From the NCBI GenBank assembly GCA_036659455.1, contig JAVXCN010000002.1:1-64000 (forward strand): a DNA stretch of 64,000 nucleotides, given 5' to 3'. The notes under the pieces were generated by a model. That model did not search any database. It saw only the letters and a list, made by a program, of their open reading frames with translations, and was not told where the DNA came from. The stretch comes from Victivallaceae bacterium. Its GTDB lineage: Bacteria > Chlamydiota > Chlamydiia > Chlamydiales > Chlamydiaceae. Shown piece after piece: positions 1 to 64,000 of this stretch (the first letter of the stretch is position 1; each line of letters starts with the position of its first letter). The position numbers and the translations under genes were made by a program.

Positions 1-393
<393 letters not shown>

Positions 394-403
394 TTTTATC
401 ATA

Positions 404-426
404 GAGAAAGCTTAATAAGCTTTCTC
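404..426 (+). other. Perfect 10-bp hairpin in the 23S-5S spacer
   Basis: Positions 404-413 (gagaaagctt) and 417-426 (aagctttctc) are perfect complements around a 3-nt loop. No T-tract follows, so this is unlikely to be a terminator. It lies about 10 nt beyond the 23S end and is probably a processing stem of the precursor rRNA. That role is inferred from its position. Confidence 0.5.
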
Positions 427-532
427 GTTGAATTTATGATGATCCATTTAAGTTTAATAGTTTTTCGTGAACTTTTGTTCTTAAACGTCATTTAATGTAG
501 GTGAATGCTTCATTACTAAATATATTAATAGC

Positions 533-651
533 TAGCTTGGTGACTATAGAGGAAGGGATACACCTGATCTCATTCCGAACTCAGAAGTTAAGCCTTTTAT
601 CGCCGATGGTACTATGCACAAGAGTATGGAAGAGTAGGTTGTTGCCAAGCT
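533..651 (+). rRNA. rrf: 5S ribosomal RNA
   Basis: The gene is about 118 nt. Its closing helix is visible as gcttggtgac (535-544) pairing with gttgccaagc (641-650). The internal block ccgaactcagaagttaagc near 576-594 is the usual 5S loop region. A run of seven T (651-657) directly follows the closing helix, so helix plus T-run can end rRNA transcription. The ends are placed from the helix and may be off by 1-3 nt. Confidence 0.93.
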
Positions 652-659
652 TTTTTTAT

Positions 660-1165
660 TAAGTTTTATAGCGTTATCATTTCAGTTTTTGTTTCTTTTA
701 TATCTTTCAGTTTGTTTTCTTGTTGTAAATTACGTTTCTTTTTACCCTTAAATAAGTAATAGATTTTGTTTATTCTTTAGTATTAATTTTATGGCTGTAT
801 TTGTTGTTTAAAGATAATTTTTTAAATACAATATGGTTTTAATGAAATTTAATTGTAAAAATAATCTTCTATATTCTGCTGCAACGGGCGTGTAGCTTTT
901 AAATGAAGAGTTACATGCGTATTAATGAAGAGTTACATGCGTATTAGTGTCTCTGGGTTTGGGTATTGGTGTTAATTGCTTCTTAGTGGCTGCTTATTCT
1001 TCTTTTGTGTCGAGATATCAATAAACGGCGTATACAAAACTCATTATCAATCATAAAACGGATCAACGAATCGTCTTTGAGAAAAGAACGATAAGTTCCC
1101 AAAGGCTTTAAGATTAATTGTTAATTTTGTTTTCAAAAGTTTGGATATTTAAAAAAAGTCTATAA
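660..1165. other. AT-rich gap between 5S rRNA and the 3' end of nqrF
   Basis: About 500 bp with no credible reading frame on either strand. It is AT-rich, with a short tandem repeat at 902-945. I see no tRNA and no strong terminator. It lies between the end of the rRNA operon and the convergent nqrF. Confidence 0.6.
902..945. repeat. Two perfect tandem copies of a 22-bp unit
   Basis: The unit aatgaagagttacatgcgtatt is present at 902-923 and again at 924-945 without mismatch. It lies in noncoding DNA. Two copies suggest a recent slippage or duplication event; no function is apparent. Confidence 0.85.
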
Positions 1166-2464
1166 CTAGCTTCCGAAATCATCCAATATAATCGAACTTC
1201 GAGGAACACCGTAATCTTCCAATAATTTAAGAATGCTTTTATTGTGCATGGGTGGTCCGCATACGTAAAATAGGTAATCTTCAGGATTTTCCAGTAATTT
1301 CAGTTGCCCCAGCTCAAAGGCTTTAAATAAAAAGTTAGTCTTAATAGGATTATTGATGTCCCATCCGTCTGCTATATCTTCAGGGAGCGGTTCCGATAGG
1401 ACTAAATGGTAATGGAAGTTGGGAAATTCTTTTTCCAGTTCCAGATAATCTTGTCCATAAATGTTTTCTTTTAAGGATCGAGCACCATACCATAAGCTGA
1501 TATCTCTTTGAGAATGCTTATCTTTGAGTAAATCGGATATGTGACTACGCCCAAATGAAGATCCTGCTCCTCCTATAAGGAAAATAAGAGGCTTTATGTT
1601 GTCCTGCATAAAAGATTCGCCGTAAGGGCCTGTCATTGTGATAAAATCTCCAGGTTTGCGAGAAAAAAGATATGACGAACACAAACCCCACGGTATATTT
1701 TCTTGAATGCGATTGTCTTTCATCGGTGGTATTGCAATTCGTATGTTAAATTTTAGGAAAGGAGCTTCTTTCGGATAAGAAGCAAGAGAATATGCCCTTG
1801 AATCAGCGTTAGGAGTTAACATGGAAAAATCGATTTTCCTGTTAAATATATCCAATTTTTCCCAATCCGAATAATAAAGAGAATCCATCGTAGATTTCCA
1901 ATCCGAAGTATTTGTTGTAAATGGGGGAACATATATTTGTAAGTATCCGCCCGGTTTATAGGGAATGACGGACGAATCGTTCAACTTAATCACTAATTCC
2001 TTGATAAAAGTCGCTACATTTGCATTGGAGACGACGGTACCTGTCCACGTAGAAGCCGTAAGATATCGTTCTTCAACGAGTACCGAAAGATCGTGATGAA
2101 TTTTGTATTGGCATGATAAACGCCATCCTGAGTTTAGTTGTTTTTTTGAAAATGTGGACTTATCGATGTCAAGAGGAGTACCGACTCCGTCGGTAATTTG
2201 CAGTTTACATTGTTTGCAAGTTGCTTTACCGCCACAAGGAGAAGGTATTCCTATGCCTTCATTTTGAAGAGCGTTAAGCAAGGAAATACCTTCCGGTACA
2301 ATTTTTATTAAACTATCATCGTCATTGATTTTAATTTTGCAGGGCTTAGAACTTAAAAGATACTTTTTTACCAAAAGGATGAAAAAGCACAAAAAAACAC
2401 ATACGAGAGCAAATACGATACTTGAAATACCGATAAGCTTAAGGCTCTGAAGCCCCAAAAACAT
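1166..2464 (-). CDS. nqrF: Na+-translocating NADH:quinone reductase subunit F
   Basis: NqrF is the NADH-oxidising subunit of the sodium-pumping Nqr complex. Electrons pass from NADH through FAD to a 2Fe-2S centre. The 432-residue protein has an N-terminal membrane helix (about residues 10-32) and a ferredoxin-type domain with C77, C83, C86 and C118. An FAD-binding segment containing RAYSLASYP and a C-terminal NAD-binding region with YVCGPP follow. Length and order fit the family. In Chlamydia the other nqr genes lie elsewhere in the chromosome. Downstream lies the rRNA operon in the opposite direction; upstream is yajC on the same strand. Confidence 0.95.
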   Translation of the reverse strand: MFLGLQSLKLIGISSIVFALVCVFLCFFILLVKKYLLSSKPCKIKINDDDSLIKIVPEGISLLNALQNEGIGIPSPCGGKATCKQCKLQITDGVGTPLDIDKSTFSKKQLNSGWRLSCQYKIHHDLSVLVEERYLTASTWTGTVVSNANVATFIKELVIKLNDSSVIPYKPGGYLQIYVPPFTTNTSDWKSTMDSLYYSDWEKLDIFNRKIDFSMLTPNADSRAYSLASYPKEAPFLKFNIRIAIPPMKDNRIQENIPWGLCSSYLFSRKPGDFITMTGPYGESFMQDNIKPLIFLIGGAGSSFGRSHISDLLKDKHSQRDISLWYGARSLKENIYGQDYLELEKEFPNFHYHLVLSEPLPEDIADGWDINNPIKTNFLFKAFELGQLKLLENPEDYLFYVCGPPMHNKSILKLLEDYGVPRSSIILDDFGS

Positions 2465-2540
2465 ATGAAGACCTTAAAAAAGATAATACATGAGAAGAAT
2501 TAACAACTTTATTATCTAAAAACAATTAAAAAATAATGAT

Positions 2541-2924
2541 TCAACCGTTTTCTTTAGGGGTCTCATTCGTTTTGTTAAAAGTATCGGCAATTGCGGCTTT
2601 CAAAACTTCCATTTTTCCGTTCTCTATAGATAGAACGACAGTATTTTCTCTTACTTCGTCTACAGTGCCTATAATACCCATCGCTGTGACTTTATCTCCT
2701 TTTTTAAGAGATTTTTGTCTTTCTACGGCTGCTTGTCGTCTTTTTTTCTCTGGTCTCCACAAAATGAAATAAAAGAAAACTAATGCAATGCCAATCATAA
2801 CCACGGGTTGTAACGTGGATGAAGAAAATAAAGAACGGGCACCTTGTGCTTGTTCTTCAGCAAACAATTTAAAATTCGATACGGTTAATAAAGAGATTAC
2901 CGAAAGTATAAAGGTATGAATCAT
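2541..2924 (-). CDS. yajC: Preprotein translocase accessory protein YajC
   Basis: YajC is a small inner-membrane protein associated with the SecDF complex. The 127-residue product has an N-terminal hydrophobic stretch that may be a signal peptide, one strong membrane helix at about residues 40-56, and the charged C-terminal part with KKGDKVTAMGIIGTV that is typical of the family. It lies 76 bp upstream of nqrF on the same strand. A plus-strand frame over the same bases is a shadow. Confidence 0.92.
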   Translation of the reverse strand: MIHTFILSVISLLTVSNFKLFAEEQAQGARSLFSSSTLQPVVMIGIALVFFYFILWRPEKKRRQAAVERQKSLKKGDKVTAMGIIGTVDEVRENTVVLSIENGKMEVLKAAIADTFNKTNETPKENG

Positions 2925-3148
2925 TGTGACCCTTCCGTGAAAAATTATCTAAAAGAACACCATCGTTTCACGAAGACCGATTGTTCATACAGAACTTTCG
3001 AACCGCTCAGACGATTATCCAACAGCACGTCATGGAATGTCATCATTTCGAATGACATCTGTCACGAGGAAGGATACCTAAGAATGACTTTTTTAGGGAA
3101 TAAAAACTTTTTTTACTGGAAAAACTCGGTTATCAAATGGCTAAGTTA
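2925..3148. other. Noncoding gap between the methyltransferase gene and yajC
   Basis: A 224-bp gap between two minus-strand genes. It contains a 7-bp inverted repeat (atgtcat at 3037-3043, atgacat at 3052-3058) without a T-tract. A 78-codon plus-strand frame here has no recognisable features and overlaps yajC; I do not count it as a gene. Confidence 0.5.
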
Positions 3149-4363
3149 CTAATTATTTAAAGTAACCGACGAATCTTTTTGTAAAACGGCAATATTTTCT
3201 AGGTGAGGAGAATAGGGGAATTGATCAATCGGTTGCATAGCCGTTATTCGATAACCGGCATCAACGAGTTCTCGACAATCGGCAAACTGTGTTTTGGGAT
3301 TGCAGGACACATAAATGATTTTGGGAGCGTCGAATCTTAAAAGATATTTGATAATTTTAGATTGCAGTCCTGAACGCGGCGGATCCAAAATTAGGACATC
3401 CGGCTTCAGAGACGATCCTCTTATAAATGACTTAACATCGTTTTGTTCTACCGTCATTGATTCAATACGATTGATAACGAGATTCATATTCGCCGAACAT
3501 ACGGCATCTTTGTTGAGCTCAACTCCTATGACTTGTTTGACGAAAGGAGCGAGCATTATTCCTATAGTGCCTGAACCGCAAAAAAGGTCAAAAAGAACCT
3601 GATCTTTACGTAGTTCGGCTAATGTTAAAATAGTTTTGAAGAGATTGGAAAATTGTAAATTATTCGGTTGAAAAAAAGCATCGGGTTTTACGACGAACTT
3701 ATGTTTAATTGAAGTTTCAGGAAGATCGACATCGATGATGATGTAATCTTTCCCGTAGAGACACGATTGAATATAGCTCGTAGGGACGCCTTTGCGCGCG
3801 TATTTCTTTCTCCAAATAAAAGATGTTAAAGGCGCTCCGTTTTTTAAATCTTCAACAAGCGAAAGTATCGTTTTTTCATTCAAAGTATACTGAGGGTTTC
3901 CCGATGTAGTTAAGATGACCATGAGTTCTTGGGTTGAAGGAGATTTTCTTACGGTCAAAGAGCATAAGGAGCCTTTATTTTTCGGAGCATAATAAGATCG
4001 AATTTTAGGGTTTTGATCCCACCAGTTTCTGGTTATTTGGAGACATCTGATGATTGCCCTATCAGCCAGAAGACAGCTATCGATATTCAAAGTACGTTTC
4101 GGTTGGCCCAAAGATAATAGACCGAGATACCTTTCGCCGGACAGGGTGTCCGAAAATGAAAACTCCATTTTATTTCTAAAGTTTTTCGGTTGACTACAAG
4201 GGATAAGGGGGTGAACGTTACTATTTGCTTCTAAGAGATTGGAAAAAAGACTTAAGAGATCCTTTTCTTTCCTATCGATACCGTCTTTAAAATAGGTGTC
4301 ATGAGGATAAGAACATCCTCCGCAGCTCCCGTAATAAGGACAGACGATTGTTCGATCGTCCAT
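3149..4363 (-). CDS. rumA: RNA 5-methyluridine methyltransferase (RumA/RlmD-TrmA family)
   Basis: This SAM-dependent enzyme methylates C5 of a uridine in 23S rRNA or tRNA; which one cannot be read from the sequence. An N-terminal iron-sulfur site is visible (C8, C14, C17 in CPYYGSCGGC, with a fourth cysteine near residue 98). The SAM site is LFDLFCGSGTIG and the nucleophile motif is SCNP near the C-terminus. The length of 404 residues is normal, although the TRAM domain common in RlmD is absent. The foreign element begins 69 bp upstream of its start codon, so its promoter may now lie within or next to the insertion. Confidence 0.9.
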   Translation of the reverse strand: MDDRTIVCPYYGSCGGCSYPHDTYFKDGIDRKEKDLLSLFSNLLEANSNVHPLIPCSQPKNFRNKMEFSFSDTLSGERYLGLLSLGQPKRTLNIDSCLLADRAIIRCLQITRNWWDQNPKIRSYYAPKNKGSLCSLTVRKSPSTQELMVILTTSGNPQYTLNEKTILSLVEDLKNGAPLTSFIWRKKYARKGVPTSYIQSCLYGKDYIIIDVDLPETSIKHKFVVKPDAFFQPNNLQFSNLFKTILTLAELRKDQVLFDLFCGSGTIGIMLAPFVKQVIGVELNKDAVCSANMNLVINRIESMTVEQNDVKSFIRGSSLKPDVLILDPPRSGLQSKIIKYLLRFDAPKIIYVSCNPKTQFADCRELVDAGYRITAMQPIDQFPYSPHLENIAVLQKDSSVTLNN

Positions 4364-4423
4364 GATGAATGTATTCCGAATAAAGTTTTTCCAGATCTTA
4401 ATTAAGACATTTATTTTTCCATA

Positions 4424-4431
4424 GAAAAAAA
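4424..4431. repeat. Probable target-site duplication, left copy (gaaaaaaa)
   Basis: The 8-mer gaaaaaaa directly precedes the left inverted repeat and recurs directly after the right one at 6645-6652. Eight base pairs is the usual duplication size for IS1595-family elements. The sequence is low in complexity, so chance is possible, but the exact adjacency on both sides supports it. Confidence 0.65.
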
Positions 4432-4456
4432 TGGACTTATATAAAAAGTTACCCTA
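4432..4456 (+). repeat. Left terminal inverted repeat of the element
   Basis: Positions 4433-4456 (starting ggacttatata and ending agttaccctá without accent: agttaccct then a) match the reverse complement of 6620-6643 at 23 of 24 positions. Including 4432/6644 gives 25 positions with two mismatches. The outer end reads tggac on the left and gggac on the right. Confidence 0.88.
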
Positions 4457-4534
4457 GATAAATAAAAAATGCGAGTTCATTATGTTTTATAATTAGCACT
4501 TAACTACCTTAAAATGATCCTATATAAGGGGGGT

Positions 4535-5255
4535 ATGGAAACACAGTGCCAATCACTCATTGATTTTCTTGCCTTCTTTAAGGATGAAGAAACTTGCATT
4601 AAACACTTTGAAGCATCTCGTTTTTGCAATGGTGAATACTGCGCTCACTGCGGGCATACCAGCATTTACCGCATGAAAGGCGGTCGTTTTCGTTGTGCTA
4701 AATGCAAACAGGATTTTACTATCAAAACCAATACTATCTTTGGCGAAAGTAAGTTGACCCTTCGTAAATGGTTTGTGGCTATCTACCTGTTAACCATCAG
4801 CACTAAGGGTATTTCTTCCATCCAGCTTGCAAAGCATGTTGGTGTTACGCAGAAAACAGCGTGGTTTATGGATCATCGTATTCGCCAAGCCATGCAGCAG
4901 GGCAATAACCAGCTTTTCGGCACGGTAGAAGTGGATGAAACCTATATCGGCGTAAAGAAAATAAACATGCCAGGCAAACGCATTGAAGGAACGCAAGGGC
5001 GCATTACCAAAGCTAAAACTGCTATTGTAGGGTTGGTACAGCGTGGCGGTGAAGCCCGTGCAAACGTGGTAGAGAATGTCACAATGTGTACTATTGAAAA
5101 AAAATATCGTGGAGCATGTGCAGATAGGTACGCAGCTTTATACTGATGATTTCCGTTCCTATAATAAAATAGGCTCGCTTTATCCACATGACAGGGTAGA
5201 ACATGGTCGTGGGGAATACGTCAAAATCAGAATTCTTGACCTTATAAAACACTAA
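4535..5255 (+). pseudogene. IS1595-family transposase, frameshifted and truncated
   Basis: The start at 4535 follows a ggggggt ribosome-binding site. Residues 36-57 form a zinc ribbon (CAHC...CAKC), then a helix-turn-helix-like region, then VEVDETYIG with the first catalytic Asp. The frame closes at 5146. A shift at the A8 run 5097-5104 opens a second frame to 5255 that contains YTDDFRSY, the expected second catalytic Asp, and HDRVEHGRGEYV. After that the protein ends in unrelated KIRILDLIKH. The C-terminal part with the third catalytic residue (Glu or Asn) is missing. Slippage at A8 could restore the second Asp but not the lost end. The gene is therefore probably inactive. Confidence 0.85.
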
Positions 5256-5265
5256 CGAGGGCAGC

Positions 5266-6147
5266 ATGAGCCGGAAGCCAAAAAACCATGACCACCTACC
5301 CCTCCCCTTTGAACAGGTAATAACGGGTATTTCCGATGAGCAAAAGCCTGAAACATTGCTGCTTGCTGCACGTCCGTTTCTGAAATGGGTTGGAGGCAAG
5401 CGTTCCTTACTTCCGCAACTGGAGGCAAGGCTACCACTGGAATACACCACCTACCACGAACCTTTTATTGGTGGCGGAGCGTTGTTTTTTGAAGTGCAGC
5501 CCCGCAAGGCTTGCCTCACAGATATTAACTTCCACCTTGTTCTCACCTTTCAAGCGGTGCGTGATGAGGTGGACGCGCTCATTAAGCAGCTTAAAATTCA
5601 TGGGCAACACCATGATAAAGACTATTTCCTGAAGGCACGGGATAGCTTGTTCGGTGAAAAAGAGTTTGTAAAAATTGCTGCATTATTCATATACCTGAAT
5701 AAAACATGCTATAATGGGCTTTACCGTGTCAATAAGAGTGGAAAGTTTAATGTGCCTATGGGTAGCTATAAAGACCCGGCTATTCTGGATGAGGATAACC
5801 TCCGCAATGCCTCCAAGTTGTTGCAGGGAATTGATATACAGCAACGTCCGTTTACCCAAACCCCGATTGTTAAGGGTGATTTTTACTATCTTGACCCGCC
5901 GTACCATAAGACGTATGACGGGTATAGTGGGCAGGGTTTCGCAGATGCAGAGCATGAAAAGTTAGCACAGTTGTGCCATGATATAAACAAGTCCGGCGGT
6001 TATTTCATGCTTTCCAACTCCGATACTGAATTTGTAAGAAAACTTTATAAAATCTATAGCATTGAAGATGTTATGGCATCCCGTATGGTATCGTGCAAAT
6101 CCAATCAACGGGGCAAAGAGAATGAGCTCATCATCAGAAACTACTAA
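5266..6147 (+). CDS. dam: D12-class DNA adenine methyltransferase (Dam/DpnM type)
   Basis: This enzyme transfers a methyl group from SAM to N6 of adenine in DNA and here probably protects DNA from the nuclease encoded next to it. The 293-residue protein shows the family motifs in order: WVGGK (41-45), EPFIGGG (65-71), NKTCYNGLYRVN near 145-156, and catalytic DPPY (210-213). The start follows gaggg, 10 bp beyond the transposase remnant, and the nuclease start overlaps its 3' end by 26 bp, a tight two-gene unit. Relatives often recognise GATC, but the target here is not shown by the sequence. The reading frame is intact, and codon choice differs from the chlamydial neighbours, pointing to transfer. 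Confidence 0.92.
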   Translation: MSRKPKNHDHLPLPFEQVITGISDEQKPETLLLAARPFLKWVGGKRSLLPQLEARLPLEYTTYHEPFIGGGALFFEVQPRKACLTDINFHLVLTFQAVRDEVDALIKQLKIHGQHHDKDYFLKARDSLFGEKEFVKIAALFIYLNKTCYNGLYRVNKSGKFNVPMGSYKDPAILDEDNLRNASKLLQGIDIQQRPFTQTPIVKGDFYYLDPPYHKTYDGYSGQGFADAEHEKLAQLCHDINKSGGYFMLSNSDTEFVRKLYKIYSIEDVMASRMVSCKSNQRGKENELIIRNY

Positions 6148-6622
6148 TAGCGGTGGCAAGGCTAACCATACGGGAAACCAGTTGGAACGCTTTGTAGAGC
6201 AAGCCCTGCAATCCCATAGCTACACAGAATTCTGGAATCACAAAGCCCAAGCCTTTGATAACCGGAAATCCATAGGAGGAAAGCAATATCTAAAGCAACT
6301 TCCTTGTGGACGCACCATTTATCAGACGGTGCGAAAGGTGGATTTCCTTGTTATCAACCGCGCTAAATTTCCTGACGATCTCATTATAGAGTGCAAGTGG
6401 CAGCAGTCTAAAGGCTCTGTGGATGAGAAATACCCATTTCTGCTTTATAACATCATCAACACTGGCATTCCTACGGTAATTTTATTGGATGGTGAAGGTT
6501 ACTCCGCAGCAGCAAAAAAGTGGCTGACAGATCAAGCCGACAAGGAAATGAACCTCAGCTTCTGGGGCTTATGGACAATGACTGAATTTCAAAAGAACAT
6601 TAACAACGGGTTTTTGGGTTAG
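6122..6622 (+). CDS. PD-(D/E)XK family endonuclease, putative type II restriction enzyme
   Basis: A 166-residue protein whose core fits a PD-(D/E)XK nuclease: D74 in KVDFLVI, then E90-C-K92 in LIIECKWQ with a following glutamine (Q94). Such residues bind the catalytic metal. The ATG at 6122 lies inside the end of the methyltransferase gene, which indicates translational coupling. The frame also opens 20 codons earlier at a TTG inside the methyltransferase gene, but the ATG is the better start. The TAG stop is the first three bases of the right inverted repeat. Restriction function is inferred from the active-site motif and the methyltransferase partner; a nickase or homing-type role cannot be excluded. 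It appears intact. Confidence 0.75.
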   Translation: MSSSSETTNSGGKANHTGNQLERFVEQALQSHSYTEFWNHKAQAFDNRKSIGGKQYLKQLPCGRTIYQTVRKVDFLVINRAKFPDDLIIECKWQQSKGSVDEKYPFLLYNIINTGIPTVILLDGEGYSAAAKKWLTDQADKEMNLSFWGLWTMTEFQKNINNGFLG

Positions 6623-6644
6623 GGTAACTTTGTATATAAGTCCC
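6620..6644 (-). repeat. Right terminal inverted repeat of the element
   Basis: It begins tagggtaacttt and ends ataagtccc, complementary to the left end with one internal mismatch (6632 g) and one at the outermost base. It overlaps the stop codon of the nuclease gene. Confidence 0.88.
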
Positions 6645-6652
6645 GAAAAAAA
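6645..6652. repeat. Probable target-site duplication, right copy (gaaaaaaa)
   Basis: Second copy of the 8-mer at 4424-4431, directly outside the right inverted repeat. It belongs to the A-tract that, read on the minus strand, is the T-tract of the hctA terminator. Confidence 0.65.
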
Positions 6653-6689
6653 TAAAAGCCCGTCTTAATTAAAAACGGGCTCTTTTTAA
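6646..6689 (-). terminator. Rho-independent terminator of hctA (both strands possible)
   Basis: A 7-bp stem, agcccgt (6657-6663) with acgggct (6675-6681), is followed on the minus strand by ttttattttttt and on the plus strand by cttttt. It lies 18 bp beyond the hctA stop. The element inserted into its minus-strand T-tract but left the stem whole. Confidence 0.85.
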
Positions 6690-6698
6690 AGATATGAC

Positions 6699-7064
6699 TT
6701 ACTTTCTTTTAGATTTGATGGGTTTGGAAGGTTTGACAGTGTATTTTTTAGCCGGTAATTTTTTAGAGTTTTTACTGCAAGAAGCTTTTGAATGGTGTGC
6801 ACTCATTTTTTTTCCGCAACAAACTTTTTTCGAGGTTGGGGTTTTCTTATCCATTTTTTTGATTTTTGCGGCTTTCTTTAAGGAGCCGGATTTTTCCGAT
6901 TTAATGGATTCTTTTCTATAAATTTTAGCCGTTTTTTCAAATTTTATAGATAAGGTACGGACCCGTTGAGAAGCGGCTTTATTGCCTGTTTCTGCTTTTG
7001 CTAAGTCCTTTTGTAAGGAATCCAGCAAGTGTTTCATTAATTTAAAAGTGTCTTTAAGAGCCAT
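6699..7064 (-). CDS. hctA: Histone H1-like DNA-condensing protein Hc1
   Basis: Hc1 compacts the chromosome when reticulate bodies turn into elementary bodies. The 121-residue product starts MALKDTFKLMKHLLDS and has the conserved N-terminal helical half, including AKAETGNKAASQRVRT. A lysine-rich C-terminal tail follows. Several cysteines and histidines in the tail (CCGKKMSAHH, CSK) are notable against the Lys/Ala/Pro tails I recall for other Hc1 proteins. A gaggaag ribosome-binding site sits 7 nt before the ATG. Its own terminator lies downstream, where the restriction-modification element has landed. Confidence 0.93.
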   Translation of the reverse strand: MALKDTFKLMKHLLDSLQKDLAKAETGNKAASQRVRTLSIKFEKTAKIYRKESIKSEKSGSLKKAAKIKKMDKKTPTSKKVCCGKKMSAHHSKASCSKNSKKLPAKKYTVKPSKPIKSKRK

Positions 7065-8117
7065 GGAATGTCTTCCTCTATGTTTTAAAACGGTATTCTG
7101 TTTTAATTTGTAATTAGTTTTTTATTTAAATTCACGCAACTATTTTTTATTGTTTCAGTACATTTAAATTATAAATAATTTTTTCTAATCTATTTTGTTT
7201 TAGCAAGTTAATATTGATTTTTTGTTGTGAATAATTTTTTCTTTCAAATTTAAGAAAACGGTCAAAAGACTGTGAGTGCAGATAGCTGTCTTTATTCTAA
7301 TTTTTCTCGTTGAGATCCCGTTTCAACCTGATGAAATATTGTTTTGCTCATTGTTTTGACAATGATTGGCGATTGAGAAGGTGTTTATGGGTATTTCAGG
7401 TCTGTAATTGCTATGTAAGTAGTCATTTTTAGGGATATCAGAAAACGGATTAACCCGAATCTATGAAGCGTGCGGTGATTGAAAAGCGGTTATTCGAATC
7501 GTTGGTAAGCTACATCACGAGATTGGTCTGCTTCTATTGAATTGACCGAAACGTATACTTCGTTTTGCATTCTTAATTCAAATTATGAAAAAGCAGAAAA
7601 AATGATATGAAAAGTATTATCCGGAAATCCTCCTGAAATATTCGTCTCGGAATTGATTTTTCTTTTGAAGAAAGTTTGTTGATGAATATCTGTGAAATGT
7701 TTTCTTAAAAAAGTTTGAGTTAGATATATGAGCAAATTTTTACTCATTTTTATCTAAACGATTATTTCAGAGCTCATACGCTATGTTCCAATACATTTGA
7801 TTTCGATAGCATTTTTTTTGTTAGGACTCAGAGAATCCGATTCGGAGTTGTTTTCGGATTATTTCTCTTTATTTTCGGAGATTTTTTGCTTGTTGTTGTT
7901 TGAGAAACAAATGGGCTTTATGTTTATTTGTATGATCGTACTTGCATAGAACCCGCCAAATGTTTATCGGATGAATCTTAATTGGAGGATTGCTTAAAGG
8001 CTATCGGTTATTTTGGAAAAATTGAAAGAAGAAATGGCTGCGAATCGTCATTTTTAAAAAAGATCTTTTGTTGTCCCATATTCCTGATGTTAGATTCAGA
8101 TTTTCCGGAAAAAGCGC
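7065..8117. other. About 1 kb without an intact gene; possible decayed gene
   Basis: No intact gene is visible between hctA and hemG. As I recall, C. trachomatis has an extra gene (CT744) in this interval. Short gene-like stretches with many stops occur: around 7620-7680 one frame reads SGNPPEIFVSELIFLLKK before two stops, and near 8055-8160 another reads IFKKDLLLSHIPDVRFRF. A 69-codon plus-strand frame at 7982-8191 overlaps the end of hemG and is not convincing. I read the region as noncoding or the ruins of a gene, with low certainty. Confidence 0.4.
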
Positions 8118-9431
8118 TTATGGCTTTAAAAAGGAATCAGACACGATTCCGTTTTCGACTAATTCATAAGCATTGGAAATGCAAGTATTGACTCCCGGAC
8201 CGGTAACATCTTGACCCGAAATAATCAATTGACTCGGAAGTTCTTGGGTTGTCCGAGATAAAAGCGACATAAATCCAGGCAGTCTTTGAGGGATCCCGTG
8301 TTTCGATTTCGACACTGACACGACTTGAGGTTCTAATGAAATTTTCAAGTAATCAGAGAGAGATTTAGAGCCTTCTTCTTGCCCTTTTGTTCCTGACATT
8401 AACACTGATATTTGGGTCTTCCCTTTGTTTTTATCCGGAAATATATCGGAGTTCCATAGAAAACCTAATGTATCCGAAGAATCTTTAACCAGCATTCCGT
8501 AACCTCTTCGCTTAAGAAGAGGAATCTTTGACCATCCAAAAGAGGCACAAGTCAATCGGTTTTCAACAATATGTTCGGCCAAACGGTTAATTAAAGGAAT
8601 TTGCGGTTGCAGCAAGGGTTGCAGTTGCGATAAAGGAACGCAACTGATAAGGAGATTAGCAGTAACGGTTTCTTCTGGGGAGTGAATGGAAACCGTTTGG
8701 TCGGGGTTAAAGGATATATGAGAGGTATGAAATAAAGTTTTCAGATTTGCGGACATTTTCTGAGATAAAGTGTCTGTGAGAATATTCATCCCGTCTTTTA
8801 AGGAAAATAAACTAGGGGTCCCCGTTTTTTTTTGCATGGATTTCCAGTTGCAAAGGTTACACAAGGCTCCTTTAATGAGAGAACCGTAATGATTTTCCCA
8901 ATTTTTTAGGGTAGGAAACGTTGCCTGGGAAGAAAGTAAATCGATATCTCCTGCTTTTACGGCAGTGATGACAGGTGAAAGAATGGTCTGAACGAATGTT
9001 TGCGAACAATGTCTGTATAAAAATTCTTTTAAAGTTTCGTCTTTCGAATCATGCTTTTTACAACGAAGATCTTTGATTAAAGAAGAAAATAATCCCATTT
9101 TGGATAGTAAGAAAAGATTAAAGGGATATGTTTTTCCTTGATAATGAAGGTATCGTTTGCGTGCCGTCGGTTCGGAAGGAAGCAATTGTCGATTTATATC
9201 CAGATCGTTGATGAGTTTTAGAGTTTTTTCTCCTTTTCCTTTAACGAGAAATGCATTAGGTCCTGATTCCAGGACAAAATTATCGATATATTCAGTACGG
9301 ATCATTCCTCCGGCTCGCGACGATTTTTCTAAAATCGTAATTTGCACATGATTTTCGTATTTTTTCTTTAAAAGCCATGCTGTAGTCAAGCCGGATATCC
9401 CCGCTCCTAAAATAACGATTTTTTTTATCAT
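8118..9431 (-). CDS. hemG: Protoporphyrinogen oxidase, HemY-type
   Basis: This FAD enzyme oxidises protoporphyrinogen IX to protoporphyrin IX, the second-last step of heme synthesis. The 437-residue protein opens with the dinucleotide-binding motif GAGISGLT (residues 9-16), continues with the GGMIRTE segment typical of this oxidase, and ends with GQDVTGPGVNTCISNAYE, the FAD-binding C-terminal block. Sequence type is HemY (oxygen-dependent, amine-oxidase fold), although chlamydial genomes label it hemG. It is last in a hemE-hemN-hemG set, with its ATG overlapping the hemN stop by 4 bp. Confidence 0.92.
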   Translation of the reverse strand: MIKKIVILGAGISGLTTAWLLKKKYENHVQITILEKSSRAGGMIRTEYIDNFVLESGPNAFLVKGKGEKTLKLINDLDINRQLLPSEPTARKRYLHYQGKTYPFNLFLLSKMGLFSSLIKDLRCKKHDSKDETLKEFLYRHCSQTFVQTILSPVITAVKAGDIDLLSSQATFPTLKNWENHYGSLIKGALCNLCNWKSMQKKTGTPSLFSLKDGMNILTDTLSQKMSANLKTLFHTSHISFNPDQTVSIHSPEETVTANLLISCVPLSQLQPLLQPQIPLINRLAEHIVENRLTCASFGWSKIPLLKRRGYGMLVKDSSDTLGFLWNSDIFPDKNKGKTQISVLMSGTKGQEEGSKSLSDYLKISLEPQVVSVSKSKHGIPQRLPGFMSLLSRTTQELPSQLIISGQDVTGPGVNTCISNAYELVENGIVSDSFLKP

Positions 9432-10795
9432 ATGGATTGAGAAAAAATGGGGGTATTATTTGTTTTATTAGCTAAATAATCATCGAAAGCAGTAGCGATT
9501 ACTCTTACGAATAGTTCTCCTAAAGGAGTAACGAATAATCGGTCACAGGTATTCTTCAATAATCCGACGGATTCCATTTCGATCAATTTGCGTCTTATTT
9601 GAACAAAATGATCATCGAAAGGAGTCCCGAATGAAGTTTGAAATTCCGATTTTTCAATTTCAAACTGACACATCAATCTATGTATGACCCATTTTCTAAG
9701 GGTATCTTCAGGACTCAGTATGAAAGTCTTTGCAATCGGAAGTCGATCAATTTGTAAATATTCATCGTATGATGCAAGAGATTTTGTGTTTTGTACATAG
9801 GTATTATTGATGAATCCCGTTGAAGAAATTCCAAAGCCAATCAGATTGTCGGCAAGAGGTAAGGAATATCCTTGAAAATTTCGAATAAGCGTTTTGTTCA
9901 AATAACTTATGGCTAAAGAGTCTTTAGGCAAAGCAAAGTGGTCCATTCCGATTGCTATATATCCCGCTTGTATTAATCGATCTCGGGATCTTGAATAGAT
10001 ACGAAATTTTTCTTCCATGCTTGGTAACCAATCGTCTTTTATGGCTTGTTGGTGTTTTTTTAACCAGGGCACCTTGGCATATGAGAACAAGGCTATTCTG
10101 TCAGGTCTCATTTGTAAAATAAGGTCTAAAGTTTCTGAAAAAGAGTTTGAAGTTTGGAAGGGAAGTCCATATATGAGATCAAAGTTAATGCTTTCGAAAT
10201 CCAATTTTCTACAAAGGTCGTAAGCATATTTCGATTGATAGTATGTTTGTTTACGTTTAACGGCTTCTTGTACTCTATGATTCGTATCCTGAATACCTAA
10301 ACTTATTCTATTAAAGCCTAGATTTTTGAGGAGTTGTAAAAATGCTCCGCTATCGTCAATTACCGTTCTCGGGTCTACTTCCATGTTGATTTCGTTATCG
10401 GGGGCGATAATAAAGGCTTCTTGAATATGTTTGAAAAGCTTGATTAAGGATTGACATTGTAACCCGGAAGGCGTGCCGCCTCCGAAGTGGATTTGAGTGA
10501 CTGTCGGAACGCCCGTTAATATCGATCGGATCAGATGAATTTCCTTTCTCAAAGAATCGATATAGTTATATTCGATAGCAGGATTACGGTTTAATATGAC
10601 GGAGCAGCCGCAGTAAAGACACATAGAACGACAAAAAGGGATGTGAAAATAAAGGGAGAGTGGGTCGGTTTTTTTGATTGTTTGTAGGGCCTTGAGATAG
10701 TCGGATTCATCGCTTTGATGCCATTCCGGAACGGTCGGATAGCTGGTGTAACGAGGAACGGGTTGTTCCAGCCCTTTAAGAAAATTAAAATCCAT
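9428..10795 (-). CDS. hemN: Oxygen-independent coproporphyrinogen III dehydrogenase
   Basis: This radical-SAM enzyme decarboxylates two propionates of coproporphyrinogen III. The radical-SAM cluster motif is C55, C59, C62 (FCRSMCLYCGC), followed by HFGGGTPSGL and, further on, RISLGIQDTNHRVQ, all HemN signatures. The length of 455 residues matches true HemN rather than the shorter HemW. It overlaps hemE by 11 bp and hemG by 4 bp, so the three genes form one transcriptional unit. Confidence 0.94.
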   Translation of the reverse strand: MDFNFLKGLEQPVPRYTSYPTVPEWHQSDESDYLKALQTIKKTDPLSLYFHIPFCRSMCLYCGCSVILNRNPAIEYNYIDSLRKEIHLIRSILTGVPTVTQIHFGGGTPSGLQCQSLIKLFKHIQEAFIIAPDNEINMEVDPRTVIDDSGAFLQLLKNLGFNRISLGIQDTNHRVQEAVKRKQTYYQSKYAYDLCRKLDFESINFDLIYGLPFQTSNSFSETLDLILQMRPDRIALFSYAKVPWLKKHQQAIKDDWLPSMEEKFRIYSRSRDRLIQAGYIAIGMDHFALPKDSLAISYLNKTLIRNFQGYSLPLADNLIGFGISSTGFINNTYVQNTKSLASYDEYLQIDRLPIAKTFILSPEDTLRKWVIHRLMCQFEIEKSEFQTSFGTPFDDHFVQIRRKLIEMESVGLLKNTCDRLFVTPLGELFVRVIATAFDDYLANKTNNTPIFSQSI

Positions 10796-11774
10796 TTCTA
10801 ATATAGTCGATGGTGAATTTCACGTTATCTACGGGAGTTTCCGGTACTAAACCGTGTCCCGTATTAAAAATATAGTTCGAATTTTTCAAGAGGTGTTTAT
10901 CTAGATATTTTTGTATTTCTTGTTGAGAAGCGCAGAGAAGCAAAGGAGGCATGTTCCCTTGAAGGGCGACGTGTTGGGGAATACCGGTCCTGATTTTTTT
11001 TAGAGGAGTCAACCAATCGATGCTCAAACAATCCGCTCCCGTTTGGATCAATTCTCGAAAATAAAAAGAAGAATTTCTACAAAAGAGAATAATAGGTGTG
11101 TCATATTTTTCACGTAAACTCCGTATAATTTTTTGATTCGGAAGAACGGAATAAGTTAAAAAATCTTCTTCGGAAAGTTGATGACTGCAAGAATCGAATA
11201 ATTGAATAACATCGACGCCGGCTTGAATTTGAAGTTTGAGATAAGTGATTGTTGCATCAATTAAAATATCTATCATAATCGAAAATTCTTTCGGATAACG
11301 TCTCATATGAATTCCCGTTTTTTTAAAGTCTTTGGAAGCGCCTCCGTCTATCAAATAAGAAGCAATTGTGAAAGGGGATCCAGCAAACCCGATTAAAGGA
11401 ACTTTGAGTTCTTTTTTTAGTGATAGAATACCTTTGATTAGCGGGCGAAAAATTATTTCCGGTTCATTAGTAAAAGTTAATTCCTGCAGAGAATAATCTA
11501 TTATGGGCCCCGATGACGGCAAAAAATCATATGCTAAGGAAAAACCGTCCAAAACGGTTAGAATATCCGAGAATAATATAGCAGCATCGGTGTCCAATAT
11601 CCGAGGACCCAGATAAGTCGCTTCGGCAATAAAATCTTCACTGTGAAATAACTCTTTGAGAGTGTGTTCCTTTTTTAATTGTTGGTATTCGGGTAGATAG
11701 CGTCCGACTTGTCTCATAAACCATATAGGAGTCTTTTGACTCCGATTTTTCAAGGCTTTCAAAAACTCCGACAT
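10785..11774 (-). CDS. hemE: Uroporphyrinogen decarboxylase
   Basis: HemE converts uroporphyrinogen III to coproporphyrinogen III. The 329-residue protein carries PIWFMRQVGRYLPEY near the N-terminus, the substrate-binding RQVGRY signature, then SDILTVLD and GFAGSPFTIASYLIDGG. The C-terminal FNTGHGLVPETPVDNV is also diagnostic. Its stop lies within the hemN start region; mfd ends 32 bp upstream, so mfd and the hem genes may share a transcript. Confidence 0.95.
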   Translation of the reverse strand: MSEFLKALKNRSQKTPIWFMRQVGRYLPEYQQLKKEHTLKELFHSEDFIAEATYLGPRILDTDAAILFSDILTVLDGFSLAYDFLPSSGPIIDYSLQELTFTNEPEIIFRPLIKGILSLKKELKVPLIGFAGSPFTIASYLIDGGASKDFKKTGIHMRRYPKEFSIMIDILIDATITYLKLQIQAGVDVIQLFDSCSHQLSEEDFLTYSVLPNQKIIRSLREKYDTPIILFCRNSSFYFRELIQTGADCLSIDWLTPLKKIRTGIPQHVALQGNMPPLLLCASQQEIQKYLDKHLLKNSNYIFNTGHGLVPETPVDNVKFTIDYIRNGF

Positions 11775-11806
11775 AGAAATACGATCTCTTGTTTAGGAAA
11801 AAGCAG

Positions 11807-14800
11807 CTATTCGGATCTGGAAGGGAACAGTGCGGTTAACTTTTCCGATATGGTTTGAAAAAATCCCTCAGGCTCTTGTTGTAGGGAATAAGAAAAGGCA
11901 TTTTTTATTTTTTCCTGCTTACCGTGTTGTTGGTCGGCCCGCACCAGTTTAGAGTCACCTTTAATGAAAGTAAAATTATTTTTCATTGCAAAAATTTTTA
12001 GTTTATTCAATTCGATTAACCAAAGGACGGAAGTAGGCAGAGGACCGAACCTATCTCGAATTTCGAAAATGACTTGTTCGATTTCATCGAAAGTTTCTGC
12101 ATTTCCTAATTTTTGATAAAGTTCAAGCCTTAATGAACTTTCCGGTATGTAGGATTCGGGAATTTCGGAAATAACCGGAAATTCTATTTTAATTTCTTCT
12201 CTCAATAAGGATATTTTTTGTTTATTTTCCAGGGCTTTCACGGTTTTTTTTAATAATTTACAGTAGAAACTGAAGCCAATAGCGCTGATGTGTCCGGATT
12301 GATCCGTTCCCAGTATATTTCCGGAACCGCGCAGTTCTAAATCATGCATAGCGACCTTCATACCGCTCCCATGCTCATGCTTGGTTAAAATTTCCAGACG
12401 TTCGATAGCTGCTCCATACAGGTCGTTTTTGGAAGAGATCATAAAATAACAATAGGATTTTTTATTCCATCTACCTACTCGACCTTTCATTTGATATAAA
12501 TCCGAAAGACCGAAATGATCGGCTTTATCGATAATAATAGTATTGGCATTCGGAATATCGATACCGTTCTCGATAATTGCGGTGGCTATAAGGACGTTGC
12601 ATTTTTTCGTTTTGAATTTTCGAAATACTTCGGTAATCTCCGTTGAGGTCATTTTACCGTGAGCGACTGCGATTTTTACTTCGGGAATCAGTTCTTGAAT
12701 GAATTGAGCGTATTCAAAAATGGTTTCTATTCTGTTGTGAATAATATAGGCTTGCCCATCACGTAGCAATTCGTGACGTAATGCCGCTTTAATGATTTCC
12801 GGATCGTGTTTACAGATAAAAGCCGAAACGGGAAGTCTGTCTGAAGGCGGCACGCTTATAATCGATAGATCTCGAGCACCGACCAGTGACATATAGAGAG
12901 TCCTAGGAATGGGAGTAGCAGACAATGTTAGGCAATCGATTTCCGGAAATAGTTGTTTTAAATGTTCCTTGACACGAACACCGAATCTTTGTTCTTCGTC
13001 AATAATAAGCAAGCCTAGCTTTTTTAATGTTACGTCTTTGCTGATAACTCGATGCGTTCCTATGATGATATCGACTTCTCCGCTTTGAATTCTTTCTAAA
13101 TTCCGTTTAATTTCTTGATTTGAGGAGTATCGTGATAACAGGGCAATACGAACGGGCAGTCCTAACATACGTTCCGTAAAAGTTTCATAATGTTGCATAG
13201 CCAGTAGAGTCGTCGGCGTCATGACAATTACTTGTTTATTACCGTCAAATACGGCTTTTACGGCTGCTCGCATAGCTACTTCGGTTTTACCGAACCCCGC
13301 ATCACCGCAAATCAGACGGTCCATGATTTTGTCCGAACACATATCGGAAAAAATATCTTCAATTGCCTTTAACTGGTCGGTTGTTTCTTCGTAAGGAAAT
13401 GAATCACAGAAAAGACGGACTTCGGATCCGTGATCGGGATAAACGAAAGCTTTGCGTAAATTTCTTTCGGCTTCCATCTGTATGAGATGCCTTGCATATT
13501 CTACTAAAGATTGTTCCGTCATTTGTTTACATCGGCTCCACTTAGAACTGCCTATCTTATGTAGAGTAGGGTTTTTTTCCGACGTGCCGACGTATTTCAT
13601 AATTAAGTGAGATTGAGACATCGGGACCAAAAGAGTTCCGTTGTCGGCATATTCTATTTCCAGATATTCGCTTTCGAGATTGGATTGCGGATGCACTGTT
13701 TTTCTAATGCCTTTGAACTTCCCGATGCCGTTGTGAATATGAACAACGATTTCTCCGGGAATGGGTACAAAAAATTCTTCTCTTGAAGACGAGCGGTAAT
13801 TTCTCTGTTTTTGTCGTCTCAATACTTTTTGTGACGAAAATTCAATGGTAGAAATAAAAAAAACCGATTTTTCAGGAAAATAGAATCCGGATGATAAATT
13901 TTCTTCCCTAATGTGTACTCGAACGTTTTTTATATCTTGTTCCGGAAGCGAAGCAGTTGATAGAAGAGTTTTTTTGCGGTAAAGAAAAATATTGATTAAG
14001 TCCGGAGAAAACATTGCTTTCTCTTGCACAATCTCTAAGATCGATTTTAATGAAAAATCGTCCTTTTGTTCACTGAGAAAAATTTGCTCTGAAGAAAGAA
14101 AAGGAGAGGATACTCGGGTTGACGGGATGTCTACTAAAAATGCATTTAATAAGAATTCGGATTTACTTTTTACGGATTCTTGATTGATTGTTTGATGAGA
14201 TAAGAAGATTTTTGGATGATTTAACGTTTTTTTCAATAAATCCGTCATTGTCCGGAAAATTCCGGGGAGGCGGTTTAAAGTGCCTGCCAATTCGGAATAT
14301 TTATTTTCGAGTAACTCTAGGTCGTCAAAAATAATCGTCACATTTTCAGATAAATAGTCAAAAACGGATCCGGTGAGCTCTCCGTGATTTTTAATGGGTT
14401 GGGCTGAAGTGATCATGATTTCCGTAACTTGTCCCGTAGAAATTTGATCGGAGGGATTGTATGATCGAATCGAAGAAATAGTATCATCCCAAAATTCAAT
14501 GCGAAAAGGTTCGCAGGCGGAAAGAGGATACACGTCAATGATGCCACCTCTATATGTCATTTCACCTTTTTCCACGGTTACCGAAACTTGGCAGTATCCG
14601 AGTTCAAGTAATAACTCATAAACGGTTTCCGGATCGGATTTCTCACCAATTTTCAACGTGAGATTTTCTCTCAGAAGAGTTTCCGGATTTGTAACTTTTT
14701 CAAGCAAAGCTTTTAAACCTGTGATACAGAAATGTTGCTGGGTAGTCTTTAAGAAATCGCATAATAGTTGATCTCGTTGTCCTACTGCATCGACATTGAT

Positions 14801-15067
14801 CATGTTGATTGACAGTTCTCTATCCGATGACGGAAACTCTTTAGGACGTATTCCGGAAATAGCAAAAATGTCTTCCGATAACGTATCCATACCGGTGTCG
14901 TCGGTAATGAAAATAACATGAGAATCCGTATTTTTAAAAATCCAAGAAGCTAAAAAAGCTTTCGAAGCCCCCGTTATATTTTCAATTAACAAGCTTTTGT
15001 CTTGGGAAAGCTTTATTCGAATATTGCTTAATAAAAACGAATCGAGTTTTAGTGGGTTAGAATCCAT
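11807..15067 (-). CDS. mfd: Transcription-repair coupling factor
   Basis: Mfd removes RNA polymerase stalled at DNA damage and recruits UvrA. The domains in order are an N-terminal UvrB-like module, the polymerase-interacting CarD-like domain (GEIVVHIHNGIGKFKG), a helicase motor with Walker A DAGFGKT and box DEEQRFG, and the C-terminal TRCF domain. The frame is open from a TTG at 15112, which would overlap alaS by 64 bp. I chose the ATG at 15067 (MDSNPLKL), preceded by atggaaaa, which gives 1086 residues and still overlaps alaS by 19 bp. Confidence 0.93.
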   Translation of the reverse strand: MDSNPLKLDSFLLSNIRIKLSQDKSLLIENITGASKAFLASWIFKNTDSHVIFITDDTGMDTLSEDIFAISGIRPKEFPSSDRELSINMINVDAVGQRDQLLCDFLKTTQQHFCITGLKALLEKVTNPETLLRENLTLKIGEKSDPETVYELLLELGYCQVSVTVEKGEMTYRGGIIDVYPLSACEPFRIEFWDDTISSIRSYNPSDQISTGQVTEIMITSAQPIKNHGELTGSVFDYLSENVTIIFDDLELLENKYSELAGTLNRLPGIFRTMTDLLKKTLNHPKIFLSHQTINQESVKSKSEFLLNAFLVDIPSTRVSSPFLSSEQIFLSEQKDDFSLKSILEIVQEKAMFSPDLINIFLYRKKTLLSTASLPEQDIKNVRVHIREENLSSGFYFPEKSVFFISTIEFSSQKVLRRQKQRNYRSSSREEFFVPIPGEIVVHIHNGIGKFKGIRKTVHPQSNLESEYLEIEYADNGTLLVPMSQSHLIMKYVGTSEKNPTLHKIGSSKWSRCKQMTEQSLVEYARHLIQMEAERNLRKAFVYPDHGSEVRLFCDSFPYEETTDQLKAIEDIFSDMCSDKIMDRLICGDAGFGKTEVAMRAAVKAVFDGNKQVIVMTPTTLLAMQHYETFTERMLGLPVRIALLSRYSSNQEIKRNLERIQSGEVDIIIGTHRVISKDVTLKKLGLLIIDEEQRFGVRVKEHLKQLFPEIDCLTLSATPIPRTLYMSLVGARDLSIISVPPSDRLPVSAFICKHDPEIIKAALRHELLRDGQAYIIHNRIETIFEYAQFIQELIPEVKIAVAHGKMTSTEITEVFRKFKTKKCNVLIATAIIENGIDIPNANTIIIDKADHFGLSDLYQMKGRVGRWNKKSYCYFMISSKNDLYGAAIERLEILTKHEHGSGMKVAMHDLELRGSGNILGTDQSGHISAIGFSFYCKLLKKTVKALENKQKISLLREEIKIEFPVISEIPESYIPESSLRLELYQKLGNAETFDEIEQVIFEIRDRFGPLPTSVLWLIELNKLKIFAMKNNFTFIKGDSKLVRADQQHGKQEKIKNAFSYSLQQEPEGFFQTISEKLTALFPSRSE

Positions 15068-17661
15068 TTTTCCATGAAATCGGCTAGAATTATTGAGTGA
15101 TCGATACGACAACTACCTTGTGCCATATGAGTTTTTCCGCCCCATTTACCGTCATGTTCTTGCAAGAGGTATTGCAGAAGATCATTCGCATGAAATCCTT
15201 TATTTACGAGATTGGGAGAAATGCTTGAAAGTACGATGCAACGACCGTCTTTATGAGAAGAAATAAGAGATATGATATCGTGTTTTTCAATCGTATGTAA
15301 GATTTCGGCATATTTGCGAATTGCAGCATTTTTTTCTTCGGGAAGATGTAAATAAAAACTCTTCAATCCCTTTAATATTTTCATTTCCGGAATAAGATTT
15401 TTAATGTGAAGAGAGATTAATTGTTCTTCTAAGCATGCATTACGGTTATTCAAAGCTTTATTTTCATTGATAATATCTTTGAGTTTTTCATTTAATTGAT
15501 CGACAGGTGATGATAAAACCGAAGCGATTTTATAAAGGGCGTCAAGACTCGAATTAATGGTTGTCTCGGCTTGTTTTCCGGTTACGGCTTCTATTCTTCT
15601 GATACCGGCTGCAATGCCGCTTTCCTTTATTATTTTGAAAAACCCGATCTCTCCGGTTTGCGTCGCGTGAGTTCCTCCGCATAATTCTTTTGAAAATCCA
15701 ATATCGACGATTCGAATGACGGAACCGTATTTATCTCCAAAAAATTGCTTAATATCTTTCTTTTCAATAACTTTCTGATACTCTTCTTCATAAATATTTA
15801 CGGAAATGTTATCTCTGATTTTCTCATTAACTGCATCTTCTATGGTAGACAGCTCTTCTTTCGAAAGAGCTTTCGGATGCGTAAAATCCAAGCGTAGCTT
15901 TTTATCGTCGATTAAAGATCCAGCCTGTTTGATATGTTCACCAAGAATAGTTTCAAGAATTTTGTGCAATAGATGACAGGCGGTGTGATTAGTCGAGATT
16001 AATTTTCGAATAGCCGTGTCTACGGAAGCTTGTACTTTATCACGTATCGATAAACGTCCTTGAATAAGCTCTCCTTCGTGAGCAATGATTCCTGCCGAAG
16101 GAGTATAAGTGTTACAAACCTTAAAAATTCCGTATGGCCCGACGATATGTCCTTTATCTCCGATCTGACCTCCTTTTTCCGGGTAGAAAGCAGTTTCATT
16201 GAGAAGCAGAATGCCGGTTTGTCCTTTTTGCATTTCGGAAACGAGAGTACTTTCGGAAATAATCGCAGAAATTTCGGTAGCGAGATCGGTTCGATTATAA
16301 CCCAGGAATTTCGTATGCGTCAATCCGGTATAGATGTCGCCGGCAATGATATCGGATTTATTACAAGTTGATTTTGAAATTTCCTTGGCTTTGAGTTCAA
16401 GTGCGACATATTCTTCCATATCGACGGTAAGACGATTATCCTTAGCCAAGAGTACGATCTCTTCTAAAGGTAGGCCATAGGTGTCTTTTAACTTAAAGGC
16501 ATCGGCTCCCGATACTCGGCCGGATGTTTTGGAATTTTCCAAAACCGTATTGAGAATAGAGCCTCCTCTTTTCAAAGTTTTAAAAAAGTTCTCTTCCTCA
16601 ATATGAAAAACTTCTTGCAAAACGGTCTTGGATTTTTCCAATTCGGGATAAGCTCCTCCCATCAATTGGACTAGGGAGGGAACGAGCTCGGACAAGAAAG
16701 GTTGCTTAAACCCGAGACGACGTCCGTAATTAACCGCTCGTCTGAGGATTTTTCTTATAACGTAACTTCTATCAGTGTTGCCGGGTCTTAATCCATCGGC
16801 AACGGCAAAAGATAGAGAACGGACGTGATCGGCAATAACTCTAAAACAAGGGTCTAATCCATGATCGCTTTGCGTGTAGGTTTGTCCGGACATCATTTCA
16901 ATTCGAGCTATCAAATCTCTCAAAACATCGGAATCAAATACCGAAGCCCGTTCGTTGATTAAAGAAACCACCCTTTCTAATCCGGCCCCTGTGTCTACGC
17001 TTTTTTTAGGTAGCGGAACGTTTTCTCCTTGTTCGTTTCGATTATACTGCATGAACACGAGATTCCAGTATTCAAGAAATCTTTCTCCTTCGAGATCTTC
17101 TTCGGGGGAAGCGGCGGCTCCGAATGCAGGACCTCTATCATAAAGAAGTTCGGAGCAGGGGCCGCAAGGTCCTATATCGGCCATCGACCAAAAATTATCT
17201 TTATCTCCTAATCTTATGATTCTTTTTTCAGGAAGATGTCTTTTCCATAAATCGAAAGATTCATCATCTTTGCAGTAAACCGTTGCCGTTATTTTGTTCG
17301 GATCGAAACCGAAAACGTCCAGAGAAGCGGACCAAGCGAAATCAATAGCCTCTTGTTTGAAATAATCGCCGAATGAAAAATTCCCCAGCATCTCAAAAAA
17401 AGTTAAATGGCGAGAGGTATGGCCGACATTATCAAGATCGTTATGTTTCCCGCCCGCTCGGATACATTTTTGAGACGTTGCTGCTCTTCTATAATTGATC
17501 TGTTCTTTACCGAGAAAAATATCTTTAAATTGATTCATTCCGGCATTTGTGAACAGAATGGAGGGATCATTATGAGGAAAAACAGGAGATGAAGGAACTA
17601 TCGTATGTCCCCGATCCTTAAAGAATTTCAAAAATTTTGTTCTAACGGCATTGCTAAGCAT
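15049..17661 (-). CDS. alaS: Alanyl-tRNA synthetase
   Basis: A class II synthetase that charges tRNA-Ala. The 870-residue protein starts with the catalytic core (FFKDRGHTIVPSSPV, NAGMNQFKDIFLG). It then has the editing domain with zinc ligands in HTACHLLH and CGGTHATQTGEIG, and a C-terminal region with a coiled-coil stretch and a DHH-associated end (GGKTHMAQG in place of the usual GGR). The length is close to the usual 870-880. It precedes mfd and overlaps it. The next gene upstream, tkt, is divergent with a 243-bp gap. Confidence 0.96.
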   Translation of the reverse strand: MLSNAVRTKFLKFFKDRGHTIVPSSPVFPHNDPSILFTNAGMNQFKDIFLGKEQINYRRAATSQKCIRAGGKHNDLDNVGHTSRHLTFFEMLGNFSFGDYFKQEAIDFAWSASLDVFGFDPNKITATVYCKDDESFDLWKRHLPEKRIIRLGDKDNFWSMADIGPCGPCSELLYDRGPAFGAAASPEEDLEGERFLEYWNLVFMQYNRNEQGENVPLPKKSVDTGAGLERVVSLINERASVFDSDVLRDLIARIEMMSGQTYTQSDHGLDPCFRVIADHVRSLSFAVADGLRPGNTDRSYVIRKILRRAVNYGRRLGFKQPFLSELVPSLVQLMGGAYPELEKSKTVLQEVFHIEEENFFKTLKRGGSILNTVLENSKTSGRVSGADAFKLKDTYGLPLEEIVLLAKDNRLTVDMEEYVALELKAKEISKSTCNKSDIIAGDIYTGLTHTKFLGYNRTDLATEISAIISESTLVSEMQKGQTGILLLNETAFYPEKGGQIGDKGHIVGPYGIFKVCNTYTPSAGIIAHEGELIQGRLSIRDKVQASVDTAIRKLISTNHTACHLLHKILETILGEHIKQAGSLIDDKKLRLDFTHPKALSKEELSTIEDAVNEKIRDNISVNIYEEEYQKVIEKKDIKQFFGDKYGSVIRIVDIGFSKELCGGTHATQTGEIGFFKIIKESGIAAGIRRIEAVTGKQAETTINSSLDALYKIASVLSSPVDQLNEKLKDIINENKALNNRNACLEEQLISLHIKNLIPEMKILKGLKSFYLHLPEEKNAAIRKYAEILHTIEKHDIISLISSHKDGRCIVLSSISPNLVNKGFHANDLLQYLLQEHDGKWGGKTHMAQGSCRIDHSIILADFMEKWILTH

Positions 17662-17904
17662 ATTAACGGAATCATTAAGTGATCGGAATCAACACAAGGA
17701 AGAATTTTTATTAATTTTTAGGTTTCTTTCAAGTTTATTCTTATTATTGCTCTCTTTGCGGAGAGCGCTTTTGAATTTCGGGTAATTTTTTTGTTGTAGT
17801 CAGTATTTGGATTTAAAGGACGGACGACTTATATTGTCGGTTTTTGTTTTAAAGAATGCGTCTTTGAGAAATCGAAGTCGTCCAATAAGGGTAAGAAGAC
17901 ATTT

Positions 17905-19893
17905 ATGAAAGATCTTGATTTAGAGATGTTGGAAAAAATAGCTGGGGTTATCAAGCAACTAGGGATTGAGGCCATTCAAAGAGCTAATTCAGGCCATCCG
18001 GGCATGATATTGGGATGTGCCGAAATAGCTGCTTATTTGTACGGTATGGCTTTAAGAATCAATCCTAAAAATGTTCATTGGTTGAATAGAGATAGATTTG
18101 TTTTATCTGCCGGACATGGGTCCATGTTACTTTATTCTTGTTTGCATTTGGTAGGTTTCGAGCTCAGCATCGAAGATATTCAAAATTTTCGTCGATTACA
18201 CTCGAAAACTCCCGGTCATCCCGAATTTGGGTTAACACCTGGTGTGGAAGCTACCACAGGCCCTCTCGGACAAGGGTTGGGGAATGCGGTGGGAATGTCT
18301 TTGGGTCTGAAAATTTTGGCTTCCGAGTTTAATCAAGAAGGCTTTGATATTTTCGATTCGAAAGTTTTTTGTCTTTGCGGAGACGGATGTCTGATGGAGG
18401 GCGTTAGTCATGAAGTCTGCAGTTTTGCAGGCCATTTGGAATTGAACAATCTAATACTTATTTATGATTCGAACGATATCATTCTTGACGGCCCATTGTC
18501 CGAAGTTTCGAGAGAAGACACCAAGATGCGATTTCAATCTTATGGGTGGTTGGTTTATGAAATCGACGGCTATGATTTAGCCGCTCTTCATAAAATTATT
18601 ACCGAACTGAGACTATGCCAAAATAAACCCGTAATAATTATAGCTCATACCGTGATAGGTCGCGGCTCTTCAAGAGAAGGCAGCAATAAAGCTCACGGTT
18701 CACCTCTGGGCGAAGAGGGGGTTAAGGAAACGAAAGATTATTGGAAGTTGTCCGAGGAATGTTTTTATGTTCCTCAATCAGTGAAAGAATTTTTTAAAAA
18801 TAAAAACGGCGAAGACAAAAAAAGAGAAAACGATTGGAATGATTTGCTCAAAGCCTGGAGTAAGAAGTATCCGGAACTTCATAATAAGCTACGAGTTTTT
18901 CAAGCTGATGCGGTCTCTGATATTTTATGTGAACAGATTGCCGAATTGGAAACGACTCCTTCGGTGTCCGGAAGAGCTTTTTCTAACAAGATTCTGAATT
19001 TTATCTTCGAACGAATCCCTAACTTGTACGGCGGTTCTGCCGATTTATCGAGTTCAGACGGTACGTATTTAAAGGGAAGTGCGACTATTTCTCGAAGCGA
19101 TTTTTCCGGCCATAATATTAAATACGGAATTAGAGAATTCGGTATGGGAACAATTATGAATGGATTGGCCTATATGAAATTGTTCACTGTTTACGGAGGA
19201 ACTTTTTTGGTCTTTTCCGACTATCTCAGAAATGCCGTTAGATTAGCTGCTATTTCCGGATTACAAGTGATTTATCAGTTTACTCATGACTCAATATTCA
19301 TAGGAGAAGACGGACCTACTCATCAACCTATCGAGCAAATCATGAGTTTGAGAGCAATCCCGGGAGTGAACGTCATTCGTCCTGCAGATGCCAATGAAAT
19401 AAAAATGGCATGGGTTGCAGCTTTATGTTATGACGGGCCGACTGTTATGGTGCTGTCGAGACAAAACTTACCGACTTTGGAATCGACCGCTGTTTCTTAT
19501 GAAGAAGGAGTGGGTCGCGGTGCTTACATCCTTTTAAGAGAAAAATCCGATGCTCCGGATTATACGATTTTTGCTACGGGATCCGAAGTAATTCAAGCTT
19601 TGGAAGTCGCCAGAGAGTTGATTAAATTAGGCAAAGATGTGCGCGTCGTATCAATGCCTTGTTGGGAAATTTTTGAAAAACAGACTATTGACTATAAGGA
19701 ATCCGTAGTAGGAGGTAATTCGGGCAAAAGAATTTCCATTGAAGCGGGTTCGGATATAGGCTGGTACAAATATATCGGAAGAGATGGACTTGCTATCGGC
19801 ATGGATAGTTTCGGTGTTTCCGGAGCTCCGGCAGACTTAGCGGAAGAATTTGGATTTACGACTCATGGAATTTTAGAAAGAATTCTTTCTTAA
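17905..19893 (+). CDS. tkt: Transketolase
   Basis: This thiamine-diphosphate enzyme exchanges two-carbon units in the non-oxidative pentose phosphate pathway. The 662-residue protein has the N-terminal SGHPGM and cofactor-binding GDGCLMEGVSHEVC (around residues 155-168). The middle domain contains RFGVREFGM-like IKYGIREFGMG and DSIFIGEDGPTHQP, and the C-terminal domain FATGSEV. The usual GDGEL motif reads GDGCL here; E-G after it is retained. It ends 14 bp from the convergent amn gene. Confidence 0.95.
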   Translation: MKDLDLEMLEKIAGVIKQLGIEAIQRANSGHPGMILGCAEIAAYLYGMALRINPKNVHWLNRDRFVLSAGHGSMLLYSCLHLVGFELSIEDIQNFRRLHSKTPGHPEFGLTPGVEATTGPLGQGLGNAVGMSLGLKILASEFNQEGFDIFDSKVFCLCGDGCLMEGVSHEVCSFAGHLELNNLILIYDSNDIILDGPLSEVSREDTKMRFQSYGWLVYEIDGYDLAALHKIITELRLCQNKPVIIIAHTVIGRGSSREGSNKAHGSPLGEEGVKETKDYWKLSEECFYVPQSVKEFFKNKNGEDKKRENDWNDLLKAWSKKYPELHNKLRVFQADAVSDILCEQIAELETTPSVSGRAFSNKILNFIFERIPNLYGGSADLSSSDGTYLKGSATISRSDFSGHNIKYGIREFGMGTIMNGLAYMKLFTVYGGTFLVFSDYLRNAVRLAAISGLQVIYQFTHDSIFIGEDGPTHQPIEQIMSLRAIPGVNVIRPADANEIKMAWVAALCYDGPTVMVLSRQNLPTLESTAVSYEEGVGRGAYILLREKSDAPDYTIFATGSEVIQALEVARELIKLGKDVRVVSMPCWEIFEKQTIDYKESVVGGNSGKRISIEAGSDIGWYKYIGRDGLAIGMDSFGVSGAPADLAEEFGFTTHGILERILS

Positions 19894-19907
19894 AGGGAAT
19901 TTTGTAA

Positions 19908-20837
19908 TTAAAGGGATGAAAGGGGATCTTCCGTCTCGCCTATTTCCATGTGAGGCAGGTCTCCTTTTTTGTCTGGTGTCTCGCTTGATTTTTGTATCAC
20001 GATTTGACTTAAGGCTTTTATGATTTCGATGCCTTTTTGGATATGGTCCTTACTGTAATTTTTAAGAACATAGTTACCGCTTTCTTTTGTTTTGATCCCT
20101 TCTTTTCGAAAAGGAAGATCCGAAATCAAAAGCAAAGCACCAATGGGTAAGTTTCTTTTATATCCTGCTGCAAATAACGTTGCACATTCCATTTCGGCTA
20201 CTTGTGCTTTTGTATCATAAAGCTGTTTTCTAAAGGCTTTATTGAATTCCCAAAAGCGGATATTTGTTGTGTGAGTAATACCTATGTGGTAGCGAGCATG
20301 TGCTTGATCCAATACTTCAGTAGTGACTTTTTGTACCACGAAGTTAGCCAGAGCCGGAACTTCTGGCGAGAAATAAGCATTGGAAGTGCCTTCGCCTCTG
20401 ATACTTGCCACTGGAACGAAATAATCTCCGATGGAATAATGTTTTCTGAGACCGCCGCACATCCCCAACATCAAAGCTGCTTTAGTCGTGGGCAAAAAAG
20501 AACAGAGATCTACCGTAAGAGCGGCACTCGGAGATCCTAGCCTAAAATCCAAGATACTGATATCCAATTCAACAGAATGAGCTGTTGTAAACATGGAACC
20601 TTCATTAATGGGTATCTGACACATTTCGGCGAATACCCGAATATAATGTGAAAAATTTGTCAAAAGAAGATAGGAACGGAATTGGGTGACGTCCGATCCT
20701 GAATAACGTTCGAGTGTTTCTCTGGCAATCCGTTCTTCATTAATATCTTCGGCATCATTGTGAAAATTCAAGGATTCATTATCAAAAAACGAATTGGTCA
20801 TGCTGTTTTTTTCTTGGGTATTAAACCGTTTCGACAT
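19908..20837 (-). CDS. amn: AMP nucleosidase (short form)
   Basis: A PNP/UDP-family hydrolase that splits AMP to adenine and ribose 5-phosphate. The 309-residue protein contains the phosphorylase fold with MLGMCGGLRKHYSIGDYFVP and the acidic substrate motif VAEMECATLFAAGYKRN. E. coli Amn is about 480 residues, so the N-terminal regulatory part is largely absent, as in other chlamydial versions. Because chlamydiae use the futalosine route to menaquinone, a related nucleoside could be a substrate; that is inference. Confidence 0.85.
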   Translation of the reverse strand: MSKRFNTQEKNSMTNSFFDNESLNFHNDAEDINEERIARETLERYSGSDVTQFRSYLLLTNFSHYIRVFAEMCQIPINEGSMFTTAHSVELDISILDFRLGSPSAALTVDLCSFLPTTKAALMLGMCGGLRKHYSIGDYFVPVASIRGEGTSNAYFSPEVPALANFVVQKVTTEVLDQAHARYHIGITHTTNIRFWEFNKAFRKQLYDTKAQVAEMECATLFAAGYKRNLPIGALLLISDLPFRKEGIKTKESGNYVLKNYSKDHIQKGIEIIKALSQIVIQKSSETPDKKGDLPHMEIGETEDPLSSL

Positions 20838-20856
20838 CCGAAGCTGGATTATCGCA

Positions 20857-20886
20857 TTGATTACTTTTATTTGAAACCATTATAGT
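20857..20886 (+). promoter_or_regulatory. Candidate sigma-66-type promoter for efp
   Basis: A -35-like ttgatt (20857-20862) and a -10-like tatagt (20881-20886) are separated by 18 bp, about 53 bp before the efp start codon. It is a consensus match by eye only. Confidence 0.4.
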
Positions 20887-20939
20887 ATGTAGCTTTTTGT
20901 GCTTAACGAAATTAAATTCTGCTTCGGGGGAAAAGAGTT

Positions 20940-21512
20940 ATGGTTCGGGTTAATACCAGTGATTTTAGGGTCGGTCTAAAAATCGAATTAGAGGGACAAC
21001 CTTATATTATTCTGCAAAATGAGTTCGTCAAGCCCGGAAAAGGACAGGCTTTCAATAGGATTAAAATTAAAAGTTTGATTTCCGGAAGGGTAATTGAAAA
21101 AACGTTCAAATCGGGAGAATCCGTTGAGATGGCGGATGTTGCTGAGGTTCAAATGAGATTACTGTATACGGATCAGGAAGGAGCCACTTTTATGAGTGAC
21201 GAAACTTTTGATCAGGAGCAGGTTTTCTGGGACAAATTGGAAAATATAAAAAATTGGCTGCTTGAAGAGTGTTTATACACGCTTATTTTTTATAACGGAG
21301 AAGTCATTATCGTAGAAGCTCCCGTGTTTATGGAGCTGACCGTTACGGAAACGTCACCGGGAGTAAGAGGTGATACGGCTTCCGGTCGTGTTTTAAAACC
21401 GTGTGTTACTAACACGGGGGCCAAAGTGATGGTACCGATTTTTGTAGAAGAAGGCGATGTCATTAAGGTCGATACGAGAAATGGTGCTTATGAGGCAAGG
21501 GTTGCTAAATAA
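20940..21512 (+). CDS. efp: Translation elongation factor P
   Basis: EF-P enters the ribosomal E-site and relieves stalling at proline stretches. The 190-residue protein has the three-domain length expected, the loop PGKG with K34, the residue that is lysylated in many bacteria, and the C-terminal signature TASGRVLKPCVTNTGAKVMVP. Chlamydiae have two efp genes; this position is that of the second copy. A small gene of unknown role follows 60 bp downstream on the same strand. Confidence 0.95.
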   Translation: MVRVNTSDFRVGLKIELEGQPYIILQNEFVKPGKGQAFNRIKIKSLISGRVIEKTFKSGESVEMADVAEVQMRLLYTDQEGATFMSDETFDQEQVFWDKLENIKNWLLEECLYTLIFYNGEVIIVEAPVFMELTVTETSPGVRGDTASGRVLKPCVTNTGAKVMVPIFVEEGDVIKVDTRNGAYEARVAK

Positions 21513-21572
21513 ACAGGTGTATTCATGATTTTCATATTGAAAAATTTTCTATGATTTTTTATTCATAATATC

Positions 21573-21791
21573 ATGATTAAAAAGTTGAAAATAAGTGTTG
21601 GATCTAGATCTAAGGATAAGAGTCTTCTTGAAAAGATGAGGAGGCGTGTTCGCAACAAAGAAGAGCTTAAAAGACAAGTTTGGGTTGAAAAACTGGTAGC
21701 CATGGCTGACGCTCCTTCAATGGTTGATTCGGAACGATTGATTGATATTTGCGGAGCTGTTGCCGATAAAATTCTTGAAAAAGGTTTTTAA
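21573..21791 (+). CDS. Small conserved chlamydial protein of unknown function
   Basis: A 72-residue, mostly helical, charged protein (SKDKSLLEKMRRRVRNKEELKRQ near the middle is strongly basic). No signal peptide, membrane helix or known motif is visible. It sits between efp and a metallophosphoesterase gene, where C. trachomatis has a similarly small unknown gene (CT753 as I recall). No clear ribosome-binding site precedes the ATG. The 3' end overlaps the convergent gene by 4 bp. Conserved position is the main argument that it is real. Confidence 0.65.
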   Translation: MIKKLKISVGSRSKDKSLLEKMRRRVRNKEELKRQVWVEKLVAMADAPSMVDSERLIDICGAVADKILEKGF

Positions 21792-22669
21792 AACTCTATT
21801 TCGTAGGAAGGTTCTTTGAGCACGAATCTTTGATCTTGTTCGATGGTTGCTATAGGGATATTTGTAATACGACACCCATTAGGAAGTAGATCGATAAGAT
21901 TGAATTGAGAGTTCGATTTCAAAGATGTAGACCCTCCGTTAACGATAAGATTCGGGTTTCCATCCTTAAATTCGTAAAGACATGCTTGATGATCATGTCC
22001 ATGTAGGTATAGCTTAATGTTAGAAAATTTTTTAAGCATATCTCTTAATAGTTTTCCGTTAATTAAGTCTCTATAACTTTTTTTGGCCGGAAGTAATGGA
22101 TAGTGATTGCTGATAACGACATTCGTTCTTTCCGGAATGGAAAATAAAAAGTTTTCAATAGTTGTAATTTGTTCCGGTGAGATAATGCCGTTCGCTGAGC
22201 ACCAGGTGTTTTTATAAGAACAGTCAAGACTAATTAAGCACCAAAAGTCATTAAGATTTTTGAAAGATACCTTTTGATTTTGAAGAGAATCATTCGGGAA
22301 ATAACGATAAAACGTTTTTTTGTTAAAATCCCAATTAGTATAGACGTCGTGGTTCCCAGGGATCACATCTACGGTAATATCGAGATTCTCAATCTCGTCG
22401 ACAAACGCTCTGGCTTTAAGGAATTCCTTAGGTAGGGCCGTTAAAGTAAGATCGCCTGTTATACAAACTAAATCTACATTTTCCTGTTTAAGATAGCTCG
22501 GTAAATTTGCGCACAAAAAATCGTTTTCAAATTGAAGATTACAAAAAATTCTTCGAAGAAGACCTTTAAATCGCTTATTGAAACAGCTGAAAATATTAAA
22601 AGTCAGATAATTAAAATGAATATCGGACAGGTGCGCAAGTCTGAAACTATTCGATAACTTAGATGACAT
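21788..22669 (-). CDS. Calcineurin-like metallophosphoesterase
   Basis: A predicted dimetal phosphoesterase of 293 residues. The five family motifs occur in order: HLSDIHFN, ITGDLT, PGNHDVY, ISNHYPL and LHGHDHQ. The substrate cannot be told from these motifs; relatives act on cyclic nucleotides, nucleotide sugars or nucleic acids. There is no signal peptide. It lies 21 bp downstream of groEL3 on the same strand and may share its transcript. Confidence 0.88.
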   Translation of the reverse strand: MSSKLSNSFRLAHLSDIHFNYLTFNIFSCFNKRFKGLLRRIFCNLQFENDFLCANLPSYLKQENVDLVCITGDLTLTALPKEFLKARAFVDEIENLDITVDVIPGNHDVYTNWDFNKKTFYRYFPNDSLQNQKVSFKNLNDFWCLISLDCSYKNTWCSANGIISPEQITTIENFLFSIPERTNVVISNHYPLLPAKKSYRDLINGKLLRDMLKKFSNIKLYLHGHDHQACLYEFKDGNPNLIVNGGSTSLKSNSQFNLIDLLPNGCRITNIPIATIEQDQRFVLKEPSYEIEF

Positions 22670-22690
22670 AAATCCTTCTCTAAAAACTGG

Positions 22691-24280
22691 TTAATCATCA
22701 TCCTTGTCGTCCCCAATAAGAACTTCTGACATTAAAATTACCTGTGCCATCGAAGAGGCATGGGTTAGGATATTCGTTATGACTAACGTGGGATCTAAAA
22801 CGCCCGATTCTTTTAGATTTTCAAGATGCCCTGAATTCATGTTAAATCCGATATCTTCATCCGCTGCATGATTTATTTTATTAAGTATTACGGAATCTTC
22901 CAATCCGGAATTTCGGATAATCCGTCGCAAGGGAGCTTCGCAAGCTTTTATTACGGAGCGAATGCCTACGGCTACTGCGTGATCTTTTTGTTGCGAGACT
23001 AAATCCTGCAAAGCTAGAGCGGCCTTAAATAAACTCAATCCGCCTCCGACAACGAATCCGCTTTCTATAGCAAGTCTCGTAGCGTTCACGCTATCTTCAA
23101 AGACCTGTTTTTTTTGCTGCAGCTCAATTTCTGTGGAAGCTCCGACTTTAATAACGGCTACCTTGCCTTCCAATCTAGTTTTTCTTAATAAAAATTGTTG
23201 CTTGTTTTCGGGATGTTCTTCAATCGCAACCTCAAACTGCCTCAAACGCATGCTCAGAACGTCTTTGAGACAATGAGATCCGATTAACTTAGTTGTTGAC
23301 GAAGAGATTTCAATGCGATCGCAACGTCCCAAACTGTCTAAGGTAACATTTTTTAATAATGTACCGGTATTTTCGGAAATGAGATTGCTTCCCGTAAAAA
23401 TAGCAATATCTTCCAAATTATCCATCTTTTGATCTCCGAAACCGGGAGCTTTAACTACTGCTACTTTAAGTATGCCTTTCAACTTATTGACGACCAAAGT
23501 GGAGAGAACATCATTGTCCATATCATCGCAAAAGATGACCAGCTCTTTTCCGGTAGAAGCAAAAGATTGGAGAATCGGTAAAATCTCTTGAGCGGAAGAA
23601 ATCTTCTTATCCGTAATCAAAACGTAAGGACTGTTCATGACAACTAACATTTTTTCCGTATCTGTTATGAAATAAGCTCCCGCATAACCTTTTTTAATTT
23701 CTAAACCGTTTACGATTTCTACGGTCGTTTCCATCGTGGAGCCTGCTTCTACCGATACGAATCCCGTTTGCCCGATTTTTTCGAAGGCCTCGGCTATCAC
23801 GCTCGCTATAGACTCGTTTCCGGATGCCGCGGCCATGGCAATACTTTTGATTTGAGAATTATCTTTAATCTGCGTGGATGAATTAATGATCTTTTCGTTG
23901 ATGGCTTCGACCGCTAAACGGATGCCTTCATTAATCTTTCTGACAGGCATTCCTGAAGATAAATTTTTAAGCCCCTCGTTAACGATAGAGGATAGCAAAA
24001 TGATTCCCGTAGTAGTGCCGTCACCGCTCATCTCTTTAATTTTGGAAGCGACTTCTCGAGCCATTTCCGCTCCCATATTTTCATACTGATCGGATAAAAC
24101 GAAATCTTTTACAATGGTAAATCCGTCGTTGGTGATCTTAGAAGAATTCCAAGTTTGTAAACCAACATTACATCCTTTCGGTCCTAGAGTAGGAGCCACC
24201 GCATCGGCAAGTTTAAGAATCCCGGCGGCAAGTTTCTCTCCTGCTTCCCTTCCGAAAATAAGATGTTTTGGCATATTCAT
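22691..24280 (-). CDS. groEL3: Chaperonin GroEL3 (divergent GroEL paralogue)
   Basis: A 529-residue chaperonin 60 family protein. The N-terminal block LADAVAPTLGPKGCNVGLQ and nucleotide motif GDGTTTGIIL are conserved, and the equatorial VVGGGLSLF is present. The usual Gly-Gly-Met C-terminal repeats are missing: the protein ends in DDKDDD. There is no groES beside it. Chlamydiae have one main groESL operon and two extra groEL genes; this neighbourhood is that of groEL3. Its client or role is not known from sequence. Confidence 0.92.
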   Translation of the reverse strand: MNMPKHLIFGREAGEKLAAGILKLADAVAPTLGPKGCNVGLQTWNSSKITNDGFTIVKDFVLSDQYENMGAEMAREVASKIKEMSGDGTTTGIILLSSIVNEGLKNLSSGMPVRKINEGIRLAVEAINEKIINSSTQIKDNSQIKSIAMAAASGNESIASVIAEAFEKIGQTGFVSVEAGSTMETTVEIVNGLEIKKGYAGAYFITDTEKMLVVMNSPYVLITDKKISSAQEILPILQSFASTGKELVIFCDDMDNDVLSTLVVNKLKGILKVAVVKAPGFGDQKMDNLEDIAIFTGSNLISENTGTLLKNVTLDSLGRCDRIEISSSTTKLIGSHCLKDVLSMRLRQFEVAIEEHPENKQQFLLRKTRLEGKVAVIKVGASTEIELQQKKQVFEDSVNATRLAIESGFVVGGGLSLFKAALALQDLVSQQKDHAVAVGIRSVIKACEAPLRRIIRNSGLEDSVILNKINHAADEDIGFNMNSGHLENLKESGVLDPTLVITNILTHASSMAQVILMSEVLIGDDKDDD

Positions 24281-24319
24281 AACGACCTCATTGTGGATTT
24301 TAGTTTTTGAGCAAAGTAC

Positions 24320-24348
24320 AGTGTATTAATTTTTACTTTAGTTAGCAA
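24320..24348 (-). promoter_or_regulatory. Candidate promoter of groEL3
   Basis: On the minus strand, ttgcta (24348-24343) and tacact (24325-24320) are separated by 17 bp, placing a start of transcription about 30-35 nt before the groEL3 ATG. Consensus match by eye; no CIRCE-type inverted repeat was noticed. Confidence 0.4.
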
Positions 24349-24393
24349 TCCCTATGGTTAGGGAAGAACGACCATTTCGAAGAAATGAAAATG

Positions 24394-24464
24394 AGGTGGC
24401 ACCCGGAATCGAACCGGGGATAGAGGCTTTGCAGGCCTCGGCCTTACCGCTTGGCGATGCCACC
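24394..24464 (-). tRNA. tRNA-Cys (anticodon GCA)
   Basis: Read on the minus strand, the 71-nt gene has acceptor ggtggca pairing with tgccacc, T-arm core ggttcgattcc, and an anticodon loop ctGCAaa, which reads Cys. The base after the acceptor is T, matching the U73 discriminator of cysteine tRNAs. CCA is not encoded. It lies between groEL3 and the divergent murF. Confidence 0.95.
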
Positions 24465-24623
24465 CTAAACTCAAAAAGCGAAATCCGTCCATGAATGAAG
24501 GGCTGATTGTAACACCCTTGGTTAAAAAGAGCAAATTTTTAAAAGTGGAAAAAATAGAACGTTTTTTTGTTTTATTGTGTTTCGGTTTGGATTTATTAAA
24601 ATTGGATAAAGGGAAAACATTTT

Positions 24624-25973
24624 ATGGCCTCGATATTGCTTGTTGATTGGGTTAACGAGTTTCTTTGTGACGGATTTTTTTCATGTATGCAAAAAGAGAT
24701 CTCGGGATTTACGATAGACAGTCGCACCGTTAAAAAAGGAGATTTATTTTTTTCCGTTAAGGGAATGAGACATGATGGTCATCATTTTTTAAAAGAAGTT
24801 GCTTTAAAAGGAGGGGTGGCCGCAGTAGTCGATTCGGATTATAAAGGACCCGATTTCGGTTTGGAATTGATATTCGTTCCCGATGTGGTGTCTTCTATGA
24901 GAGATGCTGCCAAGAAATTCCTGAACAAGAACGGAACGAGTCTGATCGGTATTACCGGAAGTTTAGGTAAAACAACCGTTAAGGATTTCACATCCGTTTT
25001 GTTTTCATCCGCTTACGATGTTTTTTCAAATCCTAAGAGTTTTAATTCACAGATTACATTTCCTTTGAGTATTTTGATGTCGCAAGGGAGTGAAGATTTT
25101 TTAATTTTAGAGATGGCTTCTTCGGAACCCGGTAATATGCGGTCTTTAATAGAAATAGGAATTCCGAAGATAGCTGTTGTGACGAATGTTTCTGAGCAAC
25201 ATGCTTTGTTTTATCCGGGTGGCATTAGGGATATTTTCCTGGAAAAGATACAAATTTTTTCTTCGGAAAAAACCGAAGTTCAATTGTTCCCTAGAGATAG
25301 TGAGTTTTTTCATGACTTTTTAAAACGTCCCTCAAAAGCAGAAAAATTTTCTTTCTCTCTAACCGATTCCGGTGCGGATTTTTTTTACCGAGGGATTAAC
25401 GATCAAGGAGTGATTATAGGAACTCCTTCTATGGATTATAATTTGAAAGTTATATTCCCTTATAAGCCTGCTTATATGAATTTTTTGATTGCCATTGCTT
25501 TATCTTGGATTGTCGGTCTTTCCCAAGAAGAAATTGAATCGGTCATTCCCAAACTGAAGTTACCGTCAATGCGTTTTGAGAAAACGGAAAAAAACGGCGT
25601 GATTATTATCAATGATGCTTATAATGCCAGTCCGGAGGCTATGATAGCCGCTCTTGAAGCTCTTCCCATCCCCAAGATCGGAAGTAAAGTCGTTTTGGTA
25701 TTAGGACATATGGCAGAGCTCGGTATGTATTCGGAAGAAGGACATTGTAAGGTAGGGGCTTTGGCTCTTTCGAAAGCATGTGTCGTAATTTTTATAGGCA
25801 AATTTTGGTCTCCCGTAAAATCCATATGTCATGATTTTGATTGCGAAGCGGAATTTCACGATTTCACGGAACCTGCTTTAAAAAGAGTATCTGGAATGGT
25901 CAAAAACGGAGATGTCGTATTTTTAAAAGGATCTCGGGTTTGCTGTTTGGAAACTTTTCTTAATTATTTGTAG
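24624..25973 (+). CDS. murF: UDP-MurNAc-tripeptide-D-Ala-D-Ala ligase
   Basis: MurF adds D-Ala-D-Ala to the peptidoglycan precursor in the cytoplasm. The 449-residue Mur ligase has an N-terminal substrate domain (FTIDSRTVKKGDLFF), the ATP-binding GITGSLGKTTVKD, and the C-terminal INDAYNASPEAMIAALE and LGHMAELG that are typical of MurF. It is the first gene of a seven-gene peptidoglycan/division cluster, 25 bp before mraY. Chlamydiae make little peptidoglycan, mostly at the division site. Confidence 0.95.
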   Translation: MASILLVDWVNEFLCDGFFSCMQKEISGFTIDSRTVKKGDLFFSVKGMRHDGHHFLKEVALKGGVAAVVDSDYKGPDFGLELIFVPDVVSSMRDAAKKFLNKNGTSLIGITGSLGKTTVKDFTSVLFSSAYDVFSNPKSFNSQITFPLSILMSQGSEDFLILEMASSEPGNMRSLIEIGIPKIAVVTNVSEQHALFYPGGIRDIFLEKIQIFSSEKTEVQLFPRDSEFFHDFLKRPSKAEKFSFSLTDSGADFFYRGINDQGVIIGTPSMDYNLKVIFPYKPAYMNFLIAIALSWIVGLSQEEIESVIPKLKLPSMRFEKTEKNGVIIINDAYNASPEAMIAALEALPIPKIGSKVVLVLGHMAELGMYSEEGHCKVGALALSKACVVIFIGKFWSPVKSICHDFDCEAEFHDFTEPALKRVSGMVKNGDVVFLKGSRVCCLETFLNYL

Positions 25974-25997
25974 GCATTTATTTAGGGCATCGGAAAT

Positions 25998-27152
25998 ATG
26001 CTTTTATCATTCATTCGTTGGATTATCGATTCCCAATCGGTTTTCATTTCGGAACATACGATAAACATTATACGTGTATTCTCTGCATTTACGTTCGCTT
26101 TTTTAACGATTTCGTTTTTCGGAAAAAAAACTATAAGATTGCTGAAGAGTTTTAAGATCGGAGACAAAGTCGAAAAAGAATATTGTGAGATTCTCACGGA
26201 TTTACATAAAAATAAGAATGATACCCCGACTATGGGTGGTATTCTTATGGCTGTCGTATTCTTGACGACTCTACTGTTTTGCGGCGACTTTTCGAATCCT
26301 ATAAATCGGATGTTGATCTTTGTTATTTTATCTTCTGCTTTGTTGGGATTCAGAGATGATTTTTTGAAATTAAAACGCAAGAAATCCCACGGGCTTTCCG
26401 CTAAAAAGAAAGTTCTGGGTCAAGCCGTAATTGCTGGTTCCGTTGCATTTTTTACGTTATTTTCCATTTTCGGTTCCCAGCAAGAAAGCAGTTCTTATTT
26501 AGGATCGGTAAACGGAGATTACGTTCCTGCCTCTTCCGGTTTATATGTGCCTTTTCGAAAGACTCCTTTGAATATTCAAGGAAGTCTAGGTAAGATATGT
26601 GCCTTTTTATTAATTATGTTTGTCATGATAGGTTCTTCCAATGCCGTTAACTTAACGGACGGTTTGGATGGGTTGGCAATAGGAACGGCTATTCCGGTTA
26701 TCGGATATTTTTTATTTACGACGTGGGTAATCGGTAATATGAAGTTCGGAGGAACATATTCTTGCGTTGAAACCGTAAATGCTATCGAACTTGCGGTTTT
26801 CTCAGCAGCCGTTTTAGGTGGATGTTTTGGTTTTTTGATATTCAATCATTATCCAGCCCGCTTGTTCATGGGAGATACTGGATCATTAATGTTAGGAAAT
26901 TTGTTAGGTTTCATTGCCGTTGTTTTGCGGAGGGAATTATTTTTGGCTATTATCGGAGGTGTATTCGTTGCCGAGGCCTTATCTGTGATTATACAGGTTT
27001 GTTCTTGTAAATGGAGAAGAAAACGAATTTTTCTTTGTTCGCCTCTGCATCATCATTTTGAATATCTGGGATGGTCCGAAAAAAGGGTCGTTTTTTGTTT
27101 TTGGGGTTTTAGCATGTTATTATGTTTTTTGGGATTGATAGTCGGTTTTTAG
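25998..27152 (+). CDS. mraY: Phospho-MurNAc-pentapeptide transferase
   Basis: MraY moves phospho-MurNAc-pentapeptide onto undecaprenyl phosphate to make lipid I at the membrane. The protein has about ten hydrophobic segments. Signatures include TPTMGGILMAVV, the acidic DDFLKLKRKKSHGLSAKKK, NLTDGLDGLAIG and the HHHFE motif near the C-terminus. At 384 residues it is somewhat longer than usual, mainly at the N-terminus and in the periplasmic loop around residues 158-185. It stands between murF and murD. Confidence 0.95.
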   Translation: MLLSFIRWIIDSQSVFISEHTINIIRVFSAFTFAFLTISFFGKKTIRLLKSFKIGDKVEKEYCEILTDLHKNKNDTPTMGGILMAVVFLTTLLFCGDFSNPINRMLIFVILSSALLGFRDDFLKLKRKKSHGLSAKKKVLGQAVIAGSVAFFTLFSIFGSQQESSSYLGSVNGDYVPASSGLYVPFRKTPLNIQGSLGKICAFLLIMFVMIGSSNAVNLTDGLDGLAIGTAIPVIGYFLFTTWVIGNMKFGGTYSCVETVNAIELAVFSAAVLGGCFGFLIFNHYPARLFMGDTGSLMLGNLLGFIAVVLRRELFLAIIGGVFVAEALSVIIQVCSCKWRRKRIFLCSPLHHHFEYLGWSEKRVVFCFWGFSMLLCFLGLIVGF

Positions 27153-27158
27153 GTATGT

Positions 27159-28448
27159 ATGAAGCAAAATAAAATCGCTATTTTAGGTCTAGGCAAATCC
27201 GGACAATCTGTTCTGCGTTATTTGGTTTTTCGTGGTGAAAGACCGTTATGCATCGACTCGAGCAATGAAGTTTTATCGGCTTTACAATGCAAAGACGGAT
27301 GCTTGGACGTTCTCCGTGATGATCAAGACATTCCGGAAGACGTAGTGGTAATTGTTCGTTCACCCGGTATAAAAGACAATCATCTATGGATTCAACAGGC
27401 TATTTTTAAAAAAATACCGATTACTACCGAATTTGAGATGGCTTTTAAGCATAGGCGTCTGAAATATCCGTTAACTCATTGTTTAGGAGTTACCGGTACG
27501 AACGGGAAAACGACAACGGTATTATTTATCGAGCATTTATTGAATATCTGTGGAGTAAAGACTTTATCTGCAGGTAATATAGGGACCCCTTTTCTGAATG
27601 TTTGCGATTATCCGGACATTTCATGTTTCGTTTTGGAAATGAGTTCTTTTCAAATAAGCCATTTTATGGAAAACATTCCGTTTTTATCTGCGGCTGCCGT
27701 ATTGAATTTGTCGAAAAATCACTTGGATTATCACGGCTCTATGGAGCGATATATCGAAGCTAAAACGAAAATACGGAATTATATTCTTCCTCACGGTGAT
27801 TTGTACGTTGGGAAGGGTGTCCCTATGCTCGCTTCGGAAGTGTCCGTTGCCGAGTGCGTAGAGGAATTTTTAGATATATTGGAAGCCGAAGAAAAGTTAA
27901 CGGATTCTTTATATCCTCATGATTTGGAGAATTATGCGGTAGGCTATAAGTTGGCCAAGCATATTACTCGAATTTCCGAAACTTCTTTAACGGAAGCTGT
28001 TTGTACGTTTGTGAAACCGGAGCATAGATTGGAACCCGTTTTGCAGAAATATGGCATCACGTTTATCAACGACAGTAAATCAACTACCGTCGATTCCGTA
28101 CAAAAAGCCGTTCTTTCTGTAAATACGCCTCAAATTTTAATCTTGGGAGGTAAAAATAAAGGCGGAGATTTTTCTTTGTTGAGACCTTATTTGAAGTCTA
28201 GGGTAAGGACTGTTTTGGTTATAGGAGAATCTGCTGATGAAATCGAAACGATTTTAAAGGAATATTGTGATTTAATAAAGGTGCCGGCTCTTACCGACGC
28301 TATTGATGTTATCAAAAATTTGATGATGCCGGGAGATACGGTTTTATTTTCTCCGGGTTGTGCCAGTTTTGATCAATTCGCGAATTATGAAGAGAGAGGA
28401 AAAGTGTTTAAGAAATTGATTTTTGGATTGAAGGGAGAAGAAATATGA
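27159..28448 (+). CDS. murD: UDP-MurNAc-L-Ala:D-Glu ligase
   Basis: MurD adds D-glutamate to UDP-MurNAc-L-Ala. The 429-residue protein starts with a Rossmann-type GLGKSGQSVL, has the ATP loop GVTGTNGKTTT, FVLEMSSFQI, the NHLDYHG motif, and C-terminal INDSKSTTVDSV and SPGCASFDQF, all MurD markers. The stop overlaps the nlpD start by 4 bp, and mraY ends 6 bp before. Confidence 0.95.
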   Translation: MKQNKIAILGLGKSGQSVLRYLVFRGERPLCIDSSNEVLSALQCKDGCLDVLRDDQDIPEDVVVIVRSPGIKDNHLWIQQAIFKKIPITTEFEMAFKHRRLKYPLTHCLGVTGTNGKTTTVLFIEHLLNICGVKTLSAGNIGTPFLNVCDYPDISCFVLEMSSFQISHFMENIPFLSAAAVLNLSKNHLDYHGSMERYIEAKTKIRNYILPHGDLYVGKGVPMLASEVSVAECVEEFLDILEAEEKLTDSLYPHDLENYAVGYKLAKHITRISETSLTEAVCTFVKPEHRLEPVLQKYGITFINDSKSTTVDSVQKAVLSVNTPQILILGGKNKGGDFSLLRPYLKSRVRTVLVIGESADEIETILKEYCDLIKVPALTDAIDVIKNLMMPGDTVLFSPGCASFDQFANYEERGKVFKKLIFGLKGEEI

Positions 28449-29161
28449 ATCGAAGAGACACTATTATTGTAGCCGTTACTGTTAACGTAGGTTTGTTATT
28501 GGTTCTTTTAATAACAGCCGTTCGGTCCGAACATAAAAGCCGGTCTTCGAAAGAGGATTTAAAGTCTCGAGAACAAATTGTTGATTTGGATTCGATTACG
28601 GTTTCTTCCGAAGAAAGTCAAGCATTGATTAAACGATTTATAGAACCTGAGGTTTCTCCTTTAGTCGCAAGTGGAAAATTGTCTTCTGTTGCGATATCCT
28701 CTAACGAGAATAAGCAATCGGTTACGGTACAAGATGAAAGGCTGACTGTTTTAGAGAAAAAAAACGATGTTTCAGGTGTTTCGAACAAAACTTCTTTCAG
28801 CGACGAAAAGGATTACATAGAAATTGTTGTTAAAAAAGGTGATTTTTTAGAACGTATTGCCAGAGCAAATCATACGACCGTTTCCGAAATTGTCAAAGTG
28901 AATCGTTTACCTTCCACTCAATTAAAAATAGGTCAGGTATTGAAGGTTCCCGTTGCTTCCGAATCCGATGCCGGCTTAAGAGATCGTATTATTAAGCAGA
29001 GCTTAAGTGATAACGAATATTACGTCGTGAAAGAAGGAGACAGTCCGTGGACTATTGCCTTAAGACACAAAATGAAATTGGACGATCTTTTGAAGTTAAA
29101 CGATTTGGATGAGTATAAAGCCAGATATTTAAAACCGGGTGATCAACTTCGTGTCAGGTAA
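28445..29161 (+). CDS. nlpD: LysM-domain membrane protein, NlpD-like
   Basis: A 238-residue envelope protein with one N-terminal membrane helix (about 7-26), a low-complexity linker, and two LysM peptidoglycan-binding domains. The first begins at IEIVVKKGDFLERIAR; the second begins at YYVVKEGDSPWTIALRH and runs to the end. It has no M23 peptidase domain, so it differs from classic NlpD and probably binds peptidoglycan or regulates an amidase rather than cutting. Overlap with murD and position before ftsW tie it to division. Confidence 0.88.
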   Translation: MNRRDTIIVAVTVNVGLLLVLLITAVRSEHKSRSSKEDLKSREQIVDLDSITVSSEESQALIKRFIEPEVSPLVASGKLSSVAISSNENKQSVTVQDERLTVLEKKNDVSGVSNKTSFSDEKDYIEIVVKKGDFLERIARANHTTVSEIVKVNRLPSTQLKIGQVLKVPVASESDAGLRDRIIKQSLSDNEYYVVKEGDSPWTIALRHKMKLDDLLKLNDLDEYKARYLKPGDQLRVR

Positions 29162-29200
29162 ATAATAAGCCCATAATTAAGCTGGGATAAGAAGTGTCGT

Positions 29201-30343
29201 ATGAAGTTATTCCTAATAGTTTGTCTGCTGGGGATCTTTTCTCTTGGATTGGTTATGGTTTTCGAAACGTCTTCCGCCGAGGTTCTCGATAAGTCTCTTA
29301 GTTGCGGGACTCATCGTATGTTATTTAAACAACTGACGTATGCTTTCATGGGGTTGTTTTTCGGTTTTCTGATATGGAAAATCGGTTATGAAGACGTATT
29401 GCGGATATCTCCTCTTTTTTTCTGGTTTTTCGTTGTCTTGCTTGGAGTCGTTTTTATTCCGAATGTAGGAATAGCTCGTAACGGTGCTCGAAGATGGATT
29501 GGTGTCGGTTCGTTTACAATACAACCCTCCGAATTCATGAAATACTTAGTACCGATGATGTATATTGAAAAAATAACGTCTCGTTCTTCGGATGCGATTT
29601 CTTTTTTCTTTTTTTTAAAATTACTCGTGATTTTATTTATTCCGATTTTTTTGATTACGGTAGAGCCGGACAATGGGACTGCTGCCGTCATTTGTTCGTC
29701 TCTTGTGCCTTTATTCTTCGTTAATAGAATAAAACTAAGATTTTGGTTATTACCTTTATCCCTTGTGTTTTTATTAGGAGGAGCCATGGCTTATAACTTG
29801 CCTTATGTTCGAGGAAGAGTGCATGTTTACTTGCATCCGGAGCTTGATATCAAGGGCAAAGGCCATCAACCTTATCAAGCCAAAATTGCTGCAGGTTCGG
29901 GAAAGATTTTCGGTAAGGGGCCTGGAGCTAGTCTTCAGAAATTGACTTATTTACCGGAAGCTCAAAACGATTATATCGTTGCCATTTATGCTGAAGAGTT
30001 CGGATTTATAGGTGTTTTGTGTTTGATTTTGCTCTATATGTTTTTTATCTATTCCGGTTTTGCTATTGCCGATAGAGCTTCGAGTGTAAGAGGCGCTTGT
30101 TTAGCCACGGCAATTACTTTTTTAGTATCTTTTCAGGCTTTTTTAAATTTCGCGGTAGTCTCTGGGTTATTGCCCAGCAAAGGAGTGAATTTGCCGTTTT
30201 TCAGCCAAGGAGGATCTTCTTTAGTTGCCAATATCTGGGGAGTTTTCTTGTTGTTAAAGGTTTATTGTTATGAAAAAAAGGGCAATTATTTCAGTAGGTG
30301 GGACAGTCGGACATATAAAACCGGCTCAAGAAACTGCCGATGA
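29201..30343 (+). CDS. ftsW: SEDS-family division protein FtsW
   Basis: FtsW is a SEDS glycosyltransferase that polymerises septal peptidoglycan with a partner class B PBP. The 380-residue protein has about nine or ten membrane segments, the GARRWI-GVGSFTIQPSEF-type block after the fourth helix, VEPDNGTA and, near the C-terminus, LPSKGVNLPFFSQGGSS. The last 24 residues run 74 bp into murG and are hydrophilic, which looks like read-on after loss of an earlier stop. RodA is the alternative name for such proteins, but context supports FtsW. Confidence 0.92.
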   Translation: MKLFLIVCLLGIFSLGLVMVFETSSAEVLDKSLSCGTHRMLFKQLTYAFMGLFFGFLIWKIGYEDVLRISPLFFWFFVVLLGVVFIPNVGIARNGARRWIGVGSFTIQPSEFMKYLVPMMYIEKITSRSSDAISFFFFLKLLVILFIPIFLITVEPDNGTAAVICSSLVPLFFVNRIKLRFWLLPLSLVFLLGGAMAYNLPYVRGRVHVYLHPELDIKGKGHQPYQAKIAAGSGKIFGKGPGASLQKLTYLPEAQNDYIVAIYAEEFGFIGVLCLILLYMFFIYSGFAIADRASSVRGACLATAITFLVSFQAFLNFAVVSGLLPSKGVNLPFFSQGGSSLVANIWGVFLLLKVYCYEKKGNYFSRWDSRTYKTGSRNCR

Positions 30344-31367
30344 GCTTTTAAATAACGATTGGGATATTTATTTTTTAGGCAAAGGATTGCTATCGAATCG
30401 ATTTTTCAATTCCGAAAAATATTTTTTCAGAGAAATTTCTTCCGGAACATTTAACTCGAAAAACGTTTGGTCTCTTGCAAAAACATGTTTGGCTCTATCA
30501 TCAGGTTGTTGGTCCGTCATGCGATTTATTAGAAAATTTCGACCGGATGTTATCTTGGGTTTCGGCAGTTATCATAGTTTTCCGGCTTTGATAATCGGTG
30601 CCTTGTTTCGTATACCTTTAATTTTACATGAACAGAATATTGTACCGGGACAAGTGAATCGAATTATGGGTCGATTCTCTAAGGGTATCGGTATTGTTTT
30701 TCCCGAATGTCGTCGTAATTTTAAAGTTCCTGCTCAAGCCGTTTATACCTGTTCCAATATGACTACGCCTCCCAAACGAAAATTATCGGATGATTATGAA
30801 AATCTGGAAAAAGATCGTTTTACTATTTTGGTGTTCGGCGGTTCATCCGGATCGGAATGGATTAATCGACTTATGTTTAAGGTCGTTTTCGAAATGCGGA
30901 AAAGAAACTCTCATTTTCAAGTGATTCATTTGATTGGTCACTCTGATCATCTTATTCAAGAAGCATGTGCTTCGTATTCACGCATGAACATTCCTTTTGT
31001 CGTAAAGGCTTTTGAAAATGACATGGATGCGGTCATGCGTATCGCCGATATCGCAATATGTCGAGCGGGTTCGGGAACTCTTCAGGATCTTATCAAAAAC
31101 GAATTGCCTGCAGTATTGATTCCTTATCCGGGCGCTTATGCCCATCAAAAGAAAAATGCTGATTTTTTTACGAACGTGATTAAAGGAGGAATGTTTTTTG
31201 AACAACATTTATTGCATGCCGAAGATTTAATTGAATATTTATCGAATGTCATTTGTAAAAAATCTCTTCATTTCGAGAAACTGTGTTTACGTCGTTATCG
31301 AGAATCTTTAAAAATCGAACCTTTTACTGAATTTATAGATCGCTTGCTTTTTCAAACGAAATCCTGA
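30270..31367 (+). CDS. murG: Lipid II synthase, GlcNAc transferase MurG (divergent)
   Basis: MurG adds GlcNAc to lipid I on the cytoplasmic face of the membrane. The 365-residue GT28 protein has HEQNIVPGQVNR and the C-terminal CRAGSGTLQDLIKNELPAVLIPYP with HQKKNADFF, matching MurG. The N-terminal glycine loop reads GGTVGHIKPA where the family has GGTGGHI, and the GSQGA-type motif reads GGSSGSEWINR. Either the enzyme tolerates these changes or it has drifted. The start is fixed by the closeness of the glycine loop, which confirms the 74-bp overlap with ftsW. Confidence 0.88.
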   Translation: MKKRAIISVGGTVGHIKPAQETADELLNNDWDIYFLGKGLLSNRFFNSEKYFFREISSGTFNSKNVWSLAKTCLALSSGCWSVMRFIRKFRPDVILGFGSYHSFPALIIGALFRIPLILHEQNIVPGQVNRIMGRFSKGIGIVFPECRRNFKVPAQAVYTCSNMTTPPKRKLSDDYENLEKDRFTILVFGGSSGSEWINRLMFKVVFEMRKRNSHFQVIHLIGHSDHLIQEACASYSRMNIPFVVKAFENDMDAVMRIADIAICRAGSGTLQDLIKNELPAVLIPYPGAYAHQKKNADFFTNVIKGGMFFEQHLLHAEDLIEYLSNVICKKSLHFEKLCLRRYRESLKIEPFTEFIDRLLFQTKS

Positions 31368-31495
31368 TTTAAAACATTTTTTACTTTTTCTTATTGAGAA
31401 GTGTTTGTGATTGCGTTTTTTCCTTACCTTTATTGATAATGATGAGCTATTTATTAATTCTTATTATCTTTTTCGATCATGGGCTACGGATTTAA

Positions 31496-33919
31496 ATGAC
31501 GAACTATCATTTTATAGGAATAAGCGGTATCGGAATGAGCGCTCTGGCTCATATTCTTTTGGATCAAGAGTGCTCGGTTTCCGGTAGCGATTTGGTTGAA
31601 AGCTTCTCTCATTTGATTGATAAAGGAGCGAAATGTTACGGAAAACATGATGGAGATAATATTCCCGAAAATAGCGTTGTCGTTTATGGTTCTGCGATAC
31701 CCTTGGTTAACGAAGAATATCGAACGGCAATAGAAAAAAAATATACGCTTTTGCATCGTTCCGAGTTGCTAATGAAGTTAATGAAACATAATATCCGAGT
31801 GTTAGTTTCAGGTAGTCATGGAAAAACGACAACGACCGCGATGTTGATCTCCGTTTTTAAAAAGGCCGGAAAAGATCCTTCTTTTGTTTTGGGTGGTCTT
31901 TATGAAGAATTGAACGGAAAGAAAGGTTCCGGTCGTATTTTTATTGCGGAAGCCGATGAAAGTGACGGTTCAATTAGGAATTATCATCCGGATGCTGCCA
32001 TCATAACTAATTTGGATTGTTCTGAGCATATCTCCAATTATGCGAATATCGAGTCTTTAAAAACTGTTTTTCAAGAGTTTATGCTTAAGGTACAAGATCC
32101 GTCTTTGTTATTTTATTGCGGTGATGATTCCGGTTTGGCTTCGATAGACATTAATGCCGGTGTGTCATTCGGTTTTTCCAAAGATTGTAATTTGCGTATT
32201 CTTGATTGGAAACAAAACGGATGGAAATCTTGTTTTGATTTTATCTTTGAAGGGAAGATTTATCGTGATGTTGAGCTGTTTATGTCAGGGAGGCATAATA
32301 TTTTAAATGCCGCTGCAGTTTTTGGATTATCTTTACATTTAGGCGTTCAAGAAGAATCCATCAGACGAGCTTTATCGGGTTTCGGAACGGTTAAACGACG
32401 TTTTGAACGAAGAAGAGAAGATTCTTCTTTAGTATTGATTGACGATTATGCACATCATCCTAGAGAAATTCTTGCATCTTTGAAAGCATTAAGAACGGCA
32501 GTCGGTAATCGTAGAATAGTAGCGGTTTGTCAACCTCATCGGTATAGTCGAGTGAAAGAGGTCATGGATGATTATCTCGCAGTATTTTCTCATGCTGATG
32601 TTGTTGTTGTGACGGATATATATGCAGCAGGAGAGGAAGAAATACAAGGGGTTTCCGGTCAAATATTAGCCGAACGATTGTCTCGGGTTTTTTTGGAAGA
32701 AGTACATTATGTAACTCGTGAACGATTGGATGAATTTTTGAAAACCGTCTTGATGCAACACGATGTCTGTATTACTTTAGGTGCAGGCGATGTTAATGCC
32801 GTTCACAATGAATTGGTTGTCTTTCAACCTAAGAAATTAAAACTCGGTCTTATTTTTGGAGGGCGATCTTGTGAGCATACGGTTTCTTTAATGTCCGCAA
32901 GAAACGTATACAATGGGTTAGAGAATAATGATTGTTATGAGATTGCTTGTTTCGGTATTGATAAGCAGGGAAGATGGCTTTTGAATGCCGAAGACTTTTT
33001 AAAGGATGTTTCTTATGAGACCGTTCCGATCGGAAGGGGAGAATCTTTCGGATCGCCGGCGATAATGTCTGCTATTAATAATTGCGATTGTATGGTTCCT
33101 ATTTTACACGGTCCTTATTCGGAAGACGGTAAGTTACAGGGATTTTTTGAGTTCATCAACAAACCTTATACAGGGCCTGATTGTCGTTCGGCAGCTGTGT
33201 CGATGGATAAGTTGTTAACGAAAAGATTAGCATCGGGAGTAGGTATTCCTGTTGTTCCTTATTATGATTTTACGTATACCCAATGGCTATTTGATCCCGA
33301 TAAGATTTTAACAGAGATTACAGATTCTTTTACTTTTCCCGTTGTTTTAAAGACGGTTCATTTAGGATCAAGCATCGGTATTTTCCTTATAAACGATATC
33401 CGGGAATTGGAAAAAATGCTTCTCAAAGCTTTTGAATACGATTTTCACGTATTTATTGAAGAAAGCCGGCTTGGTTGTAAAGAAATGGAATTTTCGTTCT
33501 TAGGTGATTTTAAAAGCGGTTTTTTGGTTAAAGCGGGCCCTTCAGAAAGAGCTGGAGGAGGAAATTTTATTGGTTACAACAATAAATACGGATTCGGAGA
33601 CTGTCAGGAAGTAAAAGCCGTGTTCGAGTTAAATATTCCTCAAGAAGTACTGGATAAGGGGAGTGTATTGGCAGAAAAATGTTATAATGCCATAAATTGC
33701 TTCGGTGGATGTCGAATTGATTTCTTTTTCGATCAACGGACCAACGATTGGTGGTTGTCTGAAGTTAACACGATTCCGGGTATGACAAAACACAGCGCTT
33801 TCCCCCAAGCTCTAAGATCAGTCGGCTTTGATATTAAGAAAGTATGCGAGTCATTGGTGATAGGAGGGCTTTATAAAAATCGCCTTTTGAACAAACACTC
33901 TTCGACAGACGCGAGTTAA
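31496..33919 (+). CDS. murC/ddl: MurC/Ddl fusion: UDP-MurNAc-L-Ala ligase and D-Ala-D-Ala ligase
   Basis: An 807-residue bifunctional enzyme characteristic of chlamydiae. Residues 1 to about 445 are MurC (GISGIGMSALAHI, ATP loop GSHGKTTTT, DDYAHHPREI). From about 447 onward it is Ddl, an ATP-grasp ligase (LGLIFGGRSCEHTVSL, PILHGPYSEDGKLQGF, CRIDFFFDQRTNDWWLSEVNTIPGMT). It makes two non-adjacent steps of precursor synthesis in one polypeptide. It closes the murF-to-murC cluster, with a 128-bp gap after murG that may carry an internal promoter. Confidence 0.96.
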   Translation: MTNYHFIGISGIGMSALAHILLDQECSVSGSDLVESFSHLIDKGAKCYGKHDGDNIPENSVVVYGSAIPLVNEEYRTAIEKKYTLLHRSELLMKLMKHNIRVLVSGSHGKTTTTAMLISVFKKAGKDPSFVLGGLYEELNGKKGSGRIFIAEADESDGSIRNYHPDAAIITNLDCSEHISNYANIESLKTVFQEFMLKVQDPSLLFYCGDDSGLASIDINAGVSFGFSKDCNLRILDWKQNGWKSCFDFIFEGKIYRDVELFMSGRHNILNAAAVFGLSLHLGVQEESIRRALSGFGTVKRRFERRREDSSLVLIDDYAHHPREILASLKALRTAVGNRRIVAVCQPHRYSRVKEVMDDYLAVFSHADVVVVTDIYAAGEEEIQGVSGQILAERLSRVFLEEVHYVTRERLDEFLKTVLMQHDVCITLGAGDVNAVHNELVVFQPKKLKLGLIFGGRSCEHTVSLMSARNVYNGLENNDCYEIACFGIDKQGRWLLNAEDFLKDVSYETVPIGRGESFGSPAIMSAINNCDCMVPILHGPYSEDGKLQGFFEFINKPYTGPDCRSAAVSMDKLLTKRLASGVGIPVVPYYDFTYTQWLFDPDKILTEITDSFTFPVVLKTVHLGSSIGIFLINDIRELEKMLLKAFEYDFHVFIEESRLGCKEMEFSFLGDFKSGFLVKAGPSERAGGGNFIGYNNKYGFGDCQEVKAVFELNIPQEVLDKGSVLAEKCYNAINCFGGCRIDFFFDQRTNDWWLSEVNTIPGMTKHSAFPQALRSVGFDIKKVCESLVIGGLYKNRLLNKHSSTDAS

Positions 33920-33921
33920 AA

Positions 33922-33954
33922 AAAGCGATTGGGCTCAAAGAATTCAATCGCTTT
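33922..33954 (-). terminator. Rho-independent terminator, mainly for the KH-protein gene
   Basis: A perfect 10-bp stem, aaagcgattg (33922-33931) with caatcgcttt (33945-33954), has a 13-nt loop. On the minus strand it is followed by a run of seven T, on the plus strand by only three. It lies between the convergent murC/ddl and KH genes and may serve both. Confidence 0.85.
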
Positions 33955-33977
33955 AAGAGCTACCGAAAATTCGGTAC

Positions 33978-34346
33978 TCAATGAGAGTGCTCTTGACAGC
34001 AACCTTCCAATTTCGATGCTGCAATTTCTTCCTCTTCTTCAAAATCTTCTCGAGCATACTTTTGAAGGCAAGATCCTTCGGTCGGATCGTTTTCTTCTTC
34101 TAAGTGTGCATTTTCAGGTTGAATGAGATCGATTTCGACCTTTTTCTTAACTCGAGAAGAAATACGACGTACAATCGTTCTCAATGCATGAATCGTATTG
34201 CCTCTTCTACCGATTACTTTACCTACATCATCGGGAGCGACTCGAATTTCCAATTTTATGGTCTCATCTTCTGTCAAAGATCGAATTTCGACTGCATTGG
34301 GATTCGATACTAAATTTTTTACTATATAAGCTACAAATTCTTCCAT
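33978..34346 (-). CDS. KH-domain RNA-binding protein (KhpA-like) with acidic tail
   Basis: The first 75 residues match the single-KH KhpA family: VEFVAYIVKNLV-like start, then VGKVIGRRGNTIHALRTIV with the GxxG loop GRRG (46-49) that contacts RNA. Unlike the usual protein of about 75-80 residues, this one continues to 122 with a strongly acidic segment (FEEEEEIAASKLEG) and ends CCQEHSH. The tail could bind metal or a basic partner; that is a guess. A strong promoter lies about 80 nt upstream and a terminator follows, so it is a single-gene unit. Confidence 0.88.
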   Translation of the reverse strand: MEEFVAYIVKNLVSNPNAVEIRSLTEDETIKLEIRVAPDDVGKVIGRRGNTIHALRTIVRRISSRVKKKVEIDLIQPENAHLEEENDPTEGSCLQKYAREDFEEEEEIAASKLEGCCQEHSH

Positions 34347-34430
34347 AAAAACACCTAGATTGATTCGGAAAGTTAGTACAACCCACTATAACTGCTGGGT
34401 CTCTAAATACCGATGTTTTTTATGCATGGG

Positions 34431-34458
34431 ATTATACCTAGACTACTTAAAAAGTCAA
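34431..34458 (-). promoter_or_regulatory. Strong sigma-66-type promoter for the KH-protein gene
   Basis: On the minus strand, ttgact (34458-34453) and a perfect tataat (34436-34431) are separated by 16 bp. The predicted 5' leader is about 78 nt and contains a small stem (accca with tgggt, around 34381-34400). Confidence 0.6.
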
Positions 34459-34508
34459 CGTAGTTCACCTAGAAGAGACGACTTGAAAGATCGATTGTCA
34501 ATATCTTT

Positions 34509-35342
34509 CTATGGATCTTTCGGCTGATTACGTGAGATGAGCGATGATTTTGAAAATCGTAGATCGTAAACCAAGGGAATATCGGTCGGCAATGATTTTT
34601 CCAAATATTTATGAAGAGTGCGATAGGCCTTGATTTTACTTTGCATATCCGTTGTCGTTAATCTAACGACTTGATTGTTTTTCAAAGTAAGCACGATTTC
34701 GTAGGGATATTCGTGAGCAGTTGTTAAATCGACGGTCACGAGTTCCTCATGTCCGAAATCCTTGATTAATTCTTTTGCCATACGTAAGAGTTGTGATTCG
34801 ATTTTAGGGAAAGAGTTTTCGGTTTCCGGAAAAAAAATCTTAGGCAGTCTTTTGGATGAAAATTGAGGCAGTGCCGGGAAAACCTCTCCGGAGGAATCTA
34901 TAAATCGAAATGTTCTATTACCTAGGATTGCCAAAGGAGTTTTTAGGGAGTATTCAATAATGACGGCTCCGGTATCGAAATTTTTCTTTGTTTTTACGTA
35001 AGAAAACAAACCCGTGGATAATAGTTTTTCATTAGCATCGTGGGTGTTGAACATACGAATATGTTGAGGATCGCTCGAACGGAGATTCAATAAATGAAAA
35101 AAAAAGCTCGGAGAGATTTCTTCGGCAGGACTTTGATATATAAGGAACAAATTTTTAACTAAAGGTCCTTTTTTGAGAAAAAATAAATCGGAAAAGATGA
35201 AGACAAATACGATTGTCGATAATGCGCAACTTGAAATTATATATAAAAAACTTTTTAAAATCCCGTATTGAGGGCCCTTGGCTAGAATGCGATCAAATAA
35301 TTTTGCGTGCATGTGTGTGGTTGTAAGTTTTATTCGGATCAT
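34509..35342 (-). CDS. ftsQ: FtsQ-like POTRA-domain division protein
   Basis: A 277-residue single-pass membrane protein with a short cytoplasmic N-terminus and one helix at about 32-52. A POTRA-like region (LLSTGLFSYVKTKKNFDTGAVIIEYSLKTPLA) and an FtsQ-type domain (NRTFRFIDSSGEVFPALP) follow. FtsQ links early and late division proteins. Similarity is low, as expected for chlamydial FtsQ, so the call rests on architecture and motif order. It is divergent from the rsbV-like gene; 162 bp separate it from the KH gene. Confidence 0.72.
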   Translation of the reverse strand: MIRIKLTTTHMHAKLFDRILAKGPQYGILKSFLYIISSCALSTIVFVFIFSDLFFLKKGPLVKNLFLIYQSPAEEISPSFFFHLLNLRSSDPQHIRMFNTHDANEKLLSTGLFSYVKTKKNFDTGAVIIEYSLKTPLAILGNRTFRFIDSSGEVFPALPQFSSKRLPKIFFPETENSFPKIESQLLRMAKELIKDFGHEELVTVDLTTAHEYPYEIVLTLKNNQVVRLTTTDMQSKIKAYRTLHKYLEKSLPTDIPLVYDLRFSKSSLISRNQPKDP

Positions 35343-35387
35343 AAATAATGACTCGGAATATTTGCGATCTTTTAAAGGAGTTGATCG

Positions 35388-35723
35388 ATGGACACGACGA
35401 TTGAAGTATACGAAGACGTTGCGGTTTGTAAGTTGAGCGGTCGACTGGATGCGACGTCTGTTTTCGATTTGGATGAACGGTTTCAGGTTTTAGTTGAGAA
35501 GGAGATATATAAATTCGTTATTAATATGCAACATCTAAGCTATTTAAGTAGCGCTGGGATTCGTTTGTTATTGTCTCTCAATACCAAGTTGTCTTCTTTC
35601 AGTGGCTCGATTTGCTTATGCGAAGCGACGGGACAAGTAGCCGATGTTTTAAGGATTTCCGGTTTTGACAAAGCGTTAACGATTTGCGAACACGAACAAG
35701 AATGTTACGGTCGATTTATATAA
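35388..35723 (+). CDS. rsbV: STAS-domain anti-anti-sigma factor, RsbV-type
   Basis: A 111-residue STAS protein. In the partner-switching system, an RsbW-type kinase phosphorylates the STAS protein on serine, and phosphatases of the RsbU type reverse this. The site is visible in LSYLSSAGIRLLLSL (S54/S55). Chlamydiae have two RsbV proteins, and this one occupies the RsbV2 position. An aaaggag ribosome-binding site lies 7 nt before the ATG. The miaA frame overlaps its 3' end. Confidence 0.9.
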   Translation: MDTTIEVYEDVAVCKLSGRLDATSVFDLDERFQVLVEKEIYKFVINMQHLSYLSSAGIRLLLSLNTKLSSFSGSICLCEATGQVADVLRISGFDKALTICEHEQECYGRFI

Positions 35724-36748
35724 ACGTGAATACTTTAAGTTCGAGTCAGACAGCCGAAGGCCTATTGCAGACGGAATTAAGTTTGAATAAGAATTTTCTT
35801 CGATTGTTTCGAAATACCGTTATCCTTCTTGCAGGTCCCACGGGTGTCGGTAAAACGGATGTTTCTTTAAGATTGGCAGAGCTATTGAACGGTGAAATTA
35901 TATCTGCGGATGCCATGCAAGTGTATCAGGGCATGAATATAGGAACCGCTAAAGTCTCTTTGAATGAGCGTCAGCGTATTCCTCATCATTTGATTGACGT
36001 AAGACATGTAGCGGACCCATTCAATGTTGTCGATTTTTACTATGAAGCCAGACAGGCTTGTCGAGCGATTTTGAATCGAGGAAGAGTTCCTATAGTGGTT
36101 GGAGGCTCCGGTTTTTATTTTCACATATTTATTTCCGGCCCTCCTACAGGTCCTCCGGCGAATTACATGTTACGTAAGGAGTTGGAACAAGAATTGTTTC
36201 AAAACGGATGTCAGGAGATGTATCGGCGCTTGAAAGAAATCGATCCTGATTACGCAAATACTATTACGGTTAATGATCGTCATAAGATTATAAGGGCTTT
36301 TGAAATCATTACGCTTACCAAAATGAAAGTGAGTGATCACCGAAGACATTTGTCTCTTGAAAACGATGCGGAATATAACTATAGAGCATGGTGTTTAACG
36401 TTGCCGAAAGAGGAATTATATAGACGAATCGAAGTACGATGTCGGCGTATGATGCAAGAGGGTTTGTTAGATGAAGTAAAAAACTTACTTTCCATGGGGA
36501 TTAAAACTAACGTTTCTGCAGAGAAGGCGATAGGATATAGACAGTGGATTGATTTTTTGTCGACCGAAGGTACCGATGATGATTATAAAGCGGCTATGGA
36601 AAAATTCATAAAGGCTAGTAGGTCTTACATAAAAAGACAGCTTACTTGGTTTAAGAAACATACGTTATTCAGACCCTTGGACGGGTCTTTAATGGACATT
36701 GCGGCTATAGCTGATTTTATAGCCATGGATTATCATCTTTGTTCTTGA
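35702..36748 (+). CDS. miaA: tRNA dimethylallyltransferase
   Basis: MiaA adds a dimethylallyl group to A37 of tRNAs that read codons beginning with U. Markers are the P-loop LAGPTGVGKT, SADAMQVYQGMNIGTAK, HHLIDV and VVGGSGFYFHIF. The start is uncertain: the frame opens at 35684 inside rsbV, with a second ATG at 35702. An in-frame GTG at 35726, just after the rsbV stop, would give 340 residues, closest to the usual length. I give the 35702 start. The end overlaps the convergent mqnC gene by 16 bp. Confidence 0.92.
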   Translation: MLRSIYINVNTLSSSQTAEGLLQTELSLNKNFLRLFRNTVILLAGPTGVGKTDVSLRLAELLNGEIISADAMQVYQGMNIGTAKVSLNERQRIPHHLIDVRHVADPFNVVDFYYEARQACRAILNRGRVPIVVGGSGFYFHIFISGPPTGPPANYMLRKELEQELFQNGCQEMYRRLKEIDPDYANTITVNDRHKIIRAFEIITLTKMKVSDHRRHLSLENDAEYNYRAWCLTLPKEELYRRIEVRCRRMMQEGLLDEVKNLLSMGIKTNVSAEKAIGYRQWIDFLSTEGTDDDYKAAMEKFIKASRSYIKRQLTWFKKHTLFRPLDGSLMDIAAIADFIAMDYHLCS

Positions 36749-37794
36749 AGTGCCGATGTTGTCAAAACGGGTCGATAAAAAGAATTTCTTTCGATAGGAA
36801 CGAATCCTTCCGTTTCGATCATTTGTATGATTTCTTCTTTGGAAGCGGTGAGATCCCATTCGGCTGATTTATGGACACTTTCGTTAAGAATAGTGCCGCC
36901 AAAATCATCGGCTCCGTAATGCAATCCTCGTTTGCCTACTTCTTTCCCCTCACCGAACCAAGAGGCTGCTATGTGAGGAAAATTATCGAGATAGATTCGA
37001 GATATCGCTAGGATCCGATAATAAAAATCGGCGGAAGATTTTTGGGAAACTAATTTTTTCATGGGTGTATTCGGAGATTTATAACTCCAAGGTATGAATG
37101 CGGAAAATCCGGAAGTTTCATCTTGTGATTGTCTGAGAGTGTCCAGATGTATAATCACGTCTTCCGCAGTTTCTAAATGTCCGAACATCATGGTAGCGGT
37201 TGTCAGAAAGCCTAATTTATGTGCTTGCTTATGAAAATCAATCCATCCGTTAAGCTTCATTTTTTTGGGCGAAATCTTTAACCTTACTTTTTCTGATAAG
37301 ATTTCAGCTCCTCCTCCCGGGATCGTCGTTTGTCCGCAATCTTTGAGTATTGAGAGCGCTTGCTTGACGGAAATTCCTGAAACGGTCGCTGCCGAAGAAA
37401 TTTCAATTGCCGAAAAATAGTGGGGGTGCAATTCGGGAAATTCATTAACGGTCATTTCTAAAATGGATTTTAAATAATCGAAGGATACTTTAGGATGTAT
37501 TCCCCCTTGTAATAAAACGGTTCTGACCCCTGCATCGCGGTAAGTGATTAATTTTTCTCTCAATTCGTCGATAGTCAGAAGATAGGCTTCCGGATGAGTC
37601 ACGTTTCTGTGAAAAGCACAAAATCTACAGTGAACGGTACAGATATTAGTGTAATTCGGATTGGCGTCGACGATAAAAAAAACCCGGTTACCGGGATTCA
37701 AAAATTCGCGGGTTCTTGCGGCTAACACTCTTAAATCTTCCAAAGATGCGTACTTGAATAAATTCAATGCTTCGAAAAAAGAAATTCTACTCAT
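36733..37794 (-). CDS. mqnC: Cyclic dehypoxanthine futalosine synthase
   Basis: This radical-SAM enzyme of the futalosine route to menaquinone cyclises dehypoxanthine futalosine. The cluster motif is C52, C56, C59 (CTVHCRFCAF). TVLLQGGIHP, TIPGGGAEIL, PKKMKLNGWIDFHKQAHKLG and TATMMFGHLET agree with MqnC; the related MqnE is the alternative. The frame opens at a TTG at 37833, but the ATG at 37794 has a gagg site just before it, giving 353 residues. Confidence 0.88.
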   Translation of the reverse strand: MSRISFFEALNLFKYASLEDLRVLAARTREFLNPGNRVFFIVDANPNYTNICTVHCRFCAFHRNVTHPEAYLLTIDELREKLITYRDAGVRTVLLQGGIHPKVSFDYLKSILEMTVNEFPELHPHYFSAIEISSAATVSGISVKQALSILKDCGQTTIPGGGAEILSEKVRLKISPKKMKLNGWIDFHKQAHKLGFLTTATMMFGHLETAEDVIIHLDTLRQSQDETSGFSAFIPWSYKSPNTPMKKLVSQKSSADFYYRILAISRIYLDNFPHIAASWFGEGKEVGKRGLHYGADDFGGTILNESVHKSAEWDLTASKEEIIQMIETEGFVPIERNSFYRPVLTTSALQEQR

Positions 37795-37973
37795 AAAACC
37801 TCTTGTAGAAAACGACGATAAAATCGAAATCAATAAACCGATTGCATTTTAACAAGACCAAAGACATTCAAACTGTTTGACGGAAAACTCCAGAGAGCCT
37901 TACAATTGTGATTTTCGTTTTTTTTTGTCAACTTAGTTTGCCTTTTTTACCCGATTTCAGAGTTGTTTCCAGT

Positions 37974-39587
37974 ATGAAAGAAGTAGTCCCTCAATTGAAC
38001 GTAGATAATATGGAAAACTCTTCAATTGAGAGTATGTTGCAATGTCTGAATTCTTTAACCGATATCGAAGATAGGGTGCGTGAGTGTTTAAAATTCATGC
38101 AACAAGTTTTGAGTAACGACTTGAGAATTGATATTCGTGTTTTCTGGGGACTTAAAAAATATTGTCTGCCTTTATTTAAAGATCTATCCGGGCTTGCACG
38201 TAATTGTTTTTGGAAAACTTATATTGATTTGAATACCGAGGCTAGAAAATTAAAAGCTTTTATGGATGAAGAAACGGCATTCGTTTGCGAGCAGATTGAG
38301 ATTGCCGTTGCTCATTTAGAGAAGGATGTGGGTGAGTTTTTTAATTCTCATAACGACTTCTGTGATTCTAGAGATAAATTCGTTCTTGCTATCGTTAATG
38401 AGATCTCTTCTTTGAAGGACAAAGAAAGGCTCTATTATTCCGACATTTATGTCGATCTATCTTGGTTGAATATTTTCGTATCACGGTTGGTTAATTTGAG
38501 AAAGGAATTAATCAAAACCGATATGAGGATCAAGCTGAGGAATAGATTCTTTCAACGATTATCCGTTGTAGGAGATCTCATTTTCCCGAAACGACGGGAT
38601 TTAATTACCGCCGTCAGTGAATCCTTTAAGAGTGATATCATTCGTTTTGCAGAAGATCATTTTAATACCGGATTTTCAAGAGATAAGATTAAGAAAAATC
38701 TTTTCGTTTTAAAAAATGAAATTCGATTGTTACAAAATTTAGCTAAAGAATTAACTTTAAATACATCGTGTTTTTCGGAAGTAAGAGGGTCGTTGAGTCA
38801 ATGTTGGGATAAACTGCGTGAGTTTGAGAAAGAAATCAAACAAGAGCGTATCGGTGAAAGACAGGCTTCGGGTGAGAATACTCGTTTAGTAGAAGAGAGA
38901 TTAGGTATAATTCGAGAGAATTTTCTTTCGAGTGCACTTTCCTTAAATGATTGTAGGACCGAATTAGGGAATGTTTCGAAATGGATGCGAAAACTGGACC
39001 TTGTGCATTCGGATGTTGTTTCTCTGAGAGAAAAATTGAGGAATTGTTATTCCTTGATTGAAGAGGCTGAACTTTCGGAAGAAAAGCTTAGACAAGAAAA
39101 AGATCGGGAAAAAGAAGCTCTGCGAGCCGAAAAACAATGCGAATTCGACGCGGAAGTACAAAAAGTACAGATGATGTTGTCGGGAGGAGTTGATTGTTCT
39201 GAAATTAAATCGGTGCTTGAGGCATTGACGGTTCGATTGGTGAAAATCGATTGTTTCTCGAAGTCGGAACGAGGGGCCAGAGAAAAATTATTAAACAATT
39301 TGAAAAATAATGTATCGGAAAACGAAGAAAAGATTTTGTTATCGTTGTCCTCCGAAGATGAGGTTGCTTTTGCTAAATTAAAAGAAGCTTTGGTATTAAA
39401 GAAGGATAGACGGAAAGAATTGAAAGAACAGCTTGAAAAGTATAAAAAGTTGTCCGGTAGTTCTGGTTGCAATTTTGAAAAAGCTATGTATTACGATCAA
39501 TTGATCTATGAAGAAAAAGAGAAATTAAACGCTCTTAACCAAAGTATTTCAGATTTAGAGAAGCACATTTCAGATCTGAGAAAATAG
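37974..39587 (+). CDS. Large coiled-coil protein of unknown function
   Basis: About 537 residues from the ATG at 37974; the frame is open from 37908, but the extra 22 residues look like upstream noise. The protein is rich in Glu, Lys and Leu, with long heptad-like stretches in the second half (from about residue 270 to the end). The last third is especially dense in coiled coil. No signal peptide or catalytic motif is visible. It occupies the place of a conserved chlamydial hypothetical (CT768 as I recall). A structural or scaffold role is possible but not shown. A HAD hydrolase gene follows 10 bp later. Confidence 0.75.
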   Translation: MKEVVPQLNVDNMENSSIESMLQCLNSLTDIEDRVRECLKFMQQVLSNDLRIDIRVFWGLKKYCLPLFKDLSGLARNCFWKTYIDLNTEARKLKAFMDEETAFVCEQIEIAVAHLEKDVGEFFNSHNDFCDSRDKFVLAIVNEISSLKDKERLYYSDIYVDLSWLNIFVSRLVNLRKELIKTDMRIKLRNRFFQRLSVVGDLIFPKRRDLITAVSESFKSDIIRFAEDHFNTGFSRDKIKKNLFVLKNEIRLLQNLAKELTLNTSCFSEVRGSLSQCWDKLREFEKEIKQERIGERQASGENTRLVEERLGIIRENFLSSALSLNDCRTELGNVSKWMRKLDLVHSDVVSLREKLRNCYSLIEEAELSEEKLRQEKDREKEALRAEKQCEFDAEVQKVQMMLSGGVDCSEIKSVLEALTVRLVKIDCFSKSERGAREKLLNNLKNNVSENEEKILLSLSSEDEVAFAKLKEALVLKKDRRKELKEQLEKYKKLSGSSGCNFEKAMYYDQLIYEEKEKLNALNQSISDLEKHISDLRK

Positions 39588-39597
39588 TTATTCAAGT

Positions 39598-40245
39598 ATG
39601 AACCGTAAAGAATCTTGGATTTATGCTTTCGATCTGGATGACACTTTGCTGAATTTTAACTCCAGTATTGGATTTTATAAATATCATTTTTTGAGAAGAA
39701 GATTCGGATTAAGATCTCTTTTTGCATGTTTGACGGCTTACTGTTCTTATCGTTTTTTTTCCGGAGACATGAGACGAATATATTCTTGTTTTTTTGAAAC
39801 TTGTTTGAAAGGAATGTCTTTTGAAAAGCTTTTGGAGTTAGTGGATCAGTGGATAGATAATCTTAAGCCGAATTTTTATCAACCGAGTTTGAATTATTTA
39901 AATCATGCTCTTTCCGAAGGTTTTCCTGTAGTTATATTGTCGTCTTCACCGGACTTTCTTGTGAGTAGATTTGCTCGGTTATTTAAAGTTTCGGAATTTT
40001 CCGCTTCCGTTTATGCGTGTAACTCGGAAGGAATTTATCGAGAGCCGGGTTTATTTTTAGATGGGCACGGAAAAGCTCGAGAGTTAAGAAGGTATATGCG
40101 TTATTTTAATGTAACGAAATCTTTATGTTTTTCGAATAGTGTCTCGGATTTACCGTTTTTGTTCGCAGGAACGAAATCTATTGCGGTCAAAGCGGATCGT
40201 AAATTCAAAAAGTTTTCCCTTTGTAAGGGATGGGTTACCATTTAG
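39598..40245 (+). CDS. HAD-superfamily hydrolase, subfamily IB-like
   Basis: A 215-residue phosphatase-like protein. The nucleophile motif DLDDT (D12, D14) is close to the N-terminus, VVILSSSP gives motif II, and the end has SNSVSDLPFLFAGTKSIAV, the acidic motif IV arrangement. A helical cap lies between. Members of this subfamily dephosphorylate serine phosphate, lysophospholipids or similar substrates; the substrate here is not evident. It follows the coiled-coil gene at 10 bp and probably shares its transcript. Confidence 0.85.
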   Translation: MNRKESWIYAFDLDDTLLNFNSSIGFYKYHFLRRRFGLRSLFACLTAYCSYRFFSGDMRRIYSCFFETCLKGMSFEKLLELVDQWIDNLKPNFYQPSLNYLNHALSEGFPVVILSSSPDFLVSRFARLFKVSEFSASVYACNSEGIYREPGLFLDGHGKARELRRYMRYFNVTKSLCFSNSVSDLPFLFAGTKSIAVKADRKFKKFSLCKGWVTI

Positions 40246-40299
40246 GGGATAAAAAAATGTGTCGACAGTATCCTTTATAATCCTTTATTCTCGAAGCTT

Positions 40300-40662
40300 A
40301 TGGAAACGAACTTACTCGGTTGTCTTAAAACGATAGGCTCGGCGATCGAAAATAAAAAGGGCTTTAATACGGTCGTTCTCGACGTTAGGTCCATTTGTCG
40401 AATGACGGATTTCTTTATTTTTACCGAAGGCAATGTCGGTGTCCATGTTAAAGCTATTACGGAATCGATTATTCAAAATTTGAAACAAGAACAATTGATT
40501 CCTCTTTGCGTTGAAGGCATGTCTATCGGTGAATGGGTGGTTATCGATTATGGATTCGTTATAATTCATGTATTTATTCCTTCCGTGCGGGATAAATATC
40601 GTGTGGAAGAGTTATGGAAAGACGGTTTAGTGGTTAAATGGAACTCTTATAATTCTTTGTAG
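40300..40662 (+). CDS. rsfS: Ribosome silencing factor RsfS
   Basis: RsfS binds ribosomal protein L14 on the 50S subunit and blocks joining to 30S when nutrients are scarce. The 120-residue protein matches the Iojap family: VVLDVRSICRMTDFFIFTEG near the start, GMSIGEWVVIDYGFVIIHVF in the middle and DKYRVEELWKDG near the end. Length is normal. fabF follows after 20 bp on the same strand. Confidence 0.93.
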   Translation: METNLLGCLKTIGSAIENKKGFNTVVLDVRSICRMTDFFIFTEGNVGVHVKAITESIIQNLKQEQLIPLCVEGMSIGEWVVIDYGFVIIHVFIPSVRDKYRVEELWKDGLVVKWNSYNSL

Positions 40663-40682
40663 TTTTATAATTTAGGTTTGGT

Positions 40683-41933
40683 ATGAGCAAAAAGCGAGTA
40701 GTAGTTACTGGTATGGGATTGGTTTCCGCTTTGGGAAATGAAGTGGATGCTTTTTACGAGATGTTATTGAGCGGTAAGAGTGCCATAAGACCCATCACCC
40801 ACTTTCCTTGCGAGGATGCTCCTACTCGGTTTGCAGGTTGGATAGACGATTTTGAGTCCGAGCCGTATCTCGACAGAAAACAGGCTAGAAGAGTCGATCC
40901 ATTCATTAAATATGCTATTGTTGCAGCGAAAAAAGCTGCTCACATGGCGGGATGGGAAGAGAATAGAGAGAGTAAGAATAAGCATCGCTGTGGGGTCATT
41001 ATAGGTGCCGGTATGGGAGGCTTATTGACGTTGGAAGAAGGTTTGAAGCGTTTGTTGCTTGAGAAAAAGAAACTTTCTCCGTTTTTCATTCCCTTTATTA
41101 TCTCGAACATGGCTGGAGCTATGATTGCAATGGATTTCGATTTCATGGGGCCGAATTATTCCATTTCTACAGCTTGCGCTACAAGTAATTATTGTATTGA
41201 AGCTGCTTATAACTATTTGGCTAACGGTTATACCGATCTTATGTTCTGCGGAGGAGCTGAAGCTGCCGTTAATGTTGTCGGTCTTCAAGGTTTTATAGCC
41301 AATAAAGCTTTATCCGAAAGAAATGATGAACCGACCAAAGCTTCACGGCCTTGGGATAGAGATAGAGACGGTTTTGTTCTGGGAGAGGGAGCAGGCGTTT
41401 TGGTTTTGGAGACCTTGGATCATGCTTTAGCCAGAGGAGCCCCTATAATAGCGGAAATTTTGGGAGCACACGTCAATTGCGATGCGTTTCATATGACGTC
41501 ACCCAGAGATGATGGTGAAGGGATTGCGGCTTGTGTTCGAGGAGTTTTGAAAGCCGCCGACATTCCCCTTGAAAGAGTCAATTATATTAATGCACACGGT
41601 ACTTCTACTCCTTTAGGGGATATTGCCGAGGTTGTGGCTTTAAGGAAGGTTTTTGGGGATCATATGACTAAAGTTAAGATGAATTCAACGAAATCCTTAA
41701 TAGGACATTGTTTAGGAGCTGCCGGTGGGATAGAAGCTATTGCTACACTGCAAGCCATTGTTAAGGATAAGATACATCCGACGATTAACGTGGATAATCC
41801 TATTGCCGAAGTTGAAGGTATTGATTTAGTCCGGGATCAAGCTCAGGATTTCGTTATAGATGTCGCTATGTCGAATTCTTTTGGTTTCGGCGGTCATAAC
41901 TCTATCGTTTTATTCTCTAAGTATAAGCCGTAA
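40683..41933 (+). CDS. fabF: 3-oxoacyl-[ACP] synthase II
   Basis: FabF condenses malonyl-ACP with acyl-ACP to lengthen fatty acids. The 416-residue thiolase-fold protein has the catalytic cysteine at C165 (STACATS) and histidines in NAHGTSTPLGD and LIGHCLGAAGG. The end FGFGGHNSIVLF is typical. Its stop and the start of the Nudix gene share one base, so the two are co-transcribed. Confidence 0.96.
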   Translation: MSKKRVVVTGMGLVSALGNEVDAFYEMLLSGKSAIRPITHFPCEDAPTRFAGWIDDFESEPYLDRKQARRVDPFIKYAIVAAKKAAHMAGWEENRESKNKHRCGVIIGAGMGGLLTLEEGLKRLLLEKKKLSPFFIPFIISNMAGAMIAMDFDFMGPNYSISTACATSNYCIEAAYNYLANGYTDLMFCGGAEAAVNVVGLQGFIANKALSERNDEPTKASRPWDRDRDGFVLGEGAGVLVLETLDHALARGAPIIAEILGAHVNCDAFHMTSPRDDGEGIAACVRGVLKAADIPLERVNYINAHGTSTPLGDIAEVVALRKVFGDHMTKVKMNSTKSLIGHCLGAAGGIEAIATLQAIVKDKIHPTINVDNPIAEVEGIDLVRDQAQDFVIDVAMSNSFGFGGHNSIVLFSKYKP

Positions 41934-42367
41934 TGGAATCGTTTCAAGATTGTTCCTACGGTATCATTCCAGTGAAGTTGACGAACTCTTTAATGAAGTA
42001 TTTTATTGTTAGGCATACGTATGGGAATCATTGGGGGTTTCCTAAAGGACATCCTGAAACCGGAGAGTTACCTTTAGAAACCGCTAAGAGAGAACTTTTT
42101 GAAGAAACGGGATTTATTACGGTTCGTCTCTTGGGGCAAGCCCAGCTTCAAGAAAGTTATTCTTTTCTTTATAAGGGAAGGTTGTGCAACAAGACAGTTA
42201 ACTACTTTCTATCGGAGGTTGAAGGCGACTATGTCCCAGATATATCGGAAATAGCAGAGGGACGATGGGTGTCTTACGCGGAGGCGATAAAACTCTTTAA
42301 TTTCGAATCGATACGACAGGTTATTAAAGATGCAGAAGCATTTTTAAAAAAGCCGAAATCCGACTAA
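41933..42367 (+). CDS. Nudix hydrolase, Ap4A-hydrolase-like
   Basis: A 144-residue Nudix enzyme with the full catalytic box: [20 protein letters not shown] followed by TGF. The preceding WGFPKG and the small size resemble bis(5'-nucleosyl)-tetraphosphatases, which clear Ap4A; substrate assignment is inferred. It starts on the last base of fabF and overlaps the convergent ppa by 4 bp. Confidence 0.88.
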
Positions 42368-42996
42368 GAATCCAAGCTGAATTTCGTTTTATAATCGAGA
42401 TATGATAATTGAATTACTTCTTTCGCTTCATTTTGAGAATACAGTCCGGCAATTTCTATCTTTGCTTGACCGCCGTTAATGATGTAATCCGGAGTTGACT
42501 TATAGGTCAGAAAATAGTGTTTGATCATGTCTAAAATGGCTTTCGGACACTCCGTAATATCATTGATACCGCCGTAAACCAGATCACCTTCTAAAACAGC
42601 AATGATTTTATCGTCGGCTTCTCCGGAGTCGATAATGCGAAAGCCGCCGATAGGTTTCGCTTGAAGTAAGATATTTCCGTGAATCAATTCCTTTTCTGTG
42701 AGAACGCAAATGTCCAGAGGATCGTCATCGCCTTTGATTCCTGAACGGTTGGATTTTTCCGAACAAAAAGCTCCGATCATATCTCCGCAGTAAGTTTGAG
42801 GGACAAAGCCGTACAGACAAGGACATCGATTGGAAAATTTTTGGGGACGATCTACTTTAAGCAGTCCGGTTTTTTTATCTAACTCGAATTTAACCGAATC
42901 TGTTGGAGTGATTTCTACATAACAAGAAACAGTAGCGAAATTGTTATCGGTGATTGATGGACTATGCCAAGGATGGCCAACGGATGTATGCTTCAT
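42364..42996 (-). CDS. ppa: Inorganic pyrophosphatase
   Basis: A class I soluble pyrophosphatase that hydrolyses PPi to drive biosynthesis. The 210-residue sequence has the metal-binding motif [11 protein letters not shown] and the substrate-binding [15 protein letters not shown] near the N-terminus. Length is somewhat above the 175 residues of E. coli Ppa, as in other chlamydiae. It is transcribed away from ldh, with a 178-bp gap. Confidence 0.94.
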
Positions 42997-43174
42997 GATG
43001 TACCGAAATATGTCTGCGTTTTTGGTTTTTTAAAAAAAATATACAACAAATTCATTGAGTAGCGGTGATTTTATAGTAAACCGATCGAAGATTACAAGAG
43101 AATTATCCATTCAAAGATAGCTAGAGTTTATTTGACTTTATTGTCTTTTTCTAGGAAAATTATCTTTCTGGAAA

Positions 43175-44260
43175 ATGGATACGCTACATCTTATGAGTAT
43201 AAGAATCTCTTTTGAAGAAATAAATGTCGAAGGTTACGAGAGAGTCGTGTCTTTACGTTGTCCGAATTCGGGGTTGAATGCGATTATTTCGATACACAAT
43301 ACGAATTTAGGGCCTTCTCTTGGAGGAATTCGAGCTCTGAACTATCAATCTTTTCAGGAAGCTTTGGATGATGTCCTAAAACTGTCAAAAGGTATGACTT
43401 ATAAGGCCGCCATCTCCGGCATGGAAACAGGGGGTGGTAAGAGCGTAATCATTCTGGAAGAAAATCAAATATTGACGAACGAGTTATTGAAAGATTTTGC
43501 TAAGGGTGTCGATTTTTTGAAGGGGCGTTATATCTGTGCCGAAGACATGGGTGTCGATTGTTCTTCTGTTGAAATCATTCGTTCTTTTACTGATTATGTA
43601 GTCGGGTTAGAAAAAATCAGCGGTGATCCTGCTCGTTTTACCTCTTACGGGGTCTATTTGGGAATGAGAACCGTGGCAGGTAAACTTTGGGGGAGCAATT
43701 GTCTCAAAGAGAAAACTGTAGCTATTCAAGGGCTTGGAGCGGTCGGTATGCGATTGGCCGAAAGACTTTTTTGGTCGGGAGCCAACCTGATCGTATCCGA
43801 TATTTCCGAAAAGAAAGTTGCTGATGCAGTTAAATATTTCGGTGCCAAAGCGGTTGATGTTGACGATATTTTGTATGTTGATTGCGATATCTTGGCTCCT
43901 TGTGCACGGGGAGGTGTTTTTCATACGGATAATGTGAAATATCTTTCCTGTAAGTCCATCGTCGGCGCTGCCAATAATCAGTTAGATTCAGAGATCGTCG
44001 GGGATCGTTTATTTGAAGCGGGTATTGTATACGCCCCCGATTATTTGGTTAACTCGGGAGGATTGATTAACGTTGCTCAGGAATTGAATTCGTCAGGTTA
44101 CAATTCTCAAGTCGTTCGTGAGAAAACGTGGTGTATCAGCGATAAATTGGATTTGATACTTCAAAGTTCGGAAGAAAGACAATTGCCTCCGGTTAAGATT
44201 GCCAATCAAATGGCAGAAGAAAGTTTCTTAAGGTCTCACGCTAGTTCTGCAGCAAATTAA
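43175..44260 (+). CDS. ldh: Leucine dehydrogenase (Glu/Leu/Phe/Val family)
   Basis: An NAD-dependent enzyme that deaminates branched-chain amino acids to keto acids. The 361-residue protein has GPSLGGIRALNY, the catalytic lysine region SKGMTYKAAISGMETGGGKS, and the NAD loop GLGAVGMRLAERL. Size matches leucine rather than glutamate dehydrogenases (about 450). A second ATG at 43193 is an alternative start. The 3' end overlaps the convergent cysQ gene by 20 bp. Confidence 0.9.
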   Translation: MDTLHLMSIRISFEEINVEGYERVVSLRCPNSGLNAIISIHNTNLGPSLGGIRALNYQSFQEALDDVLKLSKGMTYKAAISGMETGGGKSVIILEENQILTNELLKDFAKGVDFLKGRYICAEDMGVDCSSVEIIRSFTDYVVGLEKISGDPARFTSYGVYLGMRTVAGKLWGSNCLKEKTVAIQGLGAVGMRLAERLFWSGANLIVSDISEKKVADAVKYFGAKAVDVDDILYVDCDILAPCARGGVFHTDNVKYLSCKSIVGAANNQLDSEIVGDRLFEAGIVYAPDYLVNSGGLINVAQELNSSGYNSQVVREKTWCISDKLDLILQSSEERQLPPVKIANQMAEESFLRSHASSAAN

Positions 44261-45218
44261 GAATTTTTTCGTGTAATTCGGAATTCAGACTACCTAGAAT
44301 AATCGGTTTGTTTAGTAAATTCGGCGGTTTTTGGAAATTGAGTTTTTGACCTTCTGAATCCGTAATGATTCCTCCTGATCTTTCGAGAATTAATGATCCG
44401 GCAGCGTGATCCCAGATTTTGCATGGAGAGCTGACTGCGGGGAGTCTTATGAAAACCGAAGCCATGTTTTCCGCGACAAGAGCATATTTTGATTGTCCAT
44501 CTAAGCGTAAAGGAATTAAATTTTCATGTATTTTGCTGAGTAATCTTCTGGTTTCTGAATGTCTTTGATTAAGGGAGGCCATCGGTGGTTCGCAATAATA
44601 AAAAAACTCATCGGAACCGGCTTCGGTAGATAACGTTTTTTTATGGCAAGTTCCGTCTTGTCGTAGTGTATACATAAGAGATTGTGTTTGAGCGGAGGCT
44701 GAGTATATGATATATTTTTCGTCTTGCTTGAAACTCGGACAGCCTAAGACTCCGACTGTAGGATAACCGTTTTCAATCAGCGCTAAGGCTACCGAAAAAC
44801 TTTTGTGTTTTAAGAAACCGAAGGTTCCGTCTATAGGATCTATAGTCCAAAATGCATCGTATTTATCGATAATGGGATCCGGTTCCATAATTCTCAGGAA
44901 TGTGTTTTTATCTAAATCGAAAATTATTTCACGTATCTCTTCTATTAGAGAATCGCAATGTTTTTCAAGTTCCAAGAGGTTTTCTTCACCTATGACAGGA
45001 CGAAAATCTCCTCGTTGTCTTAGATAAGACTTTATAAGGAATTGTATGGCATAATCGACGGATGTTACATAAGAGCCGTCTTTTTTTTTCCGGATTTCAA
45101 TCGTATTTTCTCGAAGCTTCTTCTGATAAACAGGCAAAAGAGACATGATGAAATACATGACGTTCTCAGCTATTTCTTGATTGTTTTTGAATAGTTGAGT
45201 CATAGTTACCGATGTCAT
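44241..45218 (-). CDS. cysQ: 3'(2'),5'-bisphosphate nucleotidase (CysQ-like)
   Basis: A magnesium-dependent phosphatase of the inositol monophosphatase fold that hydrolyses PAP. Metal ligands are visible in GEENLLEL and in WTIDPIDGTFGFLKHKSFSVALA (DPIDGT), with the late motif WDHAAGSLILERSGG. The length of 325 residues is longer than E. coli CysQ (246), closer to the Hal2-type enzymes. An ATG at 45203 is an alternative start. Divergent from plsC across 91 bp. Confidence 0.88.
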   Translation of the reverse strand: MTSVTMTQLFKNNQEIAENVMYFIMSLLPVYQKKLRENTIEIRKKKDGSYVTSVDYAIQFLIKSYLRQRGDFRPVIGEENLLELEKHCDSLIEEIREIIFDLDKNTFLRIMEPDPIIDKYDAFWTIDPIDGTFGFLKHKSFSVALALIENGYPTVGVLGCPSFKQDEKYIIYSASAQTQSLMYTLRQDGTCHKKTLSTEAGSDEFFYYCEPPMASLNQRHSETRRLLSKIHENLIPLRLDGQSKYALVAENMASVFIRLPAVSSPCKIWDHAAGSLILERSGGIITDSEGQKLNFQKPPNLLNKPIILGSLNSELHEKILNLLQN

Positions 45219-45309
45219 AAAGGAGAAATAAGGTCTTCTCCGTCGTTTTTCCTGTGATTTTACCGGAGAATCTGATTCTATAAAATGATGAATTGTTGTT
45301 AATTTTTCT

Positions 45310-46059
45310 ATGCTTCGGGTTATTGGTTTTTTTGGTTATTATTGCGTCAGATTTCTTCTGAACTTGCGGTATCGTATTATTTTTAACGATCCGGATTTTG
45401 CATTGGAAAATCCGAGGCAAGGCACCATTTTCCTTGCCAATCATGTCTCGGAAGTCGATCCCGTGATTCTCGTCTCGCTTTTATGGAAAAGATTTCAGCC
45501 TAGGGCTTTGGCTTCGAAATATCTATTTTCAATTCCCGTAGTCAGCTTCTTTCTCAAGCTGACTCGTGCCTTTCCCGTTCCCGTCGTACTACCTGGCGGT
45601 CAATCCGAAAAAAAACTCGAACAAATTCGAAGGTATCAAAAATCGGTGGTTGACGCTTTACATTCAAAAGATAACATTTTAATTTATCCGTCGGGAAAAC
45701 TTAGTCACGACGGTAAAGAAGAGTTTCTTGAGCAATCGGCAGCATTTTTATTACTCGAATCTGCTCCTAAAGCTAATGTTGTTTTGCTCCGTACAAGGGG
45801 CTTATGGGGAAGTTTTTTTTCCAGAGCTCTAACGAATGCTACTTTGGATTTGAAGAAAGGAGCCTGGCAGGCATTGAAAGTCATATTCAGAAATTTTATA
45901 TTTTTCGTTCCGAAAAGGGAAGTGATTATCGAAGTTTTCAGTGTTCCTCGCGTTTTATTGTCCGATTTTCAAGATAAAAAATCCTTGAATATTTTTTTGG
46001 CATCGTGGCTCAATAAAGATGGAGAAGCAGAACCTTTGAACCTTGTTCCTTATAAGTGA
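45310..46059 (+). CDS. plsC: 1-acyl-sn-glycerol-3-phosphate acyltransferase
   Basis: PlsC adds the second acyl chain to make phosphatidic acid at the inner membrane. The 249-residue protein has the catalytic NHVSEVD (HX4D) after an N-terminal hydrophobic stretch and a later IYPSGKLSHDGKEE block in place of the usual FPEGTRS. It lies 9 bp before the acyl-ACP synthetase gene, so acyl activation and transfer are encoded together. Confidence 0.9.
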   Translation: MLRVIGFFGYYCVRFLLNLRYRIIFNDPDFALENPRQGTIFLANHVSEVDPVILVSLLWKRFQPRALASKYLFSIPVVSFFLKLTRAFPVPVVLPGGQSEKKLEQIRRYQKSVVDALHSKDNILIYPSGKLSHDGKEEFLEQSAAFLLLESAPKANVVLLRTRGLWGSFFSRALTNATLDLKKGAWQALKVIFRNFIFFVPKREVIIEVFSVPRVLLSDFQDKKSLNIFLASWLNKDGEAEPLNLVPYK

Positions 46060-46068
46060 GATTCATGT

Positions 46069-47718
46069 ATGAAGAAAGACAACTTTTCTTGGAGAAGTAA
46101 GAATCGCAAAGAACAATTTTCTTTCAATTCGTCTCGTCTTGAATTCGATTCTCTTTTGGAAAATTTTTTTTTCATCTGCGATTCGTTTAAAAGTAGTGAT
46201 GCTTGTATAGACAGTACCATAGGACGGTTGTCTTATTCGGATTTAAAACGAACCGTTTTAGCGATTGCTTTGTTTTTACGTAAACTTCCTGATACAAAGA
46301 TCGGAATTATGTTACCTGCTTCGGCAGCAGCCGTTATTTGTTACTTTGCTGTGATGTTAGCCGGTAAATTACCGGTTATGGTCAATTGGACAATGGGGAA
46401 ACGTGAATTGGCCTTTATTAAGGACGAAGTTGATTTCGATAAAATTATTACCTCAAAGATTTTTCTTTCGAAATTACAAGAAAAAGGCTTTCCTCCCAGT
46501 AGTCCCTTTAACATGGTTTATTTGGAAGACATCAAGTCTTCCCTATCTATTTTTCAAAAATTACGTGCCGGATTTCTTTCTTTTCGTTCTTTCGATGTCA
46601 TAAAAAAAATATTCAAGATTGAGTTTAGTAAAACTGATATAGCCGTTTTATTGTTTACGAGCGGAACGGAGGGTAGTCCTAAATGCGTACCCTTGACTCA
46701 TAATAATCTATTGTCGAATCAAAGATCGAGTGGGGATTATCTAAAGGTTCAGGAAGACCTAGCTATTTTTTTATCTGCACTTCCTCCTTTTCATGCCTTA
46801 GGCTTCAATATCACTTGTTTGTTACCTCTTTTGGCTGGAATTCGTATTGTTTTCGAACCGAATCCGCTTAACGGTAAAACATTGGCTCGTGCGATCGAAA
46901 AATACGGAGTGACTATTATTTGTTTGACGCCAACTTTTCTTATGTATTTGCTTCATGGTTTAAAGGATCCTGAGCAACTTCATTTGGTGGAATTAATTGT
47001 CTTGGGGGGAGAACCGGCTGCTGCGGCACATTATGAGATGGTGAAATCGATCAATCCTAAAACGGACATTATTCAAGGATACGGCGTAACCGAATGTTCT
47101 CCCGTAATTACGATTGTTCCTAGAGGTTCTAATCTAAGAGGAGTGGGCCTTCAAATAAAAGATATGAGTCTGGCGATCGTTTGTCCTGAAACTTTTGAGC
47201 GATTGTCTCAAGGGTGTATGGGACTTATTATAATAAAAGGAACTTCTTTATTTAAGGGTTATCTGAACTGCGACGGTACTTTAGATGACAGTTCATTCAT
47301 AGACTTTGAAGGTAACCGGTGGTATAAAACCGGAGATTTGGGAATTCTTGACCCTACCGGTTCTTTAATTATTAAAGGCAGACAAAAGCGATTCGTTAAG
47401 ATAGGAGGTGAAATGATTAGCTTAGCTGCCGTGGAAGAGATTCTTATCGATGCGTTTAAGGACAAAATGTCTACCGGAGAGAATTTGGGTTTAGCGGTTC
47501 ACGGCTTGGAATATCCGGGAGAAAAAGCCAAGCTTTATTTATTTACTACTTTTCAGATTAGTCCCGATGAAGTGGCTACGGCTTTTAAGAACGCAGAAAC
47601 AAGTAATCTCATCAAAATTTCTTACATTAAACAATTGAGTCGACTTCCTGTATTGGGGATAGGAAAAATCGATTATAAGGAATTAGCTAAGATAGCCGAG
47701 AGCATGGATTCGAACTGA
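46069..47718 (+). CDS. aas: Acyl-acyl carrier protein synthetase
   Basis: A 549-residue adenylate-forming enzyme that activates free fatty acids onto ACP. In C. trachomatis the orthologue lets the bacterium use host fatty acids. Motifs are the AMP loop LLFTSGTEGSPKCVPLTHNN, GYGVTECSPV, and WYKTGDLG near the C-terminal domain. The acyltransferase part of E. coli Aas is not fused; the separate plsC just upstream serves that role. bioF follows after a 115-bp gap. Confidence 0.93.
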   Translation: MKKDNFSWRSKNRKEQFSFNSSRLEFDSLLENFFFICDSFKSSDACIDSTIGRLSYSDLKRTVLAIALFLRKLPDTKIGIMLPASAAAVICYFAVMLAGKLPVMVNWTMGKRELAFIKDEVDFDKIITSKIFLSKLQEKGFPPSSPFNMVYLEDIKSSLSIFQKLRAGFLSFRSFDVIKKIFKIEFSKTDIAVLLFTSGTEGSPKCVPLTHNNLLSNQRSSGDYLKVQEDLAIFLSALPPFHALGFNITCLLPLLAGIRIVFEPNPLNGKTLARAIEKYGVTIICLTPTFLMYLLHGLKDPEQLHLVELIVLGGEPAAAAHYEMVKSINPKTDIIQGYGVTECSPVITIVPRGSNLRGVGLQIKDMSLAIVCPETFERLSQGCMGLIIIKGTSLFKGYLNCDGTLDDSSFIDFEGNRWYKTGDLGILDPTGSLIIKGRQKRFVKIGGEMISLAAVEEILIDAFKDKMSTGENLGLAVHGLEYPGEKAKLYLFTTFQISPDEVATAFKNAETSNLIKISYIKQLSRLPVLGIGKIDYKELAKIAESMDSN

Positions 47719-47836
47719 TGCTTGTCTGTTTATTCTCTCGATTTTTTTTCCCCATTTAGCTACGATCATGTGTCTTAGAGACTTGTTTCTTGTTTAATCG
47801 TCTTTTGTTTTTATCTTAACCGATGTTTATTGCGTG

Positions 47837-48958
47837 ATGTTCAATCAAATTCTTAATCTCGGAAAATTGAGGGGGTCCGTGTCGCCTCTTCCTGGAAATC
47901 CCAAAGGGGTGGATTTTCGTTCGAATGATATTTTAGGATTAGCGAATTCGCAGGAATTATATGATAAGATTACCGACCGTTATGGTGTTCTTTCGGGAAT
48001 ATACGGACCGACTCAAGGAGCATCCGGTTCTCGTATCAATTCCAAAAACGCGGAATTTTTGAATATTCTGGAAGATAAAATCGCTCATATTCATGGATAT
48101 CCAACCTCTCTGATTTGTCATTGCGGTTATATGGCCAATCAATCTCTATGTTTTCTATCCGTTTCCGAAAAAGATGTTTTGTTATTTGATGAAGACGTTC
48201 ATATCTCCCTAAAGTCCGGAGTTCTTTTCGGTAAGGGGAAGCACGGTTTTTTTAGTCATAACGATTTAGGGCATTTGGAAGAACAACTCATAAAATTTCG
48301 ACCCGATGGAAGGAATATTTTTATAGGTGTGAGTTCGGTATATTCACAAGACGGCAGTTTGGCACCTCTTGAGGAATTGATTGCGCTGTCACAAAAATAT
48401 GATGCCAAATTAATTGTGGATGAAGCCCACGCCATAGGTGTTTTCGGTAATGGTTTGGGCTTTACTCAGAATTTATGCGACAAGATTTTCGGAGTGGTAG
48501 TAACTTTTGGAAAAGCCTTAGGTACTTTCGGAGCGGCCGTTTTGGGTGGTGCAGAGCTGAAGGAATATTTGATTCATTTTTCTTATCCCTCTAGATTCTC
48601 CACTGCTTTCCCTTTATATAATCTTGTGGCTGTCGATTGTGCTTATGATTTGATGCTACAAGCGGATCGTCAACGTGATTATCTACTCGTATTACGGAGA
48701 CATTTTTTAGATCTTTTCGCTTTTTCAAGTCCCGGTATTCTTCAGTCGTTAAATATGGGGACTATCGATACTGCTATCGCTTTTGTTAATTTTTGTTTTG
48801 AGCGAGGTTTTTTGGTAAACCCAGTCGCTTCCCCTCAAGTTTTTTCGAAACAGGGTCGAGTTAGAGTGACATTGCATGCGTTTAACACCAAGGATGAAAT
48901 AGACAAGCTTCATAAATTGTATGACGAATTTTTAAAAAAAATCCTCAGACAAATGTAG
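47837..48958 (+). CDS. bioF: 8-amino-7-oxononanoate synthase-like PLP enzyme
   Basis: A 373-residue alpha-oxoamine synthase, PLP-dependent, that joins an amino acid to an acyl thioester. The PLP lysine is in TFGKALGTFGAAV, with LIVDEAHAIGVFG as the cofactor-binding Asp/His segment. BioF of the biotin route is the usual label, but no other biotin gene is nearby, and the lipid genes upstream make another acyl substrate possible. An in-frame GTG lies one codon before the ATG. The end overlaps priA by 14 bp. Confidence 0.85.
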   Translation: MFNQILNLGKLRGSVSPLPGNPKGVDFRSNDILGLANSQELYDKITDRYGVLSGIYGPTQGASGSRINSKNAEFLNILEDKIAHIHGYPTSLICHCGYMANQSLCFLSVSEKDVLLFDEDVHISLKSGVLFGKGKHGFFSHNDLGHLEEQLIKFRPDGRNIFIGVSSVYSQDGSLAPLEELIALSQKYDAKLIVDEAHAIGVFGNGLGFTQNLCDKIFGVVVTFGKALGTFGAAVLGGAELKEYLIHFSYPSRFSTAFPLYNLVAVDCAYDLMLQADRQRDYLLVLRRHFLDLFAFSSPGILQSLNMGTIDTAIAFVNFCFERGFLVNPVASPQVFSKQGRVRVTLHAFNTKDEIDKLHKLYDEFLKKILRQM

Positions 48959-51452
48959 TAATGGGATCTACGTCGATAAAAAATTTTATTTTTGTGCAAG
49001 GCTTGCACTCTATCATAGCGTTTTGAATGGCTCGGTTTGTGGTCATAATGTTACGGGTTTTAATCAGAAATTGATAACGGAATAAATCTTTGATTTTAAT
49101 ATGACCGCAAGGAATAGTCGGATGAACTATAGTCTCTTCTCCTCTACAAGCTAAAGCAACACTGCGACGTGTTTTTTCCGCTTCTCTACGAGTTAATTCG
49201 GCATCTTTACCCATAAAAACGAATTTAATTAAGCGAAAAAAGGGAGGAAAATTGAAGCAACGGCGATTTTCCAATTCTTCATTGTAAAATTTTAAATAAT
49301 TTCTTTCTGAAGCTAAAGCCATTGTTTTATTCGCGGGACTAAAGGTTTGTATTAAGACTTCTCCAGGCAATGAACTTCTTCCGGCTCGACCTCCCACCTG
49401 TGTGATAACTTGAAAGACATATTCGGAGGCTCTGAAATCCGGAATGTGCAAACCCGAATCCCCATTTAATATGACGGATAAAGTAACGGAAGGGAAATGA
49501 AGACCTTTGGCAATCATTTGAGTTCCTATGAGGACGTCAGCTTTCCCGGTAGCAAAACGTTTAAACGTCTCATCGTAACTGTTTCTTTGACGTATAGTAT
49601 CGGAATCAATACGGATAGTACGAATATTCGGAAATATCGCATGAAGAGCTCTTTCGACTTTTTCAGTTCCTACACCAGTATAACTGAGTTTCACTTCTCC
49701 TTTACACGTGCCGCAAAATTTCGGAGGAGGCGTTAGTAAGTAACCGCATAAATGACAGGTTAACTCGTTGGTTATTTTATGAAAGGTTAACGTAATATCA
49801 CAATGTTCGCATTTTAAAACCGTGTCACATTCTCTACAGGATACTTGTGTATAATAACCTCTTCGGTTACAAAAGATAATACTCTGTTCTCCTTTTTCGA
49901 TTCTTTCTTGAATTCCGTTAAGGACGGTAGATGAGAGAAGAGCAGAGGAAGGATTTTTCGGTAATTCCTGTTTCATATCGATCAGAGAAACAATACTTGA
50001 GTCTTGCGTTTCTGCTTGCCGGTTGAGAACGGAAAGATGGTATTTCCCTGTCTTGGCGTTCATAAAAGTCTCTAAGCTTGGAGTTGCGCTTCCTAAGACA
50101 ACGGTAGCTCCCATTATTTTCCCTCGCATAACTGCGGTATCTCTAGCGTGGTAACACGGAGTCATTTCCTGTTGTTTGTAAGCCATGTCGTGTTCTTCGT
50201 CTACTATGATTAATCCGAGATTTTGCATGGGACAGAATAAAGCTGAACGGGGCCCCATGATAATATCAAGTTTACCTTTGAGAGCATTGCACCAGGTCTT
50301 ATTTTTATCTTCATCACTTAATTTATGATGAAGAACTCCTATTGATGTTCCAAAGCGAGCTTTAAATTGTTCAACCATATGAACTGTCAAAGCGATTTCG
50401 GGAACTAGGATGATAGTACTTTTATGTAATTTTTTAGCATGTTCTATAGCTTGAAGATAAATTTCCGTTTTTCCGCTTCCGGTAACTCCAAAGACAAGAT
50501 GAGTTTCAAAAATGTTATTTTCAAGAGAAGCACGAATTTTCGCTAAGGAATGAATTTGTTCAGGATTTAATTCTTTGGGACAAATCGGTAAAAATTCAAG
50601 GTTTTGAAAAAAAGGATCCGGGTGATTTGTTTCCGTAATGCGTATGAAATTTTTTCTCTCTAAAGCTACTAAAGAAGTTTTGACTGTTCCGGATCTTTTA
50701 AGAACTTCAGTTGAGGAAAGACAAGGTTTATCGTTTTCTAAAAGTACTGTTAAAATTTTTTCCTGACTGCCTACTTTAGGTTTATTGCTGGCTATCAGTG
50801 TTAGAATTTCTTGTTTATCTTTAATTAGTTGAATTGTTTCCTGAGGTCGACAATTACAAGGATCCGGGTGATTTGTTTTCGTAATGCGTATGAAATTTTT
50901 TTTCTCTAAAGCTACTAAAGAAGTTTTGACTGTTCCGGATCTTTTAAGAACTTCAGTTGAGGAAAGACAAGGTTTATCGTTTTCTAAAAGTACTGTTAAA
51001 ATTTTTTCCTGACTGCCTACTTTAGGTTTATTGCTGGCTATCAGTGTTAGAATTTCTTGTTTATCTTTAATTAGTTGAATTGTTTCCTGAGGTCGACAAT
51101 TACCCGGTTCTCTTACGGATCCCGGGAGAAACAACTTTAAAATTTGTCCGAGCGGAGCAAAATAATAACGGCTGATCCATAAAGCCAATTCAATGAGATC
51201 GGAGGTGAGAACGATGTTGTTTTCAATGGTTTCCGTAATCGGTAGAATTTTTGATAAACATTGGGAAGTAGGCTTAAGCGATACTACAATTCCGGCTTTT
51301 TTTTTGTTTCTTAGAGGAACGTTTACGCAAGATCCTTCTTTAATGGAATCTGCAAGCTCTCGAGGTATTCCGTAGTCAAGAGTTTGGTTAATAAGAGCGT
51401 TAACGATTACTTCGGCGTAACCGACATAGTTAGTTGTCGTAACTGTATCCAT
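48945..51452 (-). CDS. priA: Primosomal replication restart helicase PriA with internal duplication
   Basis: PriA reloads the replisome at stalled forks. Order: N-terminal DNA-binding domain, winged-helix region, helicase with Walker A GVTGSGKTEIY and DEEHD box, then the zinc-binding insert with paired CxxC motifs (CRECD, CEHCD, CHLCG, CGTCKG). It has 835 residues, exactly 82 more than the 753 I recall for C. trachomatis PriA. The excess is explained by a tandem duplication of residues about 117-198 in the winged-helix region (246 bp, two base differences). The frame stays open. The start overlaps the upstream gene by 46 bp. Confidence 0.93.
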   Translation of the reverse strand: MDTVTTTNYVGYAEVIVNALINQTLDYGIPRELADSIKEGSCVNVPLRNKKKAGIVVSLKPTSQCLSKILPITETIENNIVLTSDLIELALWISRYYFAPLGQILKLFLPGSVREPGNCRPQETIQLIKDKQEILTLIASNKPKVGSQEKILTVLLENDKPCLSSTEVLKRSGTVKTSLVALEKKNFIRITKTNHPDPCNCRPQETIQLIKDKQEILTLIASNKPKVGSQEKILTVLLENDKPCLSSTEVLKRSGTVKTSLVALERKNFIRITETNHPDPFFQNLEFLPICPKELNPEQIHSLAKIRASLENNIFETHLVFGVTGSGKTEIYLQAIEHAKKLHKSTIILVPEIALTVHMVEQFKARFGTSIGVLHHKLSDEDKNKTWCNALKGKLDIIMGPRSALFCPMQNLGLIIVDEEHDMAYKQQEMTPCYHARDTAVMRGKIMGATVVLGSATPSLETFMNAKTGKYHLSVLNRQAETQDSSIVSLIDMKQELPKNPSSALLSSTVLNGIQERIEKGEQSIIFCNRRGYYTQVSCRECDTVLKCEHCDITLTFHKITNELTCHLCGYLLTPPPKFCGTCKGEVKLSYTGVGTEKVERALHAIFPNIRTIRIDSDTIRQRNSYDETFKRFATGKADVLIGTQMIAKGLHFPSVTLSVILNGDSGLHIPDFRASEYVFQVITQVGGRAGRSSLPGEVLIQTFSPANKTMALASERNYLKFYNEELENRRCFNFPPFFRLIKFVFMGKDAELTRREAEKTRRSVALACRGEETIVHPTIPCGHIKIKDLFRYQFLIKTRNIMTTNRAIQNAMIECKPCTKIKFFIDVDPITTFV
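50612..51103. repeat. In-frame 246-bp tandem duplication inside priA
   Basis: Copy one covers 50612-50857 and copy two 50858-51103. Only two differences were seen by eye: c or t in gtttccgtaatg versus gttttcgtaatg, and c or t in the following ttttttctctct tract. The unit is 82 codons long, so the frame is kept. Near-identity points to a recent event, or an assembly artefact. Confidence 0.93.
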
Positions 51453-52135
51453 AATGCTTTTTTGGTTTGAACATCTTTTTGATAATCTTCGAAAGACAAC
51501 AAAGGAATTATAATTTTTTGTTTATATTCATAAGGCTGATGGATGATAGTATCTTGAAAATTAACGATAAGAGTCTCTTGTTTAATGAGAATCAATTCAT
51601 GGTCTCCAAAGTGCTCTTCCGAATTAAATTGTTTTTCATGAGACAAAGATAAACGGCAGGGGACGAAAAATTGTGTAACTGATTTGACTAATCTTTGAAA
51701 AAAAAGAATTTCCAAGGTTGAGGCTGCAAAAAGATACAGGCAAACCGGAATACGGAGTTGTCTTAAATTTATGCTTTTTAAACATTTAAACTCTAAGTTT
51801 AAAAAATCTTCGGTAGAAGGGCAATGCGTCATGGGGTTTAAAATCCAATTAGTCGATAAATCTCGACGATTATCTCCTTCATTCGATAGTTCCGAATTTT
51901 TTGATGAAACGGTTTTTCGGCTTTTGGTTGCCGGAACCGGAATTTCACTATCCGTCCGTTTTATCGATTGCGGCAATTTTTCCTGCGTCGGTTTAGTTTT
52001 GACATCCGAAATACAAAGAGGTTTTAAATCGGAGTTTTTGAGCAAGTAATCCGTTTCCCAGTATAAAACCATTTCATTGAAGAAAAAAAAAGCATTTTCT
52101 TTAAAAACGTCAAGGATCGAATCGGAAACATTCAT
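51407..52135 (-). CDS. Conserved chlamydial protein of unknown function
   Basis: A 242-residue protein with no signal peptide and no motif I recognise. The N-terminal third is mixed helix with aromatic residues (FFFFNEMVLYWETDYLL), the centre (about residues 45-100) is polar and probably disordered, and the C-terminal half is more hydrophobic and strand-rich. An aaggaa ribosome-binding site precedes the ATG at good spacing. It overlaps the start of priA by 46 bp, so the two are translationally linked; C. trachomatis has a hypothetical gene at this spot (CT779 as I recall). Confidence 0.75.
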   Translation of the reverse strand: MNVSDSILDVFKENAFFFFNEMVLYWETDYLLKNSDLKPLCISDVKTKPTQEKLPQSIKRTDSEIPVPATKSRKTVSSKNSELSNEGDNRRDLSTNWILNPMTHCPSTEDFLNLEFKCLKSINLRQLRIPVCLYLFAASTLEILFFQRLVKSVTQFFVPCRLSLSHEKQFNSEEHFGDHELILIKQETLIVNFQDTIIHQPYEYKQKIIIPLLSFEDYQKDVQTKKALWIQLRQLTMSVTPK

Positions 52136-52267
52136 GAAATTTCCTTAAGATGAAGTGTTCTTGCTCATGAAAATAGTTTGTATTTCGTTTGTCAATTGAG
52201 GTATACGTTTACTCGGATGAATGTCGCGGATCATAGGATTTCGCGACAAAAAAATAAAGGAGAGAGA

Positions 52268-52777
52268 ATGAAGTCACTATTTTTTTTGTTAGTACTGTCT
52301 GTATTTGTGAACCAACCTTGTTTCGGTGTGGCTGGCGTAACAAAAAAGCAAAAAGCTAAAAATAGCTCGATACTGGCATCTAAGCAAGCCGCTGAAGAGA
52401 TACAATGGATGAGTTATGAAGAAGCTGAAGAAATAGCCGATAAGGAGGATAAATATCTTACTTTATTCTTTACGGGTTCGGATTGGTGTATTTGGTGTAA
52501 ACGAATGAAAGATGTCATTTTTTCTACACAGGCTTTTAAACATTTTGCGAAACAACATTTGTGTATGGTGGAGGTTGATTTCCCTCATACAACTTCTTTA
52601 CCCGAAGACCTTGTGCAATTAAATGAAAAATTAAGAGTACGCTATGGAGTAACTGGATTTCCTACTCTAATTATAGTTGACAAAAAAGGTGATCTTATTC
52701 TTAGAGAAGGATTTAGACATGGGGGAGGAGAAGCATATGTTAATTACCTCAAAAAGAATTTAGGTTTGGATAATTAA
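52268..52777 (+). CDS. dsbH: Periplasmic thioredoxin-fold oxidoreductase DsbH
   Basis: A secreted 169-residue thioredoxin-like protein that, in Chlamydia, is reported to help keep periplasmic cysteines in a proper redox state. This matters for the cysteine-rich outer-membrane proteins. The signal peptide is MKSLFFLLVLSVFVNQPCFG, and the active site is C74-I-W-C77 in GSDWCIWCKRM. I chose the ATG at 52268 because it begins the signal peptide and follows aaaggagag; the frame is open 30 codons further upstream. Confidence 0.88.
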   Translation: MKSLFFLLVLSVFVNQPCFGVAGVTKKQKAKNSSILASKQAAEEIQWMSYEEAEEIADKEDKYLTLFFTGSDWCIWCKRMKDVIFSTQAFKHFAKQHLCMVEVDFPHTTSLPEDLVQLNEKLRVRYGVTGFPTLIIVDKKGDLILREGFRHGGGEAYVNYLKKNLGLDN

Positions 52778-52947
52778 ATCTGCCGATTAAATATCAGAAC
52801 GCTTTAACCTTAAAAGGTTATCCGTTTGGATTGAATGGATTTTCCTTTTTAAAAAACGAAGATCTTCTGTATTTTGTATCGATTGCTTATGAATCCTGAA
52901 GTCTTTCCGATTTAATAACCGCTTCTGGATTCTACTTTTTCGTTTAA

Positions 52948-54540
<1,593 letters not shown>

Positions 54541-54543
54541 AGT

Positions 54544-55983
54544 TCAGATTTCTATTTTTTTGATTCGATAACCCGTAACCTTATCTTCGATAGAAAATCC
54601 TTTTTCCGCGATCATGTCTCTTAGAGTATCGGATTTTTTCCAATCTTTATTACTTCGGGCAATCTCTCTCTCGGCAATGAGTTCAAGGATGGTTGTCGGA
54701 ATTATCGAATTGCCCTTGTTGAAGGAAAGCACGTTTAAAATTCGGTTGACTTCTTTCAATGCTCCCAAGATCGTAACGGCTTCATTATAACCGAGTAGTT
54801 GTTCAAGATCAGTTATCTTTTTGATGTATTGAAATAATGCGGCCAGAGCTTCGGAAACGTTAAGATCATTAGCCATGGTTTTTGCAAACGTTCTTAAAAA
54901 TAGTTCCGTATCGCTGTTGGTCCTTGTTTGATTCTCGGAAAGTTTTGTTTCGGGAATGCTTTCTATTCTTTCAATAAAATCCTGCAATTTTTTAACGGCT
55001 TGTTTACAGCCTTTTAACATTTTTTCACTGAAATTAAGTTGTGTTCGATAATGACTTTGAAGAAGAGCATAACGGATTTCTTTGCCGGAAAATCCTTTAT
55101 TGAGAAGATCCTTTAAACGATAGAAATTGCCTAAACTTTTAGACATTTTTTTTCCGTTGACCAAGAGATGTTCCGAATGAACCCAATATTTAACGAAGGT
55201 TTTATCGGAAAGACTTTCGGATTGAGCAATTTCATTTTCATGATGAGGAAAGATGTTATCGACTCCGCCTGCGTGAATATCAATAGTTTCACCTAATATT
55301 TGCATTGCCATAACGGAACATTCGAGGTGCCATCCGGGTCGACCTTTTCCAAAAGGACTATCCCAATAAATTTCTCCGTCTCTTTCGGGATCATAAGCTT
55401 TCCAAAGAGTGAAATCACAGACGTTGTCTTTATCATATTCATCGGATGAAGATGTTCCGGCGTGTGAGTGATGAGAATCACTCAGTTTACAGAGTCGACC
55501 GTACGTATCCAATTTATCGATCGAAAAATATACGGATCCATCGTTTCCGGAATAGGCTCGTCCTTTCTTTTTTAAAATATCGATGGCTTCAATCATTTGC
55601 GGAATGTAATGCGTGGCCCTGGGATATTCCGCTGCAGGAGAAATTCCTAAAATTTCGATATCCTCAAAAAATGCCCTTATGTAAGGAGCCGTAAACGTAT
55701 CTAAAGAAACACCTTGTTTAGTTGCTCCTTTAATCGTTTTATCATCGACATCGGTTAAGTTCATGACTTGTTTAACATCATAACCGAATGTTTGTAGTGT
55801 GCGTTTTAAAACGTCTTCGAAAACATATGTCCGAAAATTACCTATATGAGCGTAATCGTAAACGGTAGGTCCGCAGGTATACATTAAAACGGAAGTATCG
55901 CGGGGAATGAATCGTTCTTTTCGACGAGTTTCAGTGTTGTATAAAAACAACGGAAAGTTTGGGATGCGCCTGTGTCCGTTCAT
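54544..55983 (-). CDS. cysS: Cysteinyl-tRNA synthetase
   Basis: A class I synthetase for tRNA-Cys. The zinc site includes C37 (YTCGPTVYDYAHIGN) and the later WHLECSVMAMQ. The HIGH motif reads H46-I-G-N49, a variant common in several bacteria. KMSKS is intact in KKMSKSLGNF. Length is 479, slightly above the usual 460. The matching tRNA-Cys is at 24394-24464. Confidence 0.95.
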   Translation of the reverse strand: MNGHRRIPNFPLFLYNTETRRKERFIPRDTSVLMYTCGPTVYDYAHIGNFRTYVFEDVLKRTLQTFGYDVKQVMNLTDVDDKTIKGATKQGVSLDTFTAPYIRAFFEDIEILGISPAAEYPRATHYIPQMIEAIDILKKKGRAYSGNDGSVYFSIDKLDTYGRLCKLSDSHHSHAGTSSSDEYDKDNVCDFTLWKAYDPERDGEIYWDSPFGKGRPGWHLECSVMAMQILGETIDIHAGGVDNIFPHHENEIAQSESLSDKTFVKYWVHSEHLLVNGKKMSKSLGNFYRLKDLLNKGFSGKEIRYALLQSHYRTQLNFSEKMLKGCKQAVKKLQDFIERIESIPETKLSENQTRTNSDTELFLRTFAKTMANDLNVSEALAALFQYIKKITDLEQLLGYNEAVTILGALKEVNRILNVLSFNKGNSIIPTTILELIAEREIARSNKDWKKSDTLRDMIAEKGFSIEDKVTGYRIKKIEI

Positions 55984-56183
55984 TTAAAACTAAAACGTTT
56001 TTTAGTATGAATCCTATAATAAATGATATCTTAAGACAAGAAAAGTTGATAAATGAAGTTTTTTTAAAATATTTTTTGGTGTGTTTTAAATGAAAAAAAG
56101 TCTATACACTTGGAGCTGCTTTTTTAATTTTATCGATTATAAGAGGGATTGTTTTGGCCTTTTATTTCTAGTGAGAGTGTTAT

Positions 56184-57221
56184 ATGAGCTTTCTGAAAAA
56201 ACCGTTGTTTCTTTTTTTTCATCAAAAATTATTGGTATCGGTCTTTATTATGATCGGTTCATCAGATTCTTTTGCTTGTCAAATAGAGGAGTCTCATTGG
56301 ATTACTGATTATCGGGAAGCTTTGCAAAAAAGTCGTTTAGAGAACAAGTACATACTAATGTTTTTTGACGGTTCCGATTGGTCTCCATGGAGTATGAAAT
56401 TAAGAAAGGACATTTTTTCGAATGAATCATTATTTTCAAAGCTTAAAGAAGAATTTCTATGTTTGCAGCTGAATTTTCCTCGTCATTCAAAATATTCCTT
56501 TGAATTATCAAAAAAAAATCTTGAATTGAAGAAATCTTTTTCCGTTGATGAGCTGCCGTGCATCATTATTTTGGATTCCGATGAAAACGAGATTTATCGT
56601 TGTCGAGGAGCAATGGCATATGATTTACCGGAAGAGTTAGTGAATATTTTTTTACGCATTATCGATAATAATCGTTTGTTAAAAAACATCGGCAGTGGAT
56701 TGGGATCTTTATCCGTTGATGAATTAAAAAGACTTTATTTGTTATCTGAAGACATTGGTTCTAAAGAGATCATGCGTCTAGTTCTTCAGGAGGGCGTCAA
56801 TCTCAAAGATGAATTTTTCTTATCAGAAAAATTTCGTCTTCTCATTGATGAGGGGAAAATGGGTTCGAAAGAGTCCAATGAGATTAAACAATGGTTGACA
56901 GACTCTCAAAGAGATAATCCGGATAAAAATTGCTTTACGATAGCTGTTTTGGAATTTCAGGAATTGGTTAGACGTTACAGAAAAAATACTTTAAAGAACC
57001 CGGAAGATATCCTATTTCCTCTGAAAAATTACCTTATTGACTTTGGTGGTCATAGGAATGAAAAAACATGGCGAATTGAAATGATGATAGCTCAATTTTA
57101 TCTGGATGTGGATATACATGATGCGGCTCTTAAACACGCTGAACTAGCTTTTAACTACGCTCCGGAAGCGATGAAGGAGCGGGTGTCTTCATCCCTGAAT
57201 TACATTCGGGAACACTCGTAG
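56184..57221 (+). CDS. Secreted thioredoxin-fold protein lacking the active-site cysteines
   Basis: A 345-residue exported protein with an N-terminal hydrophobic segment (about residues 7-28). It resembles DsbH in its first half: FFDGSDWSPWS aligns with the TGSDWCIWC motif, but both cysteines are serine (S67, S70). A 200-residue helical C-terminal part follows, perhaps repeat-like. C. trachomatis has a similar gene here, annotated as a predicted disulfide isomerase (CT783 as I recall). Without cysteines it cannot do disulfide exchange, so a binding or chaperone role is more likely. The end overlaps rnpA by 71 bp. Confidence 0.8.
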   Translation: MSFLKKPLFLFFHQKLLVSVFIMIGSSDSFACQIEESHWITDYREALQKSRLENKYILMFFDGSDWSPWSMKLRKDIFSNESLFSKLKEEFLCLQLNFPRHSKYSFELSKKNLELKKSFSVDELPCIIILDSDENEIYRCRGAMAYDLPEELVNIFLRIIDNNRLLKNIGSGLGSLSVDELKRLYLLSEDIGSKEIMRLVLQEGVNLKDEFFLSEKFRLLIDEGKMGSKESNEIKQWLTDSQRDNPDKNCFTIAVLEFQELVRRYRKNTLKNPEDILFPLKNYLIDFGGHRNEKTWRIEMMIAQFYLDVDIHDAALKHAELAFNYAPEAMKERVSSSLNYIREHS

Positions 57222-57561
57222 TAATAGTAGGAATAAGAAAGGGAAGCAGTGACTCGAAATCGATACATGCGTCCCGAAAGGAGACTTTTTTCTTATAAAT
57301 CTTAGGGAAAACGACCAAAAGAACCGAAGTGAGTTTGCATTGATTCAAACGAAAGACTTCTCTTATAATTCTTTTGAAATAGTTTCTATCGACAGCCTTG
57401 CCGAATTTTCTGGAAACAGTAATGCCAAGTTTTGAAAACGATCTCTTATGATAAAAAACATAAATTTTTAAGAAATCGCCAGTCACACATTTTCCGTTCC
57501 TCATGACAAACTGAAACTGTCCGCTTTTTAACAAACGAGAGGCTTTCGGAAATGCAACCAT
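57151..57561 (-). CDS. rnpA: Ribonuclease P protein component
   Basis: RnpA binds the catalytic RNA of RNase P and aids 5' maturation of tRNAs. The 136-residue basic protein has VSRKFGKAVDRNYFKRIIREVFR, the RNR-type motif region, in the expected position. It is slightly longer than the usual 115-120, with a tail that runs into the convergent gene. It begins 21 bp after the rpmH stop, the ancient rpmH-rnpA pair. Confidence 0.93.
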   Translation of the reverse strand: MVAFPKASRLLKSGQFQFVMRNGKCVTGDFLKIYVFYHKRSFSKLGITVSRKFGKAVDRNYFKRIIREVFRLNQCKLTSVLLVVFPKIYKKKVSFRDACIDFESLLPFLIPTITTSVPECNSGMKTPAPSSLPERS

Positions 57562-57582
57562 GCAAACGCCCGAATCTTTTCA

Positions 57583-57720
57583 TTAAAGATCGATTAAAAT
57601 ATGTCTTCCGTGTCGTCTTCTGCGATTCAAAAGTTTTCTTCCGTCTCTAGTTTGCATGCGCTTTCGGAAGCCTACGGAAGAGCGACGTTTTCGCTTACTG
57701 GGTTGATACGTTCGTTTCAC
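57583..57720 (-). CDS. rpmH: 50S ribosomal protein L34
   Basis: A 45-residue, very basic protein read on the minus strand: it starts with a GTG and reads [18 protein letters not shown], later [15 protein letters not shown] and LIDL. It matches chlamydial L34 in length and sequence. There is no in-frame ATG upstream. An aagga site lies about 10 nt before the GTG. Confidence 0.95.
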
Positions 57721-57930
57721 GACGAATGAATCCTTTTTGATGGTATTAACACTGGACGAGCGAATCTAACATAATCTTTAAATATTTACAAGAGAAATAC
57801 TTTAGTGAGATGTACGGAATTTTTTAATTCTCGTATCGTTTAGGCAAAACTAAGGTTTATTCTTAATAACAACATTGAAAAAAATTCCCCTCGAAGATAA
57901 CCTTAATCTTAGTTTAGCGGGAATATCGTT

Positions 57931-58068
57931 ATGAAAGTAAGTTCATCTATTAAGGCCGATCCTTCTAAAGGCGATAAATTGGTTCGTCGTAAAGGTCGTC
58001 TTTATATCATTAATAAAAAGGATCCTAACCGTAAACAAAGACAGACTGGTCCTGCTCGGAAAAAATAA
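57931..58068 (+). CDS. rpmJ: 50S ribosomal protein L36
   Basis: A 45-residue basic protein starting [18 protein letters not shown] and ending QTGPARKK. The extended form, without the usual cysteine zinc site, is the chlamydial type. It lies 14 bp before rpsN and is divergent from rpmH across 210 bp. The 7-bp complementary segments aactaag (57848-57854) and cttagtt (57908-57914) frame its leader. Confidence 0.95.
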
Positions 58069-58082
58069 AAGCGTAGGTATTA

Positions 58083-58388
58083 ATGGCTAAGAAATCTTCT
58101 ATAGCAAAACAGAAAAAACGAGAATATTTGGTTCAGCTTGGTCGAGACAAAAGATCCGCTCTGAGGGAAATCGTTAAAAGTTTGACCGTAACAGAAGAAG
58201 AAAGAGAGAAAGCTCGTATTGCTTTGAATAAGATGAAAAGGGATACCGCTCCCATTCGTTTGCATAATCGTTGTCAGATAACCGGAAGACCTCGAGGGTT
58301 CTTGCGAAAATTCCGTGTATCCAGAATTTGTTTTAGACAAATGGCCTCTATGGGAGAAATACCTGGAGTTGTCAAGGCTAGCTGGTAA
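58083..58388 (+). CDS. rpsN: 30S ribosomal protein S14
   Basis: A 101-residue S14 of the zinc-free type: [16 protein letters not shown] at the start, then [23 protein letters not shown] and the end LPGVVKASW-like IPGVVKASW. The C-x2-C zinc pairs of the short form are absent. It is cotranscribed with rpmJ and ends 3 bp from the convergent membrane protein gene. Confidence 0.96.
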
Positions 58389-58391
58389 GAT

Positions 58392-58832
58392 TTAATTCAA
58401 ACGGTTGTTAATTGACGCAATACTGGTGGTTTTTTGCCAATCGGTCATTCCTTTTTTCCAGATCCAGATTTCTTTTCTGTTTTCTTTTGTGAGTAAGGTT
58501 TTGATAAGGTTTTCTTCGTTAAATGGGCCTATGGCTTTCTTGTTTTCGTTTAAGTAAAACCAATCCGAAGTTTCAAAGATGGGTGGTGTAATTGTGTTTT
58601 CGGCCTTATCTTTAACTTCTTCGGACAGAATTTCTAATTTTTGGGAATTGTTTGGGTTTGAGTAGTTGCCGCTTATATCGGAAGGGGGCAATATCATTGC
58701 GATAACAATGCCGATTAGCCCAAACAAAAATCCGACGAAAAACCAACCAAAAGGGTTTCGCTGTTTTTTGAAGGCTATGTAGGCGCTGATTATGCCTAGA
58801 AGAATTTGTATCGGTAACATAAAAAAGTACAT
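58392..58832 (-). CDS. Membrane protein with a C-terminal GYF_2 (DUF4339-like) domain
   Basis: A 146-residue protein with two N-terminal membrane helices (about 5-20 and 28-46), the second after GWFFVGFLFGLIGIV. A polar linker follows. The last 55 residues read as a GYF_2 domain: WFYLNENKKAIGPF, then EENLIKTLL, then IWIWKKGMTDWQ. Such domains bind proline-rich or other peptides; the partner here is unknown. An aggag ribosome-binding site is at good spacing. It may correspond to a hypothetical gene in the CT788 region. Confidence 0.8.
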   Translation of the reverse strand: MYFFMLPIQILLGIISAYIAFKKQRNPFGWFFVGFLFGLIGIVIAMILPPSDISGNYSNPNNSQKLEILSEEVKDKAENTITPPIFETSDWFYLNENKKAIGPFNEENLIKTLLTKENRKEIWIWKKGMTDWQKTTSIASINNRLN

Positions 58833-58938
58833 GGAATTCTCCTAAAGGAAAGTAACGATTTTTTTTTCAAGTATGATATAAAGTTATTATTCACCTACTA
58901 TTTAATTTCTTTCTAGAAAAATGAAAAGCGGAGGAGCC

Positions 58939-59394
58939 ATGGACGATAAGTCGAATTTAAAATTGGATGCTAAGGAGTTAGAATTTCCTGAAACTGTATT
59001 TAGTCGCGATATTGAAACGAAAGTTATACAAATCATCATTTTACACTGCTTAGCCAAAATAGAAGGAGTCTCTTTGATCGGAGGCACGTTGATGGATACT
59101 TTGTTCGGAAGAGATGTCGAAAGAGTCAAGGGGATTTATGTTGAACAAGATTCTAAGAATCACTTAGTGAAAGTCAAGGTTGAGGTTAATGTTGATTATG
59201 GAATAGCAATACCGGAAAAAACCGAAGAAATTCAGGGTAAAATAGTTGAAGAAGTATCGCAATATACTGGACTTCACGTGGCTACGGTTCATGTAATAGT
59301 TAAAGGTCTCAGTCTGGCTCAAAAAGACGAAAAGAATGAAAGTGAGGAAGAAGAGGAAGTTCTCTTTGTTAAAGAGGAAGCCGAAGAGATTTAG
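58939..59394 (+). CDS. Asp23/Gls24 family protein
   Basis: A 151-residue protein of the Asp23/Gls24 (DUF322) family, with no signal peptide or membrane helix. The central part (VFSRDIETKVIQIIILHCLAKIEGV, later VKVKVEVNVDYGIAIPEKTEEIQ and GLHVATVHVIVKGL) fits the family. The C-terminus is acidic (ESEEEEEVLFVKEEAEEI). In Gram-positive bacteria relatives sit at the envelope; the chlamydial role is unknown. The frame opens at 58921, but ggagga just before 58939 supports that ATG. It overlaps uvrC by 4 bp. Confidence 0.85.
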   Translation: MDDKSNLKLDAKELEFPETVFSRDIETKVIQIIILHCLAKIEGVSLIGGTLMDTLFGRDVERVKGIYVEQDSKNHLVKVKVEVNVDYGIAIPEKTEEIQGKIVEEVSQYTGLHVATVHVIVKGLSLAQKDEKNESEEEEEVLFVKEEAEEI

Positions 59395-61220
59395 ATGAGA
59401 TCTTTTTCCCGAAATGTATGACTCTTGGTATGAGCAAGGATATTGCGAATATCTTTTTCGGATAATTCTTTCACTTCTTTTAAGTCAGTATAGTTTGATG
59501 TAAAAACTGTTGACCAGTTTTTGAATTTATCTAGGAGAGCTTTTTGTTTTTTGGGGCCTATTCCGGATATGGATATTTTGTCTCCAAGAAGGCTTTTACT
59601 ACGCCGTTTTCTATGGAAACTAATAGTGAATCGGTGTGCTTCATCTCTTATCTTTTGTATTAGTAAAAGAACCGGTGAATTGAACGGCAAGATAATCGGA
59701 GTCGAACTTTTTCGGGTATGGATTTTTTCTCTTCTTAATCCCTTGTCGTGTTTCCCGGACTCTTTGGCTATGGCAATAACGTCGATGTTATGGATATTCA
59801 GCTCTTCAAGTGTCTCAATGACTAGTTGTAAATGGTTTTTTCCTCCGTCTATAATAATTAAATCGGGGAATATTGTGTTTAAAGTAAAGTTACCGAAGCG
59901 TCTTTTTATAATTTCTTTGAGTAAACTGTAATCATTGCCTTTATGTTCTTGTTTGGCAATAAAGGTTCGATAATTTTCCGGAGAAGACTCTCCGTTGATG
60001 AAGGTCACGAATGTGCTTACGGCATCCTTACCATGGAGATGAGAGCCGTCGTAGCATTCGATTCTTTTCGGAAAATGATTCAAGCGTAGCTGAGAGCATA
60101 GTAATGATAAATCGTCTTTAATGGTTACTTTTAGTTGAAGAATTTTATTAAAATGATCTTCGGCATTAATAGATGCCATGGCAATTAATTTATGTCCTTC
60201 TCCATGTAGAGGACATTGAATATTCGTTTTCAGACATTCGGAAACTATGTTTGGGATTTTGACGGGTACAAGAATTTTATGTGGTAATTGCTGTATTCCT
60301 TCATAATTTTGTATCAAAAAAGAAGCAATTAGAGATGCAGTGTCTTCGATATTCTCTTGAGAAATGTGATGTACGGCATTGATAAGTTTCCCTTTTCTTA
60401 TGGTAAGCACGGTGACTATAACCTGTAATTCTTTTCTAAAAAAACCTATAACATCAATATCAAAGAGTTGTGTTTTTTCGACTTTTTGTGTCATTAACGC
60501 CGTTTTAAGCAATCGTACGGTTTTATATAGTTTGTCTGCCTTTTCGAATTCGAGATTTTGAGAAGCTTGTACAATTTCTTTTTTGAGAAGATTTAAAGTA
60601 GATACGGCTCCTCTTTTAAGGAATAAAATTACCCCCTTAACCAAAATATCGTATTCCTCTTTAGTGCATAACCCGCAACAAGGACCCAAACACTTATTCA
60701 TATCGTATAATAGGCAAGGATGACGTCTGGATAGAAGTTCTCTATCGGAACAGGTTCTTAAAGGAAACAGTTCTTGGATTACCGATAAAAGTGTCTTACA
60801 GGATTCTGAATTCGGAAAAGGCCCGAAAATCAGTACGTTTTGTTTGTTCAATGGGAGGGTTTTGGTGCGGATTAAGTTGATTTTAGGCCAGGGATTATTT
60901 AAATCAATGATAAGGCTGTAAAAAGTTTTGTCATCTTTTAGGAGTATGTTATATCTCGGTCGATGTTTTTTGATTAAATTATTTTCCAGCAACAAAGCTT
61001 CCGTTTCATTGGAAACGGTTATGGTCTCAATGTTAGCTACACGTTTCATGAGAAAGGGAATTTGTTCTCGAATATCCGACATATTCTTGAGATATGATTT
61101 TAATCTGAGCCGTAAGTTTTTAGCTTTCCCTATGTAAATAATAGATCCGCTAGCGTCTTTCATTAAATATACGCCGGGATTAGTCGGATATGATTTCCAA
61201 TCAAGAAACATATGTGTCAC
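59391..61220 (-). CDS. uvrC: Excinuclease ABC subunit C
   Basis: UvrC makes both incisions in nucleotide excision repair. The 609-residue protein has the N-terminal GIY-YIG nuclease (GVYLMKDASGSIIYIGKAKNL), a cysteine-rich section (CLGPCCGLC), and the UVR motif (LEFEKADKLYKTVRLL). The C-terminal RNase H-like nuclease (RIECYDGSHLHG, PDLIIIDGGKNHL) and a helix-hairpin-helix end follow. I keep the GTG start at 61220, which has aagg 7 nt before it; an ATG three codons in is the alternative. mutS is 30 bp upstream. Confidence 0.95.
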   Translation of the reverse strand: MTHMFLDWKSYPTNPGVYLMKDASGSIIYIGKAKNLRLRLKSYLKNMSDIREQIPFLMKRVANIETITVSNETEALLLENNLIKKHRPRYNILLKDDKTFYSLIIDLNNPWPKINLIRTKTLPLNKQNVLIFGPFPNSESCKTLLSVIQELFPLRTCSDRELLSRRHPCLLYDMNKCLGPCCGLCTKEEYDILVKGVILFLKRGAVSTLNLLKKEIVQASQNLEFEKADKLYKTVRLLKTALMTQKVEKTQLFDIDVIGFFRKELQVIVTVLTIRKGKLINAVHHISQENIEDTASLIASFLIQNYEGIQQLPHKILVPVKIPNIVSECLKTNIQCPLHGEGHKLIAMASINAEDHFNKILQLKVTIKDDLSLLCSQLRLNHFPKRIECYDGSHLHGKDAVSTFVTFINGESSPENYRTFIAKQEHKGNDYSLLKEIIKRRFGNFTLNTIFPDLIIIDGGKNHLQLVIETLEELNIHNIDVIAIAKESGKHDKGLRREKIHTRKSSTPIILPFNSPVLLLIQKIRDEAHRFTISFHRKRRSKSLLGDKISISGIGPKKQKALLDKFKNWSTVFTSNYTDLKEVKELSEKDIRNILAHTKSHTFREKDLI

Positions 61221-61250
61221 AGATAAACCTTACACAAGGTTTATATTTAC

Positions 61251-63743
61251 TCAAAACAGAGTAAGTTGTCGAGAATCAGTATTTTTAATTGTTTTGTGAG
61301 CAATTTCTTTTTCTTGTTCCCAACTGTTGAGTAATTCTTGCGCTCTGCTTATTACTTCGAAAGGAAATCCTGCTAATTTAGCAATATGGATACCGTAACT
61401 TTTTGCTGCACATCCTTTTAAGATTTTATGAAGAAAAATGGGACCGCTTCCGGATTCGCTAACCTCGGCATGGTAATTAAGAAATTTCGGAAACATTTTT
61501 TCAAGATGAATTAATTCCCGATAATGGGTAGCAAAAAGAGTTTTGGCTTGTTTACCTTTCGTCTCCATTAAAAATTCTATTACGGCTTGAGCGATTGCCA
61601 GACCGTCATAGGTTCCGGTTCCTCTTCCTATCTCATCGAGAATTATCAAAGAACGATCGGTGGCATTATTTAAAATATTAGCCGTTTCCGTCATTTCAAC
61701 CATAAACGTGGACATACCTCGTGATAGATTATCGGCAGCCCCAATCCTAGTGAAAATTTTATCTACAATTCCTATTTCAGCATGATCGGCAGGTACGAAC
61801 GAACCCATTTGAGCTAGTAGAACAATGAGTGCATTTTGTCTTATATAGGTAGATTTACCAGCCATATTAGGTCCGGTAATAAGCATGAATTGGTTTATTT
61901 CATTATTTAAATCGCAATCGTTAGCAATGAATTGTCCGCTGGGTTGAGTTTTTTCAATAACAGGATGTCTGCCGTTGTTAATTTTTAATACCGAAGTTGC
62001 GTTAATGATGGGCTTAGTGTAATTGTTTTGCTTGGCAACTGTAGCTAAACAATGGAAAAAATCGATTCGAGCTACTGAATGGGCGATTTTCAGAATAATC
62101 TCTTTATCGGCAGCAATTTTATTTCGAAAGTCCTTAAATAGGTTTTCTTCCAGAGCAAAAGATTGTTCCCGAGCCGTGAGCATATAAGATTCAAAATCCT
62201 TCAATTCATGTGAAATGAAACGTTCCGCATTGAGACGCGTTTGTTTTCGAATGAAAGTTTCCGGTAAGTTATATTTCTGAGAACCGGAGATTTCGATGTA
62301 ATAACCGAGAACATTATTAAAATGGATTTTCAGTTTTTTACTTCCTGTCTGTTTTCTAAGAGTTTCTTGGTAATTGAGAATCCATTCTTCCCTATGAGCT
62401 ACATCATACCTTAACCGTTTTAGTTCCTCGTTATAATCCGTTTTGAAAATACCTCCTTCACAGGTTTTCAGGGGAGGGTGATCTACGATTGACTCAAAAA
62501 TCAATCGTGCTAATTCTTCAATCTCCCGGTTATGACGAATATGCTTTTCAATAACGAGAGGGAGTTGTGAGTGATTGAAAATTCGATACAGAGAAACGAC
62601 GTTTTCCAATGACGAACCGAGTGCAAGAACGTCTTTGGGAGAGGCATAACCGGTAATGATTTTATTAATTAATCGTTCGATATCGCGGATTGATTTTAAT
62701 GTCTTGCCAACAGCATATCTTGTTTCGTTGAGATGATAAAAAAAGGATACGGCTTCTTGCCGTCGGATGATTTTTGTAACGGATAACAAGGGTTTGTTAA
62801 GACTCATTTTTAAAAATCGGCCACCCATAGGTGTTAACGTTTTATCTATGACCTCAAGAAGAGATAGTCCTCCTTTGCCGTTATTCGAAGATTGTGTTAA
62901 TTCCAAGTTGATATAAGATATGCGATCTATGATCAAAAAGTCTTTTTGATCTTTTTTAACTACGGAAGTAATGTGATCAATCGGTAGAAATAATTCGTTG
63001 CGAATATAAGAAAGCAAACCGCCTGCAGCATTTATGCCTCCTATTAACTCTTTGATTCCGAAACCTTCCAGATTCGAAGTTTTAAAGTGATCGATTAAAA
63101 ATTTATAGGCTACTTCGTGTTCGAAATGCCAATCTTTATAAATTGAAATAGCCGGAGTAGTAATTTTATTTATTTCCTGTAGAACATCCGCTCGTTTCTT
63201 CGAAAATTTTTGTGAAACCAAGATTTCGGATGGTTGAAGGCTATAAAGTTCATTTATCAGATCCTTAATATCGTTACATTCGGATATTTCCAGTAAACCT
63301 GTGGAAATATCCAAAGCAGCTAAACCGAAAATCTGACCTAACTGTGTTAAAGAAATTATGTAATTATGCGTTTTTTCGGTAAGAAGACTTGAAGAAAGCA
63401 GAGTACCCGGAGTGATAAAACGCACGATGTCTCTTTTTATAGGTTGTTTCGTCTCATCATTCAAAGAGCCTAATTGTTCGGCAACGGCTACCTTGAATCC
63501 TTTATCGATAAGACGATCTATATAACCGTCGACTGCATGATGAGGAACACCACTCATCGGAATGCCTTGTCTATGCGTTAGCGTTAGTTCTAAAGCGGTA
63601 GCCATGATTTCTGCATCTTCATAGAATGCTTCATAAAAATCTCCGAGACGAAATAATAGAATGGCCTCACCCGATTTTTGTTTACATTGGGTCCACTGCT
63701 CCATCATGGGAGTCATTTTTTTATTAAGAGAAGAGATTGTCAT
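61251..63743 (-). CDS. mutS: DNA mismatch repair protein MutS
   Basis: MutS recognises mispairs and small loops. The 830-residue protein has the N-terminal mismatch-binding loop LFRLGDFYEAFYEDA, the connector and clamp domains, and the ATPase with Walker A GPNMAGKSTY and Walker B LIILDEIGRGTGTYDG. It lies upstream of uvrC on the same strand, forming a repair pair. dnaG is divergent upstream. Confidence 0.96.
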   Translation of the reverse strand: MTISSLNKKMTPMMEQWTQCKQKSGEAILLFRLGDFYEAFYEDAEIMATALELTLTHRQGIPMSGVPHHAVDGYIDRLIDKGFKVAVAEQLGSLNDETKQPIKRDIVRFITPGTLLSSSLLTEKTHNYIISLTQLGQIFGLAALDISTGLLEISECNDIKDLINELYSLQPSEILVSQKFSKKRADVLQEINKITTPAISIYKDWHFEHEVAYKFLIDHFKTSNLEGFGIKELIGGINAAGGLLSYIRNELFLPIDHITSVVKKDQKDFLIIDRISYINLELTQSSNNGKGGLSLLEVIDKTLTPMGGRFLKMSLNKPLLSVTKIIRRQEAVSFFYHLNETRYAVGKTLKSIRDIERLINKIITGYASPKDVLALGSSLENVVSLYRIFNHSQLPLVIEKHIRHNREIEELARLIFESIVDHPPLKTCEGGIFKTDYNEELKRLRYDVAHREEWILNYQETLRKQTGSKKLKIHFNNVLGYYIEISGSQKYNLPETFIRKQTRLNAERFISHELKDFESYMLTAREQSFALEENLFKDFRNKIAADKEIILKIAHSVARIDFFHCLATVAKQNNYTKPIINATSVLKINNGRHPVIEKTQPSGQFIANDCDLNNEINQFMLITGPNMAGKSTYIRQNALIVLLAQMGSFVPADHAEIGIVDKIFTRIGAADNLSRGMSTFMVEMTETANILNNATDRSLIILDEIGRGTGTYDGLAIAQAVIEFLMETKGKQAKTLFATHYRELIHLEKMFPKFLNYHAEVSESGSGPIFLHKILKGCAAKSYGIHIAKLAGFPFEVISRAQELLNSWEQEKEIAHKTIKNTDSRQLTLF

Positions 63744-63959
63744 GTTAGCCTGTTATCCGTCATAGCAAAAGCAAAGTTACTGGGGTCTCTTTGATCTTAC
63801 CTATTATAATGCTATAAAGGTTTAAGTTTCTACTTTATGTAAGATAGTTTTATCGAAGAAAAAATTTTGAAGTGCGTTTACTGTCCTTAGGGGAGAATAA
63901 ACTTTATCTTTAGGAAAAAATTCTTTAGATTGGTCCCGGTAATGATCGGTTTTTAACTA

Positions 63960-64000
63960 ATGTATACTCAAGAAAGTTTAGATCGGCTGCGACAAAAAAT
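63960..64000 (+). CDS. dnaG: DNA primase DnaG, first 13 codons only
   Basis: Only MYTQESLDRLRQK is visible before the window ends. This resembles the N-terminus of chlamydial DnaG, just before its zinc domain, and dnaG is the gene I recall beyond mutS in C. trachomatis. The start is preceded by 216 bp of spacer shared with mutS. The call depends on 13 residues and gene order. Confidence 0.55.
   Translation, partial: MYTQESLDRLRQK

Follow-up and report, generated by a model that had tools for sequence, protein, structure and literature searches.

The interval between a rumA-type gene and hctA in this chlamydial genome very probably holds an inserted unit transposon of the IS1595 family that carries a compact type II restriction-modification (R-M) cargo and whose transposase has since decayed. 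By descent, the element is a non-autonomous member of the IS1595 family, and in its workings it resembles a type II R-M system placed on a unit transposon. The vehicles usually described for R-M systems are plasmids, phages and flanking insertion sequences (ISs). A self-contained unit transposon of ~2.2–3.2 kb that is found in several phyla and whose R-M cargo is interchangeable provides a simple mechanism for the patchy distribution of R-M systems. All coordinates given without a locus name refer to the window, the 64,000-nucleotide stretch of DNA analysed here.

Anatomy of the element and its insertion site

The boundaries of the element were read directly from the sequence:

4424..4431, no strand: left copy of the 8-bp target duplication, GAAAAAAA
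4432-6644: whole element, 2,213 bp
4432..4456, + strand: left terminal inverted repeat (IRL), TGGACTTATATAAAAAGTTACCCTA; its first base is T, that of the family is G
6620..6644, − strand: right terminal inverted repeat (IRR), reverse complement GGGACTTATATACAAAGTTACCCTA
6645..6652, no strand: right copy of the target duplication, GAAAAAAA

IRL and IRR, each 25 nucleotides long, are identical at 23 of 25 positions (a repeat search returns 24 nucleotides at 96%). The inverted-repeat score of the two ends, 21 at best, lies above all of 300 Markov simulations (≤12), which bears out the near-perfect ~25-bp repeats that a preliminary description had placed at these positions. The identical 8-mer that it had noted on both flanks is likewise present, and the two copies of GAAAAAAA abut the element ends exactly. 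The probability of such a duplication arising by chance is ~3e-5 if only base composition is considered. Since this A-rich motif is found at 35 places in the window, stronger evidence for a target site duplication (TSD) comes from the relatives described below, which share the end base of the inverted repeat and carry exact 8-bp duplications of their own. Family termini start with GGG, and because the outermost left base has changed in this copy, the duplication aligns only when that base is counted. The element thus displays two traits of the IS1595 family, terminal inverted repeats at both ends and an 8-bp target duplication. Its GC content is 43.2%, compared to 37.9% in the remainder of the window.

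The element sits between two genes that are transcribed in the same direction:

3149..4363, − strand: RumA-type RNA (uracil-5-)-methyltransferase
6654..6684, − strand: intrinsic terminator hairpin of hctA, the T-tract of which is the insertion target
6699..7064, − strand: hctA (histone H1-like Hc1, PF07432)

The hctA terminator hairpin is strong (z −5.2), and since the right copy of the duplication retains the T-tract, termination of hctA was probably spared. The surrounding genes (nqrF-like, yajC, rumA, hctA, hemG, hemN, hemE, mfd and alaS) are chlamydial in content; hctA, the rumA-type gene and yajC were identified by tests, and hemG/N/E, mfd and alaS by reading of the open reading frames. 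The yajC-rumA-hctA adjacency was checked in other Chlamydiaceae genomes, and the remaining flanking genes follow the order known from Chlamydia. In 20 other Chlamydiaceae genomes, the orthologous hctA-rumA interval is 128–267 bp long and free of the element. The interval measures 2,335 bp here, and 114 bp once the element and one TSD are subtracted.

The host genome (1.08 Mb) stands alone in its genus within the comparison set, and the window contains hemE/hemN/hemG-like genes, whereas heme genes are reportedly missing in Clavichlamydia; an assignment to Clavichlamydia was rejected on these grounds. The genome is a draft in two contigs, and both the GC content of the element and its closest relatives are foreign, as they would be had contamination or misassembly put a foreign element into a chlamydial contig. 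However, the exact TSD lies inside a 219.7-kb contig that carries chlamydial genes on either side, and a chimera would not yield an 8-bp duplication at the exact termini of the family, which makes this explanation highly improbable. The presence of multiple copies in the same genome was considered and rejected, as a single copy was found; a control search with the reversed pattern gave no match in this genome. Elsewhere in the window, a PriA-like helicase encoded at 48945-51452 on the − strand contains an internal tandem duplication of ~80 residues, in which the block from CNCRPQETIQLIKDKQEILTLIASNKPKVGSQEK is repeated.

The transposase is broken

The transposase is spread over two reading frames:

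4535..5146, + strand: N-terminal and central part (zinc ribbon, region of the first catalytic Asp)
5100..5255, + strand: continuation in another frame (region of the second catalytic Asp)

Pfam and NCBIfam profiles match the IS1595 zinc ribbon and the DDE_Tnp_IS1595 domain across the two frames (PF12760, 1.2e-9; PF12762, 2.6e-9, above cut-off; NF033547, 4.7e-31). The frameshift falls in an A-rich run near 5094-5102, the first-frame match extending from 4535 to about 5098. The C-terminal third, which includes the HTN..E.FW motif and the third catalytic residue and is intact in relatives L003–L010 (below), is missing. The earlier identification of an IS1595-type transposase remnant is therefore sound. 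A search of the transposase for a complete catalytic triad found none, owing to the frameshift and the C-terminal loss; this weakens a claim of autonomy, but not that of IS1595 descent. A self-mobile element was rejected for this copy because its transposase is broken. The mobile R-M cassette proposed earlier is thus upheld as an element type by the inverted repeats, the TSD, the family matches, the synteny and the relatives, but the copy itself no longer moves on its own.

The cargo encodes an adenine methyltransferase and a PD-(D/E)XK nuclease

Downstream of the transposase are two intact genes, termed M and R:

5266..6147, + strand: M, Dam/DpnII-type N6-adenine DNA methyltransferase, intact (DPPY 210-213, NGLYR 150-154)
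5266..5364, + strand: M residues 1-33, the leader peptide; conserved within the transposon family, and a separate small ORF where the cargo is different
6122..6622, + strand: R, PD-(D/E)XK nuclease (PDDEXK_11), intact (invariant D74, E90, K92)

M matches MethyltransfD12 (2.5e-57) and the Dam family TIGR00571 (3.4e-81) and carries the DPPY and FxGGG motifs of D12-class adenine methyltransferases. Its closest solved protein is DpnM of the DpnII-type R-M system (PDB 2dpm), to which it aligns over 261 residues (E 7e-57), confirming the adenine methyltransferase reported earlier. The alignment begins at M residue 33, the N-terminal leader being extra relative to DpnM. M also retains NGLYR..NVP..Y, the GATC-reading elements of Dam enzymes. 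R differs from its DpnII-type counterpart in that it matches PDDEXK_11 (PF20472) at 1.3e-34, whereas its match to the DpnII family (PF04556, 8e-4) lies under the curated cut-off. The catalytic residues D74, E90 and K92 of R are unchanged in 12 sequences, in line with the PD-(D/E)XK nuclease predicted inside the element at the outset, and the catalytic residues of M are also conserved across relatives. R has no significant sequence match in the PDB. Its AlphaFold model is of moderate confidence (pLDDT 77) and gives weak matches in Foldseek (best E 0.05), several of them to PD-(D/E)XK proteins (McrC, MspJI, Hjc); a fold search of the PDB with this model returned no significant match. M and R overlap by 26 bp and R has its stop codon inside the right inverted repeat, so that the cargo extends to the very end of the element.

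We infer that the pair has R-M activity and that its specificity is for GATC. The observed-to-expected ratio of GATC in ~100 kb of host DNA is 0.82, similar to that of other palindromes; GATC avoidance was accordingly dropped as evidence of restriction, the under-representation being only mild.

Alternatively, the insertion may be real and the R-M pair inactive or unexpressed, with open frames that reflect a recent arrival. The transposase has already decayed, the GC content has not been ameliorated (43.2% vs 37.9%), and another Dam-family gene of this genome (C2:213249-213356) survives as a badly broken pseudogene, all of which fit such an inert fossil. Yet M and R are free of stops and keep the family-invariant residues while the transposase has accumulated two lesions, and we consider inertness unlikely.

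Relatives of the element are found in several phyla

Scanning of bacterial genomes with R identified eight loci that share the transposase-M-R order (about 56–70% identity) and near-identical termini:

L003, planctomycete: exact 8-bp TSD TTAAATTA
L004, Colwellbacteria: exact 8-bp TSD ATCTTTTT
L005, Uhrbacteria: no TSD
L006, uncultured bacterium: exact 8-bp TSD TGAAAGAA; left terminus decayed
L007, Moraniibacteriota: TSD 7/8
L008, Acidobacteria: exact 8-bp TSD TTTAGAAA
L009, Eremiobacterota: exact 8-bp TSD TAAAATTG
L010, Paceibacterota: exact 8-bp TSD TAAAATTA

The right terminus is common to all eight and each has a matching left terminus, that of L006 in decayed form; exact 8-bp duplications flank six of the eight. 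This architecture spans Planctomycetes, Acidobacteria, Patescibacteria and Eremiobacterota. Because architecture, termini and duplications are shared with these relatives, the locus described here represents the decayed copy, in a chlamydial host, of an IS1595-type R-M transposon that spans phyla. Two more distant loci, L014 (an alphaproteobacterium) and L016 (Rickettsiales), have GGTAATTA-type ends, and in both of them additional genes separate M from R; L016 has an exact target duplication. The protein encoded between M and R at 2709-3515 of L016 contains a NYN domain (PF01936, 1.6e-11).

Each relative genome contains one full copy of R, and within the Paceibacterota phylum set R is present in 2 of 380 genomes, making the element rare. 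Patchy occurrence and single copies fit horizontal spread. A search for the donor found none, the best identity of R being ~70%, in Acidobacteria and a planctomycete; in plasmid DNA, only short Acinetobacter Dam matches were obtained. In Mantel tests on the clade of nine, transposase distances agree with those of M (r 0.57, p 0.002) but not with those of R (r −0.07), and they therefore do not establish strict co-inheritance of R. Adjacent M and R genes also occur without this transposase, at cyanobacterial, Leptospirales and Rhodobiaceae loci.

Individual loci display features of their own. Around 2540-2581, the insertion flank of L009 resembles half a tRNA-Leu(UAA) gene, the 5′ part, with the break in the anticodon region; L009 also has an intact tRNA-Leu(taa) at 9209-9292, and Rfam shows no second tRNA or intron at 2540-2581. 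In an Acidobacteria genome, a derivative of the R-M element has undergone internal deletion and rearrangement and keeps its left inverted repeat intact (L088, G234:C363), and a contig carrying phage-like (terminase-like) genes contains an exact solo terminal repeat of this family with no transposase nearby (L145, 5925-5948). An accessory gene is found in four R-M elements (L006 2496-2897, L008 102-434 and L009 2599-2895, all on the − strand, and L155 7319-7573 on the + strand). Its product has repeats like ESQAGxGRHKCxxCAYxxG and no Pfam match, and is possibly a zinc-binding R-M accessory protein.

The cargo is exchanged and the leader peptide is retained

A terminal-repeat search of the Paceibacterota phylum set yielded L150 and L151, and contigs from IMG/VR, whose viral status is the label of that collection, provided further elements:

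L150: bounded by inverted repeats, exact duplication ACAATATT; DUF5343 protein, no M or R
L151: bounded by inverted repeats, exact duplication TTTTAATT; 170-aa unknown protein, no M or R
L136 (IMG/VR): same termini, transposase 63%; EcoRI-like nuclease (PF02963, 2.8e-13) and N6 methylase
L155 (IMG/VR), distant IS1595: Dam/PDDEXK_11 pair, exact duplication CTTATTTT
L156 and L157 (IMG/VR), distant IS1595: leader-bearing N6/N4 methylase and MvaI/BcnI-type nuclease
L159 (IMG/VR), distant IS1595: C5 methylase and unknown partner
L170 (IMG/VR), distant IS1595: 818-residue fused HsdR_N-N6_Mtase-S protein (type IIG-like)

The right terminus of L136 sits at the contig end, making its duplication unreadable, and no target duplications were found at L156, L159 and L170, the boundaries of which are therefore provisional. 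L150, L151 and L136 encode, after the transposase, a peptide of 45-51 residues with the pattern R..K.H.P....F...L..I; in the R-M elements, its counterpart by alignment is the stretch of ~33 residues at the start of M. By this alignment, the peptide is separate where the cargo is different and is a fused part of the methyltransferase in R-M elements.

The leader also occurs where M and R are missing from the element, so a portion of the cargo protein may work for the transposon. This observation, together with the lack of a characterised close homologue of R, raises the question of whether there is a restriction system at all: M could be a Dam-like enzyme with an epigenetic or replication function, and R could be a nuclease that serves some other purpose, e.g. 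to aid transposition. Nevertheless, the M-R adjacency is kept elsewhere without the transposase, which is what an independent R-M pair would show, and similar elements carry recognisable restriction endonucleases (EcoRI-like, MvaI/BcnI). We thus find such a role quite improbable and retain the R-M reading of the pair. A broader and more tentative possibility, which we rate as doubtful, is that IS1595-type transposons serve generally as vehicles and have repeatedly captured compact R-M systems (Dam/PDDEXK_11, EcoRI-like, MvaI/BcnI-like, C5, type IIG-like), with the transposon-encoded leader, separate or fused to the methyltransferase, coupling the methyltransferase to the transposase or to the transposon ends. 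If true, this coupling would build defence or addiction into the transposition cycle.

Proposed history of the locus and its relation to known systems

Judging from its anatomy, the locus very probably arose as follows. The hctA terminator would have provided the new site, in its AT-rich T-tract, to which the transposase linked the ~25-bp ends, with duplication of the 8 bp now found at both flanks. All three genes point the same way and overlap or adjoin one another, so that a single transcript probably encodes M and R, from which M would be made before R and the translation of the two would be coupled. M, which is very similar to DpnM, would methylate adenine, most likely in GATC, and R would cut the unmethylated site, the pair serving both in defence and as an addiction module, the loss of which would be costly. 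The transposase then decayed by the frameshift and the C-terminal loss, with M and R remaining open and keeping their catalytic residues. The outcome is an immobile resident R-M locus, presumably for a selective reason.

IS1595-family elements are characterised by an N-terminal zinc ribbon, the DDE_Tnp_IS1595 domain, terminal inverted repeats, an 8-bp TSD and passenger genes (PMC8101967), and tIS elements with passengers include tISSag10/MTnSag1 and tISCpe8 (PMC5704250), which agrees with the initial statement that such elements carry passengers and make 8-bp duplications. The element described here has the same domains, repeats, TSD and passenger organisation. It differs in that its passengers are a type II R-M pair, whereas those in the cited papers confer lincomycin resistance with conjugative mobilisation, and in that its leader is fused to the methyltransferase and its transposase is broken. 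Movement of R-M genes with the help of ISs is already known (PMC3031569, PMC4176335), and IS activity moves the R-M genes in both cases. However, the IS-linked or IS-flanked systems, as mentioned in PMC3031569 where it cites Furuta 2010, are composites or co-integrates in which the R-M genes lie next to separate ISs, whereas here the R-M genes lie between the element's own inverted repeats.

Our searches of the open-access literature turned up no account of R-M cargo on IS1595 unit transposons, of a leader fused in this way, or of an element of this kind in Chlamydiaceae. Methyltransferase passengers may be mentioned in the treatment of the IS1595 family by Siguier 2009. The element type is thus a widespread vehicle for R-M systems, and one that is apparently undescribed. 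Compared to the novelty first attributed to the locus, this is more, as the element type is cross-phylum, and also less, as IS1595 elements with passenger genes are an already known class.

The element is exceptional in Chlamydiota

The search of chlamydial genomes for R, suggested in the preliminary description, showed that the nuclease is absent from the 233 other Chlamydiota genomes. IS1595 domains occur in only six other Chlamydiota genomes, and both these domains and PF02086 are absent from the 21 other Chlamydiaceae genomes. According to a review, the C. suis Tet-island is the sole indication that Chlamydia has recently taken up foreign DNA (PMC10242142). The rarity of transposons and restriction systems in Chlamydiaceae, put forward initially, is thus supported. 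Chlamydiae are also reported to have very few R-M systems (PMC4176335). Given the reported rarity of both foreign DNA gain in Chlamydia and R-M systems in Chlamydiae, an insertion with an intact R-M pair represents a concrete case of acquisition. The second Dam-family methyltransferase of this genome, which extends from G000:C2:213249-213356 to about 213.6 kb (L065 1405-1817), has no recognisable inverted repeats and is badly degraded, with stops, an internal loss and a host-like composition.
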